Positions 1 to 43,091 of a stretch of 43,091 nt of DNA are shown here, one piece after another. Numbering within the stretch: the first letter of the stretch is position 1; the number at the start of each line of letters is the position of its first letter. The notes below the pieces were generated by a model that saw only the letters and a list, made by a program, of their open reading frames with translations, did no database searches and was not told the origin of the DNA. The translations under genes and the position numbers were made by a program. Origin of the DNA: Cellulomonas sp. IC4_254 (lineage in GTDB: Bacteria > Actinomycetota > Actinomycetes > Actinomycetales > Cellulomonadaceae); contig NZ_JAANNB010000008.1 in NCBI RefSeq assembly GCF_011603975.1, positions 1 through 43,091 on the forward strand, read 5' to 3'.

Positions 1-1
1 G

Positions 2-757
2 CCCGTCCTCCCGCTGTTCGGCTCCGAGGCCCCGCCCGCGACCGACGCGCCGGCGGACCGCCCGGACTGGGACCTGCCGTTCCCGGCGGAGGAGCGCCCC
101 GTGCCCGTCTCCCAGCGCCGGATCGACCCGACGCGCTGGGTGCTCGGCGGCGTCGCGCTCGCCGTCGTGATCGGCGTGATCATCGCGATCGGCAACGTGC
201 TCGCGCCGTTCCGGTCGTCCGACGACGCCGGTGCCGACGCCGCGCCCGCACCGGCCACCTCCGCCCCTGCCACCGAGGCGCCCGCCGCCGAGGGTGAGGC
301 GCCCGCCGAGGAGCAGGCGCCGGCCGCCGCACCGCCAGTGATCGCCGCGGTGAACAGCATCGACCCGTCCGACGGCGACGGGGAGCACGAGGAGCTGGTG
401 GGCCGCCTGACCGACGGCGACCCGGCGACCTCCTGGTACACCCACACCTACAACCGGCCGGACTACGCCGGGTTCAAGGACGCGGTGGGCCTCGTGATCA
501 CGCTGCAGGCACCCGCGACGGTCACCGCGATCACGCTGGACGTCAACGGCTCGGGCGGCGCGGTGGAGGTGCGCTCGACCGACGCCGCGAACCCGACGGC
601 GGGCGACGTGCTGGCCTCGGGGGCGCTCGCCCCGCAGACCGTCCTGACCCTCGCGCAGCCGACCGAGACGCAGAGCATCGTGCTCTGGTTCCCGTCGCTC
701 GCGCAGACCCCGGACGGTCAGAACCGCATCGAGATCTCCAACCTCGCGGTCTCCTGA
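2..757 (+). CDS. C-terminal part of membrane-anchored protein with discoidin-like domain (MurJ-partner/pseudokinase type), 5' truncated
   Basis: The reading frame is open from base 2, so the gene starts outside the window; a GTG at 101 is internal. The visible part has a Pro/Asp-rich juxtamembrane stretch ending [14 protein letters not shown], one transmembrane segment (about visible codons 46-68), a long Ala/Pro/Glu linker, and a C-terminal beta-rich domain with the motif [15 protein letters not shown], typical of discoidin/galactose-binding folds. In actinobacteria, proteins of this build lie between murJ and trxB, either fused to MurJ or as a separate pseudokinase, and act in peptidoglycan precursor flipping control. 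The position directly before trxB fits. The kinase-like domain itself is not visible, so the assignment rests on the C-terminus and context. Confidence 0.75.
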
Positions 758-776
758 CCGCACCCCGCCGGGCACG

Positions 777-802
777 GAACAGACCGCGCCCCGGATCTGT
801 TC
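777..802 (+). terminator. Weak hairpin between upstream gene and trxB
   Basis: GAACAGA (777-783) and TCTGTTC (796-802) form a 7-bp inverted repeat with a 12-nt loop in the 85-bp gap before trxB. It could be a weak terminator or an operator dyad; no T-run follows. Confidence 0.3.
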
Positions 803-842
803 TCCGCTGCAACAGCTCGTTCCCCGACCTCGAGGAAGCATC

Positions 843-1904
843 GTGACCGAGACCCCCGTCCGCGACATCGTCATCGTCGGCTCCGGCCCCGCCGGGTACA
901 CCGCCGCGATCTACGCGGCGCGCGCGGGCCTGGCCCCCTACGTGGTGGCCGGGTCGGTGACCGCCGGCGGCGCTCTCATGAACACCACGGACGTCGAGAA
1001 CTTCCCGGGCTTCCCCGACGGCATCCTGGGCCCCGACCTCATGGACAACCTGCAGAAGCAGGCCGAGCGGTTCGGCGCCGAGGTGCTGTGGGACGACGCC
1101 GTCGAGCTGGACCTCGCCGGCCCGGTCAAGACCATCGTCACCGGCGGCGGCGAGACCATCCGCGCCCGCGCCGTCATCCTGTCCACCGGCTCCGCGTACC
1201 GCGAGCTCGGCCTGGACGACGAGAAGCGGCTGTCCGGCCGGGGCGTGTCCTGGTGCGCGACCTGCGACGGGTTCTTCTTCCGCGACCAGGACATCATCGT
1301 GGTCGGCGGCGGGGACTCCGCGGTCGAGGAGGCCACCTTCCTCACCCGGTTCGGCAAGTCGGTGACGATCGTGCACCGCCGCGACGAGCTCCGGGCGTCG
1401 AAGATCATGGCCGACCGCGCCAAGAACGACCCGAAGATCCAGTTCGCGTGGAACTCCGAGGTCGTCGGCATCCACGGCGACGACAAGGTCACCGGCGTCA
1501 CGCTGCGCGACACCGTCACGGGCGAGACCCGCGAGCACGGCGCGACCGGCGTGTTCGTCGCGATCGGCCACGTGCCGCGCACCGAGCTGCTGGCGGGCCA
1601 GGTCGACCTGGACGAGAACGGCTACATCGTCGTCGAGGGCCGGTCGACCCGGACCAACCTGCCGGGCGTGTTCGCGGCCGGCGACGCCGTGGACCACACG
1701 TACCGCCAGGCGATCACGGCGGCCGGCTCCGGCTGCTCCGCCGCGCTGGACGCGCAGCACTACCTCGCCGCGCTCGGCGACGTGGACCCGGCCTCCCCGG
1801 CCGAGATCCCCGCCGCCGTCGAGCAGGCCGACGTCGACGCCGCGGACGCGCTCGAGGCGCAGGGCGCCGACACCGCCTCGGCCGCGGCCGCCGCCGGGCA
1901 CTGA
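843..1904 (+). CDS. trxB: Thioredoxin-disulfide reductase
   Basis: NADPH-dependent flavoenzyme that reduces thioredoxin in the cytoplasm. It has the FAD dinucleotide motif GSGPAG at residues 13-18, the redox-active CATC at 138-141, the NADPH motif GGGDSAVEE and the C-terminal FAD-binding stretch [16 protein letters not shown]. The GTG start at 843 follows a GAGGAAG ribosome-binding site. At 353 aa it is about 35-40 residues longer than the usual roughly 310-320 aa: after the catalytic core there is an Ala/Asp-rich tail (about residues 310-353) with no recognisable domain. The next gene is a thioredoxin, its expected substrate, 8 bp downstream, so the two are probably one operon. Confidence 0.97.
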
Positions 1905-1912
1905 GCACCGGC

Positions 1913-2254
1913 GTGGCCGCCGCTCCCGCGGTGACCGCGGCCACCTTCGAGCAGGAGGTGCTGCGGTCCGAGCTGCCCGTCGTCGTCGACTTCTGGGCGG
2001 GCTGGTGCGTGCCGTGCCGCATGGTGACCCCGGTGCTCGCGGAGCTCGCGCGCACCTACGCGGGCCGGCTGCGGTTCGTCGCCGTCGACACCGAGGCGGA
2101 GCAGGACCTGGCCGCCCGGTACAACGTGGTGTCGATCCCGACGCTCTACGTGTTCCACCAGGGCGACCTGGTCCGGACGCTGGTGGGGGCGCGCGAGAAG
2201 CGCGCGTACGCCGCCGAGCTGGACGCCGCCCTCGCGGAGATCGCCACCTGGTGA
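1913..2254 (+). CDS. trxA: Thioredoxin with CVPC active site
   Basis: A 113-aa thioredoxin-fold protein read from the GTG at 1913, 8 bp after trxB. The active site reads WCVPC with cysteines at residues 32 and 35, the same spacing and position as E. coli TrxA, but the usual Gly is Val. The cis-proline loop (VSIPTLYVF) and the GAREKRAYAAEL C-terminal helix are present. It should reduce protein disulfides using electrons from TrxB. Alternative in-frame starts are CTG 1901 and GTG 1931; 1931 would cut the first strand short, and no strong ribosome-binding site decides between them, so coupling to trxB is likely. Confidence 0.93.
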   Translation: MAAAPAVTAATFEQEVLRSELPVVVDFWAGWCVPCRMVTPVLAELARTYAGRLRFVAVDTEAEQDLAARYNVVSIPTLYVFHQGDLVRTLVGAREKRAYAAELDAALAEIATW

Positions 2255-2289
2255 CGCCGGCGCGCGGCGCCGGCTGACCCCGGAGCCTC

Positions 2290-2307
2290 CCCGTCCCCGC
2301 GGACGGG
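2290..2307 (+). terminator. Hairpin after trxA
   Basis: CCCGTCC (2290-2296) pairs with GGACGGG (2301-2307) over a 4-nt loop, followed by CTTCGT. It is a short GC stem typical of terminators in high-GC genomes, placed between trxA and the separately started aminotransferase gene. Confidence 0.45.
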
Positions 2308-2379
2308 CTTCGTGCGCGTGCGGCGCGCCCGTCGTGGACGGGACGCCGGGCGGCGGGAGTGGCGTGGCACACTCGGGAG

Positions 2380-3720
2380 ATGACCGCTCTCGAGCGGCCC
2401 GACGGCACGGCGTCGGGCCCCCACCCGACCCCGGCCGCCGGCACGCGGCTCGACCGCTGGCTCGGCTCCTACGCCGAGCGCACGCACGGCATGCGCGCCT
2501 CGGAGATCCGCGCGCTGTTCGCCGTCGCGAACCGCCCCGAGGTGGTGTCGCTCGCGGGCGGCATGCCGTACCTCGAGGGCCTGCCCCTCGACGTGATCGG
2601 CGACCTCGCCCAGCGGGTCGTCGCCACCCGCGGCACCACGGCCCTGCAGTACGGCTCCGGCCAGGGCGACGAGACGCTGCGCGAGCAGATCCTCGAGGTG
2701 ATGCGCCTGGAGGGCATCGAGGCGCACCCCGACGACGTCGTGGTGACGACCGGCTCGCAGCAGGCGCTGGACCTCGTGACCCGGCTGTTCGTCGACCCGG
2801 GCGACGTCGTGGTCGCGGAGGCCCCGTCCTACGTCGGCGCGCTCGGCGTGTTCCGCGCGTACCAGGCCGACGTGGTGCACGTGCCGCTCGACGCGGACGG
2901 GCTGATCCCCGAGGCGCTGGAGACGACGCTCGCCGACCTCGCGCGGCAGGGCCGCCGGGTCAAGCTCCTCTACACGGTCCCGAACTTCCACAACCCCGCG
3001 GGCGTCACGCTCTCGGCCGAGCGCCGGCCCCGGATCCTCGAGATCGCCGCCCGGTACGGCGTGCTCGTCCTCGAGGACAACCCGTACGGCCTGCTCGGCT
3101 TCGACCGCGAGCCGCTGCCCGCCATGCGCTCGATGAGCGACGAGGGCGTCATCTACCTCGGGTCGTTCTCCAAGACGTTCGCCCCCGGCTACCGCGTCGG
3201 CTGGGCCGTCGCCCCGCACGCCGTGCGGGAGAAGCTGGTGCTCGCGTCCGAGTCGGCGATCCTGTCGCCCTCCAACGCGTCGCAGCTCGCCATCAGCGCC
3301 TACCTCGCGACCTGCGACTGGAAGGGCCAGGTCAAGGCCTTCCGGGAGCTGTACCGCGAGCGGCGGGACGCGATGGTCGGCGCCCTGTCCGAGCACCTGC
3401 CCGACGCGTCGTGGACGGTGCCCGACGGCGGCTTCTACACCTGGGTCCGGCTGCCCGACGGCCTGGACGCCAAGGCGATGCTGCCCCGTGCGGTGACCGC
3501 CCGCGTCGCGTACGTGCCCGGCACCGCCTTCTACTTCGACGGCCAGGGCTCGGACCACATGCGGCTGTCGTTCTGCTTCCCGACCCCCGAGCGCATCCGC
3601 GAGGGCGTGCGCCGCCTCGCCGGCGTCGTGTCGGCGGAGAGCGAGCTCGTGTCGCTGTTCGGCACCGGCGGCGCCGCAGCGCGCGGCGACGTGCAGTCGC
3701 CCGGTCCCGACCTGGCCTGA
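2380..3720 (+). CDS. PLP-dependent aminotransferase, fold type I (LysN/MocR-catalytic-domain-like)
   Basis: Aminotransferase of about 446 aa without the N-terminal GntR helix-turn-helix of MocR regulators. The PLP lysine is K265 in SFSKTFAPGYRVGW. Other conserved elements are SLAGGMP near the N-terminus, GSQQALDL in the cofactor-phosphate region, the NFHNPAG motif that carries the substrate/PLP Asn, and LEDNPYG (PLP-pyridine Asp). This pattern matches the alpha-aminoadipate/aromatic/multi-substrate aminotransferase group; the true substrate cannot be read from sequence. The ATG at 2380 is preferred over an in-frame GTG at 2359 because CGGGAG lies just upstream and the core begins soon after. 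It lies upstream of a D-Ala-D-Ala-ligase-like gene on the same strand, 143 bp apart. Confidence 0.88.
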   Translation: MTALERPDGTASGPHPTPAAGTRLDRWLGSYAERTHGMRASEIRALFAVANRPEVVSLAGGMPYLEGLPLDVIGDLAQRVVATRGTTALQYGSGQGDETLREQILEVMRLEGIEAHPDDVVVTTGSQQALDLVTRLFVDPGDVVVAEAPSYVGALGVFRAYQADVVHVPLDADGLIPEALETTLADLARQGRRVKLLYTVPNFHNPAGVTLSAERRPRILEIAARYGVLVLEDNPYGLLGFDREPLPAMRSMSDEGVIYLGSFSKTFAPGYRVGWAVAPHAVREKLVLASESAILSPSNASQLAISAYLATCDWKGQVKAFRELYRERRDAMVGALSEHLPDASWTVPDGGFYTWVRLPDGLDAKAMLPRAVTARVAYVPGTAFYFDGQGSDHMRLSFCFPTPERIREGVRRLAGVVSAESELVSLFGTGGAAARGDVQSPGPDLA

Positions 3721-3863
3721 CCCGCCCGGGCCGGGCACCGCGCGCGCCCGGCCGCAGGCCACGACCCGGTACGGTCGAGGCGGCGCCTGCTGCCCGCGCA
3801 CCTCGGCGCCACCCCGCCCGTCGACGACCGGCCGCCCGCGGCCGCACCTGGAGGACCCGAACC

Positions 3864-4826
3864 GTGCCGCACGACCCCGTCCCCGCCACCCCGCGCGTCG
3901 TCGTCCTGGCGGGAGGGCTGTCGCACGAGCGGGACGTCTCGCTGCGCTCGGGCCGCCGGGTCGCGGAGGCCCTGCGCTCGGCCGGGGTCGACGTGTCCGT
4001 GCACGACGTCGACGCCGACCTGGTGCCCGCCCTCGCGGAGACCCGCCCGGACCTGGTCTGGCCGCTGCTGCACGGCGCGAGCGGGGAGGACGGCTCCGTG
4101 CGCGACGTCCTGGAGCTGCTGGACGTCCCGAGCCTGGGCACCGGCCCGCGCGCGAGCCGGGTCGCCTGGAGCAAGCCCATCGCCAAGACGACCGTCACCC
4201 GCGCCGGCATCGCCACCCCCGAGTTCGTCACGCTCCCGCAGAGCCTGTTCCGCGAGCTCGGCGCCGGGCGCGTCATGGACGCCGTCGTCGCGAAGCTCGG
4301 TCTGCCGCTCGTCGTGAAGCCCTCCCGGGGCGGCTCCGCCCTCGGCGTCACGCTCGTGCGCAGCGCCGAGGAGCTGCCCGGCGCGATGGTGGCCTGCTTC
4401 GCCTACGGCGACACCGCGCTGATCGAGCGCGCCGTCGAGGGCGTCGAGGTCGCGGTCGGGGTCGTCGAGCTCGACGGCACGCCCGTGGCGCTGCCCGCCG
4501 TCGAGGTGGTCACCGACGGACCGTACGACTACGACGCCCGGTACAACCCCGGGCGCACCGAGTACTTCGCCCCGGCGCGGCTGCCGGACGACCTCGCGGC
4601 GCGCGCCGCCGAGACCGCCGTCGCCGCGCACCAGGTGCTCGGCCTGCGGCACCTGTCCCGCACCGACCTGATCATCGACGCCGACGGGCAGCCCTGGTTC
4701 CTCGAGGTGAACGTCGCGCCGGGCATGACGGAGACGTCGCTGTTCCCGCAGGGCGCGGAGGCCGGCGGCCACCACCTCCCGACGCTGTACCGGCGGCTGG
4801 TGGAGGCGGGTCTCTCGGACCGCTGA
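3864..4826 (+). CDS. D-alanine-D-alanine ligase family ATP-grasp protein
   Basis: A 320-aa ATP-grasp ligase starting at GTG 3864 behind a GGAGGA ribosome-binding site. Family motifs: GGLSHERDVSLRSG at the N-terminus (first substrate-binding loop), HGASGEDGSV, KPSRGGSALGV with the catalytic-region Ser at 158, the YDYDARYNPGRTEYFAPA omega-loop segment, and LEVNVAPGMTETSLFPQ, which carries the Mg and second-substrate residues. It would join two D-alanines (or a related amino-acid pair) at the cost of ATP for peptidoglycan precursors. It is at the short end of the family, and the GSA in place of GSS plus location outside a mur cluster mean it may be a second, specialised ligase, so no gene symbol is given. 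Confidence 0.87.
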   Translation: MPHDPVPATPRVVVLAGGLSHERDVSLRSGRRVAEALRSAGVDVSVHDVDADLVPALAETRPDLVWPLLHGASGEDGSVRDVLELLDVPSLGTGPRASRVAWSKPIAKTTVTRAGIATPEFVTLPQSLFRELGAGRVMDAVVAKLGLPLVVKPSRGGSALGVTLVRSAEELPGAMVACFAYGDTALIERAVEGVEVAVGVVELDGTPVALPAVEVVTDGPYDYDARYNPGRTEYFAPARLPDDLAARAAETAVAAHQVLGLRHLSRTDLIIDADGQPWFLEVNVAPGMTETSLFPQGAEAGGHHLPTLYRRLVEAGLSDR

Positions 4827-4846
4827 GCGCGCCGAGGGCGCACGCG

Positions 4847-4887
4847 ACGAGGCGCCGGCTCCCCTGCCCGGGGTGCCGGCGCCTCGT
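4847..4887. terminator. Convergent bidirectional terminator between ligase gene and parB
   Basis: Perfect 13-bp inverted repeat ACGAGGCGCCGGC (4847-4859) / GCCGGCGCCTCGT (4875-4887) around a GC-rich loop. It lies between the + strand ligase gene and the - strand parB, so one hairpin can stop both transcripts. There is no T-run. Confidence 0.75.
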
Positions 4888-4949
4888 GGCTGCTGAGGGG
4901 CGTGCGGCGTGGGCCCGTCGGCCCTCGCGCGGCGCCCGCCGCGGGTCGG

Positions 4950-6176
4950 TCAGGAGCGCAGGATGCCCGGGTCGTCCGGCGCCAGGCTCGACAGGATCCG
5001 GTTGAGGTCCTGCACCGAGGCGAACTCCACCGTGAGCTTGCCGCGCTGCTTCCCGAGGTCGACCTTCACGCGCGTCTCGAACCGGTCGGAGAGCCGGCTC
5101 GCCAGGTCGTCCAGTGCCTCGTTGCGGAGCCCGGCACGGGGACGACGCTGCTTGGGCGTGCCGTCCTCGACGCCGAGCGCCACGATCTCCTCGACCGCGC
5201 GGACCGACAGGCCCTCGGCCACGATCCGCTGCGCCAGCCGCTCGATCGCCGCGCCGTCGCTCAGGCCCAGCAGCGCGCGGGCGTGACCCGCCGACAGCAC
5301 CCCCGCCGCGACCCGTCGCTGCACGAGCGGGGGCAGCCGGAGCAGCCGCAGCGTGTTGGAGATCTGCGGGCGGGACCGGTGGATCCGCTGCGCGAGCTCG
5401 TCGTGCGTGCAACCGAAGTCATCCAGCAGCTGCTGATACGCCGCCGCCTCCTCCAGCGGGTTGAGCTGCGAGCGGTGCAGGTTCTCCAGCAGCGCGTCGC
5501 GCAGCAGGTCGGCGTCCTCGGTCTGCCGGACGATCGCCGGGATCGTCTCCAGCCCGGCCGCCTGGGTCGCGCGCCAGCGCCGCTCCCCCATGATCAGCTC
5601 GTAGCCGTCGTCCACGGCGCGCACGACGACGGGCTGCAGCACGCCGATCTCCTGGATGGACCCGACCAGCTCGTCGAGCGCGTCCTCGTCGAACACCGAC
5701 CGGGGCTGCCGGGGGTTCGGCCGGATCGAGCCGACCGGGAGCTCGGCGAACACCGCTCCCGGCACCGGCACGAGGTCGTCGACCTCGGCCGTCGGGGGCA
5801 TCGGGGGGACCTCGGCGGCCGCAGCGGGCTCCGCCGCGGTCTGCGACCGGGTCCGCGACGGCTGCCGCACGGTGAGGGACGGGACGCCCTTGCGGCCGTT
5901 GGAGCGCGTGGCCGGCGTCGCGGGGGCCGGGGCCGCGGCGGCCGCGGTCGCCTCGGCGGCGGTCGTCACGCCGCGAGCGGCGCCGTCGACCTCGGGGTCC
6001 GCCACGCCGTTCCGCGCGTTTCTGCTGGTCAGGGCGTCGGCACGCCCCTCGCGGGCGTCCGGGGTCGTCCGGTCGGGGAAGAAGACGTCGACGGGCCGGT
6101 CCCCCTCGCGGGGCTCCGCCCCGGTGGGGATGAGCGCGCCCAGGCCGCGCCCGAGCCCTCGTCGCTTCTCGCTCAC
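4950..6176 (-). CDS. parB: Chromosome-partitioning protein ParB (CTPase, parS-binding)
   Basis: A 408-aa ParB starting at GTG 6176, which overlaps the parA stop as GTGA. The N-terminus carries the ParA-activating motif [12 protein letters not shown] (residues 6-17). A long Ala/Pro-rich linker (about 20-140) follows, then the ParB nuclease-like CTP-binding domain with [15 protein letters not shown] and GERRWRA (GERR at 197-200). The helix-turn-helix that reads parS is about 258-280 ([15 protein letters not shown]), and a C-terminal dimerisation domain ends in PGILRS. It loads at parS sites, here clustered at 7211-9172, and slides as a CTP clamp to organise the origin region. Last gene of rsmG-parA-parB. 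Confidence 0.97.
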
Positions 6177-7162
6177 GCGTCCTCCTTCTGCCGGCCGGCC
6201 GTGGTGCCGCGCTCGGCGAGCTCTCGCGCCGCCTCCAGGTAGGCCAGCGCACCGCTCGAGCCGGGATCGTACGTCAGGACCGTCTGGCCGTAGGACGGCG
6301 CCTCCGACACGCGCACCGAGCGCGGCACGGTGGTCCGGAGCGTCTTGTCCGGGAAGTGCTCCCGGACCTCCTGCGCGACCTGCTGCGCCAGGTTGGTGCG
6401 GCCGTCGTACATCGTCAGCAGGATCGTCGACACGTGCAGGCCGCGGTTCAGGTGCGCCTGGATCAGCTCGATGGACTTCAGCAGCTGGCTCAGCCCCTCC
6501 AGCGCGTAGTACTCGCACTGGATCGGGATGAGCACCTCGTCACCGACGACGAACGCGTTGACCGTCAGCAGGCCGAGGCTCGGCGGGCAGTCCACGAGCA
6601 CGTAGTCGATCCGGGGCTCTCCCCGGGCCTCGCGCTCCTCCAGGTAGGCGTGCACCGCGTTCCGGAGCCGGGTCTCGCGGGCCACCATCGAGACCAGCTC
6701 GATCTCGGCGCCCGACAGGTCGATCGTCGCCGGCGCGCACCAGAGGTTGGGCACGTCCGGGCTCGGGTACACCGCCTCCGAGAGCGGCGTCCCGTCGACG
6801 AGCACGTCGTAGACCGAGGTCACGCCCGCGCGGTGGTCCACCCCGAGCGCCGTCGAGGCGTTGCCCTGCGGGTCGTTGTCGATCACGAGGACATGCAGGC
6901 CGGACTGCGCCAGCGCGGCCGCCAGGTTCACCGTGGTCGTGGTCTTGCCGACCCCACCCTTCTGGTTGGCGACCGTGATCACGCGCGTCCGGTCCGGGCG
7001 CGGGAACGTGCGCCCCCGCAGCTCGATCCGGCGACGGGCGTCCTGGCGCAGCTCCGCCATCAGCGGGGTGTCGTCGTCTGCGGGCGGGAGGCTCTCGACG
7101 AGCGCGGCACGGCGTCGCTCGTCGGGGTCCTCGACCTCCCAGCGGCTGGGGTCCGTCGTCAC
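6173..7162 (-). CDS. parA: Chromosome-partitioning ATPase ParA
   Basis: A 329-aa Walker-type ATPase. The deviant Walker [10 protein letters not shown] spans residues 68-76 (signature Lys 68, P-loop Lys 73); the Walker B-like segment is [11 protein letters not shown], and a later conserved stretch is [14 protein letters not shown]-dependent DNA binding and ParB-stimulated hydrolysis move the origin. The GTG start at 7162 overlaps the rsmG stop as GTGA and has AAGGGA about 9 nt upstream. The roughly 55-residue N-terminal extension before the ATPase core is charged and Pro/Arg-rich, as in many actinobacterial ParA proteins. The stop overlaps the parB start by four bases, so the three genes are translationally coupled. 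Confidence 0.97.
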
Positions 7163-7935
7163 GCGCCCTGTCCCTTCGTCGCGCGGCGCGGTCGTCGCGA
7201 CCGGCCCTCCGTTCCACGTGAAACACGGTTGGCTGCCGGCGCCGGAGCGGTGCCCGGGCCCGTCCGCGTCACGAGCACCACGCTGGTCGACTCGAGCCCC
7301 GGCAGCGTGGGCGCGACCTCGATCGACGCGGGGCCGCCGCCGAACCGCTCCCCCACCGCGACAGCCGCCTCCGCCTCGTCCTGCGCCCGACCGCCCTTGA
7401 GAGCGACCAGCCGACCGCCGACCGCGAGCAGCGGCAGCGTCCACCCGTAGAGCTTGTCCAGCGCGGCGACGGCTCGTGCCGTGACCGCGTCCGCCCGCAG
7501 CGTGCCGATCTGGTCCTCGGCGCGGCCCCGCAGCACCCGGGCGTTCGACAGTCCGAGCGTGTCGACCACCTCGGACAGCCAGTCCGTGCGGCGCTCCATG
7601 GGCTCCAGCAGCACGACCTCTGCGTTCGGCCGCATCGCCGCGACGACGATGCCGGGCAGCCCCGCGCCGCTGCCGACGTCGACGATCGTCCCGGTCGCCG
7701 GGAGGAACGGCACCACCGCAGCCGAGTTCACGATGTGCCGCTCCCATAGCCGGGCGACCTCCCGCGGACCGACCAGCCCACGGAGAACGCCCTGGTCACG
7801 CAGCATGGCGTGGTACCCCTCGACCGCCGGCCACGCCGCACCGAAATGCTCGGGCAGGCGAGGGTCGCCGTCCAACGGGTCGACGGGCGCGTCGCGCTGC
7901 TCGTCGTCGCGCGCGGGGGCCGACTCAGGCCGCAC
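7159..7935 (-). CDS. rsmG: 16S rRNA (guanine527-N7)-methyltransferase RsmG (GidB)
   Basis: A 258-aa SAM-dependent methyltransferase. Motif I is VDVGSGAGLPG at residues 85-95; family hallmarks are the preceding GLVGPREVARLWERHIVN and ALKGGRAQDE near the end of the Rossmann core. It methylates G527 of 16S rRNA; loss in other bacteria gives low-level streptomycin resistance. GTG 7935 is chosen because AGGGGAG sits 6-7 nt upstream; the longer in-frame start (GTG 8067) lies inside a parS palindrome and would add low-complexity sequence. A basic C-terminal tail of about 35 residues overlaps a parS-like site (7211-7224). The stop overlaps the parA start. Confidence 0.95.
   Translation of the reverse strand: MRPESAPARDDEQRDAPVDPLDGDPRLPEHFGAAWPAVEGYHAMLRDQGVLRGLVGPREVARLWERHIVNSAAVVPFLPATGTIVDVGSGAGLPGIVVAAMRPNAEVVLLEPMERRTDWLSEVVDTLGLSNARVLRGRAEDQIGTLRADAVTARAVAALDKLYGWTLPLLAVGGRLVALKGGRAQDEAEAAVAVGERFGGGPASIEVAPTLPGLESTSVVLVTRTGPGTAPAPAANRVSRGTEGRSRRPRRATKGQGA
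7211..7224. promoter_or_regulatory. parS site 1 (inside 3' end of rsmG)
   Basis: GTTCCACGTGAAAC, one base from the perfect palindrome and two from the widely conserved 16-mer parS with core GTTTCACGTGAAAC. It is embedded in coding sequence of rsmG. Confidence 0.85.
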
Positions 7936-8060
7936 AGGACTCCCCTGGTCTCGGGATCGGGTGGTGCGCCGGGCCGGTTCGGACCGGTGCGCACGTGAGG
8001 TCCTACGGTACCGCGCGGCTCCGACGCTCCCTTCGTGCGGGGCGGGTGTCGAGAGGGCGT

Positions 8061-8074
8061 GTTCCACGTGGAAC
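8061..8074. promoter_or_regulatory. parS site 2 (upstream of rsmG-parA-parB)
   Basis: GTTCCACGTGGAAC, a perfect 14-bp palindrome, 126 bp upstream of the rsmG start. ParB bound here could affect transcription of its own operon. Confidence 0.85.
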
Positions 8075-8234
8075 GCGCTCGGATCGGCGGCTGTCGAGGA
8101 GGTTCGTCGAGCCCCCGACGCGGCACCGGTTCACTCTGGCCGCCGTCACGGCACCTGACGTGCGCCAGGTGGCCCGTCTCGCCTCCTGCCCCGAGCGCCT
8201 GCCGATGCGTGCCATCCGGACGCCTCCCGGTGGC

Positions 8235-8248
8235 GTTCCACGTGGAAC
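8235..8248. promoter_or_regulatory. parS site 3
   Basis: GTTCCACGTGGAAC, identical to site 2, 174 bp away (start to start), in non-coding sequence. Confidence 0.85.
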
Positions 8249-8504
8249 CGATGACCGACGTCGAGTCGCAGGTCCACGCGGCCTTGAGCAACGGTCGACG
8301 CGACTCGCGTGCCGCACCCCCACGGGCCCGCCTACGGCGCCGGACGGCGCGGTCGGCTACGCGTGCGGTGCAAACCTTGCGGAGGTCGGCGCGGACGATG
8401 GCTCGAGGTACCCGTACCCGCCCGCGTTGACAGCGAAGGCCGCACGCATGACGCCGTTCGGCGAGCCGGTTCTCCGGCGTCGCGCTCGGTCGCCGACCGC
8501 CCGC

Positions 8505-8518
8505 GTTCCACGTGAAGC
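8505..8518. promoter_or_regulatory. parS-like site 4 (degenerate)
   Basis: GTTCCACGTGAAGC. The CACGTG core and left arm are intact; the right arm has one further change. Probably a weaker site. Confidence 0.65.
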
Positions 8519-8754
8519 AGGACTCGGACCATGTGGCACCCCCGCGAGTCCCTTCCGCGCTCTGGCTTCGACGGGCGTCGTCCGACGGTTCGACCGGGGG
8601 TAGAGCACCGGGCACCGCTCGGGGGCGCATCGCCACCGTTCCCGAGTCCGGCTGATACGCCTGGGCTGCAGCCGGGACGTCGACTGGGTACCCGAGCGTC
8701 GGTCCCGCGGCCGGTCCGCGCGCCTTCTGCATCGGGGTGGTCGCTGTGGTCAAC

Positions 8755-8768
8755 GTTTCACGTGCAAC
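8755..8768. promoter_or_regulatory. parS-like site 5
   Basis: GTTTCACGTGCAAC. The left arm matches the canonical GTTTC; the right arm has a single C for A change. Confidence 0.75.
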
Positions 8769-8882
8769 AGGGGCATCCGCCCTTTGTGCAGTCCACTGCG
8801 TATCGCCACGCCGCTCTCACCCGTGCGCCGAAGTCACGTACAGGTCGGTCGGTCGCATGCATTCCCCCGATCCAGTCGTCGG

Positions 8883-8963
8883 CGGTGCCGCCCCGAGGGC
8901 GCTGCGGGCCGCCTTCGTCGTCGGTGCCGCCCCGAGGGCGCTGCGGGCCGCCTTCGTCGTCGG
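8883..8963. repeat. 39-bp tandem duplication
   Basis: The unit starting CGGTGCCGCCCCGAGGGCGC occurs at 8883-8921 and again, without mismatch, at 8922-8960, followed by three more matching bases. Perfect identity suggests a recent duplication or active homogenisation. Confidence 0.9.
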
Positions 8964-9057
8964 CTCGCCCCTGCCGCCCCCGGCCGCAGGCGGCCCCTTC
9001 ACGGCCCGACCCCACTCTCCTGCCCGTCCGCGGCGAACCAGCCCGCCGCCTGCGGGG

Positions 9058-9095
9058 CGCGGCTGCCGAGCCAGAATCGCGGCTGCCGAGCCAGA
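9058..9095. repeat. 18-bp direct repeat, 20-bp period
   Basis: CGCGGCTGCCGAGCCAGA at 9058-9075 and again at 9078-9095. Confidence 0.85.
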
Positions 9096-9158
9096 CGTCC
9101 CCGTGCACAAAGCAGACGGCAGCACCTCATGGGACCGCCTGTCGTGGGACCCAGGGGG

Positions 9159-9172
9159 GTTCCACGTGAAAC
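9159..9172. promoter_or_regulatory. parS site 6
   Basis: GTTCCACGTGAAAC, the same sequence as site 1, in non-coding DNA about 1 kb before the jag terminator. Confidence 0.85.
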
Positions 9173-9773
9173 GTCTTTCCGGTGACCAGGAACACGCGGG
9201 GCTCGATGAACACCCGAGCGCTTGCCCGCTTCCCGGATGCTCTCTGCCACCGCGTGCGTCGCCGCGAGCTGAACCCGACCGAACCACCTCCCGCGGGTGA
9301 CTCTCCCGGGACCGCGCAGGTCAAGACCAGCTGGGGACGTCCGTCGCATGGCCGGGCGAGCCGGCCAGCGGTCCCCTCGCAGTCGGCCCTATCTCTCTCG
9401 CCTACAGCACCGGGCACGAACTTCCGACTGCCACGCGGCTGCGCCGACATAGGGCCCCCGGGCCGGCGTAGGACCGTCGGCGGCCCTATCTCGGCCCCCG
9501 GAACCTACCTCGGTGCATTTGTCGCTCGGGTTCGCACGCCGCCCGGGGGTGTACACGCACCATGCCGCCGCGGCAGTTCTCGGGACCTCGTGCCACTGCC
9601 CTCGGACCCGGAGATCCGGCCGCGCATCCGCGATGCAGCCGGCGCTCGGAGACGACCGGACGGGACGCAAGGCCACGTGGGTGGACGCGCTGGTGCACCC
9701 GCAGCCACCGATCGACAGGCCAGCGCTCCGCCGGAAGCGACCCGCGGCTCGCGCCATCCCGCCACCACGTGGC

Positions 9774-9931
9774 CAGCACATCCCGCACTCCACCGGCGTC
9801 GGCACGTCACGCGCTCCAACGGGGTCGGCTCATCCTGCACCCCTACCGCACGGTGCGACCGGCACCCCAACCGTGTCCGGCACACCGCCCGCTCCGACCG
9901 CGTCCGGTGCGTCCCGCAGTCCAACCGTGTC
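9774..9931. repeat. Degenerate 26-27-bp tandem array
   Basis: Three clear 27-bp units at 9851-9877, 9878-9904 and 9905-9931 share the frame CGGxxC...CTCCxACCGxGTC. More diverged units lie at 9774-9800 and 9800-9826, with a 24-bp remnant between 9827 and 9850. Read on the minus strand the unit gives a 9-residue pattern D(T/A)VGxxx(A/V)P, but I see no gene around it. Confidence 0.6.
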
Positions 9932-10152
9932 CTGTCCCGCCCGCGCTTCACCCGGGCCGGGGAGGCTCCCGACGACGCGCCACTGCCGGTCGGCCATCTC
10001 GCGTCCCGAGCCGGTCGGCGCGGCCGCCGACCGCTGCTCGATCCGTGCCGTCAGCCCACGTGGCACTTTCCGCACGCCCACGCACATCGTGCCGTTCCTT
10101 CGCGCAGAAACGACTTCGCCCAAAGCCACCGAGAGGCGCGCGGCCGGAAGCG

Positions 10153-10186
10153 CGAGAGGCCGGTCCCTCCCGGGACCGGCCTCTCG
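10153..10186 (-). terminator. Terminator of the rpmH-jag operon
   Basis: Perfect 15-bp stem CGAGAGGCCGGTCCC (10153-10167) / GGGACCGGCCTCTCG (10172-10186) with a 4-nt loop, 29 bp beyond the jag stop in its direction of transcription. There is no T-run, as is common in high-GC actinobacteria. It marks the end of the operon, so the parS spacer is not read from jag. Confidence 0.85.
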
Positions 10187-10215
10187 TCGGCTCCTGCCGA
10201 AGCGTCGAACGAGCC

Positions 10216-10728
10216 TCAGCTCGCCGGCTTCACCACCACGTACCGCGCGGGCTCGACGCCCTCGGAGTCGGAGGTGAGCCCGGCGGCGGCCACGGCGTCG
10301 TGGACGACCTTGCGCTCGAACGGGTTCATCGCGTCGAGCGAGACCTCGGCGCCGGACGACCGCACCTCCGCGATCGCCTGCTCGGCGACGGCGACGAGCT
10401 CGGTCTTGCGCCCGGCCCGGTACCCGGCGATGTCGAGCATCAGCCGGCTGCGGTCGCCGGTCTTCGCCTGGACGGCGAGCCGGGTCAGCTCCTGCAGCGC
10501 GTCGAGCACTTCGCCGTCCTCGCCGACCAGCTTGCGGAGGGCGCGCTCGGTGCCCTCCTCCGCGACGATCTCCACGGCGGCGCGACCGTGGTCGACGTCG
10601 ATGTCGATGTCACCGTCCAGGTCGGCGATGTCGAGCAGCTCCTCGAGGTAGTCGGCCGCGATCTCGCCCTCCTCCTCGAGGCGGGTCACGGCGCCGGCTT
10701 CACCGGATGCGTCGGTGGGAGTGGTCAT
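10216..10728 (-). CDS. jag: Jag/KhpB-type RNA-binding protein (KH-R3H)
   Basis: A 170-aa protein with an acidic N-terminal segment, a KH-type domain (around GEDGEVLDALQELTRLAVQ, the GxxG-like region) and a C-terminal R3H domain with NPFERKVVHDAVAAAGL and the closing ARYVVVKP. The R3H Arg and His are present in ERKVVH. It lacks the long Jag-N domain seen in Firmicutes, as usual in actinobacteria. It is thought to bind RNA and influence cell-wall growth and division. The ATG at 10728 has GGAGAG upstream. It follows yidC by 51 bp in the conserved rpmH-rnpA-yidD-yidC-jag order and ends at a strong hairpin. Confidence 0.95.
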   Translation of the reverse strand: MTTPTDASGEAGAVTRLEEEGEIAADYLEELLDIADLDGDIDIDVDHGRAAVEIVAEEGTERALRKLVGEDGEVLDALQELTRLAVQAKTGDRSRLMLDIAGYRAGRKTELVAVAEQAIAEVRSSGAEVSLDAMNPFERKVVHDAVAAAGLTSDSEGVEPARYVVVKPAS

Positions 10729-10779
10729 GTGGGGCTCTCCTTGCTGGGAGGGTCGGGGTCGCGCCGGGGCGCGGAGGTC

Positions 10780-12081
10780 TCAGTCGTCGGTCGCGCTGCC
10801 CGACGGGGTGGAGCCGGGCCGGCTCTGCGCCGAGCCGCCGGCGCCCTGGCCGGAGCCGCTCCGCTTCTTCTTGCCCGAGGAGGGCTGACCCGAGCCGGCG
10901 CCGCCGGCGGGCTTGCCGCCCTGCGCGCTGCCCGAGCCGGACGCGCCGGTGCCGGAGGCCTTCGGCGAACCGCCCTTGACACCTGCCGCGGGGGTCGTGC
11001 CGGACCCGGCCTTCGTCGCGCCCACCGACCCCGTCTTCGCCGCACCGGCCGCACCAGCCGCGGACGTCCCAGTGGCGGCACCCGTGGCCGCACCCGGCGC
11101 ACCGGCCGGGCGCTGCTTCTTCGCGCGGGCCTTGCCGACCGGCTGCTGCCGCTGACCGCTGACCGGCTTCTCCTCGATGGTGAGGGTGTCGGACTCCTCG
11201 ATCGACAGGCCCTTGTGCGAGGCCTTCTTGGCCTGGCGCGCCTTGAGCGCGGCCTCGGCCTGGGACCCGGGGGCCGGCATCCGGCGGATCGTGTAGAACT
11301 GCTGGCCCATCGACCACAGGTTGGTGGTGGTCCAGTAGATGAGGACACCGATCGGGAAGTTCACGCCGGAGAAGGCGAAGATCAGCGGGAAGACGTACAT
11401 GAGCATCTTCTGCTGCTGCGCCATCGGGCCCTCGAGGGCGGCCGGCGGCATGTTCTTCATCGTGAGCTGGCGCTGCGTCGTGAACGTGGTCAGCGACATC
11501 GCGACGACGAGGATGATCGTGACGACGCGCACGTTCGCGGCGGCGTCGCCGAACTGCGCGGCATTCATGAACGTCGCCGACAGCGGGGCGCCGAGGATCG
11601 TGGCGCTCTCGGCCTGGGCGGCGAGGTCCTGGGTGAGCGGGCCGAGGTTCGGGCGCGGGTAGTCCCCGCTCGCCAGCTGCGGGAGCGAGTTGAGCACCCG
11701 GAACAGCGCGAAGAAGATCGGCGACTGGGCCAGGATCGGCAGGCAGGACGAGAACGGGTTCGTGCCGTGCTTGCGGTAGAGCTCCATGGTCTCGCGGCTC
11801 ATGGCCTCGCGGGACGCCGGGTCGGTCTTGCCCTTGTACTTCGCCTGGATCTTCTTCATGTCCGGCGCGAGCATCTGCATGCCGCGGGACGCCTTGATCT
11901 GCTTGAAGAACAGCGGGATCAGGATGATCCGCATCACGATCACGAGGCCGACGATGGAGAAGCCCCACGCGGCGCCGCCGGCCGGGTCGAGGCCCAGCCA
12001 CGTCAGCAGCGAGTGGAACTGGACCATGATCCAGGCGACAGCGACCATGATCGGGTACAGCAGGCCGTCGAACCAGCTCAT
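10780..12081 (-). CDS. yidC: Membrane protein insertase YidC/Oxa1
   Basis: A 433-aa insertase that helps integrate membrane proteins with or without SecYEG. The core has five membrane spans: one near residues 5-25, one about 38-60 containing the conserved positively charged groove region (MRIILIPLFFKQI), then SCLPILAQSPIFFALFRVL, VVTIILVVAMSLTTF, and MYVFPLIFAFSGVNFPIGV with YWTTTNLW. The cytoplasmic loop with MQMLAPDMKKIQAKYKGK is present. The last 150 or so residues are a Gly/Ala/Ser/Thr/Lys-rich low-complexity tail ending in Asp-Asp, with a basic patch (GKKKRSGSG). ATG 12081 follows GGAGAG. yidD ends 19 bp upstream. Confidence 0.96.
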   Translation of the reverse strand: MSWFDGLLYPIMVAVAWIMVQFHSLLTWLGLDPAGGAAWGFSIVGLVIVMRIILIPLFFKQIKASRGMQMLAPDMKKIQAKYKGKTDPASREAMSRETMELYRKHGTNPFSSCLPILAQSPIFFALFRVLNSLPQLASGDYPRPNLGPLTQDLAAQAESATILGAPLSATFMNAAQFGDAAANVRVVTIILVVAMSLTTFTTQRQLTMKNMPPAALEGPMAQQQKMLMYVFPLIFAFSGVNFPIGVLIYWTTTNLWSMGQQFYTIRRMPAPGSQAEAALKARQAKKASHKGLSIEESDTLTIEEKPVSGQRQQPVGKARAKKQRPAGAPGAATGAATGTSAAGAAGAAKTGSVGATKAGSGTTPAAGVKGGSPKASGTGASGSGSAQGGKPAGGAGSGQPSSGKKKRSGSGQGAGGSAQSRPGSTPSGSATDD

Positions 12082-12100
12082 CGGGGAACTCTCCAGGTGA

Positions 12101-12424
12101 TCAGTGCGCGGAGGCGACCGCGCCGTGCGGGTGTCGACGGTGCGACCCCGCCGGTGGAACGTCGTCGACGCCGCCCGGGTTCCACGGGTTGCAACGCAGG
12201 ATCCGCCAGACGGCCAGCCGCGTGCCCCGGATCACGCCGTGCCGCTCGAGGGCGATCACGGCGTACGCGGAGCACGACGGGTAGAACCGGCACGTCGGCG
12301 GGGTGAGCGGGGACAGGAAACGCTGGTACCCGCGGATCAGCAGGACGAGCAGCCGGCGCGGCAGCCGCACCGCCGCGCGCAGGACGCGGACGACGGCGCC
12401 CGGCTCCTCCCGCACGGTGCTCAT
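12101..12424 (-). CDS. yidD: Membrane protein insertion efficiency factor YidD
   Basis: A 107-aa YidD. It has the family signature [21 protein letters not shown] followed closely by [12 protein letters not shown] and the [17 protein letters not shown] ending, with the conserved Cys residues. It is a small amphipathic peripheral membrane protein that works with YidC. The C-terminal 15 residues are His/Arg-rich and variable. Its ATG (12424) overlaps the rnpA stop as ATGA, indicating coupled translation. Confidence 0.96.
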
Positions 12425-12801
12425 CGCGGCCCGCCCGAGGCGGGAGCGGCCCGCTCGGCACGCCGCCGGGACGCCGTCCGCAGCGCCCCGTCGAGCTCGC
12501 GCCCGAGGGTGGCGTAGTCGGCCTGGGCCGCTGGCGCGAGCGCGCGCACGACGAGGTCCGCGTCGGCCGGCAGCGAGCCCACCCGCTCGGTGGCCAGGGC
12601 GCGGAGCCGCCGCTTGACCCGGTTGCGGGTCACAGCGTTGCCCACGCCCTTGGACACGACGAAACCGACCGCCGGACCAGGTCCGGGGTCGGTTCGCGTC
12701 ACGAGGTGCACCACCAGCGTGTTCCGCCCGGCGCGCGCACCGCCGCGCACGGCCCGCTCGAAGTCGGCGGACCGGCGCATCCGGTGCGCGGCGGGCAGCA
12801 C
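12421..12801 (-). CDS. rnpA: Ribonuclease P protein component
   Basis: A 126-aa basic protein that binds RNase P RNA for 5' maturation of tRNAs. The RNR signature appears as [15 protein letters not shown] with GFVVSKGVG before it; the N-terminus [19 protein letters not shown] is the usual family beginning. GTG 12801 is chosen because homologues start with (M/V)LP; it lies 13 bp after the rpmH stop and has no good ribosome-binding site, so it probably depends on coupling to rpmH. The C-terminal 20 residues are Arg/Ala-rich and variable. Confidence 0.95.
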
Positions 12802-12814
12802 CGCGTCGGGTGGG

Positions 12815-12952
12815 TCAGGCCGACAGCTCGGCGCGACCCTTGCGCCGACGGGCGGCGAGGATCGCGCGGCCGGCACGCGTCCGCATGCGCAGACGGAAGC
12901 CGTGGGTCTTGGCGCGACGCCGGTTGTTCGGCTGGAAGGTCCGCTTGCTCAC
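12815..12952 (-). CDS. rpmH: 50S ribosomal protein L34
   Basis: A 45-aa protein beginning [19 protein letters not shown] and ending in [12 protein letters not shown], an unmistakable L34. The GTG start at 12952 is preceded by TTGGAGACC. It is the first gene of the rpmH-rnpA-yidD-yidC-jag operon and is transcribed divergently from dnaA. Confidence 0.98.
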
Positions 12953-13404
12953 GATGGTCTCCAAGTACTTCGGTACATCGGCCGACGTCCGGCCAGGTCT
13001 CGGTGCCCGTTGCTCGACTGCTCCGGTACCCACGTCGTCGGACGCGGCCGACGTCAGGGCACGCCAGCAGGAGCCATCTCAAGGCTGGTCAACGTTACGT
13101 CGCCCGCGCGCAGGGGTCAAACCGCGAGGCCCGCGGCCCGGCGTCGGGAGGGCGACCCTCTCCCGCGCGGTCCGGTCGGCCACTAGCATCGTCCCCCGAC
13201 GCGTCCCGCAGCAACCCGGTCCCCACCCCGTGGACAGAGCCGGCCGAGCCTGTGGACGACGCCGCACAAGGGGACCGGACACGCCACGGCGAGCCCGACA
13301 TCCAGCGTGATCCACCGTCACGCACAGGTGTGGACAAGTCTGTGGACACGTCACCGGGGCGTGCGACACTCGACCACGCGACTCACGACGGCAGCGAGGT
13401 ACAG
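12953..13404. promoter_or_regulatory. Divergent rpmH/dnaA promoter region with DnaA boxes
   Basis: A 452-bp spacer. A perfect DnaA box (TGTGGACAA, the complement of TTGTCCACA) is at 13329-13337, and near-matches are at 13229-13237, 13251-13259 and 13341-13349, all in the same orientation upstream of dnaA. TAGCAT at 13184-13189 is a possible dnaA -10 element; no clear -35 precedes it. TTGACC on the minus strand at 13087-13092 could be an rpmH -35, but I see no good -10 at 17 bp. The box cluster 55-175 bp before the dnaA start suggests autoregulation or an additional origin sub-element. Confidence 0.65.
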
Positions 13405-14886
13405 GTGTCAGGACAGGACGATCAGCTCACGCAGGTCTGGTCGGCCGCGATGGCGCAGCTCGAGGTGAGCCCCGACATCACGCCGCGCCAGCTCGCCTTC
13501 GTGCGCCTGGCCAAGCCGCTGGGCCTGCTCGACGGCACGATGCTGCTCGCGGTCGGCAACGACCTCACGAAGGACTACCTGGAGACCCGGGTCCGCCAGG
13601 AGGTGTCGGACGCCCTGGCGGCCGCGCTGGGCCGCGAGGCCCGGTTCGCGATCACGGTGGACCCGTCGATCGAGACCGGGGACGCCGGGCTGGCGACCGC
13701 TCCCCCCGCCCGCGGCCCGGAGTCCGGGCCGACGCCCGTCGTCGCGCACGCCGCGACCGGCCACCCGAGCACCGGCGACTCCGCGCAGGTCGAGCCGGCG
13801 CGCGCCGAGCCGTTCCGCCGCGAGCCCGCCGGGCCGACCCCGAGCGTCGAGCCGGCGCGGCTGAACCCGAAGTACCTGTTCGAGACGTTCGTCATCGGCT
13901 CGTCCAACCGGTTCGCCCACGCCGCGGCGGTGGCGGTCGCCGAGGCGCCGGCGAAGGCCTACAACCCGCTGTTCATCTACGGCGACTCGGGTCTGGGCAA
14001 GACCCACCTGCTGCACGCGATCGGGCACTACGCCCGCAACCTGTACCCCTCGGTGCGCGTGCGCTACGTGAACTCCGAGGAGTTCACCAACGACTTCATC
14101 AACTCCATCTCGGAGGGCAAGGCGGGCGCGTTCCAGCGCCGCTACCGCGAGGTGGACGTGCTCCTCATCGACGACATCCAGTTCCTGCAGGGCAAGGAGC
14201 AGACGATGGAGGAGTTCTTCCACACGTTCAACACCCTGCACAACGCGAACAAGCAGATCGTCCTGACGTCCGACCTGCCGCCCAAGCAGCTCAACGGCTT
14301 CGAGGACCGGATGCGCTCCCGCTTCGAGTGGGGCCTCATCACGGACGTCCAGCCGCCGGACCTCGAGACCCGCATCGCGATCCTGCGGAAGAAGTCGGCG
14401 AACGACAAGCTCCAGGCGCCCGACGACGTGCACGAGTACATCGCGTCCAAGATCTCGACGAACATCCGCGAGCTCGAGGGCGCGCTCATCCGCGTCACGG
14501 CCTTCGCGAACCTCAACCGGCAGCAGGTCGATCTGTCGCTGGCCGAGATCGTGCTCAAGGACCTCATCACCGACGACGACCAGGCGGACATCACCGCGAC
14601 CGCCGTCATCGGCCAGACCGCGGCGTACTTCGGCCTCACCATCGAGGACCTGTGCGGCTCCTCGCGGTCCCGCGTGCTGGTGACCGCCCGGCAGATCGCG
14701 ATGTACCTGTGCCGCGAGCTGACCGACCTGTCGCTGCCGAAGATCGGCCAGGCGTTCGGCGGCCGCGACCACACCACCGTCATGCACGCGAACCGCAAGA
14801 TCCGCGAGCTCATGGCGGAGCGCCGCTCGATCTTCAACCAGGTGACGGAGCTGACCAACCGGATCAAGCAGGAGAGCCGCGGCTGA
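13405..14886 (+). CDS. dnaA: Chromosomal replication initiator protein DnaA
   Basis: A 493-aa AAA+ initiator. Domain I is about residues 1-95 (QLTQVWSAAMAQLE), with a Pro/Ala/Glu-rich domain II linker to about 150. Domain III has LNPKYLFETFVIGSSNRFA, Walker A GDSGLGKT at 193-200 and Walker B LLIDDIQF with Asp 256-257. Domain IV carries the DNA-binding signature GGRDHTTVMHANRKI starting near residue 452. It melts oriC and loads the helicase. GTG 13405 follows GAGGTAC; the frame is open further upstream but that part overlaps the DnaA boxes and has no homology. A 747-bp oriC spacer follows. Confidence 0.98.
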   Translation: MSGQDDQLTQVWSAAMAQLEVSPDITPRQLAFVRLAKPLGLLDGTMLLAVGNDLTKDYLETRVRQEVSDALAAALGREARFAITVDPSIETGDAGLATAPPARGPESGPTPVVAHAATGHPSTGDSAQVEPARAEPFRREPAGPTPSVEPARLNPKYLFETFVIGSSNRFAHAAAVAVAEAPAKAYNPLFIYGDSGLGKTHLLHAIGHYARNLYPSVRVRYVNSEEFTNDFINSISEGKAGAFQRRYREVDVLLIDDIQFLQGKEQTMEEFFHTFNTLHNANKQIVLTSDLPPKQLNGFEDRMRSRFEWGLITDVQPPDLETRIAILRKKSANDKLQAPDDVHEYIASKISTNIRELEGALIRVTAFANLNRQQVDLSLAEIVLKDLITDDDQADITATAVIGQTAAYFGLTIEDLCGSSRSRVLVTARQIAMYLCRELTDLSLPKIGQAFGGRDHTTVMHANRKIRELMAERRSIFNQVTELTNRIKQESRG

Positions 14887-15633
14887 CCGCCGCCGCGCCC
14901 GGCGCCCGAGCGCCCGGCGCCCGCAGCAGCACCCCGACGACCCGCCCCGGCACCGGCCGGCGGCGGGTCGTCGCGTTCTGGTGCCCGCAGGGCGCACGAA
15001 TCAGGCCTGGGACGAATGTGCACACCTGTGGACACGTCTGTGGAAACCGGTGGATGACCCCCAGGATTCGTGTGGACGGATCCTGGGGTCGTCGTGGACG
15101 GAGAAGGACGCCTGGAGCACTGTCCACGTCCGGCCGCGTCGTCCCCAGCCGGTCCACAGCCGTCGTGCACACGCCCTCCGACACGCTGACCAGCGCGAAG
15201 ACCCGCAATCCCCAGAGTGCACAGAAGCGACGATGACGACGACTGATCCCTAGGAAGAAGATCCACAGCCCGTCAAGGCTCTGCGAGCCGGCTGCTGGAC
15301 GACCGGCCGGCCGTGCCGGTGCCCGGCTCGCAGACGAGGCCCGGGACGACAGCGGCTGTGCACGACCTCCGAGGCCCCGAATCGTTCGCCCAGCGTCCTC
15401 GTGCGCCGGCGGCGCCACGCACGCCCCGCCCGGGCGGCCGCTCCCGGCACCCTCTCGTCGCGTCCTGACGAACGTTCCGGCCCCTCGGAGCGCATCCACA
15501 GCCCACCCCCGGTTCGGTACCGGACCCCTGGTCACTCGCGTAGTGTTCGGGGCGACCCCTGCCCTCCCACGGCCGGGGTCGTTCAGCACCGCGCACGGGA
15601 TCCCCGCGATCCCCCAGATCGAGAGGGTGGGGC
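14887..15633. other. oriC: Origin of replication oriC (dnaA-dnaN spacer)
   Basis: Non-coding spacer rich in DnaA-box-like 9-mers. On the left they read TGTGGA...: 15027-15035, 15039-15047, 15071-15079 and 15093-15101, with a weak one at 15049. On the right they read ...TCCACA: 15120-15128, 15150-15158, 15259-15267 and 15492-15500. Orientation therefore switches near 15105-15118. The stretch 15215-15275 is locally richer in A/T and is a candidate unwinding element. TAGTGT at 15541-15546 may be the dnaN -10. Location between dnaA and dnaN is the standard actinobacterial origin position. Confidence 0.9.
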
Positions 15634-16764
15634 ATGAAGTTCCGCGTCGAACGTGACGTCCTCGCAGAAGCCGTCACGTGGATCGCTCGCAGCCTGCCCA
15701 CCCGCCCGCCGGTCCCGGTCCTGGCCGGTGTCCGCATCGAGGCCGAGGCCGACGGCACGCTCCGCCTGGCCTCCTTCGACTACGAGGTGTCGGCGCGCTC
15801 CGAGATCCCCGCGGACGTCAGCGAGCCCGGCACCGTCCTGGTCTCCGGCCGCCTGCTCGCCGAGATCTCCCGCGCCCTGCCGAACAAGCCGGTCGACGTG
15901 CAGCTCGACGGCACCAAGGTGTCCGTCACCTGCGGCGCGAGCCGGTTCACGCTCCTCACCATGCCGGTCGAGGACTACCCGCAGCTGCCGGCCATGCCGG
16001 CGCTCACCGGCACCGTCGACGGCGACGAGCTGACCCGCGCGGTCGCCCAGGTCACCGTCGCCGCGAGCCGCGACGACACCCTCCCGCTGCTCACCGGCGT
16101 CCGCGTCGAGATCGAGGGCGAGAAGGTCACGCTGCTCGCCACCGACCGGTACCGCCTGGCGCTGCGCGAGCTCACCTGGCACCCGTCCGACCCGGGCCTC
16201 TCCGAGGTCGCGCTGGTCCGCGCCCGCACGCTCTCGGACGCCGCGAAGTCGCTCGGCGCCTCCGGCTCGGTCAACGTCGGCCTCGCGACCGGCCAGGGCG
16301 TCGACCTCATCGGCTTCGAGGCCGGCGGCCGGCACACCACGTCGCTGCTGGTCGACGGCGACTACCCGGCCGTGCGCCGGCTGTTCCCGGACGAGTCGCC
16401 GATCCACGCCGTCGTCAACACGCAGCTGCTGGCGGACGCCGCCAAGCGCGTCGCGCTCGTCGCCGAGCGGAACACCCCGATCCGGCTGACGTTCACCGAC
16501 GGCCAGGTCGTCCTCGACGCCGGCCAGGGCGACGACGCGCAGGCCTCCGAGGCGCTCGAGGCCACCCTCGTCGGCGAGGACATCGCCGTGGCGTTCAACC
16601 CGCAGTTCCTGCTCGACGGCCTGGGCGCCCTGACGACGTCGTTCGTGCGGCTGTCGTTCACGCACCCGAACAAGCCGGTCGAGTTCACCGGCCAGGAGTC
16701 GCTGGAGGGCGAGGACCTCAAGGAGTACCGCTACCTCCTGGTCCCCATCCGCTTCGCGTCCTGA
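15634..16764 (+). CDS. dnaN: DNA polymerase III beta subunit (sliding clamp)
   Basis: A 376-aa clamp with the three repeated processivity-fold domains. It begins MKFRVERDVLAEAVTWIAR and ends with the conserved EYRYLLVPIRFAS, whose last strands complete the hydrophobic peptide-binding pocket; VLAGVRIEAE and LPLLTGVRVEIEG mark the starts of domains 1 and 2. It dimerises around DNA to tether polymerase III. The ATG at 15634 has GAGAGGGTGGGG just upstream. It opens the dnaN-gnd-recF-dciA gene row. Confidence 0.98.
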   Translation: MKFRVERDVLAEAVTWIARSLPTRPPVPVLAGVRIEAEADGTLRLASFDYEVSARSEIPADVSEPGTVLVSGRLLAEISRALPNKPVDVQLDGTKVSVTCGASRFTLLTMPVEDYPQLPAMPALTGTVDGDELTRAVAQVTVAASRDDTLPLLTGVRVEIEGEKVTLLATDRYRLALRELTWHPSDPGLSEVALVRARTLSDAAKSLGASGSVNVGLATGQGVDLIGFEAGGRHTTSLLVDGDYPAVRRLFPDESPIHAVVNTQLLADAAKRVALVAERNTPIRLTFTDGQVVLDAGQGDDAQASEALEATLVGEDIAVAFNPQFLLDGLGALTTSFVRLSFTHPNKPVEFTGQESLEGEDLKEYRYLLVPIRFAS

Positions 16765-16771
16765 GGCCGGG

Positions 16772-16795
16772 GCGCGCCGGTCCCGGCCGGCGCGC
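16772..16795 (+). terminator. Hairpin after dnaN
   Basis: GCGCGCCGG (16772-16780) pairs with CCGGCGCGC (16787-16795) over a 6-nt loop, 8 bp after the dnaN stop. It may terminate or attenuate transcription into gnd. The rest of the 163-bp gap shows no gene; an ATG at 16858 opens a frame that runs through gnd out of phase and is not credible. Confidence 0.5.
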
Positions 16796-16927
16796 ACCCG
16801 GGTGTGACCTGCGAGACGGGCCCACCGGTCGTCAGCACCCGCGTCGCAGCAGGAGAATGGCGGGCGACAAGGACGCCGCGGGACGCGAAGCCGTCCCCGC
16901 GGCGGTCGGGCGAGGAGAGGTGGAGCG

Positions 16928-17860
16928 ATGCAGATCGGCCTGGTGGGTCTCGGCAGGATGGGCGCGAACATGCGCGACCGGATGCGGAACGCGGGGATCG
17001 AGGTCACCGGCTACGACCGGAACCCCGAGGTCACCGACGTCGCGTCGCTCGCCGACCTGGTCGCGGCGCTCCCCGCCGGCGAGCGCGTCGTGTGGGTCAT
17101 GGTCCCGGCCGGTGCCGTCACCCACGCGGTGGTCGAGGAGCTCGGCGGCCTGCTGACCGAGGGCGACCTCGTCATCGACGGCGGCAACTCGTACTTCGGC
17201 GACGACAAGGGCCACGCCGAGCAGCTGGGCGCCAAGGGCATCCACTTCCTCGACGTCGGCGTCTCCGGCGGCGTCTGGGGCCTCGCCAACGGCTACGGCC
17301 TGATGGTCGGCGGCGACGCCGCGCAGGTCGAGCGGGTCATGCCGGTGTTCGACGCGCTGCGCCCCGAGGGCCCGCGCGAGGAGGGCTTCGTGCACGCCGG
17401 CGACGTCGGCGCCGGGCACTACGCCAAGATGGTGCACAACGGCATCGAGTACGGCCTCATGCAGGCGTACGCCGAGGGCTACGAGCTCCTGGCCGCCAAG
17501 GACATCGTCACCGACGTCGCCGGCACCATGAAGGCCTGGCAGCGCGGCACCGTCGTGCGCTCCTGGCTGCTCGAGCTGCTGGTCAAGGCGCTCGAGGAGG
17601 ACCAGGCGTTCGAGGCGATCGACGACTGGGTCGCGGACTCGGGCGAGGGCCGCTGGACCGTGGACGAGGCGATCGAGGCCGCCGTGCCGCTGCCGGTCAT
17701 CACGGCCGCGCTGTTCGCCCGGTTCCAGTCCCGCCAGGAGCAGTCCCCCGCGATGAAGGCGGTCGCCGCGCTGCGCCAGCAGTTCGGCGGGCACGCGGTG
17801 AAGGCCGCGGGTGCCCCCATCTCCGGCGACGCCCCCGCGGGCGTGCGCTCGGAGGGCTGA
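16928..17860 (+). CDS. gnd: 6-phosphogluconate dehydrogenase, decarboxylating (short form)
   Basis: A 310-aa dehydrogenase of the shorter class, compared with about 470 aa for the classical dimeric enzyme. The N-terminal Rossmann motif is GLGRMGANM; the 6PGDH signature segments are [32 protein letters not shown] and [15 protein letters not shown], with catalytic Lys 167 and Asn 171. It converts 6-phosphogluconate to ribulose-5-phosphate with NAD(P) reduction. The ATG at 16928 follows GAGGAGAGGTGGAG. It sits between dnaN and recF, a placement shared by many actinobacteria, and recF starts 10 bp after its stop. Confidence 0.95.
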
Positions 17861-17870
17861 CGCCCCGCCG

Positions 17871-19133
17871 ATGTACGTCTCGCACCTGTCCCTGACGGAC
17901 TTCCGGTCGTACCACCAGGTCGACCTCACCTTCGAGCCGGGGATCACCGCGCTCGTCGGTCCGAACGGGCAGGGCAAGACCAACCTGGTCGAGGCGATCG
18001 GCTACGTCTCCACGTTCAGCAGCCACCGTGTGCCGACCGACGCCCCGCTCGTGCGAGCCGGGGCGTCGGCGGCCGTGGTGCGCTCGCGCATCGTCCGGGC
18101 GCAGGACGACGGCTCCGAGCGGGCGCTCGTCATCGAGGCGCAGCTCGGCTCCGGCCGGTCGAACCGCGTGAAGCTCAACGGCGCCCCGTCCCGGGCCCGC
18201 GACGTGGTGGGCGCGCTGCGCTCCGTGCTGTTCGCGCCCGAAGACCTGGCGCTGGTGAAGGGCGACCCGGACGGCCGCCGGCGGTTCGTGGACGAGCTCG
18301 CCGTGCAGGTGACGCCCCGGCTCGCCGGGGTGTTCTCCGAGTACGACCGCGTCGTGAAGCAGCGCACCGCCCTGCTGAAGTCCGCGGCCGGGTTCCGGGG
18401 CTCCCGCTCGAACCTCGACCTCAGCACCCTGGACGTCTGGGACGCGAAGCTGGCCGAGCTCGGCGCGCACGTGATCGTCGCCCGGCAGGCGGTCGTCGCG
18501 GCCCTGGACCCGTACGTCGGCGACGCGTACGAGCGGGTCAGCGACGGCCAGGGCGCCGCGCAGGTGGGCTACCGGTCCTCGCTCGCGGCGGCGCTGGCCG
18601 GTGCGGACGCCGATCGCGACACGCTCCCGCCCGCGCCCGGTCCGGCCCAGCCCGGTGCGGACTCCGCGACTCCCGCCCGAGCCGTCGAGGCGCAGATGCT
18701 CGAGGCGCTGGCCCGGGTGCGGCCCAAGGAGCTCGAGCGCGGCGTCTGCCTGGTCGGGCCGCACCGGGACGACCTGGTGCTGACGCTCGGCGACCTGCCC
18801 GCCAAGGGCTACGCGAGCCACGGCGAGTCCTGGTCGGTCGCCCTGGCGCTGCGCCTCGCGTCCTACGAGCTGCTCACGAACGGCCCGCAGGCCGGCACCA
18901 CCGAGGACGCCGCGCAGCTCTGGGTCGCCGACTCCGGGCCGGACGGCGAGCCGGTGCTGATGCTCGACGACGTGTTTGCCGAGCTCGACGCGAAGCGGCG
19001 GGAGCGGCTGGCCGAGATGGTCGCCGGGGCGCGCCAGGTGTTCGTCACGGCGGCGGTCCCGGGCGACGTGCCCGAGCGGCTGGCCGGCTCGCGCTACGAC
19101 GTGCTGGCGTCGGAGGTCGCCCGTGTCGCCTGA
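17871..19133 (+). CDS. recF: DNA replication and repair protein RecF
   Basis: A 420-aa SMC-like ATPase that helps load RecA at gaps. It begins [19 protein letters not shown]; Walker A GPNGQGKT is at residues 30-37; the signature region is [14 protein letters not shown] and [17 protein letters not shown]; the Walker B/D-loop is [16 protein letters not shown] Pro/Ala-rich insertion of about 30 residues (near 248-272) is extra compared with short RecF proteins. ATG 17871 is preferred to an in-frame 17811 start inside gnd; GGAGGG lies about 15 nt upstream at the end of gnd. It overlaps the next gene by 11 bp. Confidence 0.97.
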
Positions 19134-19758
19134 CGACCCCACCTCCCCCGGGCGCGCCGGCGCGGCCGGTCCGGCCCCGGACCCCGCGCCGACCGCCGCT
19201 CCCGAGGCCGACGACGCCCCGACGTTCGACCCCGCCGTCCCGGTCTCCGAGCAGCTCGACGTCACCCCGGCCGCGCAGATGGCCCGCCTGTCCCTCGCCC
19301 GGTTCCGCTCCGTCGCCCGGTCCAAGGGCTACCGCCCCGGCCAGGCGCCCCGCGGCCGGTCACCGCTCTCCCCCGCCGAGCTCGGCGGCGCCGGTGTGCA
19401 CCCGCGCGACCCGCTGACCGTGTCCGCGACGATGGCGTCGCTGTTCCGGGACCGCGGCTGGGTGCAGGAGGTGTCGGTCGGCGGCGTGGTGGGACGGTGG
19501 CGCGAGGTCGTCGGGGACCAGATCGCCGACCACTGCACGCCCGAGACGTTCGCCGAGGGGGTCCTCGTGGTGCGGACGGACTCCTCCGCGTGGGCGCAGC
19601 AGCTCAAGATGCTGGCGCCGCAGCTGGTCCGCCGGATGGCCGAGGACGTCGGCGAGGGCGTGGTCAAGGACGTGCGGGTGCTCGGTCCGCAGGGGCCCGG
19701 GTTCGGCAAGGGCCGGCGCTCGGTCAAGGGCCGGGGGCCCCGGGACACCTGGGGCTGA
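19123..19758 (+). CDS. dciA: DUF721/DciA-like replication helper
   Basis: A 211-aa protein. The N-terminal 65 residues or so are Pro/Ala-rich and disordered; the middle has [20 protein letters not shown]. The C-terminal DUF721 domain (about 115-190) includes [20 protein letters not shown] and [17 protein letters not shown], typical of DciA, the helicase loader/operator found in bacteria without DnaC/DnaI. It probably acts on the replicative helicase DnaB. The GTG start at 19123 lies inside recF (11-bp overlap), so translation is coupled. Last gene before gyrB. Confidence 0.9.
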
Positions 19759-19982
19759 CGGGACCGCTCCCTCCGCCGCGGCACCACGCGGCCGGACGCG
19801 TCCGCAGCACGGCCCGTTGACAGGGGTTTCCGGCGCGGGTCCGGGTACACTGGGAATCGACAGCTCTGGCGCGTCTGCGCCGGTCCAGGACGCACGATCT
19901 CCGTCGTCGTGGAGTGATCCGCCCTCCCGCCCGGAGGACGGGCGCCTCCGCCGCGTGTGAGAACTGAGGAGCACCACCGCCC
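19759..19982 (+). promoter_or_regulatory. gyrB promoter/leader region
   Basis: TTGACA at 19817-19822 looks like a -35, and GGGTACACT with TACACT at 19846-19851 looks like an extended -10, but they are 23 bp apart, too far for one ordinary promoter, so they may belong to separate signals. From 19851 to the gyrB start is a roughly 130-nt leader with short hairpins: GGCGC/GCGCC near 19868-19881 and CTCC/GGAG near 19899-19914. Confidence 0.45.
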
Positions 19983-22037
19983 GTGGCTGACTTGAGCCCC
20001 TCCACCGGACCTGACTCCTCCGCACCCGGGGGGACGGTGAACGGGACTCCCGCCTACGACGCGTCCGCGATCACCGTGCTCGAGGGTCTCGAGGCGGTCC
20101 GCAAGCGTCCCGGCATGTACATCGGCTCCACCGGTGAGCGCGGCCTGCACCACCTCGTCTACGAGGTCGTCGACAACTCCGTCGACGAGGCCCTCGCCGG
20201 CTACTGCGACCACATCGAGGTCACCCTGCTGGCCGACGGCGGCGTGCGCGTGGTCGACAACGGCCGCGGCATCCCCGTCGCGATCCACCCCACCGAGGGC
20301 AGGCCGACCGTCGAGGTCGTCATGACGATCCTGCACGCCGGCGGCAAGTTCGGCGGTGGCGGCTACGCGGTGTCAGGCGGCCTGCACGGCGTCGGCATCT
20401 CCGTGGTGAACGCGCTGTCCACGCGGGTGCAGACCGTCGTCAAGCGCGACGGCTTCGCCTGGGAGATGGACTTCGCGGACGGCGGCAAGCCGGCGAGCGA
20501 GCTCCGCAAGGGCGAGGCGACCACGGAGACCGGCACGTCGCAGACGTTCTGGGCGGACCCCAGCATCTTCGAGACGGTCGAGTTCGACTTCGAGACGCTG
20601 CGCTCCCGGTTCCAGCAGATGGCCTTCCTCAACAAGGGCCTGCAGATCTCGCTGACGGACGAGCGCCCGCAGCACGGCGACACCGAGGACGAGGTCGCCG
20701 GCGACGACACCCCGGCCGTGGACGTGCCCGCCGCGCGCACCGTCACCTACAAGTACGACGGCGGCCTGGTCGACTACGTGAAGCACGTGAACTCGGCCAA
20801 GAAGGTCGACCTGGTGCACCCGGACGTCATCGACTTCGAGGCCGAGGACACCGAGCGCAAGATCTCGGTCGAGGTCGCGATGCAGTGGACCAGCGCCTAC
20901 TCCGAGTCGGTGCACACGTACGCGAACACCATCTCCACCACCGAGGGCGGCACGCACGAGGAGGGCTTCCGCGCGGCGATGACCTCGCTGGTCAACCGCT
21001 ACGCGCGCGACAAGGGCATCCTCAAGGAGAAGGACGACAACCTCACCGGCGACGACATCCGCGAGGGCCTGACCGCCGTCGTGTCGATCAAGCTCGGCGA
21101 GCCGCAGTTCGAGGGCCAGACCAAGACCAAGCTCGGTAACACGGAGGCGAAGACCTTCGTGCAGCGGGTGGTCAACGAGCAGTTCGGCGACTGGCTCGAC
21201 TCGCACCCGAACGAGGCCAAGGACGTCATCCGCAAGGCGATCCAGGCGTCCCAGGCCCGGCTCGCCGCCCGCAAGGCGCGCGAGGCAACCCGGCGCAAGG
21301 GCCTGCTCGAGTCCAACTCGATGCCCGGCAAGCTCAAGGACTGCCAGTCGAACAACCCCGCCGAGTGCGAGGTGTTCATCGTCGAGGGCGACTCCGCCGG
21401 CGGCTCCGCCGTCCGCGGCCGCAACCCGCAGACGCAGGCGATCCTGCCGATCCGCGGCAAGATCCTCAACGTCGAGCGGGCGCGCCTCGACCGCGCGCTC
21501 GGCAACGCCGAGGTCCAGGCGCTGATCACCGCGTTCGGCACCGGCATCGGCGAGGACTTCGACCTCTCGAAGCTCCGCTACCACAAGATCGTGCTCATGG
21601 CCGACGCCGACGTCGACGGCCAGCACATCCGGACGCTGCTGCTCACGCTGCTCTACCGGTACATGCCGGAGCTGATCCTCAAGGGCCACGTCTACATGGC
21701 GCAGCCGCCGCTGTTCCGCATCAAGTGGTCCAACGCCCCGCACGACTACGTGTACTCGGACCGGGAGCGGGACGCCGTGCTCGCCGACGGCCAGGCCAAC
21801 GGCAAGCGGATCCCGAAGGACAACGGCATCCAGCGGTACAAGGGTCTGGGCGAGATGGACTACTCCGAGCTGTGGGAGACCACCATGGCGCCGGAGCACC
21901 GCACGCTGCTGCAGGTCACGCTCGACGAGGCGGCCGCGGCGGACGAGATCTTCTCGGTGCTCATGGGCGAGGACGTCGAGTCCCGCCGCTCGTTCATCCA
22001 GCGCAACGCGCGCGACGTGCGGTTCCTGGACATCTGA
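19983..22037 (+). CDS. gyrB: DNA gyrase subunit B
   Basis: A 684-aa ATPase subunit of gyrase. The GHKL ATPase region shows [24 protein letters not shown] and [15 protein letters not shown]; the TOPRIM domain shows [15 protein letters not shown] and [15 protein letters not shown]; the C-terminus ends [11 protein letters not shown]. Together with GyrA it introduces negative supercoils. The GTG start at 19983 is followed by a 25-residue variable leader before [28 protein letters not shown] lies about 12 nt upstream, somewhat far. gyrA starts 74 bp downstream, probably in one transcript. Confidence 0.98.
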
Positions 22038-22111
22038 CCGAGCCCCGACCCCTCCGCACGACCCCGGCGCACGCCGCGCGCCGGGTCCGTCCCACCGAAG
22101 GACCCTGACCT

Positions 22112-24723
<2,612 letters not shown>

Positions 24724-24727
<4 letters not shown>

Positions 24728-25458
24728 CCGACACGCCTCCGTCGATCCCGCCCCGCAAGGGCGACGCCGGCGACAAGCCGGCCGGCCGCACCGCCACCGA
24801 GCAGGCCGAGCGCGCCACCGCGCCCGCCGCCAAGGCTCCGGCCGCCACGAGCCCCGCGACCAAGGCCACCCCGGCCGCCGCCAAGAGCGGCTCCGGGCGC
24901 ACCTCCGCCCCCGCCGCGGCGACCACCACGACGCAGGAGCCGGTCCGCCCGGCCGCGTCGGGCGGGTCGGCCGCGACCGGCGCCGGTGCGGGTGCGGCGG
25001 CCGGTGCCGCCGCCGGCGCGGCGACGGGCAAGACGGGCTCCGGCACGGCGACCGCCACCGCGGCGCGCCCCTCCGGCACCTCGGCGCTCGGCGGCTCCGG
25101 CCCGCGCCGCGTGCGGCTCGCGATCTCGCGCGTCGACCCGTGGTCGGTCATGAAGCTGTCGTTCCTCATGTCCGTCGCGATCGGCATCATGATCGTCGTC
25201 GCGACCGCCGTCGTGTGGATCACGCTGGACTCGCTGCACGTGTTCGCGACGATCAACGACCTCGTCACCGAGATCCTGGCCGACTCGGACATCAACCTCA
25301 TGCGGTACGTCGAGTTCGACCGCGTGCTGTCGATCGCCACCCTGGTCGCCGTCGTCGACATCTTCCTCATCACGGCGCTCGCCACCATCGGCGCGTTCCT
25401 GTACAACATCACCGCCGCGCTGGTCGGTGGCGTGCACGTCACGATGACGGACGAGTGA
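24724..25458 (+). CDS. DUF3566 transmembrane protein
   Basis: A 244-aa protein. The first 115 residues or so are Ala/Pro/Lys/Gly-rich and likely disordered. The C-terminal DUF3566 region starts at [20 protein letters not shown] and has two transmembrane helices ([18 protein letters not shown] and [21 protein letters not shown]), with a conserved loop [15 protein letters not shown]. The family is found next to gyrA across actinobacteria (the Rv0007 position in M. tuberculosis); its role is unclear, with envelope or division links suggested. It is translationally coupled to gyrA. Confidence 0.9.
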
Positions 25459-25466
25459 CCCCCGGT

Positions 25467-25496
25467 TTGGGCGGGACGCCCCGGCTGGGGTAGTCT
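25467..25496 (+). promoter_or_regulatory. Putative tRNA-Ile promoter
   Basis: TTGGGC (25467-25472) and TAGTCT (25491-25496), 18 bp apart, end 32 bp before the mature tRNA-Ile. Confidence 0.45.
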
Positions 25497-25528
25497 CGTC
25501 CGGCACGCCAGCGCGCCTGGTGTGCGGA

Positions 25529-25602
25529 GGGCCTATAGCTCAGACGGTTAGAGCGCTTCCCTGATAAGGAAGAGGTCAGAGGTTCAAGTCCTCTTAGGCC
25601 CA
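25529..25602 (+). tRNA. tRNA-Ile (GAT)
   Basis: A 74-nt cloverleaf: acceptor GGGCCTA (25529-25535) with TAGGCCC (25595-25601) and discriminator A; anticodon loop CTGATAA with GAT at 25563-25565; TTCAAGT in the T-loop. The CCA end is not encoded. Confidence 0.97.
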
Positions 25603-25627
25603 CTCCCGAAGCCCCGTGGAGGAATCC

Positions 25628-25747
25628 ATGAAGAAGCTGCTGCTCCTCACGGCGGTCGCCGCCGCGGGTTACGTCCTCTGGACGCGGTACGCCGCCGAGC
25701 GCGACGACCGCGACCTGTGGGCCGAGGTCACCGACTCGGTCGAGTAG
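25628..25747 (+). CDS. DLW-39 family micropeptide
   Basis: A 39-aa peptide starting ATG 25628 after GGAGGAAT. It has a hydrophobic N-terminal helix (KKLLLLTAVAAAGYVLW), probably a membrane anchor, then a charged tail with the DLW motif at residues 29-31 and the ending AEVTDSVE. Length, DLW and position between tRNA-Ile and tRNA-Ala after gyrA match the actinobacterial DLW-39 family, whose function is unknown. It is easily missed by gene callers because of size. Confidence 0.9.
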   Translation: MKKLLLLTAVAAAGYVLWTRYAAERDDRDLWAEVTDSVE

Positions 25748-25816
25748 ACCACCGCTCCTCTCCTCCGCCGCCAGCTGCGCGGCCGGAACCCGCCGCTGCG
25801 CACCGCGCGGTCGCAC

Positions 25817-25892
25817 GGGGCCATGGCGCAATTGGTAGCGCACCTGCTTTGCAAGCAGGGGGTTAGGGGTTCGAGTCCCCTTGGCTCCACCA
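25817..25892 (+). tRNA. tRNA-Ala (TGC)
   Basis: A 76-nt gene including an encoded CCA (25890-25892). Acceptor GGGGCCA (25817-25823) pairs with TGGCTCC (25882-25888, one G-U pair); anticodon stem CCTGC/GCAGG with loop TTTGCAA, anticodon TGC at 25850-25852; T-loop TTCGAGT. Confidence 0.97.
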
Positions 25893-25902
25893 CGCACGAA
25901 CC

Positions 25903-25936
25903 ACGACGGCCCGGCACCCTGGTGCCGGGCCGTCGT
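25903..25936 (+). terminator. Terminator after tRNA-Ala
   Basis: Perfect 16-bp inverted repeat ACGACGGCCCGGCACC (25903-25918) / GGTGCCGGGCCGTCGT (25921-25936), starting 11 bp after the tRNA. Confidence 0.85.
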
Positions 25937-26061
25937 CGTCGGCGCGGTCACCGTCACCCGGATGCGCGCGCGAAGCCGCACGGTCGGGGCGTCGCCGCTG
26001 CTACGTTCCCGCTCACGGCCCGTGCGTCCGGCGCCGCCACCTGCCGATCCTGAGGACACCC

Positions 26062-26619
26062 GTGACCGCTCCGACGCCGTACCCGCCCACCGAGGCCCGG
26101 CTGCGCCGGCGGCAGGACGCGCAGGACGCGTGGGGCGTCGTCGTGCGGTGCGAGGTGATCCTGGCCGGGCTGGCGGTGGTCGCGGCGGTGGTCGTGGTCG
26201 TGGCGCAGCCCGGTGAGCTCGGCGGTGCGCTCGCGATCGTGGGCCTGGCCTGGGCGGTGCACGCGCTGCTCACGGTCACCGTCGGTTACGCGGTCGGCGT
26301 GGTCGTGACGCACCGGCTGCCGTCCCGGCCGGCCCGCGGGACAGCAGGCGCGGCCTACGCGGTCGCGGGCGGGGCGACGGCGGCGTTGCTCGTGCTCCTC
26401 GGCGGGATGGGCCTCGCGGCCGTCGCCTGGGCCGTGCTCGGTGCGGTGACCGCCGGCTCCGCACGCGTGTGGGCGGACAGGCCGATCCGGTCCCGGGCGC
26501 TGCGCCGGGAGGCCGCGGCCCTCGTGGGGCTCGCGGTGCCGACCGGGTCCCCGTGGCCGACCGCCGCCGGCGCGCCGCCGCCGCACCCCGGCGACCCGGG
26601 CGCTCCCGGACGGCCGTAG
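26062..26619 (+). CDS. Uncharacterised four-helix membrane protein
   Basis: A 185-aa protein I do not recognise. GTG 26062 follows TGAGGA. After a basic N-terminus (EARLRRRQDAQDAWG) there are about four membrane segments (residues 29-48, 53-77, 95-114 and 116-134), a short basic loop, and a Pro/Gly-rich tail. No catalytic or binding motif is visible. It stands alone between the tRNA-Ala terminator and a convergent hairpin at 26635-26677, so it is probably monocistronic. The clean start signal and regular membrane pattern make it likely real. Confidence 0.7.
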   Translation: MTAPTPYPPTEARLRRRQDAQDAWGVVVRCEVILAGLAVVAAVVVVVAQPGELGGALAIVGLAWAVHALLTVTVGYAVGVVVTHRLPSRPARGTAGAAYAVAGGATAALLVLLGGMGLAAVAWAVLGAVTAGSARVWADRPIRSRALRREAAALVGLAVPTGSPWPTAAGAPPPHPGDPGAPGRP

Positions 26620-26634
26620 CCCGGGCCCGGGCAC

Positions 26635-26677
26635 GACGACGGCCCGGCACCCCCGCAGGGGTGACCGGGCCGTTGTC
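26635..26677. terminator. Convergent bidirectional terminator
   Basis: GACGACGGCCCGG (26635-26647) pairs with CCGGGCCGTTGTC (26665-26677) with one wobble or mismatch. It lies between the + strand membrane-protein gene and the - strand Ala/Lys-rich gene. Confidence 0.7.
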
Positions 26678-26694
26678 GGCTGGTCCGGGGCCGC

Positions 26695-27627
26695 TCAGGC
26701 GCCGGTGCTGCCCTCGTCGGTGCTCGGCGCGCCCTCGGTGCCCTCGGTCGGCGCCGCGTCCGGCTTCTTCGGCGCCGCGCGGCGCGGGGTCGCCTTCTTC
26801 GCCGCCTCGGTGACCTTCTCGGTCGCCTCGGCCACGCGCTCCTCGGCGGCCTCGCGGACCTCCGCGACGCGCTCGGCGGCCTTGTGGGTGGCCTCGCGGC
26901 CGCGGGCCACGGCCTCGCCGGCCGCCTGGCCGACCGCGTCGGCGGCGTCGCCCGCGCGGGCGCGGAGCTGGTCGCCGGTCGGGGCCTCGGGCTCCCACGG
27001 CTCGGCCCACGGGTCGGTGGTCGTGCGCGAGCGGGTCCAGGCGAACACCGCGGCGCCGGCACCGAGGATCGTGGCGAACAGAAAGAACCGCTTGGCACCC
27101 TTGTGCTGCTTCTTCTCGGCCTTCTTGGCGGCGGCGGCCGCAGCGGCAGCAGCGGCGGCGGCGCGGGCCTTCTTCTTGCCCGCCTCCTTGTCCGCGACGT
27201 GCTCGACGGCGGAGCCGGCGCGCTCGGCGGCCTCGTTCACGGCCTGCACGAGCTTGGGCAGCAGGTCGTCGACGAGCTTGTCGTGCGCGGTGTCGATGAC
27301 CGGGCTCGCCTTCTCGGCGGCCTTCTCCACGCGCGGGGCCGCGGCCTTGACGCTCTCCTTGTAGAGGTGGTCGATGCGCGGGATCAGCCACTCGACGGCC
27401 GCCTCCACGCGGGGCTGCGTCCACTCGACCGCCTGGCCGGCGGCGCCCTTGGCGAGGACGGCGGCCTCGCCGGCCTGGACCTTGGCGGTCGCCGCGAGCT
27501 TGCCGGCGCCCTCGGCGGCCTTGCTGCCCGCGTCCGCGAGGGCTGCGGCGGCCTGGCCCTTGAGGCGCTCGGACGTCAGGTGGTCGGTGACGGCTTCGAT
27601 CTTGCTCCGTCGGGTCAGGAAGGCCAT
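26695..27627 (-). CDS. Ala/Lys/Glu-rich helical protein with central membrane segment
   Basis: A 310-aa protein, function unknown. ATG 27627 has GGAGAGTGTGG upstream; a longer frame to 27753 has no start signal. Residues 1-170 are amphipathic helix with many Ala, Lys and Glu (for example AAAPRVEKAAEKASPVID). A run of 12 alanines follows GKKKAR, then a basic patch KKAEKKQHKGAKR directly before a single membrane segment FFLFATILGAGAAVFAW (about residues 190-207). After it comes another heptad/undecad-like helix (AERVAEVREAAEERVAEATE) and a histone-H1-like Lys/Ala/Pro tail, then an acidic Ser/Thr/Glu end. It resembles apolipoprotein/LEA-like or histone-like low-complexity proteins; similar actinobacterial genes are usually annotated hypothetical. 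Confidence 0.75.
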   Translation of the reverse strand: MAFLTRRSKIEAVTDHLTSERLKGQAAAALADAGSKAAEGAGKLAATAKVQAGEAAVLAKGAAGQAVEWTQPRVEAAVEWLIPRIDHLYKESVKAAAPRVEKAAEKASPVIDTAHDKLVDDLLPKLVQAVNEAAERAGSAVEHVADKEAGKKKARAAAAAAAAAAAAKKAEKKQHKGAKRFFLFATILGAGAAVFAWTRSRTTTDPWAEPWEPEAPTGDQLRARAGDAADAVGQAAGEAVARGREATHKAAERVAEVREAAEERVAEATEKVTEAAKKATPRRAAPKKPDAAPTEGTEGAPSTDEGSTGA

Positions 27628-27776
27628 GTCCACACTCTCCTGCTCGGGCTGGTCAGGTGGCTCCCCACTCTGCCACCGTCCGGCCTCCCGCGCAGGTGGC
27701 AGCGGTGTGTTCGTCCGGGGAGAACACCGGTTCCTCACCCGGCCGACCCACACGTCCGCGTGACAGGATGGCGGGC

Positions 27777-28319
27777 ATGCACGCGACCCTGCACACGAAC
27801 CGTGGCGACATCCGCCTGGAGCTCTTCGAGAACCACGCCCCGAAGACCGTGGAGAACTTCCGCGGCCTCGCGACCGGTGAGAAGGAGTGGACCGACCCGG
27901 CGACGGGCGAGAAGCGCACCGGCGCCCCGCTGTACGACGGCGTCATCTTCCACCGCGTCATCGACGGCTTCATGATCCAGGGCGGCGACCCGCTCGGGCG
28001 TGGGACCGGCGGCCCCGGCTACACCTTCGACGACGAGATCCACCCCGAGCTGCGGTTCTCCGAGCCGTACCTGCTCGCGATGGCGAACGCCGGTCTGCGC
28101 CGCGACCCGATCACCGGCCAGGTCGGCGGCACGAACGGCTCGCAGTTCTTCATCACCGTGACCGAGACGCCGCACCTCAACGGCAAGCACACGATCTTCG
28201 GCAAGGTCGTCGACGCGGAGAGCCGCGCCGTCGTGGACGCGATCGCGACCACCCGCACCCGCCCGGGCGACCGCCCGGTCGAGGACGTGGTGATCGAGTC
28301 GATCTCGTTCGAGTCCTGA
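27777..28319 (+). CDS. ppiA: Peptidyl-prolyl cis-trans isomerase, cyclophilin type
   Basis: A 180-aa cytoplasmic cyclophilin. Catalytic and substrate residues appear in VIFHRVIDGFMIQGGDP (FHR, F, Q), GTNGSQFFITV (the Phe of the pocket) and LNGKHTIFGKVV. It catalyses proline isomerisation in folding. ATG 27777 is chosen since family members begin with MxATLHTN; an ATG at 27768 adds three residues. No clear ribosome-binding site is present and CAGGAT lies at 27764-27769, 7 bp before the ATG, so the mRNA may be leaderless. The rhomboid gene starts 7 bp after the stop, probably co-transcribed. Confidence 0.95.
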   Translation: MHATLHTNRGDIRLELFENHAPKTVENFRGLATGEKEWTDPATGEKRTGAPLYDGVIFHRVIDGFMIQGGDPLGRGTGGPGYTFDDEIHPELRFSEPYLLAMANAGLRRDPITGQVGGTNGSQFFITVTETPHLNGKHTIFGKVVDAESRAVVDAIATTRTRPGDRPVEDVVIESISFES

Positions 28320-28326
28320 CGCCTCG

Positions 28327-29178
28327 ATGACCCAACCGCAGCCGGGCCCTGCGCCCACACCTCCGCCCGTCTGCCCGCGGCACCCCGACCGCATCGCCTA
28401 CGTGCGGTGCCAGCGGTGCGGCCGGCCGACCTGCCCGGAGTGCCAGCGCCCGGCTGCGGTGGGCATCCAGTGCGTCGACTGCGTGCGTGAGGGGCAGCGC
28501 CAGCAGCGCCCCGCGCGGACCGCGTTCGGCGGCCGCGTGACCGGCGGCCGGCCGGTCGTCACGCTCACCCTCATCGGCCTGTGCGTGGTCAGCTACGTGC
28601 TCCAGCTCACGAGCGCCACCTGGACCCGGGACCTGGCGTTCGCGCCGTTCATCGGCGAGACCGAGCCGTGGCGATTCCTCACGGCCGCGTTCCTGCACTC
28701 CACGGGCAACATCGCGCACATCGCGTTCAACATGATCGCGCTGTGGTCGGTCGGCCCGTTCCTCGAGGCCTCGCTCGGTCGCTGGCGCTTCCTCGCGCTG
28801 TACCTGCTGAGCGCCATCGGGGGCTCCGTCATGGTGCTGCTGCCGGCCTCGCCCCTGGAGCTGTCCTGGGTGACCGGGGTCGTGGGTGCCTCGGGCGCCG
28901 TCTTCGGCCTGTTCGGGGCGGTGCTGGTCGTGCTGCGGCGCGTGGGGCGGTCCGCGGGCGGCATCGTCGCCGTCATCGCGATCAACGCCGTCCTGGGCTT
29001 CGTGCTCCCCGGCGTGGCCTGGCAGGCGCACCTCGGCGGCCTGGTCGTCGGCGCCGCGCTGGGCGCCGCCTTCGCGTACGCGCCGCGGGAGCGGCGCACG
29101 CTGGTCGCCGTCGGGTCCTGCGTGGCGGTCGCCGTGCTGCTCGTCGGGGCAGCCGTGGTGACCTACTCCGGGGTCTGA
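28327..29178 (+). CDS. Rhomboid family intramembrane serine protease with N-terminal zinc-binding domain
   Basis: A 283-aa protein. Residues 16-52 contain a B-box-like zinc finger (Cys 16, His 19, Cys 28, 31, 36, 39, 49 and 52). The rhomboid domain has six or so membrane helices; HSTGNIAHIAFNM is the helix-2 motif, GASGAVFGLFG carries the catalytic Ser 189, and AHLGGLVVG carries His 235. It cleaves transmembrane substrates inside the bilayer; the target is unknown. The ppiA-rhomboid-crgA order is common in actinobacteria. Confidence 0.93.
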   Translation: MTQPQPGPAPTPPPVCPRHPDRIAYVRCQRCGRPTCPECQRPAAVGIQCVDCVREGQRQQRPARTAFGGRVTGGRPVVTLTLIGLCVVSYVLQLTSATWTRDLAFAPFIGETEPWRFLTAAFLHSTGNIAHIAFNMIALWSVGPFLEASLGRWRFLALYLLSAIGGSVMVLLPASPLELSWVTGVVGASGAVFGLFGAVLVVLRRVGRSAGGIVAVIAINAVLGFVLPGVAWQAHLGGLVVGAALGAAFAYAPRERRTLVAVGSCVAVAVLLVGAAVVTYSGV

Positions 29179-29204
29179 GGCCGATCCCCAGCGTTGCTCA
29201 CAGG

Positions 29205-29234
29205 TGTGGAATTACACCGGTGTAGTTATCCACA
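29205..29234. promoter_or_regulatory. Inverted DnaA-box pair around a 12-bp palindrome
   Basis: TGTGGAATT at 29205-29213 (an inverted DnaA-box-like 9-mer), the palindrome TACACCGGTGTA at 29213-29224, then a perfect DnaA box TTATCCACA at 29226-29234. It lies in the convergent spacer between the rhomboid gene and crgA, about 14 kb from oriC. The rest of the 246-bp spacer shows no gene. Confidence 0.75.
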
Positions 29235-29424
29235 GGGTTGTGCACCGCTGGGGACACGGCGCCCGATCGCCCGGATCTTCCGCGAGATCATCGGGGGACG
29301 GGCTGGGGACAACCGGCGCCGACCTGGGGACGACGCGCCTGCGAGGCACGCGGGCCGGTGGTCCCGGGCACGGACGGGTGCCGGGCCGGGTGACGTCGAC
29401 GTCGACCCGGCCGCGGCGCTCCGG

Positions 29425-29673
29425 TCACTTCCAGCGGGTGGCCATCCCGAGCCCGACGAGCGCGAACGCGAAGCCGATCGCGAGGTTCCACGACCCGATG
29501 CCGGGGATCGGGAAGTCGAAGTTCGTCAGGTAGGTGACGACGATCCACAGCAGACCGGCGACGAGCAGGCCGCCCAGCACGGGCACGAACCACGGCGGGT
29601 TGACCGTGGGGCCGGCCGAGCGCTCGGCGGGCGCGGTGTAGTGCGACTTCTGCCGCGTCCTGGACTTGGGCAC
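29425..29673 (-). CDS. crgA: Cell division protein CrgA
   Basis: An 82-aa protein with two membrane helices (PPWFVPVLGGLLVAGLLWIV and LAIGFAFALVGLGMA) joined by a short loop (TNFDFPIPGIGSWN), ending in ATRWK. The N-terminus MPKSRTRQK and the NPPWFVP motif are diagnostic. CrgA links FtsZ, FtsI and wall synthesis enzymes at the septum in actinobacteria. ATG 29673 is preceded by AGGAGCATCCC. It is transcribed against the flow of its neighbours and lies beside the DUF881-sortase cluster. Confidence 0.96.
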   Translation of the reverse strand: MPKSRTRQKSHYTAPAERSAGPTVNPPWFVPVLGGLLVAGLLWIVVTYLTNFDFPIPGIGSWNLAIGFAFALVGLGMATRWK

Positions 29674-29761
29674 GGGATGCTCCTGACGTCGACCGTCTGG
29701 CTCGGCGGATCCGGACCGCGCCGCGCTGCGGACGCACGCACGGACCCGCGTGGACGTGGCC

Positions 29762-29767
29762 TAGCGT
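29762..29767 (+). promoter_or_regulatory. Putative -10 for the DUF881-sortase-pabA operon
   Basis: TAGCGT, 21 bp before the DUF881 ATG; no good -35 is seen at 17 bp. Confidence 0.35.
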
Positions 29768-29788
29768 AGTGGCGGAGAACCGAGGGGG

Positions 29789-30763
29789 ATGAGCGTGCCC
29801 GAGCAGCACCCAGAGCACCGGCCCCACGGGGCCCACGCGGCGCCGGCCGCGCCGGACGGCCCGGGCGCGCCCGCGGCACCCTCCTCCGCCGAGCCGTCCG
29901 CCCGGCTGCGCGCCGCCCGCGAGCACGCCCAGCACCGGATCCAGCGGCACCGCCGCGGCCGCGCGCTGCGCGGGACGCTGTCGATCGGCCTGGTGATGGC
30001 CCTCGCCGGCGCCCTGTTCACCGCGAACGCCCGGCTCGCCAGCGGCACCGACACCCGGCAGCCGCAGGACCTCGCCGGGCTGCAGTCCAACGAGGACGCC
30101 CGACGGGAGCGCCTGGCGGACCAGGTGGCCGCGCTGCGCTCCGAGGTGGACGCGCTGACCCAGGCCCAGACCGACACGGTCGGTCTGGAGTGGCAGTCCG
30201 CGGGGGAGGCGTTCGACATCGCCTCGGGCAAGGTCGCCGTCACCGGGACCGGGATCACGGTGAGCCTCGACGACGCCCCCGCCGACGGGCCGCGCGTCGC
30301 CGGCGCCGGCCCCGACGACCTCGTCGTGCACCAGCAGGACCTCCAGGCGGTCATCAACGCGCTGTGGGCCGGGGGAGCGGAGGCGATGGCCCTCATGGAC
30401 CAGCGCGTCATCTCCACCAGCGCGTTCCAGTGCATCGGCAACGTGCTGTCGCTCCAGGGTCGCCGGTACTCCCCGCCGTACGTCGTCACCGCCGTCGGGG
30501 ACCCCGAGGAGCTGCTCGACGCGCTCGCTGCCGACCCGGCCGTGCGCGCGTACCGGTCCTGGGTCGACGCCGTCGGGCTCGGTTACCAGGTCACCCGTCC
30601 GGACCAGGGCGTCCGGGTGCCCGCCTACGATGGCTCGGTCGACATGCGGTACGCGAGCGTGCCGGCCGGCACGGAGGTCCTCCCGGGTCTCGTCGCCGAC
30701 GAGAGCACCGCCACGAGCACCGGGACGAGCAGCGCCGCGCGCCAGGAGGACACCGAGCGATGA
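29789..30763 (+). CDS. DUF881 membrane protein
   Basis: A 324-aa protein. There is a Pro/Ala/His-rich cytoplasmic N-terminus, an Arg-rich stretch (HRIQRHRRGRALR), one membrane segment (about 63-82), then a short coiled coil (NEDARRERLADQVAALRSEVDALTQ, about 106-130). The extracellular DUF881 domain has VAVTGTGITVSLDDAP, DLVVHQQDLQAVINALWAGGAEAM and MDQRVISTSAFQCIGNVLSLQGRRYSPPYVV. This is the family found near crgA and division genes; function unclear. The ATG has GAGGGG upstream. It overlaps the sortase start (ATGA, 30760-30763). Confidence 0.9.
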   Translation: MSVPEQHPEHRPHGAHAAPAAPDGPGAPAAPSSAEPSARLRAAREHAQHRIQRHRRGRALRGTLSIGLVMALAGALFTANARLASGTDTRQPQDLAGLQSNEDARRERLADQVAALRSEVDALTQAQTDTVGLEWQSAGEAFDIASGKVAVTGTGITVSLDDAPADGPRVAGAGPDDLVVHQQDLQAVINALWAGGAEAMALMDQRVISTSAFQCIGNVLSLQGRRYSPPYVVTAVGDPEELLDALAADPAVRAYRSWVDAVGLGYQVTRPDQGVRVPAYDGSVDMRYASVPAGTEVLPGLVADESTATSTGTSSAARQEDTER

Positions 30764-31539
30764 GCGGGACCGAGGTGACCCGGACGCGGCGCCGGTCGCG
30801 CGACCGCGAGCCCGCCCGCGGCGGCGGTGCCGTGTTCGGCGCCGTCGGCGTGCTCGGCGAGCTGCTCATCACCGCCGGCGTGCTGCTCCTGGCGTTCCTC
30901 GCCTGGCAGCTCTGGTGGACCGACGTGGAGTCCAACCGCGAGCAGGCGCAGCTCGTCCAGGAGCAGGGCTGGGACGAGCCGCTGGCGCCGCTGGAGGAGC
31001 CCGACGGCCCGGCGATCGTCACCCCGCGGTACGACGAGCCGCCCGTGCTGGCCGAGCCCGACTACCTCACGACGTTCGCCTCGATGCGGGTCCCGCGCTG
31101 GGACGGCGAGCCCACCCGGACCATCACGCAGGGCACCGACCGGCCGAACGTGCTCAACCCGCTCGGCGTCGGGCACTACGAGGGCACCGCGATGCCCGGC
31201 GGCGTCGGGAACTTCGCGCTCGCCGCGCACCGCACCACGTACGGCAAGCCGTTCAACCGGATCGCGGAGCTCCAGGAGGGCGACCCGATCGTCGTCTGGA
31301 CCGCCGACACCTGGTACGTCTACCGCGTGACGTCGTCGCAGATCGTCATGCCCGACGACGTGCAGGTGATCGCGCCCGTGCCCGACCAGCCGGGCGTCGA
31401 GCCGACCGAGCGCGTCATCACCCTGACCACCTGCCACCCGATGTTCTCCGCGAGGGAGCGGTACATCGTGCACGGCGTCCTGGACTACTGGGCCCCCGTC
31501 TCCGAGGGCGTGCCCGCCGAGCTCGCGGAGGTCTCCTGA
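30760..31539 (+). CDS. Class E sortase
   Basis: A 259-aa membrane-anchored transpeptidase. It has an Arg-rich N-terminus, one membrane helix (about 25-52), a stalk, then the sortase beta-barrel from GHYEGTAMPGGVGNFALAAHR. The catalytic triad is His 157 (AAHRTTYGKPF), Cys 225 (LTTCHPMFSA) and Arg 234 (RERYIVHG). The Tyr in GKPF-type context and TLTTCxP fit class E, which prefers LAxTG-like signals. It attaches proteins to the wall; no LAxTG substrate is encoded in the window. It is coupled to DUF881 upstream and to the 53-aa peptide downstream by a 1-nt overlap (TGATG). Confidence 0.93.
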   Translation: MSGTEVTRTRRRSRDREPARGGGAVFGAVGVLGELLITAGVLLLAFLAWQLWWTDVESNREQAQLVQEQGWDEPLAPLEEPDGPAIVTPRYDEPPVLAEPDYLTTFASMRVPRWDGEPTRTITQGTDRPNVLNPLGVGHYEGTAMPGGVGNFALAAHRTTYGKPFNRIAELQEGDPIVVWTADTWYVYRVTSSQIVMPDDVQVIAPVPDQPGVEPTERVITLTTCHPMFSARERYIVHGVLDYWAPVSEGVPAELAEVS

Positions 31540-31700
31540 TGTACGGGTGGCTGTGGCGGCACCTGCCCGGGCCGGCCCTGGTGCGGGTCCTGATCCTGCT
31601 TGTCCTCGCCGTGGCCGTCCTGGCCGCGTGCTTCGTGTGGGTGTTCCCCTGGCTCGCCCCGTACATGCCGTTCAACGACACCACCGTGGGGGAGGGCTGA
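31539..31700 (+). CDS. 53-aa single-pass membrane peptide
   Basis: Starts at ATG 31539, sharing its A with the sortase stop. It begins MYGWLWRHLPGPALVRVL, has one membrane helix (about residues 15-40, LILLVLAVAVLAACFVWVFP) and ends WLAPYMPFNDTTVGEG. No known family is recalled with certainty; similar short proteins occur at this place in relatives. Overlap with the sortase and a 2-bp gap to pabA argue that it is translated. Confidence 0.8.
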   Translation: MYGWLWRHLPGPALVRVLILLVLAVAVLAACFVWVFPWLAPYMPFNDTTVGEG

Positions 31701-31702
31701 CG

Positions 31703-32326
31703 ATGAGCCGCATCCTGGTCGTCGACAACTACGACTCGTTCGTCTACACGATCGTCGGGTACCTGGACCAGCTCGGCGCCGAGACCGTCGTCGTGCGCAA
31801 CGACGCCGTGCCGCCGGTGTCCGAGCGGTCGGAGTTCGACGGGGTCCTCGTGTCGCCCGGCCCCGGCACGCCGTCCGAGGCGGGCGCGTCGATGCAGGTC
31901 ATCCGCGACTGCGCCGAGTCGGGCACGCCCATGCTCGGGGTCTGCCTCGGGCACCAGGCGCTCGGCGAGGTCTTCGGCGGCACCGTCACGCACGCGCCGG
32001 AGCTCATGCACGGCAAGACGAGCCTCGTGGCGCACGAGGGGCACGGCGTGTTCGAGGGGCTGCCGACGCCGTTCACCGCGACCCGGTACCACTCGCTGGC
32101 CGTCGTCGACGGCACCGTCCCCGACGAGCTCGAGGTCACCGCCCGCGCGAACGGGATCATCATGGGCCTGCAGCACCGCACGCTGCCCCTGCACGGGGTC
32201 CAGTTCCACCCGGAGAGCGTGCTGACCGAGGGTGGCCACCGGCTGTTGGCCAACTGGCTGGCCCTGACCGGCGAGCCGGACGCGGTCGCCCGCTCCGCGG
32301 ACCTGCACCCCCTGGTCCGGCCGTAG
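31703..32326 (+). CDS. pabA: Aminodeoxychorismate/anthranilate synthase glutamine amidotransferase
   Basis: A 207-aa class I glutamine amidotransferase. The opening VVDNYDSFVYTIVGYL and VLVSPGPGTPSEAG are diagnostic of PabA/TrpG; the catalytic triad is Cys 81 (GVCLGHQA), His 169 and Glu 171 (QFHPES). It supplies ammonia for p-aminobenzoate (folate) or anthranilate (Trp) synthesis; lacking a partner synthase nearby, the two cannot be separated. It is the last gene of the DUF881-sortase row and ends just before a palindromic repeat cluster. Confidence 0.94.
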   Translation: MSRILVVDNYDSFVYTIVGYLDQLGAETVVVRNDAVPPVSERSEFDGVLVSPGPGTPSEAGASMQVIRDCAESGTPMLGVCLGHQALGEVFGGTVTHAPELMHGKTSLVAHEGHGVFEGLPTPFTATRYHSLAVVDGTVPDELEVTARANGIIMGLQHRTLPLHGVQFHPESVLTEGGHRLLANWLALTGEPDAVARSADLHPLVRP

Positions 32327-32330
32327 CCGC

Positions 32331-32408
32331 CGCACCGAGTTCGGTGCTCACCGCCGAGTTCGGTGGCGGGACGCACCGAACTCGGCTCTGACCACCGAAC
32401 TCGGCGCG
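32331..32408. repeat. Palindromic repeat cluster, left copy
   Basis: Four copies of a CCGAGTTCGGTG-type 12-mer: two forward (core within 32333-32346; 32354-32365) and two reversed as CACCGAACTCGG (32374-32385; 32393-32404). Outer and inner pairs can fold into a nested hairpin. It ends 93 bp before the nuclease gene and starts 5 bp after the pabA stop, so it could also terminate pabA. Confidence 0.85.
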
Positions 32409-32500
32409 TCGACTCCTCCACAGGCGGTCGAGCGTGCGGATGCCGCCCGTTCTGGGGACCGCGGCGGCGCTCTCCGGGGCCGAGCGGGGAACGTGGGCGG

Positions 32501-33553
32501 ATGAACGATCCGCGCCGACCCGACCAGGACGATCGATCCGCTCACCTCCCCTCGACCCGGTCGAACGCATCAACCGGACCGTCGCCCTCCCGTCGTCGTC
32601 TCGACCTGCCGCCGGGACGGGCGTGGGTCCCGGTGGTCAGACCGGCCGTCCCCGACCTCGTGCACGCGTCCACGACGCCGCCCGAGGAGCTCCAGCGACG
32701 GGTGCGCCGGGGCGAGCTGGTGCGGGTCGGACGAGGGTCCTACGTCGTCCCGGTGGCGGGGCTCGAGCCGTGGGCGATCGACCAGCAGGTGCTCCTCAGC
32801 CGTGCCGCGGCGCTGCACCACCGACGCAGCGGGCCGCACTGGTTCAGCCATGCCACCGCCGCCGTGCTGTGGGGTTGTCCGCCCGGGACCGTGCCGCGGA
32901 CCGTGGACGTCACCGCTCCCGTGCGCCGCCGGACGACGCCCGGCGAGCGCGACGGTGCCGTACGGGAGCACTACTCGCCCGCGTCGGACGGCGACGTGTG
33001 CGATGTGCTCGCGCTGCCGACGACGTCACTGGAGCGCACGGCGGTGGACTGCGCGGCCGTGCTTCCCGGATCCGAGGGTCTCGCGGTCGCCGACTCCGCC
33101 CTGCGCGCGGGAGCCGACCCGGCCGAGCTGGACCGGGTCCTGGGACGACGGGCGGGCCGTCCCGGGGTCCGGCGAGCGCGCGCGGTGCTCGGGATGGCCG
33201 ACCCGCGGGCCGAGTCGGTGGGCGAGTCCCGGCTCCGCTGGCTCCTGCGCACATCGGGGCTGCCGGGTCCCGAGCTGCAGGTGCCCGTGCGGACTGCCGC
33301 GGGGTGGCGGTGGCTCGACCTCGGCTGGCCGGACGAGCGCGTGGCCGTCGAGTTCGACGGGAGGCTGAAGTACGGCCGGGACGGGCGAGAGGCGGCGGAC
33401 GCGATCTTCGCCGAGAAGCGCCGGCAGGACGCCATCGAGGACGAGGGCTGGACGGTGGTCAGGGTGACGTGGCGGGACCTCGACCGCCCCGCCGAGACCG
33501 TCGCGCGGATCCGTCGGGCCCTGCGTGCCGCCGGTCGTCGACGACGACGCTGA
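32501..33553 (+). CDS. AbiEi-like winged-helix / DUF559-like PD-(D/E)XK nuclease fusion
   Basis: A 350-aa protein. The N-terminus (about 1-40) is disordered and Arg/Pro/Ser-rich. Residues 60-90 resemble the AbiEi-antitoxin winged helix (RRGELVRVGRGSYVVP). The middle has ATAAVLWGCPPGTVPRTVDV and SLERTAVDCAAVLP, usual for actinobacterial AbiEi-like proteins. The C-terminus is a VSR/DUF559-like endonuclease fold with Asp 273 (LDLGWPD), Glu 284-x-Asp 286 and Lys 290 (VEFDGRLKYG), then AEKRRQDAIEDEGWTVVRVTW. ATG 32501 is chosen over the open frame upstream, which runs into repeats. No partner toxin (AbiEii) is adjacent. It lies between two repeat clusters and separates pabA from pknB, which suggests insertion. 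Confidence 0.85.
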   Translation: MNDPRRPDQDDRSAHLPSTRSNASTGPSPSRRRLDLPPGRAWVPVVRPAVPDLVHASTTPPEELQRRVRRGELVRVGRGSYVVPVAGLEPWAIDQQVLLSRAAALHHRRSGPHWFSHATAAVLWGCPPGTVPRTVDVTAPVRRRTTPGERDGAVREHYSPASDGDVCDVLALPTTSLERTAVDCAAVLPGSEGLAVADSALRAGADPAELDRVLGRRAGRPGVRRARAVLGMADPRAESVGESRLRWLLRTSGLPGPELQVPVRTAAGWRWLDLGWPDERVAVEFDGRLKYGRDGREAADAIFAEKRRQDAIEDEGWTVVRVTWRDLDRPAETVARIRRALRAAGRRRRR

Positions 33554-33566
33554 CCGGGTCGCGGCG

Positions 33567-33635
33567 CCGGTTCGGTGCGTACAGCCGAGTTCGGTGCCTA
33601 CAGCCACCGAACTCGGCCCGAGGCACCGAACCCGA
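33567..33635. repeat. Palindromic repeat cluster, right copy
   Basis: The same four-part layout as the left cluster: forward CCGGTTCGGTG (33567-33577, degenerate) and CCGAGTTCGGTG (33585-33596), then reversed CACCGAACTCGG (33605-33616) and a degenerate CACCGAACCCGA (33624-33635). It starts 13 bp after the nuclease stop. Confidence 0.85.
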
Positions 33636-33683
33636 GAGCGCTCGGCGGCGGCGTACGGGAAGCCGGCGGCTCGGGGACGGGAA

Positions 33684-33716
33684 CGGGCCCCGCCCCCCGG
33701 GAGGGGACGGGGCCCG
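33684..33716. terminator. Terminator between nuclease gene and pknB
   Basis: CGGGCCCCG (33684-33692) pairs with CGGGGCCCG (33708-33716), extended inward by CCCC/GGGG with one bulge. It is 18 bp beyond the pknB stop and usable from both sides. Confidence 0.7.
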
Positions 33717-33733
33717 CGCGGGCTGGCGGCGGG

Positions 33734-35734
33734 TCAGTCGCCGCCGTTGCCGTTGCCGTTCCCGTTGCCCTCGTTGCCGCCCGTCGGGTTGGGGCCCGAG
33801 GACAGGGTCAGGGTCACGGTGCTGCCGATGGGGACGGTCTGACCGACGCGCGGGTCGGACGAGATGACCGTGCCGGCCGGCTGGCTGGACGGGTCGTCCG
33901 AGGACACCGCGTCGACGACGAGCCCGAGGCCCTGGAGCTGGGCGGTGGCGTCCGCCTCGCTCTTGCCCACGATGTCGTTCGGGATGGTCACCGTGGTCGG
34001 CGCCTTGGCGACCGTCAGCGTCACCTGGGTGCCCTGCGGCACGACGCCGGGGGAACGATCCTGCCGGATCACGATCCCCGGGGCGACGTCCGCGCTCTCC
34101 TCCTGCACGACGTTCGACGTGAGCTTGAGGTCGTTGAGCGCCTTCACGGCGGCGTCCTGGGGCTGGCCGGCCAGGTCGGGGAGCGACACCAGTCCGGAGG
34201 AGATCACCAGCGCGACGGGGGTGCCCTCGGCGACGGACTGGGCCCCGGCCGGGTCGGTCCGCAGGACACGACCCTCCGGCTGGGTCGCGTCGTCCTCCTC
34301 GGTCACCGTGGACACGGTCAACCCGGCGGCCTCGAGCTGCGACCGCGCCTGGTCCTGGGTGAGCCCGGACACGTCCGGCACGGTGACGGCGTTCGGCCCG
34401 GTGGACACCCACATCGTGACCGTGGAGCCGTCCTCGGCCTCCTCGCCGCCGGCGGGGTCGGTGCGCGTGACGGAGCCTTCGGGGACGTCCGGACTGGCCT
34501 CCGCCTGCCGGGACACCTCGAAGCCCTTGTCGGTCAGGGCGGCCGAGGCGTCCGCCTCCGCCTGCCCCACCACGCTGGGCACGGTGACCATCTCCACGGG
34601 GGGTGTGGTGTCCCGCATCAGCAGCCAGATGATGCCGCCGACCGCGAGGGCCGCGATCACGCTCAGCGTGATCCAGAGCCACCGCTTGGACTTCTGCTCC
34701 TCCTCGGGCTCCTCGTCGGTCTGCGCGGGCAGCACGGAGGTGCCGGGGCCGGTCGGCGCCCACGCGGGCGCGTCGCCGGGCATGACCTGGGTCGCGGCGG
34801 CGTCGGGGGCGAGCACCTGGGTCGCGGCGCCGGCGCCGAGCGCGGCGGCGGCGACGGCAGGGGCCGACACGGCACCGCCGCGGGCGGCGGCCTCGAGGTC
34901 GGCGCGGAACTCGGCGGCGGAGGAGTAGCGGGCGTCCCGCTCCTTCGCCAGCGCCTTCGCGGTGATCCGGTCGAGCACCTCGGGCACGTCGGAGGCGACC
35001 GAGGACGGCGCCGGGGCGATCTCGCGGACGTGCTGGTAGGCGACGGCCACGGGGGAGTCGCCGATGAACGGCGGCCGGCCGGTGAGCAGCTCGAACAGCA
35101 GGCAGCCGGCGGAGTACAGGTCGGAGCGGGCGTCGACGGTCTCGCCGCGGGCCTGCTCGGGCGACAGGTACTGCGCGGTGCCGATGACGGCCTGGGTCTG
35201 CGTCATGGTGGCCGCGGAGTCGGCGACGGCGCGCGCGATGCCGAAGTCCATGACCTTGACCGCGCCCGTGGGGGTCAGCATGACGTTCGCCGGCTTGATG
35301 TCGCGGTGCACGATGCCCGCGTGGTGGGAGTACTCGAGCGCCGACAGCACGCCGGCGGTGATCTCGATGGCCTCCTCGATCGGCACGGCCTGGCCGTCGC
35401 GGAGGATGTCGCGGACCGTGTGGCCCTCGACGTACTCCATGACGATGAACGGCACGTGCGCGGTCGCGCCGGTCGGCTCGGTGTAGACGTCCTCGCCGGT
35501 GTCGTACACGGCGACGATCGACGGGTGGTTGAGGCCCGCCGCGGCCTGCGCCTCGCGGCGGAACCGCGCCTGGAACGACGGGTCGCGCGCGAGGTCGGAG
35601 CGCAGGATCTTGATCGCCACGGTGCGCCCGAGGCGCGTGTCGTGCCCGATGTGCACCTCGGCCATGCCACCACGGCCGATGAGCTCACCGACCTCGTACC
35701 GTCCGGCGAGGATCCGGGATCCGTCGTCCACCAC
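33734..35734 (-). CDS. pknB: Serine/threonine protein kinase PknB with four PASTA domains
   Basis: A 666-aa membrane kinase. The kinase domain is about 13-275: glycine loop GRGGMAEV, Lys 42, HRD 143-145, DFG Asp 163, activation loop with TMTQTQAVIGTAQYLSPEQ. There is a juxtamembrane Ala/Pro linker, a membrane helix about 351-374, then four extracellular PASTA domains (about 384-650), which sense muropeptides or lipid II. The tail is Gly/Asn-rich (GNGNGNGNGGD). GTG 35734 shares a base with the pknA stop (TAGTG); a second GTG follows at once. It regulates wall growth by phosphorylating envelope and FHA proteins. Confidence 0.97.
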   Translation of the reverse strand: MVDDGSRILAGRYEVGELIGRGGMAEVHIGHDTRLGRTVAIKILRSDLARDPSFQARFRREAQAAAGLNHPSIVAVYDTGEDVYTEPTGATAHVPFIVMEYVEGHTVRDILRDGQAVPIEEAIEITAGVLSALEYSHHAGIVHRDIKPANVMLTPTGAVKVMDFGIARAVADSAATMTQTQAVIGTAQYLSPEQARGETVDARSDLYSAGCLLFELLTGRPPFIGDSPVAVAYQHVREIAPAPSSVASDVPEVLDRITAKALAKERDARYSSAAEFRADLEAAARGGAVSAPAVAAAALGAGAATQVLAPDAAATQVMPGDAPAWAPTGPGTSVLPAQTDEEPEEEQKSKRWLWITLSVIAALAVGGIIWLLMRDTTPPVEMVTVPSVVGQAEADASAALTDKGFEVSRQAEASPDVPEGSVTRTDPAGGEEAEDGSTVTMWVSTGPNAVTVPDVSGLTQDQARSQLEAAGLTVSTVTEEDDATQPEGRVLRTDPAGAQSVAEGTPVALVISSGLVSLPDLAGQPQDAAVKALNDLKLTSNVVQEESADVAPGIVIRQDRSPGVVPQGTQVTLTVAKAPTTVTIPNDIVGKSEADATAQLQGLGLVVDAVSSDDPSSQPAGTVISSDPRVGQTVPIGSTVTLTLSSGPNPTGGNEGNGNGNGNGGD

Positions 35735-37134
35735 TAGGCGTCCTTCGCTGTCGTCGTCTGCGCGTCCGGTGCGGTTGCGCCGGACTGTGCTCGCCAGATC
35801 ATCCCACCCTCGGTGGCCGCCCGGGTGTACTCGCTCGTACCCACCGGCACCAGCGAGCCCGGGTCACCCGTCAGGCGGTCGGCCAGCGCGGCGCCGAGGA
35901 GGGCCACGACCAGCACGGCGAGGACGAGGAGCGGCCAGCGGACGTGGAACCGCCCGTCACCGGCCCCGCGCTGCACGCGGGCGTGCGCCCGGGTGGTCGG
36001 GCTGCTGTGCGCGCCGCCCCGGCCGGCGGTCGCGCGGTAGGTCGGTGCGGGTGCCCCCGTGCCGCTGGTCGGCCGGCCGGTGCGCGGGTCGAACGACGGC
36101 GGGGCGCCGGTCGCGGTCGCCGCGGGGGAGGCGGCGGACGCCGCGGACCCGCGGACGCGCATCGCGCCCGCCTCGCTGGGCCGGGAGCCGGACGTCCGCG
36201 ACGCGCGGGAGTCGCCGGCCGCCGCCGTGTCCCGCGCGGCGGCCCGGGTGCCCGAGGCACCGCTCGACGCCCCGCGCCCGGGCACGATCGACACCGGCGG
36301 GCTGCCGCCGGCGGGGGTGTGCGGGACCAGGGCGTCGAACAGGTCGGCGAGCTCCTCGGCGGTCCGCGGCCGGTCGGCCGGGTCCTTCGCGAGCAGCCGC
36401 ATGACGAGCCGCGCGATCTGCCGGTCGACCGACGGCGGCAGCGGCGGGACGGGCGTGTTGACGTGCGCGACCGCGATGTCGACGGCGGTCGGCCCGGTGA
36501 ACGGCCGGTGCCCGACCAGCGCCTCGTACGCGACGATGCCGAGCGCGTACATGTCGGAGGCCGCCGTGGCGGGACCGCCGACGGCCTGCTCGGGCGACAG
36601 GTACTGCGCGGTGCCCATCACCATGCCGGTGGCGGTCATCGGGACCTGGTTGCTGGACAGCGAGACGCCGAAGTCGGTGATCTTCACCTTGCCCGTGGGC
36701 GTGATGAGGATGTTGCCGGGCTTCACGTCCCGGTGCACCACCCCGGCCTCGTGGGCGGCGTGCAGGGCTCGGGCGGTCTGCGCCAGGATCGGCAGCAGCC
36801 GGCGCGGGGGGAGCACGGGCTCGCGCTCGAGCAGGTCGCTCATGGGCTCGCCGACGATGAGCTCCATCGCGAGGAACGCGGACCCGTCCTGCTCGCCGTA
36901 GTCGAACAGGGCCGCGATCCCGGCGTGCGACAGGCTGCCGGCGTTTCGGGCCTCGGTGCGGAACCGCTCGAGGAACCCGGTGTCGCCGGCGTACTCCTCG
37001 CGGAGCACCTTGATGGCGATGTCGCGGGCCAGGGACTCGTCGTGCGCGGCCCAGACCTCGCCCATGCCGCCGACGGCGATCTGGCGGGTCAGCCGGTAGC
37101 GCCCGCCCAGCACGACGCCCGGTGCCGGCCTCAC
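35734..37134 (-). CDS. pknA: Serine/threonine protein kinase PknA
   Basis: A 466-aa kinase. ATP loop IAVGGMGEVW (first Gly replaced by Ala, as in many PknA), Lys 42, HRD 134-136, KITDFGVS and GTAQYLSPEQ in the activation segment. A long Ser/Ala/Arg-rich linker leads to one membrane helix (about 398-420, WPLLVLAVLVVALLGAAL) and a short external tail without PASTA domains. GTG 37134 overlaps the pbpA stop as GTGA, fixing the start. It partners with PknB in control of division and peptidoglycan synthesis. Confidence 0.95.
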   Translation of the reverse strand: MRPAPGVVLGGRYRLTRQIAVGGMGEVWAAHDESLARDIAIKVLREEYAGDTGFLERFRTEARNAGSLSHAGIAALFDYGEQDGSAFLAMELIVGEPMSDLLEREPVLPPRRLLPILAQTARALHAAHEAGVVHRDVKPGNILITPTGKVKITDFGVSLSSNQVPMTATGMVMGTAQYLSPEQAVGGPATAASDMYALGIVAYEALVGHRPFTGPTAVDIAVAHVNTPVPPLPPSVDRQIARLVMRLLAKDPADRPRTAEELADLFDALVPHTPAGGSPPVSIVPGRGASSGASGTRAAARDTAAAGDSRASRTSGSRPSEAGAMRVRGSAASAASPAATATGAPPSFDPRTGRPTSGTGAPAPTYRATAGRGGAHSSPTTRAHARVQRGAGDGRFHVRWPLLVLAVLVVALLGAALADRLTGDPGSLVPVGTSEYTRAATEGGMIWRAQSGATAPDAQTTTAKDA

Positions 37135-38588
37135 TGGTTGATCACCGCCTCCATGACGGCCTTGGCGATCGGCGCGGCGACCCGGCCGCCGGTGGCCTCG
37201 GAGCCGACGGACCCGCCGTGCTCGACGATGACCGCGACCGCGACCTGCGGGTCGTCGGCGGGCGCGAAACCGGTGAACCAGGCGTGCGGCGCGTCGCCCT
37301 CGACGCCGGTCTGCGCGGTGCCGGTCTTGCCGGCGACGGTCACGCCGGGGATCTGCGCGGACGTGCCGGAGCCGGACTGCACGACGCCGACCATCATGTC
37401 GGTGAGCTGCTGCGCCGTCGCGGCCGAGACCGACTGGGACAGCTCGGTGGGGTCCGCCTCGCTGACGACGTCGAGGTTCGCGGTCCGGACCGTCTGCACC
37501 AGGTACGGCGTCATCAGCGTGCCGCCGTTCGCGATCGCGGACGCGACCATCGCCATCTGGATCGGCGTGGCGCGCACGGACTCCTGGCCGATCGCCGACA
37601 GCGCGGTCTGCGCCTCGTTCGGGTCCTCCGGGTACCGCGAGGCGGCGACCCGCATGGGCACGGTGAGGTCGGTCTGGTCGAAGCCGAACTTCTCGGCCTG
37701 CTCGCGGATCGCGTCGTCGCCCAGGTCCACGCCGAGCGACGCGAACGCCGTGTTGCAGGAGATCCGCAGCGCGTCGGCCAGCGTGGTCTGCTGGTTCGCC
37801 CCGCAGGACTCGCCGCCGAAGTTCGGCAGCGTCGTCCGGGTGCCGGGCAGCGTGTAAAGGTCGGGCGCGGACAGCACGGACTCCGGGGTGTACGAGCCGG
37901 ACTCGAGCGCGGCCGCGGCGGTGACCAGCTTGAACGTCGACCCGGGCGGGTAGTTCTCGCTGGTCGTCTTGTTGATGAGCGGGTCGCCGTCGGCCGCCAG
38001 CAGCTGCTGGTACGCCGCGTTCGCCGCCGTCGTGTCGTGGGTGGCCAGCGCGTTCGGGTCGAAGCCGGGCGTCGACACCATCGCGAGGATCTTGCCGGTC
38101 GACGGCTCGACCGCCACGACCGCGCCCCGCTGGTCGCCGAGCGCGTCGAGGGCCGCCTGCTGCGCCGCCGGGTCGATGGTGAGCTCGATGGACGAGCCCT
38201 GGGGCTGCGCACCGGTGATGAGGTCCTGGATGCGCGTCCAGAACAGCGAGTCCGCCTGGCCGGTGAGCACGTCGTTCATCGACCGCTCCAGCTGCGAGCC
38301 GCCGTTGACGACCGAGTAGAACCCGGTGACGGTCGAGTAGAGCTCCGGCTGGCTGTACGAGCGCTGGTAGCCGAACGGGTCGTCGACGGCCGTCGACTGC
38401 GCGACCGGCTGACCGGCGACGATGATCGGCCCGCGGGGCTTGCCGTACTCCCGGTAGAGGGTCCGCACGTTGCGCGGGTCGTTGTTCAGCGCGGACGCCT
38501 GCCCGAACTGCACCCAGGTGGTGCCGGCCAGCAGGGCCAGGAACATGACGACGACGACGGTCGCCAGGCGGCGGAGGGCGGTGTTCAC
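37131..38588 (-). CDS. pbpA: Penicillin-binding protein 2, class B transpeptidase PbpA
   Basis: A 485-aa class B PBP. It has a single N-terminal membrane anchor (TVVVVMFLALLAGTTWVQF), a dimerisation/pedestal region starting RNVRTLYREYGKPRGPI, and a transpeptidase domain with the active-site Ser 217 in STFK (217-220), the SCN motif (ISCNTAF) and KTGTAQTG. It cross-links peptidoglycan together with the RodA glycosyltransferase encoded just upstream. GTG 38588 overlaps the rodA stop (GTGA); the stop overlaps pknA. Confidence 0.96.
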   Translation of the reverse strand: MNTALRRLATVVVVMFLALLAGTTWVQFGQASALNNDPRNVRTLYREYGKPRGPIIVAGQPVAQSTAVDDPFGYQRSYSQPELYSTVTGFYSVVNGGSQLERSMNDVLTGQADSLFWTRIQDLITGAQPQGSSIELTIDPAAQQAALDALGDQRGAVVAVEPSTGKILAMVSTPGFDPNALATHDTTAANAAYQQLLAADGDPLINKTTSENYPPGSTFKLVTAAAALESGSYTPESVLSAPDLYTLPGTRTTLPNFGGESCGANQQTTLADALRISCNTAFASLGVDLGDDAIREQAEKFGFDQTDLTVPMRVAASRYPEDPNEAQTALSAIGQESVRATPIQMAMVASAIANGGTLMTPYLVQTVRTANLDVVSEADPTELSQSVSAATAQQLTDMMVGVVQSGSGTSAQIPGVTVAGKTGTAQTGVEGDAPHAWFTGFAPADDPQVAVAVIVEHGGSVGSEATGGRVAAPIAKAVMEAVINQ

Positions 38589-40060
38589 GCGCGACCACCT
38601 CCGGATGTGCGGCGCAGCTGCTCGGTGGGCTGGTCGTCGCCGGCGACGGCGACGGGGTTCCGGGCTTCCTCGTCGAGCGGCAGGCCGCCGGCCGGGGTGG
38701 ACAGCAGCTCGCCGCCCGGCTCGGGTGCGGGGCGGCGCGCGTCGTCGGAGATCCGCAGCAGCAGGGCCGCGACGATCCAGTTCGCGAGCAGCGACGACCC
38801 CCCGTACGCCAGGAACGGCGTGGTCAGGCCGGTGAGCGGGATGATCCGGGTGATGCCGCCGACCACGACGAAGCACTGGAACGCGATGACGAACGCGAGG
38901 CCGGCCGCGAGCAGCTTGCCGAAGCCGTCCCGGACGCCGATCGCCGTGCGCAGGCCGCGCTGGCACAGCACCAGGTAGACCGTGAGGATCGCCATGAGGC
39001 CGGTCAGGCCGAGCTCCTCGCCGAGCGACGCGATGATGAAGTCCGACTCGGCGAACGGCACCAGGTCGGGCCGGCCCTGGCCCCAGCCGGTGCCGAACAG
39101 CCCGCCGCTGGCCAGGCCGAACAGCCCGCGCACGAGCTGGCCGGAGCCGCCGGGGGACCGCTCGAAGACGTCCTGGTCGAGCGCGTGCTGCCAGATGTGG
39201 AACCGGGCGGCGACGTGCCCGAACGTGGCGGTCGCGACAGCGACGCCGCCGGCGAACATGATCAGGCCGATGACGATCCAGGACAGCCGCTCGGTCGCGA
39301 CGTAGAGCATCGCGACGAACAGGCCGAACAGGAGCAGCGACGTGCCGAGGTCGCTCTGCAGCACCAGGACCGCGATCGACGCCGCCCAGACGACGACGAT
39401 CGGGCCGAGGTCGCGCAGGCGGGGCAGCTGCAGGCCGAGCACCTTGGGCCCGGCCAGCGCCAGCGTGTCGCGGTGCGTGACCAGGTAGCCGGCGAAGAAC
39501 ACGGCGAGCGCGATCTTGGCGAGCTCGGCCGGCTGCAGGGAGAACCCGAGGGCGCGGATCCAGATGCGCGCGCCGTTGATGGTGACCCCGAGGCCCGGGA
39601 CCAGCGGCAGCAGGATCAGCGCGAGGCCGACGACCATCGCCGTGTAGGTGTAGCGGCGCAGGGTGCGGTGGTCGCGCAGCACGACCAGCACGACGCACGC
39701 GAGGACGACCGAGATCGCCGACCACGCCAGCTGCCGGCCGGCGAACATGTCCGTGCCGCCGCGGGCCTCGCGGGCCAGGTCGATCCGGTAGATCATCGCC
39801 AGCCCGATGCCGTTGAGCGCGATCACCGACGGCAGGATCACCGGGTCCGCGTACGGCGCGCGCCAGCGCAGCACGACGTGCACGACCAGCGCCAGGCCGG
39901 CGAGGCCGGCGCCGTAGCCGAGCACGTCGGCCGGCAGCTCGTCGGTCGCGCCGAGCCCGACCAGCGCGTACGCCGCGATCGCGATCGCCAGGGCCAGGAC
40001 CAGCAGGGCCAGCTCGGTGCCGCGGCCGGCGCGCACGCGGTGCGCCTCCACCGTCGCCAT
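38585..40060 (-). CDS. rodA: SEDS glycosyltransferase RodA/FtsW family
   Basis: A 491-aa polytopic protein with about 11-12 membrane helices. SEDS motifs: GARIWIRALGFSLQPAELAK, LQSDLGTSLLLF (the catalytic-region Asp), SDFIIASLGEELGLTG and TTPFLAYGGSSLLANW. It polymerises glycan from lipid II with PbpA. The C-terminal 60 residues are cytoplasmic and acidic/Pro-rich. ATG 40060 shares one base with the phosphatase stop (TGATG). Confidence 0.96.
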   Translation of the reverse strand: MATVEAHRVRAGRGTELALLVLALAIAIAAYALVGLGATDELPADVLGYGAGLAGLALVVHVVLRWRAPYADPVILPSVIALNGIGLAMIYRIDLAREARGGTDMFAGRQLAWSAISVVLACVVLVVLRDHRTLRRYTYTAMVVGLALILLPLVPGLGVTINGARIWIRALGFSLQPAELAKIALAVFFAGYLVTHRDTLALAGPKVLGLQLPRLRDLGPIVVVWAASIAVLVLQSDLGTSLLLFGLFVAMLYVATERLSWIVIGLIMFAGGVAVATATFGHVAARFHIWQHALDQDVFERSPGGSGQLVRGLFGLASGGLFGTGWGQGRPDLVPFAESDFIIASLGEELGLTGLMAILTVYLVLCQRGLRTAIGVRDGFGKLLAAGLAFVIAFQCFVVVGGITRIIPLTGLTTPFLAYGGSSLLANWIVAALLLRISDDARRPAPEPGGELLSTPAGGLPLDEEARNPVAVAGDDQPTEQLRRTSGGGRA

Positions 40061-41391
40061 CAGGGGCCCGCCGGCGGGGCGGTGGCACCGGTCGTGGCGG
40101 CCGGGGCCGCGGGCGTCGTCGGGGTCGGCGTCGGCGTGGGCTCCGGCTCGGCGTCCTCGGCCAGGGACTCCACCCGCTCCCGGGCGTCGGCGAGCGTCGC
40201 GGTGTGGATGGTCTGCTGGAGGCGCTCGCGCACGAAGGCCGGCAGGTCGTCGACGACGACGTCGCTGGTCTCGACGACCTCCGACAGCGACACCGGCCCG
40301 ACCGACTGCGGGATGCCGCGGTAGATCGCGACGACCTCGCCGTCCACGCCCACGTAGTACTGGGTCTGCGTCCACCGGTAGAACCCGAACGCCGCCCCGG
40401 CGACCACGACGACCGCGAGCAGGCTCAGCAGGATCCGGCGCACCCGCCGCCGGCGGCGCGTGCGGCGCTCGTCGGCGTCGTCCTCCTCGTCGTCGTCGGC
40501 GTCCACCACCGCGACGCCGCCGCCGGGGGTGCTGGCCTGGCGGGACAGCTCGGCGGCGCGGGCGGCGGGGCCGTCCTGCGCGGCCGTCGGGCGGTTGCGG
40601 GACACGGCCGCGGAGCCGACGACCACGGCGTTCGTGGTCGGCCCGGCGCCGTCGCGGACGTCGTTCAGCTCCAGCACGTCGGCGACGACCACGGTGACGT
40701 TGTCCCCACCGCCGGCGCGCAGCGCCAGCTGGACCAGCCGCTCCGCGCAGGTGTCGACGTCGGGCAGCTCGTACAGGGTGCGCGCGATCGTCTCGCCGCT
40801 CACGAAGCCGGACAGGCCGTCGGAGCACAGCAGCCAGCGGTCGCCGGCGCGCGCCTCGCGGACGGACAGGTCGGGCGCGATGTCGACGTCGAAGTCGCCC
40901 AGCACCCGCATGACGACCGAGCGCTGCGGGTGCGTCTCGGCCTCCTCCGGTGTGATCTTGCCGGTGTTGACGAGGTGCTGGACGAACGTGTGGTCGGTCG
41001 TGACCTGCGTCAGCACGCCGTCGCGGAGCAGGTAGCCGCGCGAGTCGCCGAGGTGCACCATCGCGAGCTTGTTGCCGGCCCGCAGGATCGCGGTGACCGT
41101 CGTGCCCATCCCGGCGAGCTCCGGGTTCGACTCCGAGCGGCTGATGATCTCCTCGCGGGCCTCCTCGAGCGCGCGCTCGAGCTCGTCGAGCGCGTCGTCG
41201 GGGCCGTGCGACTCGCCGTCCAGCGGGGCGAGGGCCGCGATCGCCACGGACGACGCCACGTCACCGCCGGCGTGCCCGCCCATGCCGTCGGCGACGACCA
41301 GCAGGTGCGGACCGGCGTACGCGGAGTCCTGGTTGTTCGACCGGACCAGCCCCACGTCGGACCGGGCGGCGTAGCGCAGCGCGATGCCCAC
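40060..41391 (-). CDS. pstP: PP2C-type serine/threonine phosphatase PstP
   Basis: A 443-aa membrane-anchored Mn-dependent phosphatase that reverses PknA/PknB. Conserved motifs: SDVGLVRSNNQDS, ADGMGGHAGGD with metal Asp 35, GDSRGYLLRDG, LLCSDGLSGFV and GGGDNVTVVV. A basic segment (RRTRRRRRVRR) precedes one membrane helix (about 318-338), and an external domain ends in a Thr/Pro repeat tail. GTG 41391 lies 8 bp after the fhaB stop, with GGGGTAGCGGGG upstream; an earlier start would overlap fhaB. Confidence 0.95.
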   Translation of the reverse strand: MGIALRYAARSDVGLVRSNNQDSAYAGPHLLVVADGMGGHAGGDVASSVAIAALAPLDGESHGPDDALDELERALEEAREEIISRSESNPELAGMGTTVTAILRAGNKLAMVHLGDSRGYLLRDGVLTQVTTDHTFVQHLVNTGKITPEEAETHPQRSVVMRVLGDFDVDIAPDLSVREARAGDRWLLCSDGLSGFVSGETIARTLYELPDVDTCAERLVQLALRAGGGDNVTVVVADVLELNDVRDGAGPTTNAVVVGSAAVSRNRPTAAQDGPAARAAELSRQASTPGGGVAVVDADDDEEDDADERRTRRRRRVRRILLSLLAVVVVAGAAFGFYRWTQTQYYVGVDGEVVAIYRGIPQSVGPVSLSEVVETSDVVVDDLPAFVRERLQQTIHTATLADARERVESLAEDAEPEPTPTPTPTTPAAPAATTGATAPPAGP

Positions 41392-41399
41392 GATCCCCG

Positions 41400-41900
41400 C
41401 TACCCCTGCAGCTCGAGGACGCTCTGGCCGATGCGGATCTGCGCACCGGGGCGGACGGGGACCGCAGCCGTCACCTTCTGGTCGTCCAGGAAGGTGCCGT
41501 TCGTGGAGCCCATGTCCTCGACCAGCCACTGGCCGCCCTCGGGGTACACCCGGGCGTGGCGGGAGGACGAGTAGTCGTCGTCGAGCACCAGGGTGCACGA
41601 GGGTGCGCGGCCGATCAGCACGGCCGACGACCCGAGCGGCAGCGTCGTGCCGCGCAGCGGGCCCTCGGTGACGACCAGGCGGGTCGGGCCGCTGCGGCGA
41701 CCACGGCCCCGGTCGGGGGTCGGCGCAGCGGCGGCGGCGCCGGCGGGCGGCGCAGGGTTCCCGGCGGCGCGCGGGCGGCGGCGGCTCGTGATCCGGGTCC
41801 CGTACAGGTCCCGGCGCAGCACGCCGATCGCGGACAGCACGAAGGCCCACAGGAGCACGAGGTACCCCAGGCGGAGCAGGGTGACCGTCAGCTCACTCAT
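41400..41900 (-). CDS. fhaB: FHA domain protein FhaB (FipA)
   Basis: A 166-aa protein with one N-terminal membrane helix (about 6-27, TLLRLGYLVLLWAFVLSAIG), an Arg/Ala/Pro linker and a C-terminal FHA domain: IGRAPSCTLVLDDDYSSSRHA and MGSTNGTFLDD carry the phosphothreonine-binding Arg, Ser and Asn. In mycobacteria the counterpart binds phosphorylated division proteins. ATG 41900; fhaA ends 21 bp upstream. Confidence 0.95.
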   Translation of the reverse strand: MSELTVTLLRLGYLVLLWAFVLSAIGVLRRDLYGTRITSRRRPRAAGNPAPPAGAAAAAPTPDRGRGRRSGPTRLVVTEGPLRGTTLPLGSSAVLIGRAPSCTLVLDDDYSSSRHARVYPEGGQWLVEDMGSTNGTFLDDQKVTAAVPVRPGAQIRIGQSVLELQG

Positions 41901-41921
41901 GCGTGCCTTGCGTGCCGTGGC

Positions 41922-42635
41922 TCACTCGTCCTGGTCCTGTCCGTCGCCGTCGCCCGTCCAGAACATGATGCGGGTCCGGCCGATGGTGAGCGTGTTCCCG
42001 TCCAGGAGTGTCGCGGCCGGGACCTGGTGGCCCTCGACGAACAACCCGTTCGTGGAGCCCAGGTCCGAGGCCACGACGCCCTGCGGGGAGACCCGGATCT
42101 CGAGGTGCCGGCGGGACACGCCCGGGTCGTCCACGACGATGTCGGCCTCCGAGCCGCGGCCGATGACCGTCACCGGGCCGGTCAGCAGGTACCGCTGGCC
42201 GTCGATGTCGATGAGCGGGTGCCGGGGGCTCGGGGCGGCGGTCGTCGCCGGGGCGGCCGCGCCGCGCACCGTCGCCGACTTCACCCGGAACCGGCCCGTC
42301 TCGAGGTCCTCGTACTCGTGGAACGCCACCGTCACGGGGCCGACGAACGCGTACCGCTGACCCGTCGCGTGCTCCGTGACGTTCGCGGCCAGCTCGTCGG
42401 CGAGCGCCTCGGCGCCCCACGCCTCGACCTGGTCGTAGTCCGAGGGCGACAGCTCCAACGTGAACTCGTTCGGCACGACCGTCCGGTCGCGGCCGACGAC
42501 GGCCGCCCGGTCGTCGACCTCGCGACGCAGCGCGCTCGCCAGCTCGACGGGCTTCACCTCGCTGCGGAAGGCCTTGGCGAACGCGGTGTTCACCACGCGC
42601 TCCACACCGTGCTCGAACCGGTCCAGGATGCCCAC
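41922..42635 (-). CDS. fhaA: DUF3662 and FHA domain protein FhaA
   Basis: A 237-aa protein. The N-terminal DUF3662 domain (1-120, MGILDRFEHGVERVVNTAFA and SEVKPVELASALRREVDD) and the C-terminal FHA domain (about 150-230, IGRGSEADIVVDDPGVSRRH, LGSTNGLFVEG) define FhaA, which in mycobacteria binds the phosphorylated pseudokinase partner of MurJ; a piece of a candidate for that partner is at 2-757 here. GTG 42635 has GAGGAGGTGG directly upstream. First gene of the kinase operon. Confidence 0.96.
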   Translation of the reverse strand: MGILDRFEHGVERVVNTAFAKAFRSEVKPVELASALRREVDDRAAVVGRDRTVVPNEFTLELSPSDYDQVEAWGAEALADELAANVTEHATGQRYAFVGPVTVAFHEYEDLETGRFRVKSATVRGAAAPATTAAPSPRHPLIDIDGQRYLLTGPVTVIGRGSEADIVVDDPGVSRRHLEIRVSPQGVVASDLGSTNGLFVEGHQVPAATLLDGNTLTIGRTRIMFWTGDGDGQDQDE

Positions 42636-42893
42636 GCCCACCACCTCCTCACCGCACGCGCGAAACGGTCGGGCGCGAACCTGCACCCGACACACTGCGT
42701 CGATGGTAGCCGCGGAGCAGGTCCGGAGGCTCTCCCTGTGGACGACGGGTGTGGCGTGGCCTCGGTGGAGACGTTGCGACCGGGTGTGCACGGGGCGTGG
42801 AGGAGCGCATCTGACGGGGGTCCGGCGGGTCGCGGCGTGGGCCGCGAGGAGGTGGTCAGGAGCGACCTCGGAATCGTGTTAATCTTCTGCGGC
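42636..42893. promoter_or_regulatory. Divergent fhaA / tRNA-Leu promoter region
   Basis: On the minus strand TACCAT (42703-42708) is a possible fhaA -10. On the plus strand TAATCT (42880-42885), 8 bp before the tRNA, is a possible -10 for tRNA-Leu or part of its leader. A DnaA-box-like TGTGGACGA is at 42737. No -35 is convincing and no gene is seen. Confidence 0.4.
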
Positions 42894-42976
42894 GCGCGAG
42901 TGGCGGAACGGCAGACGCGCTGGCTTCAGGTGCCAGTGTCCGAAAGGGCGTGGGGGTTCAAATCCCCCCTCGCGCA
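42894..42976 (+). tRNA. tRNA-Leu (CAG)
   Basis: An 83-nt class II tRNA. Acceptor GCGCGAG (42894-42900) pairs with CTCGCGC (42969-42975), discriminator A; anticodon loop TTCAGGT with CAG at 42927-42929; a variable arm around TGTCCGAAAGGGCG; T-loop TTCAAAT. CCA is not encoded. Confidence 0.97.
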
Positions 42977-43016
42977 CACAGGCTTGTTCGTCTAGAACAG
43001 GCAGAGCAGTTCGGGT

Positions 43017-43049
43017 AGCCCCCGGTCGGAGAGTCTCCGGCCGGGGGTT
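43017..43049 (+). terminator. Intrinsic terminator after tRNA-Leu
   Basis: AGCCCCCGGTCGGAGA (43017-43032) pairs with TCTCCGGCCGGGGGTT (43034-43049) with two G-U pairs, then a T-rich stretch CTTCGTTT. Confidence 0.85.
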
Positions 43050-43091
43050 CTTCGTTTGTGGGTCTGACCTGCGGTTTCGCTAGCACGCTGG

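Follow-up and report, generated by a model that had tools for sequence, protein, structure and literature searches.

The window analysed here is a 43,091 nucleotide stretch of the genome of Cellulomonas sp. IC4_254, in which a gene for a rhomboid-domain protease and the division gene crgA converge on a spacer with 246 bp between their stop codons; hence neither gene's promoter lies inside this spacer. The sequence TGTGGAAT-TACACCGGTGTA-G-TTATCCACA can be read directly at positions 29205-29234, and the TGTGGAA half, 12-bp palindrome and perfect DnaA box of the original prediction are therefore all present where they had been placed. This dyad forms the middle of a larger imperfect 70-bp palindrome (29185-29254; Table 1), which the original prediction had not recorded and which lies 13.6 kb from the end (15633) of the spacer between dnaA and dnaN that is presumed to be oriC. 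A scan of the rhomboid-crgA spacer for promoters (sigma-70 consensus only) and terminators revealed neither, there being no T-run terminator, and a search of the window with the Rfam gathering thresholds returned three tRNAs only, with no family at this spacer.

Table 1. Features of the rhomboid-crgA spacer and its surroundings (positions in the window).
Feature	Position	Strand	Evidence or remark
Conserved element, imperfect 70-bp palindrome containing all sites	29185-29254	.	reverse-strand self-match 75%; 26-nt arms 77% complementary
Putative McdR/ResR-type operator AATTACACCGGTGTAGTT	29210-29227	.	11/12 fixed positions of AATnACAnnnnTGTnATT
Central 12-bp palindrome TACACCGGTGTA	29213-29224	.	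sequence
DnaA box TTATCCACA	29226-29234	+	exact consensus match; shares 2 bp with operator
Second DnaA-box-like 9-mer TTGTGCACC	29238-29246	+	tandem, 3 bp past first box
Degenerate DnaA-box-like half AATTCCACA, contains TGTGGAA (29205-29211)	29205-29213	-	6/9 against consensus
Weak DnaA-box-like 9-mer TTGCTCACA	29194-29202	+	6/9 in window; TTACTCACA in many relatives; binding uncertain
Weak DnaA-box-like 9-mer GTGTCCCCA, right outer arm	29249-29257	-	mirror TCCCCAGC opens left arm at 29185
Rhomboid-domain protease gene, 3' end toward element	28327-29178	+	Pfam PF01694, 105 bits; stop 29178
crgA, 3' end toward element from opposite side	29425-29673	-	Pfam PF06781, 87 bits; stop 29425
dnaA-dnaN spacer, presumed oriC	14887-15633	.	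dnaA 13408-14886, dnaN 15634-16764, both Pfam-confirmed

Considered as a single sequence, the dyad stands out through its DnaA box. Matches to TTATCCACA with at most one mismatch number three in the window against 0.61 expected, a count reached in none of 100 shuffles, and an exact TTNTCCACA occurs twice in the 43 kb, upstream of dnaA (13329) and in the crgA spacer; the 12-bp palindrome alone is not significant, being matched at two or fewer mismatches in 29 of 100 shuffles. The strict string of palindrome plus exact box was matched in 3 of the 39 genomes searched, its own genome included, the exact letters being rare because the centre and some of the flanks are variable. A sequence-only model of the element (R1) was built from 61 copies within the genus, which align without gaps over 76 columns with a mean identity of 82%. 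It matches 78 of the 81 genus genomes, 17 of these 78 not being represented in the model, and they are the same 78 in which crgA was found; the three missed (G077, G079 and G081) are those without a crgA match. The crgA loci of 70 of the 78 were fetched (eight were left out, and nine of the 70 were excluded from the alignment, A1), and the element lies in the crgA spacer of 69, while at the remaining locus (G041) some 1.5 kb separate it from crgA, which puts it at the edge of the stretch. On contig C1 of another genus relative (G071), an R1 match at about 2 kb is flanked by dnaA and dnaN, and the element is at about 24 kb. Chance is ruled out as an explanation, as the element is conserved across the genus and is also found beside crgA and rhomboid elsewhere. 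This bears out the original prediction both in regarding the dyad as too compact to be fortuitous, the conservation in the genus being decisive, and in proposing a DnaA-box site outside oriC that relatives should keep at the same spacer.

The central palindrome closely resembles the binding site of McdR (Rv1830), an essential regulator (PMC9040748) of the MerR family (PMC10336103). DIP-seq and EMSA have established that McdR binds AATnACA-n4-TGTnATT, in which changes to the letters of the n4 centre are harmless and a change of its length abolishes the effect (PMC9040748); the same motif was confirmed with the M. tuberculosis protein, a site with three mismatches still being bound (PMC10336103). 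The operator in the window departs from the fixed positions once, by a G in place of A at position 16. All 61 aligned genus copies score between 10 and 12 of 12 (31, 29 and 1 copies, respectively). No variation is seen in these copies at positions 1, 6, 7, 12, 13, 14 and 18 of the 18-mer, whereas identity falls to 59-84% in the four central columns, between neighbours that are 100% identical, with no gaps, so that the centre is free in sequence and fixed in length. Position 16 has G for A in 58 of the 61 copies and position 3 has C for T in 27, departures that may affect the affinity of the crgA-spacer operator. The best operator score is 10-12 in 69 of the 70 genus spacers, as against 1 of 70 control stretches farther from crgA, where the one control reaching 10/12 probably represents the element of L019 in its displaced position, and where control and test stretches partly overlap at loci with less than 900 bp beside crgA. 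The palindrome is accordingly treated here as a candidate site for a McdR dimer, and the match at 11 positions makes McdR a strong candidate for the second dimeric factor that the original prediction had expected to find on it.

Other binders of the palindrome were considered and set aside: BldD, the consensus of which has a one-base centre, and NrdR, the boxes of which, as recognised by their usual consensus, flank the dyad at nrdR loci and differ from it in sequence. NapA (DUF3263, PF11662) had been entertained as an autoregulating binder because the palindrome stands before the napA/DUF3263 gene in many genomes, and was dropped once the McdR motif became available from PMC9040748. A search of the PDB with DUF3263 yielded 9n2n and 9n2g, with a close relative named as a Fis family transcriptional regulator, and six viral contigs (L348-L353) encode relatives of DUF3263/NapA.

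Within the same genome, the operator occurs at one or fewer mismatches at four sites, and its reversed control at none: the napA/DUF3263 promoter, a position upstream of a SepX/GlpR-like gene that adjoins moeA and an acetyltransferase gene, the promoter of a whiB-family gene, and the rhomboid-crgA spacer. Pfam matches to DUF3263 and WhiB exceed their cut-offs; the NCBIfam match to SepX/GlpR, at 91.9 bits, is below its curated cut-off of 150, and that to NapA, at 139.6, is below its cut-off of 160 and covers part of the protein. We take the whiB-family gene to be whiB2, and Rv0996 is presumably the gene linked to moeA and rimJ. The published targets of McdR include whiB2, MSMEG_0833 and MSMEG_5468, with Rv0430 (once printed Rv0340) and Rv0996 as the homologues of MSMEG_0833 and MSMEG_5468 (PMC9040748). 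Upstream regions of three targets are named in the running text of that paper, and the legend to its Fig. 3A mentions five DIP-seq peaks. MSMEG_0833 is the napA/DUF3263 gene, going by these inconsistently printed homologue labels, the NCBIfam NapA model and the available passages of citing papers. It is therefore likely, on sequence grounds, that three of the four sites precede homologues of published McdR targets, the fourth being the crgA spacer. A McdR orthologue is encoded in this genome (L384:2067-2726, MerR_1) and adjoins genes for a BFN-domain protein and FtsR, its orthology being called by synteny and similarity. At the ftsR-BFN-mcdR locus an orthologue was found in 26 of 27 genomes tried, the present one included, with a well conserved HTH, the f35 copy being the most divergent. 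Among fifty napA/DUF3263 loci (L298-L347), a McdR-type operator was detected at 31: the 30 loci matching the family best contributed 29, and 20 loci picked subsequently contributed 2 (f22 1/4, f37 0/5). In the present genome, TTACACGCGTGTGA at C320:18804 (L297) stands in front of an ammonium-transporter-like gene.

The operator is directly joined to the exact DnaA box, its last TT being the first TT of TTATCCACA. Across the 61 genus copies, position 3 of this box is free (A, C, T or G), the others are 95-100% conserved and the core 98-100%. The second box matches 6-7 of 9 positions, depending on the consensus used, and its columns T57, G58, C61, A62 and C63 are conserved at 90% or more, with no indels and a constant spacing of 3 bp. 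In E. coli, DnaA prefers double boxes at 2-3 bp spacing in vivo (PMC11317965); DnaA of actinomycetes dimerises through domain I (PMC13270200), a property that would suit a site with two boxes. The original description of the DnaA boxes as inverted is thus correct only in part, the left box being degenerate and a clearer partner lying in tandem on the right. Columns 23-27 of the left half are 75-97% conserved, and several copies in the genus (e.g. L035, L065 and L073) have unrelated sequence in place of the half.

The abutment of the two kinds of site also recurs outside the genus. A TCC[AC]CA core is found 0-2 bp after the operator at 9 of 11 operator-bearing crgA loci from across the class, in 7 of these 9 as TCCCCA, a weaker match for DnaA than TCCACA, with fuller boxes farther off in most. 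No such core abuts the operator at any of the 31 operator-bearing napA loci or at the three other sites in the present genome. It does so at all 16 operator-bearing loci selected with R1, namely 15 from f45 and one at nrdH-nrdI, although this tally is biased, as the loci (L276-L292) were picked by R1 matches away from crgA, one of the 17 had no operator (L284) and was dropped, and the threshold was 9/12 instead of 10. Going by these counts, the composite seems to be peculiar to the crgA spacer and to reductase genes, and not to accompany McdR-type operators in general. In f45 (Nocardioidaceae; L276-L283 and L285-L291, at about 1.9-2.0 kb), the DnaA-box core and McdR-type dyad abut ACTAGATGT-type motifs, and in the two loci read (L276 and L278) the composite is upstream of nrdR. 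In a relative from the genus it precedes nrdH-nrdI (L292:1274-1317), and it lies beside nrdH in representatives of Agromyces, Curtobacterium and Leifsonia (L123, L128, L136, L185, L201 and L210). In an actinobacterial MAG (L194:3254), a composite was seen immediately before a gene for DNA polymerase III alpha.

The level of conservation beyond the genus was studied with a 22-bp core pattern, ACANNNGTGTAGTTNTCCACAG, which holds one operator half and the DnaA box and derives from copies already seen, so that it selects for the composite and not for its place. In the named genome collection it matches at least 120 stretches, the genera among the matches listed including Cellulomonas, Nocardioides, Actinomyces, Actinotalea, Oerskovia, Georgenia, Bifidobacterium and Demequina, along with others. 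Among the 120 matches listed, 98 are within 1.5 kb of crgA or rhomboid: 81 of both, 11 of rhomboid only and 6 of crgA only, many of these single-gene cases being near the end of the stored stretch. The rest are near nrdH (6), nrdR (2) or none of the seven genes tested (14). Eight of these last 14 were scanned, giving the polymerase gene of L194, SWIM zinc-finger genes (L190 and L220), a transposase gene (L200) and four varied neighbourhoods. Leaving the present locus aside, the best 29 from the R1 search of the order (L077-L105, of which three belong to the genus) all have crgA or rhomboid, and 22 have both; the overall R1 tallies of 143 of 198 in the order and 105 of 296 in the class also take in weak and oriC-like matches and so cannot serve as counts of crgA-linked copies. 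An exact match to the 22-bp pattern was also present on a viral contig (L226:2705), and two f45 genomes (L293, at about 2038, and L294, at about 2025) carry an extra copy of the dyad in a different spacer, the contig having another R1 match at a distance of 24-29 kb.

The element fades in some families. An operator scoring at least 10/12 was found at 11 of 20 crgA loci from nine families, hand-chosen after the R1 search; five of the 20 (G363, G418, G436, G483 and G499) were known R1 matches, all with the operator, leaving 6 of 15 without them. It is present in f22 (4/4), f38 (2/2), f44 (2/2), f36, f58 and f47 (1/1 each), and absent from the crgA loci of f37 (Streptomyces-like, 0/5), f35 (0/3) and f53 (0/1). 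Exact DnaA boxes are kept at all five f37 and all three f35 crgA loci, with no exact TTNTCCACA at those of f53 and f47; McdR itself is present in f37 and f35 although their crgA spacers have no operator. In two Streptomyces-like spacers (L257 and L259) a degenerate CGTCACACCGGCGTCAA occurs near the DnaA boxes, and could be either a remnant or a variant form of the operator. On this survey of sequences, the element is conserved across much of the Actinomycetes.

A role for the element as a DNA site is likelier than control of either neighbouring gene, since it is not at a promoter and its orientation varies. We consider, with moderate confidence, that it serves as a control site close to the origin, bound by DnaA and subject to modulation by McdR. 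The observations behind this reading are the conservation of the sequence, its position, the match to a published operator, the McdR orthologue and the abutting DnaA boxes. Counting against it are the departures within the operator, the TCCCCA cores, the operator-less spacers of f37, f35 and f53, and the three McdR targets named in the text of PMC9040748, which do not include the crgA spacer.

The strongest competitor, which we regard as considerably less probable, is that the element marks the chromosome for organisation, with McdR and DnaA shaping or anchoring the origin region as a nucleoprotein complex and having no direct effect on initiation. Its placement between convergent 3' ends, the lack of a fixed orientation to crgA and the inclusion of napA, a nucleoid protein gene, among the predicted McdR targets would all be compatible with such a mark. 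However, the abutting DnaA box with its tandem partner at 3 bp points to DnaA chemistry, and the occurrence of the same composite upstream of ribonucleotide reductase genes suggests control of dosage or timing.

It is improbable that the element is a transcriptional one acting on crgA, rhomboid or an unseen small RNA, the operator blocking read-through or driving an antisense transcript. McdR is a transcription regulator, and its published targets include a division regulator, as would suit a site next to a division gene. Nevertheless, both genes have their 3' ends, not their starts, at the site, the sigma-70 consensus scan found nothing promoter-like and the search for terminators nothing terminator-like, and among 87 copies the orientation relative to crgA is divided 51 to 36. 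The same evidence speaks against promoter binding as the route by which DnaA might, as originally suggested, influence crgA.

There is slightly less to be said for the palindrome being bound by a regulator with similar sites instead of McdR, such as the neighbouring MerR protein FtsR, NapA/DUF3263 or a BldD-like protein. The mcdR locus encodes FtsR as another member of the MerR family, and the palindromes at napA loci also fit autoregulation by NapA. Yet the operator sequence, the spacing rule and the set of sites in the present genome all fit the published data for McdR, which itself binds the promoter of MSMEG_0833, the probable napA/DUF3263 gene, in M. smegmatis (PMC9040748).

The disfavoured idea that the palindrome is the stem of a bidirectional RNA hairpin terminating both convergent genes is very improbable: the RNA of the window folds well (z -3.55 on both strands), as a palindrome would, and 81.3% of cells pair in register against 33-49% when slid by 1-3 columns, as expected for any palindrome that is kept, but folding of the consensus gives a weak structure (-0.52 kcal/mol) in which 0 of 6 pairs show compensatory change, shuffles give 80.8% pairing for the full hairpin (57/500 reach the observed value), pairs changed on both sides are at chance (223/500), the slight excess in both-side-change cells (47/500) and covariation score (8/500) is of a kind that kinship of the sequences can produce, several copies without the left arm retain operator and boxes, and the spacer has neither a T-run terminator nor an Rfam family.

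For a DnaA-binding control site modulated by McdR, the following sequence of events can be envisaged. DnaA would bind the tandem boxes and a McdR dimer the palindrome, and the 2 bp common to both sites would cause the two binding events to influence each other. Being duplicated soon after the origin fires, the element would act like a titration or conversion site and set the amount of active DnaA that oriC can draw on, and high McdR would shift DnaA off the element or otherwise favour initiation. This last step agrees with the increase in copy number near the origin published for overexpression of McdR in M. smegmatis, which also represses division genes and activates dnaB, dnaN and others (PMC9040748), although the copy-number effect could be indirect, via whiB2 or blocked division. 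The element may titrate or reactivate DnaA, as the original prediction envisaged; as to direction and mechanism, we infer that titration, nucleotide exchange or competition at the shared TT might each be involved.

Several known systems bear comparison. DnaA-box clusters near the oriC of Streptomyces coelicolor, D78, H24 and H69, were reportedly described by Smulczyk-Krawczyszyn in 2006, D78 being said to limit replication; H69 takes its name from a cosmid that is said to hold crgA. Unlike the element described here, Streptomyces-like crgA spacers keep boxes without a good McdR operator (0/5). In the accounts available, datA and DARS2 of E. coli are likewise non-coding DnaA-box loci outside oriC, and act with IHF or Fis, whereas the partner at the crgA spacer would be of the MerR type. 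The latter locus is 13.6 kb from the presumed oriC, and at the level of sequence has the box cluster of a datA/DARS-type locus, with one exact box, one of 6-7 of 9 and weaker ones beside an operator. The double DnaA boxes of E. coli (Stringer 2024, PMC11317965) have the same tandem pair and 3-bp spacing, and the available passages of that paper describe no operator of a second protein within the site. The mycobacterial McdR/ResR operators (whiB2, MSMEG_0833, MSMEG_5468 and rplN) have the same 18-bp palindrome with a free 4-bp centre (PMC9040748, PMC10336103), but are described as lying at promoters, while that of the crgA spacer is flanked by two genes at their 3' ends and abuts DnaA boxes. 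A term search of the main text of PMC9040748 and PMC10336103 found no mention of crgA or DnaA. In the open-access literature, no description of the element and no paper naming both Rv1830 and crgA was found; where 'DnaA box' and crgA do occur in one open-access paper, they stand in separate places, the passages on crgA examined being in reference lists.

At the level of sequence, the element can be regarded as real, strongly conserved and assigned to DnaA and McdR, its function at the origin being put forward as a proposal. More tentatively, it might represent an origin-linked DnaA control locus of the actinomycetes' own, in which a composite of McdR and DnaA sites by crgA would switch between initiation and division, while those at nrdH, nrdR and, once, a dnaE-type gene would tie in dNTP supply and the polymerase, making McdR/ResR a regulator of replication initiation. 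To our knowledge, the control of initiation from outside oriC is poorly understood in actinomycetes, and a single conserved site joining DnaA to a cell-cycle regulator would offer a direct handle on it. McdR/ResR has been implicated in the antibiotic resilience of the tuberculosis bacterium (PMC10336103); if it does have a role in replication, this would provide a new explanation for the speed with which cells recover after drugs.
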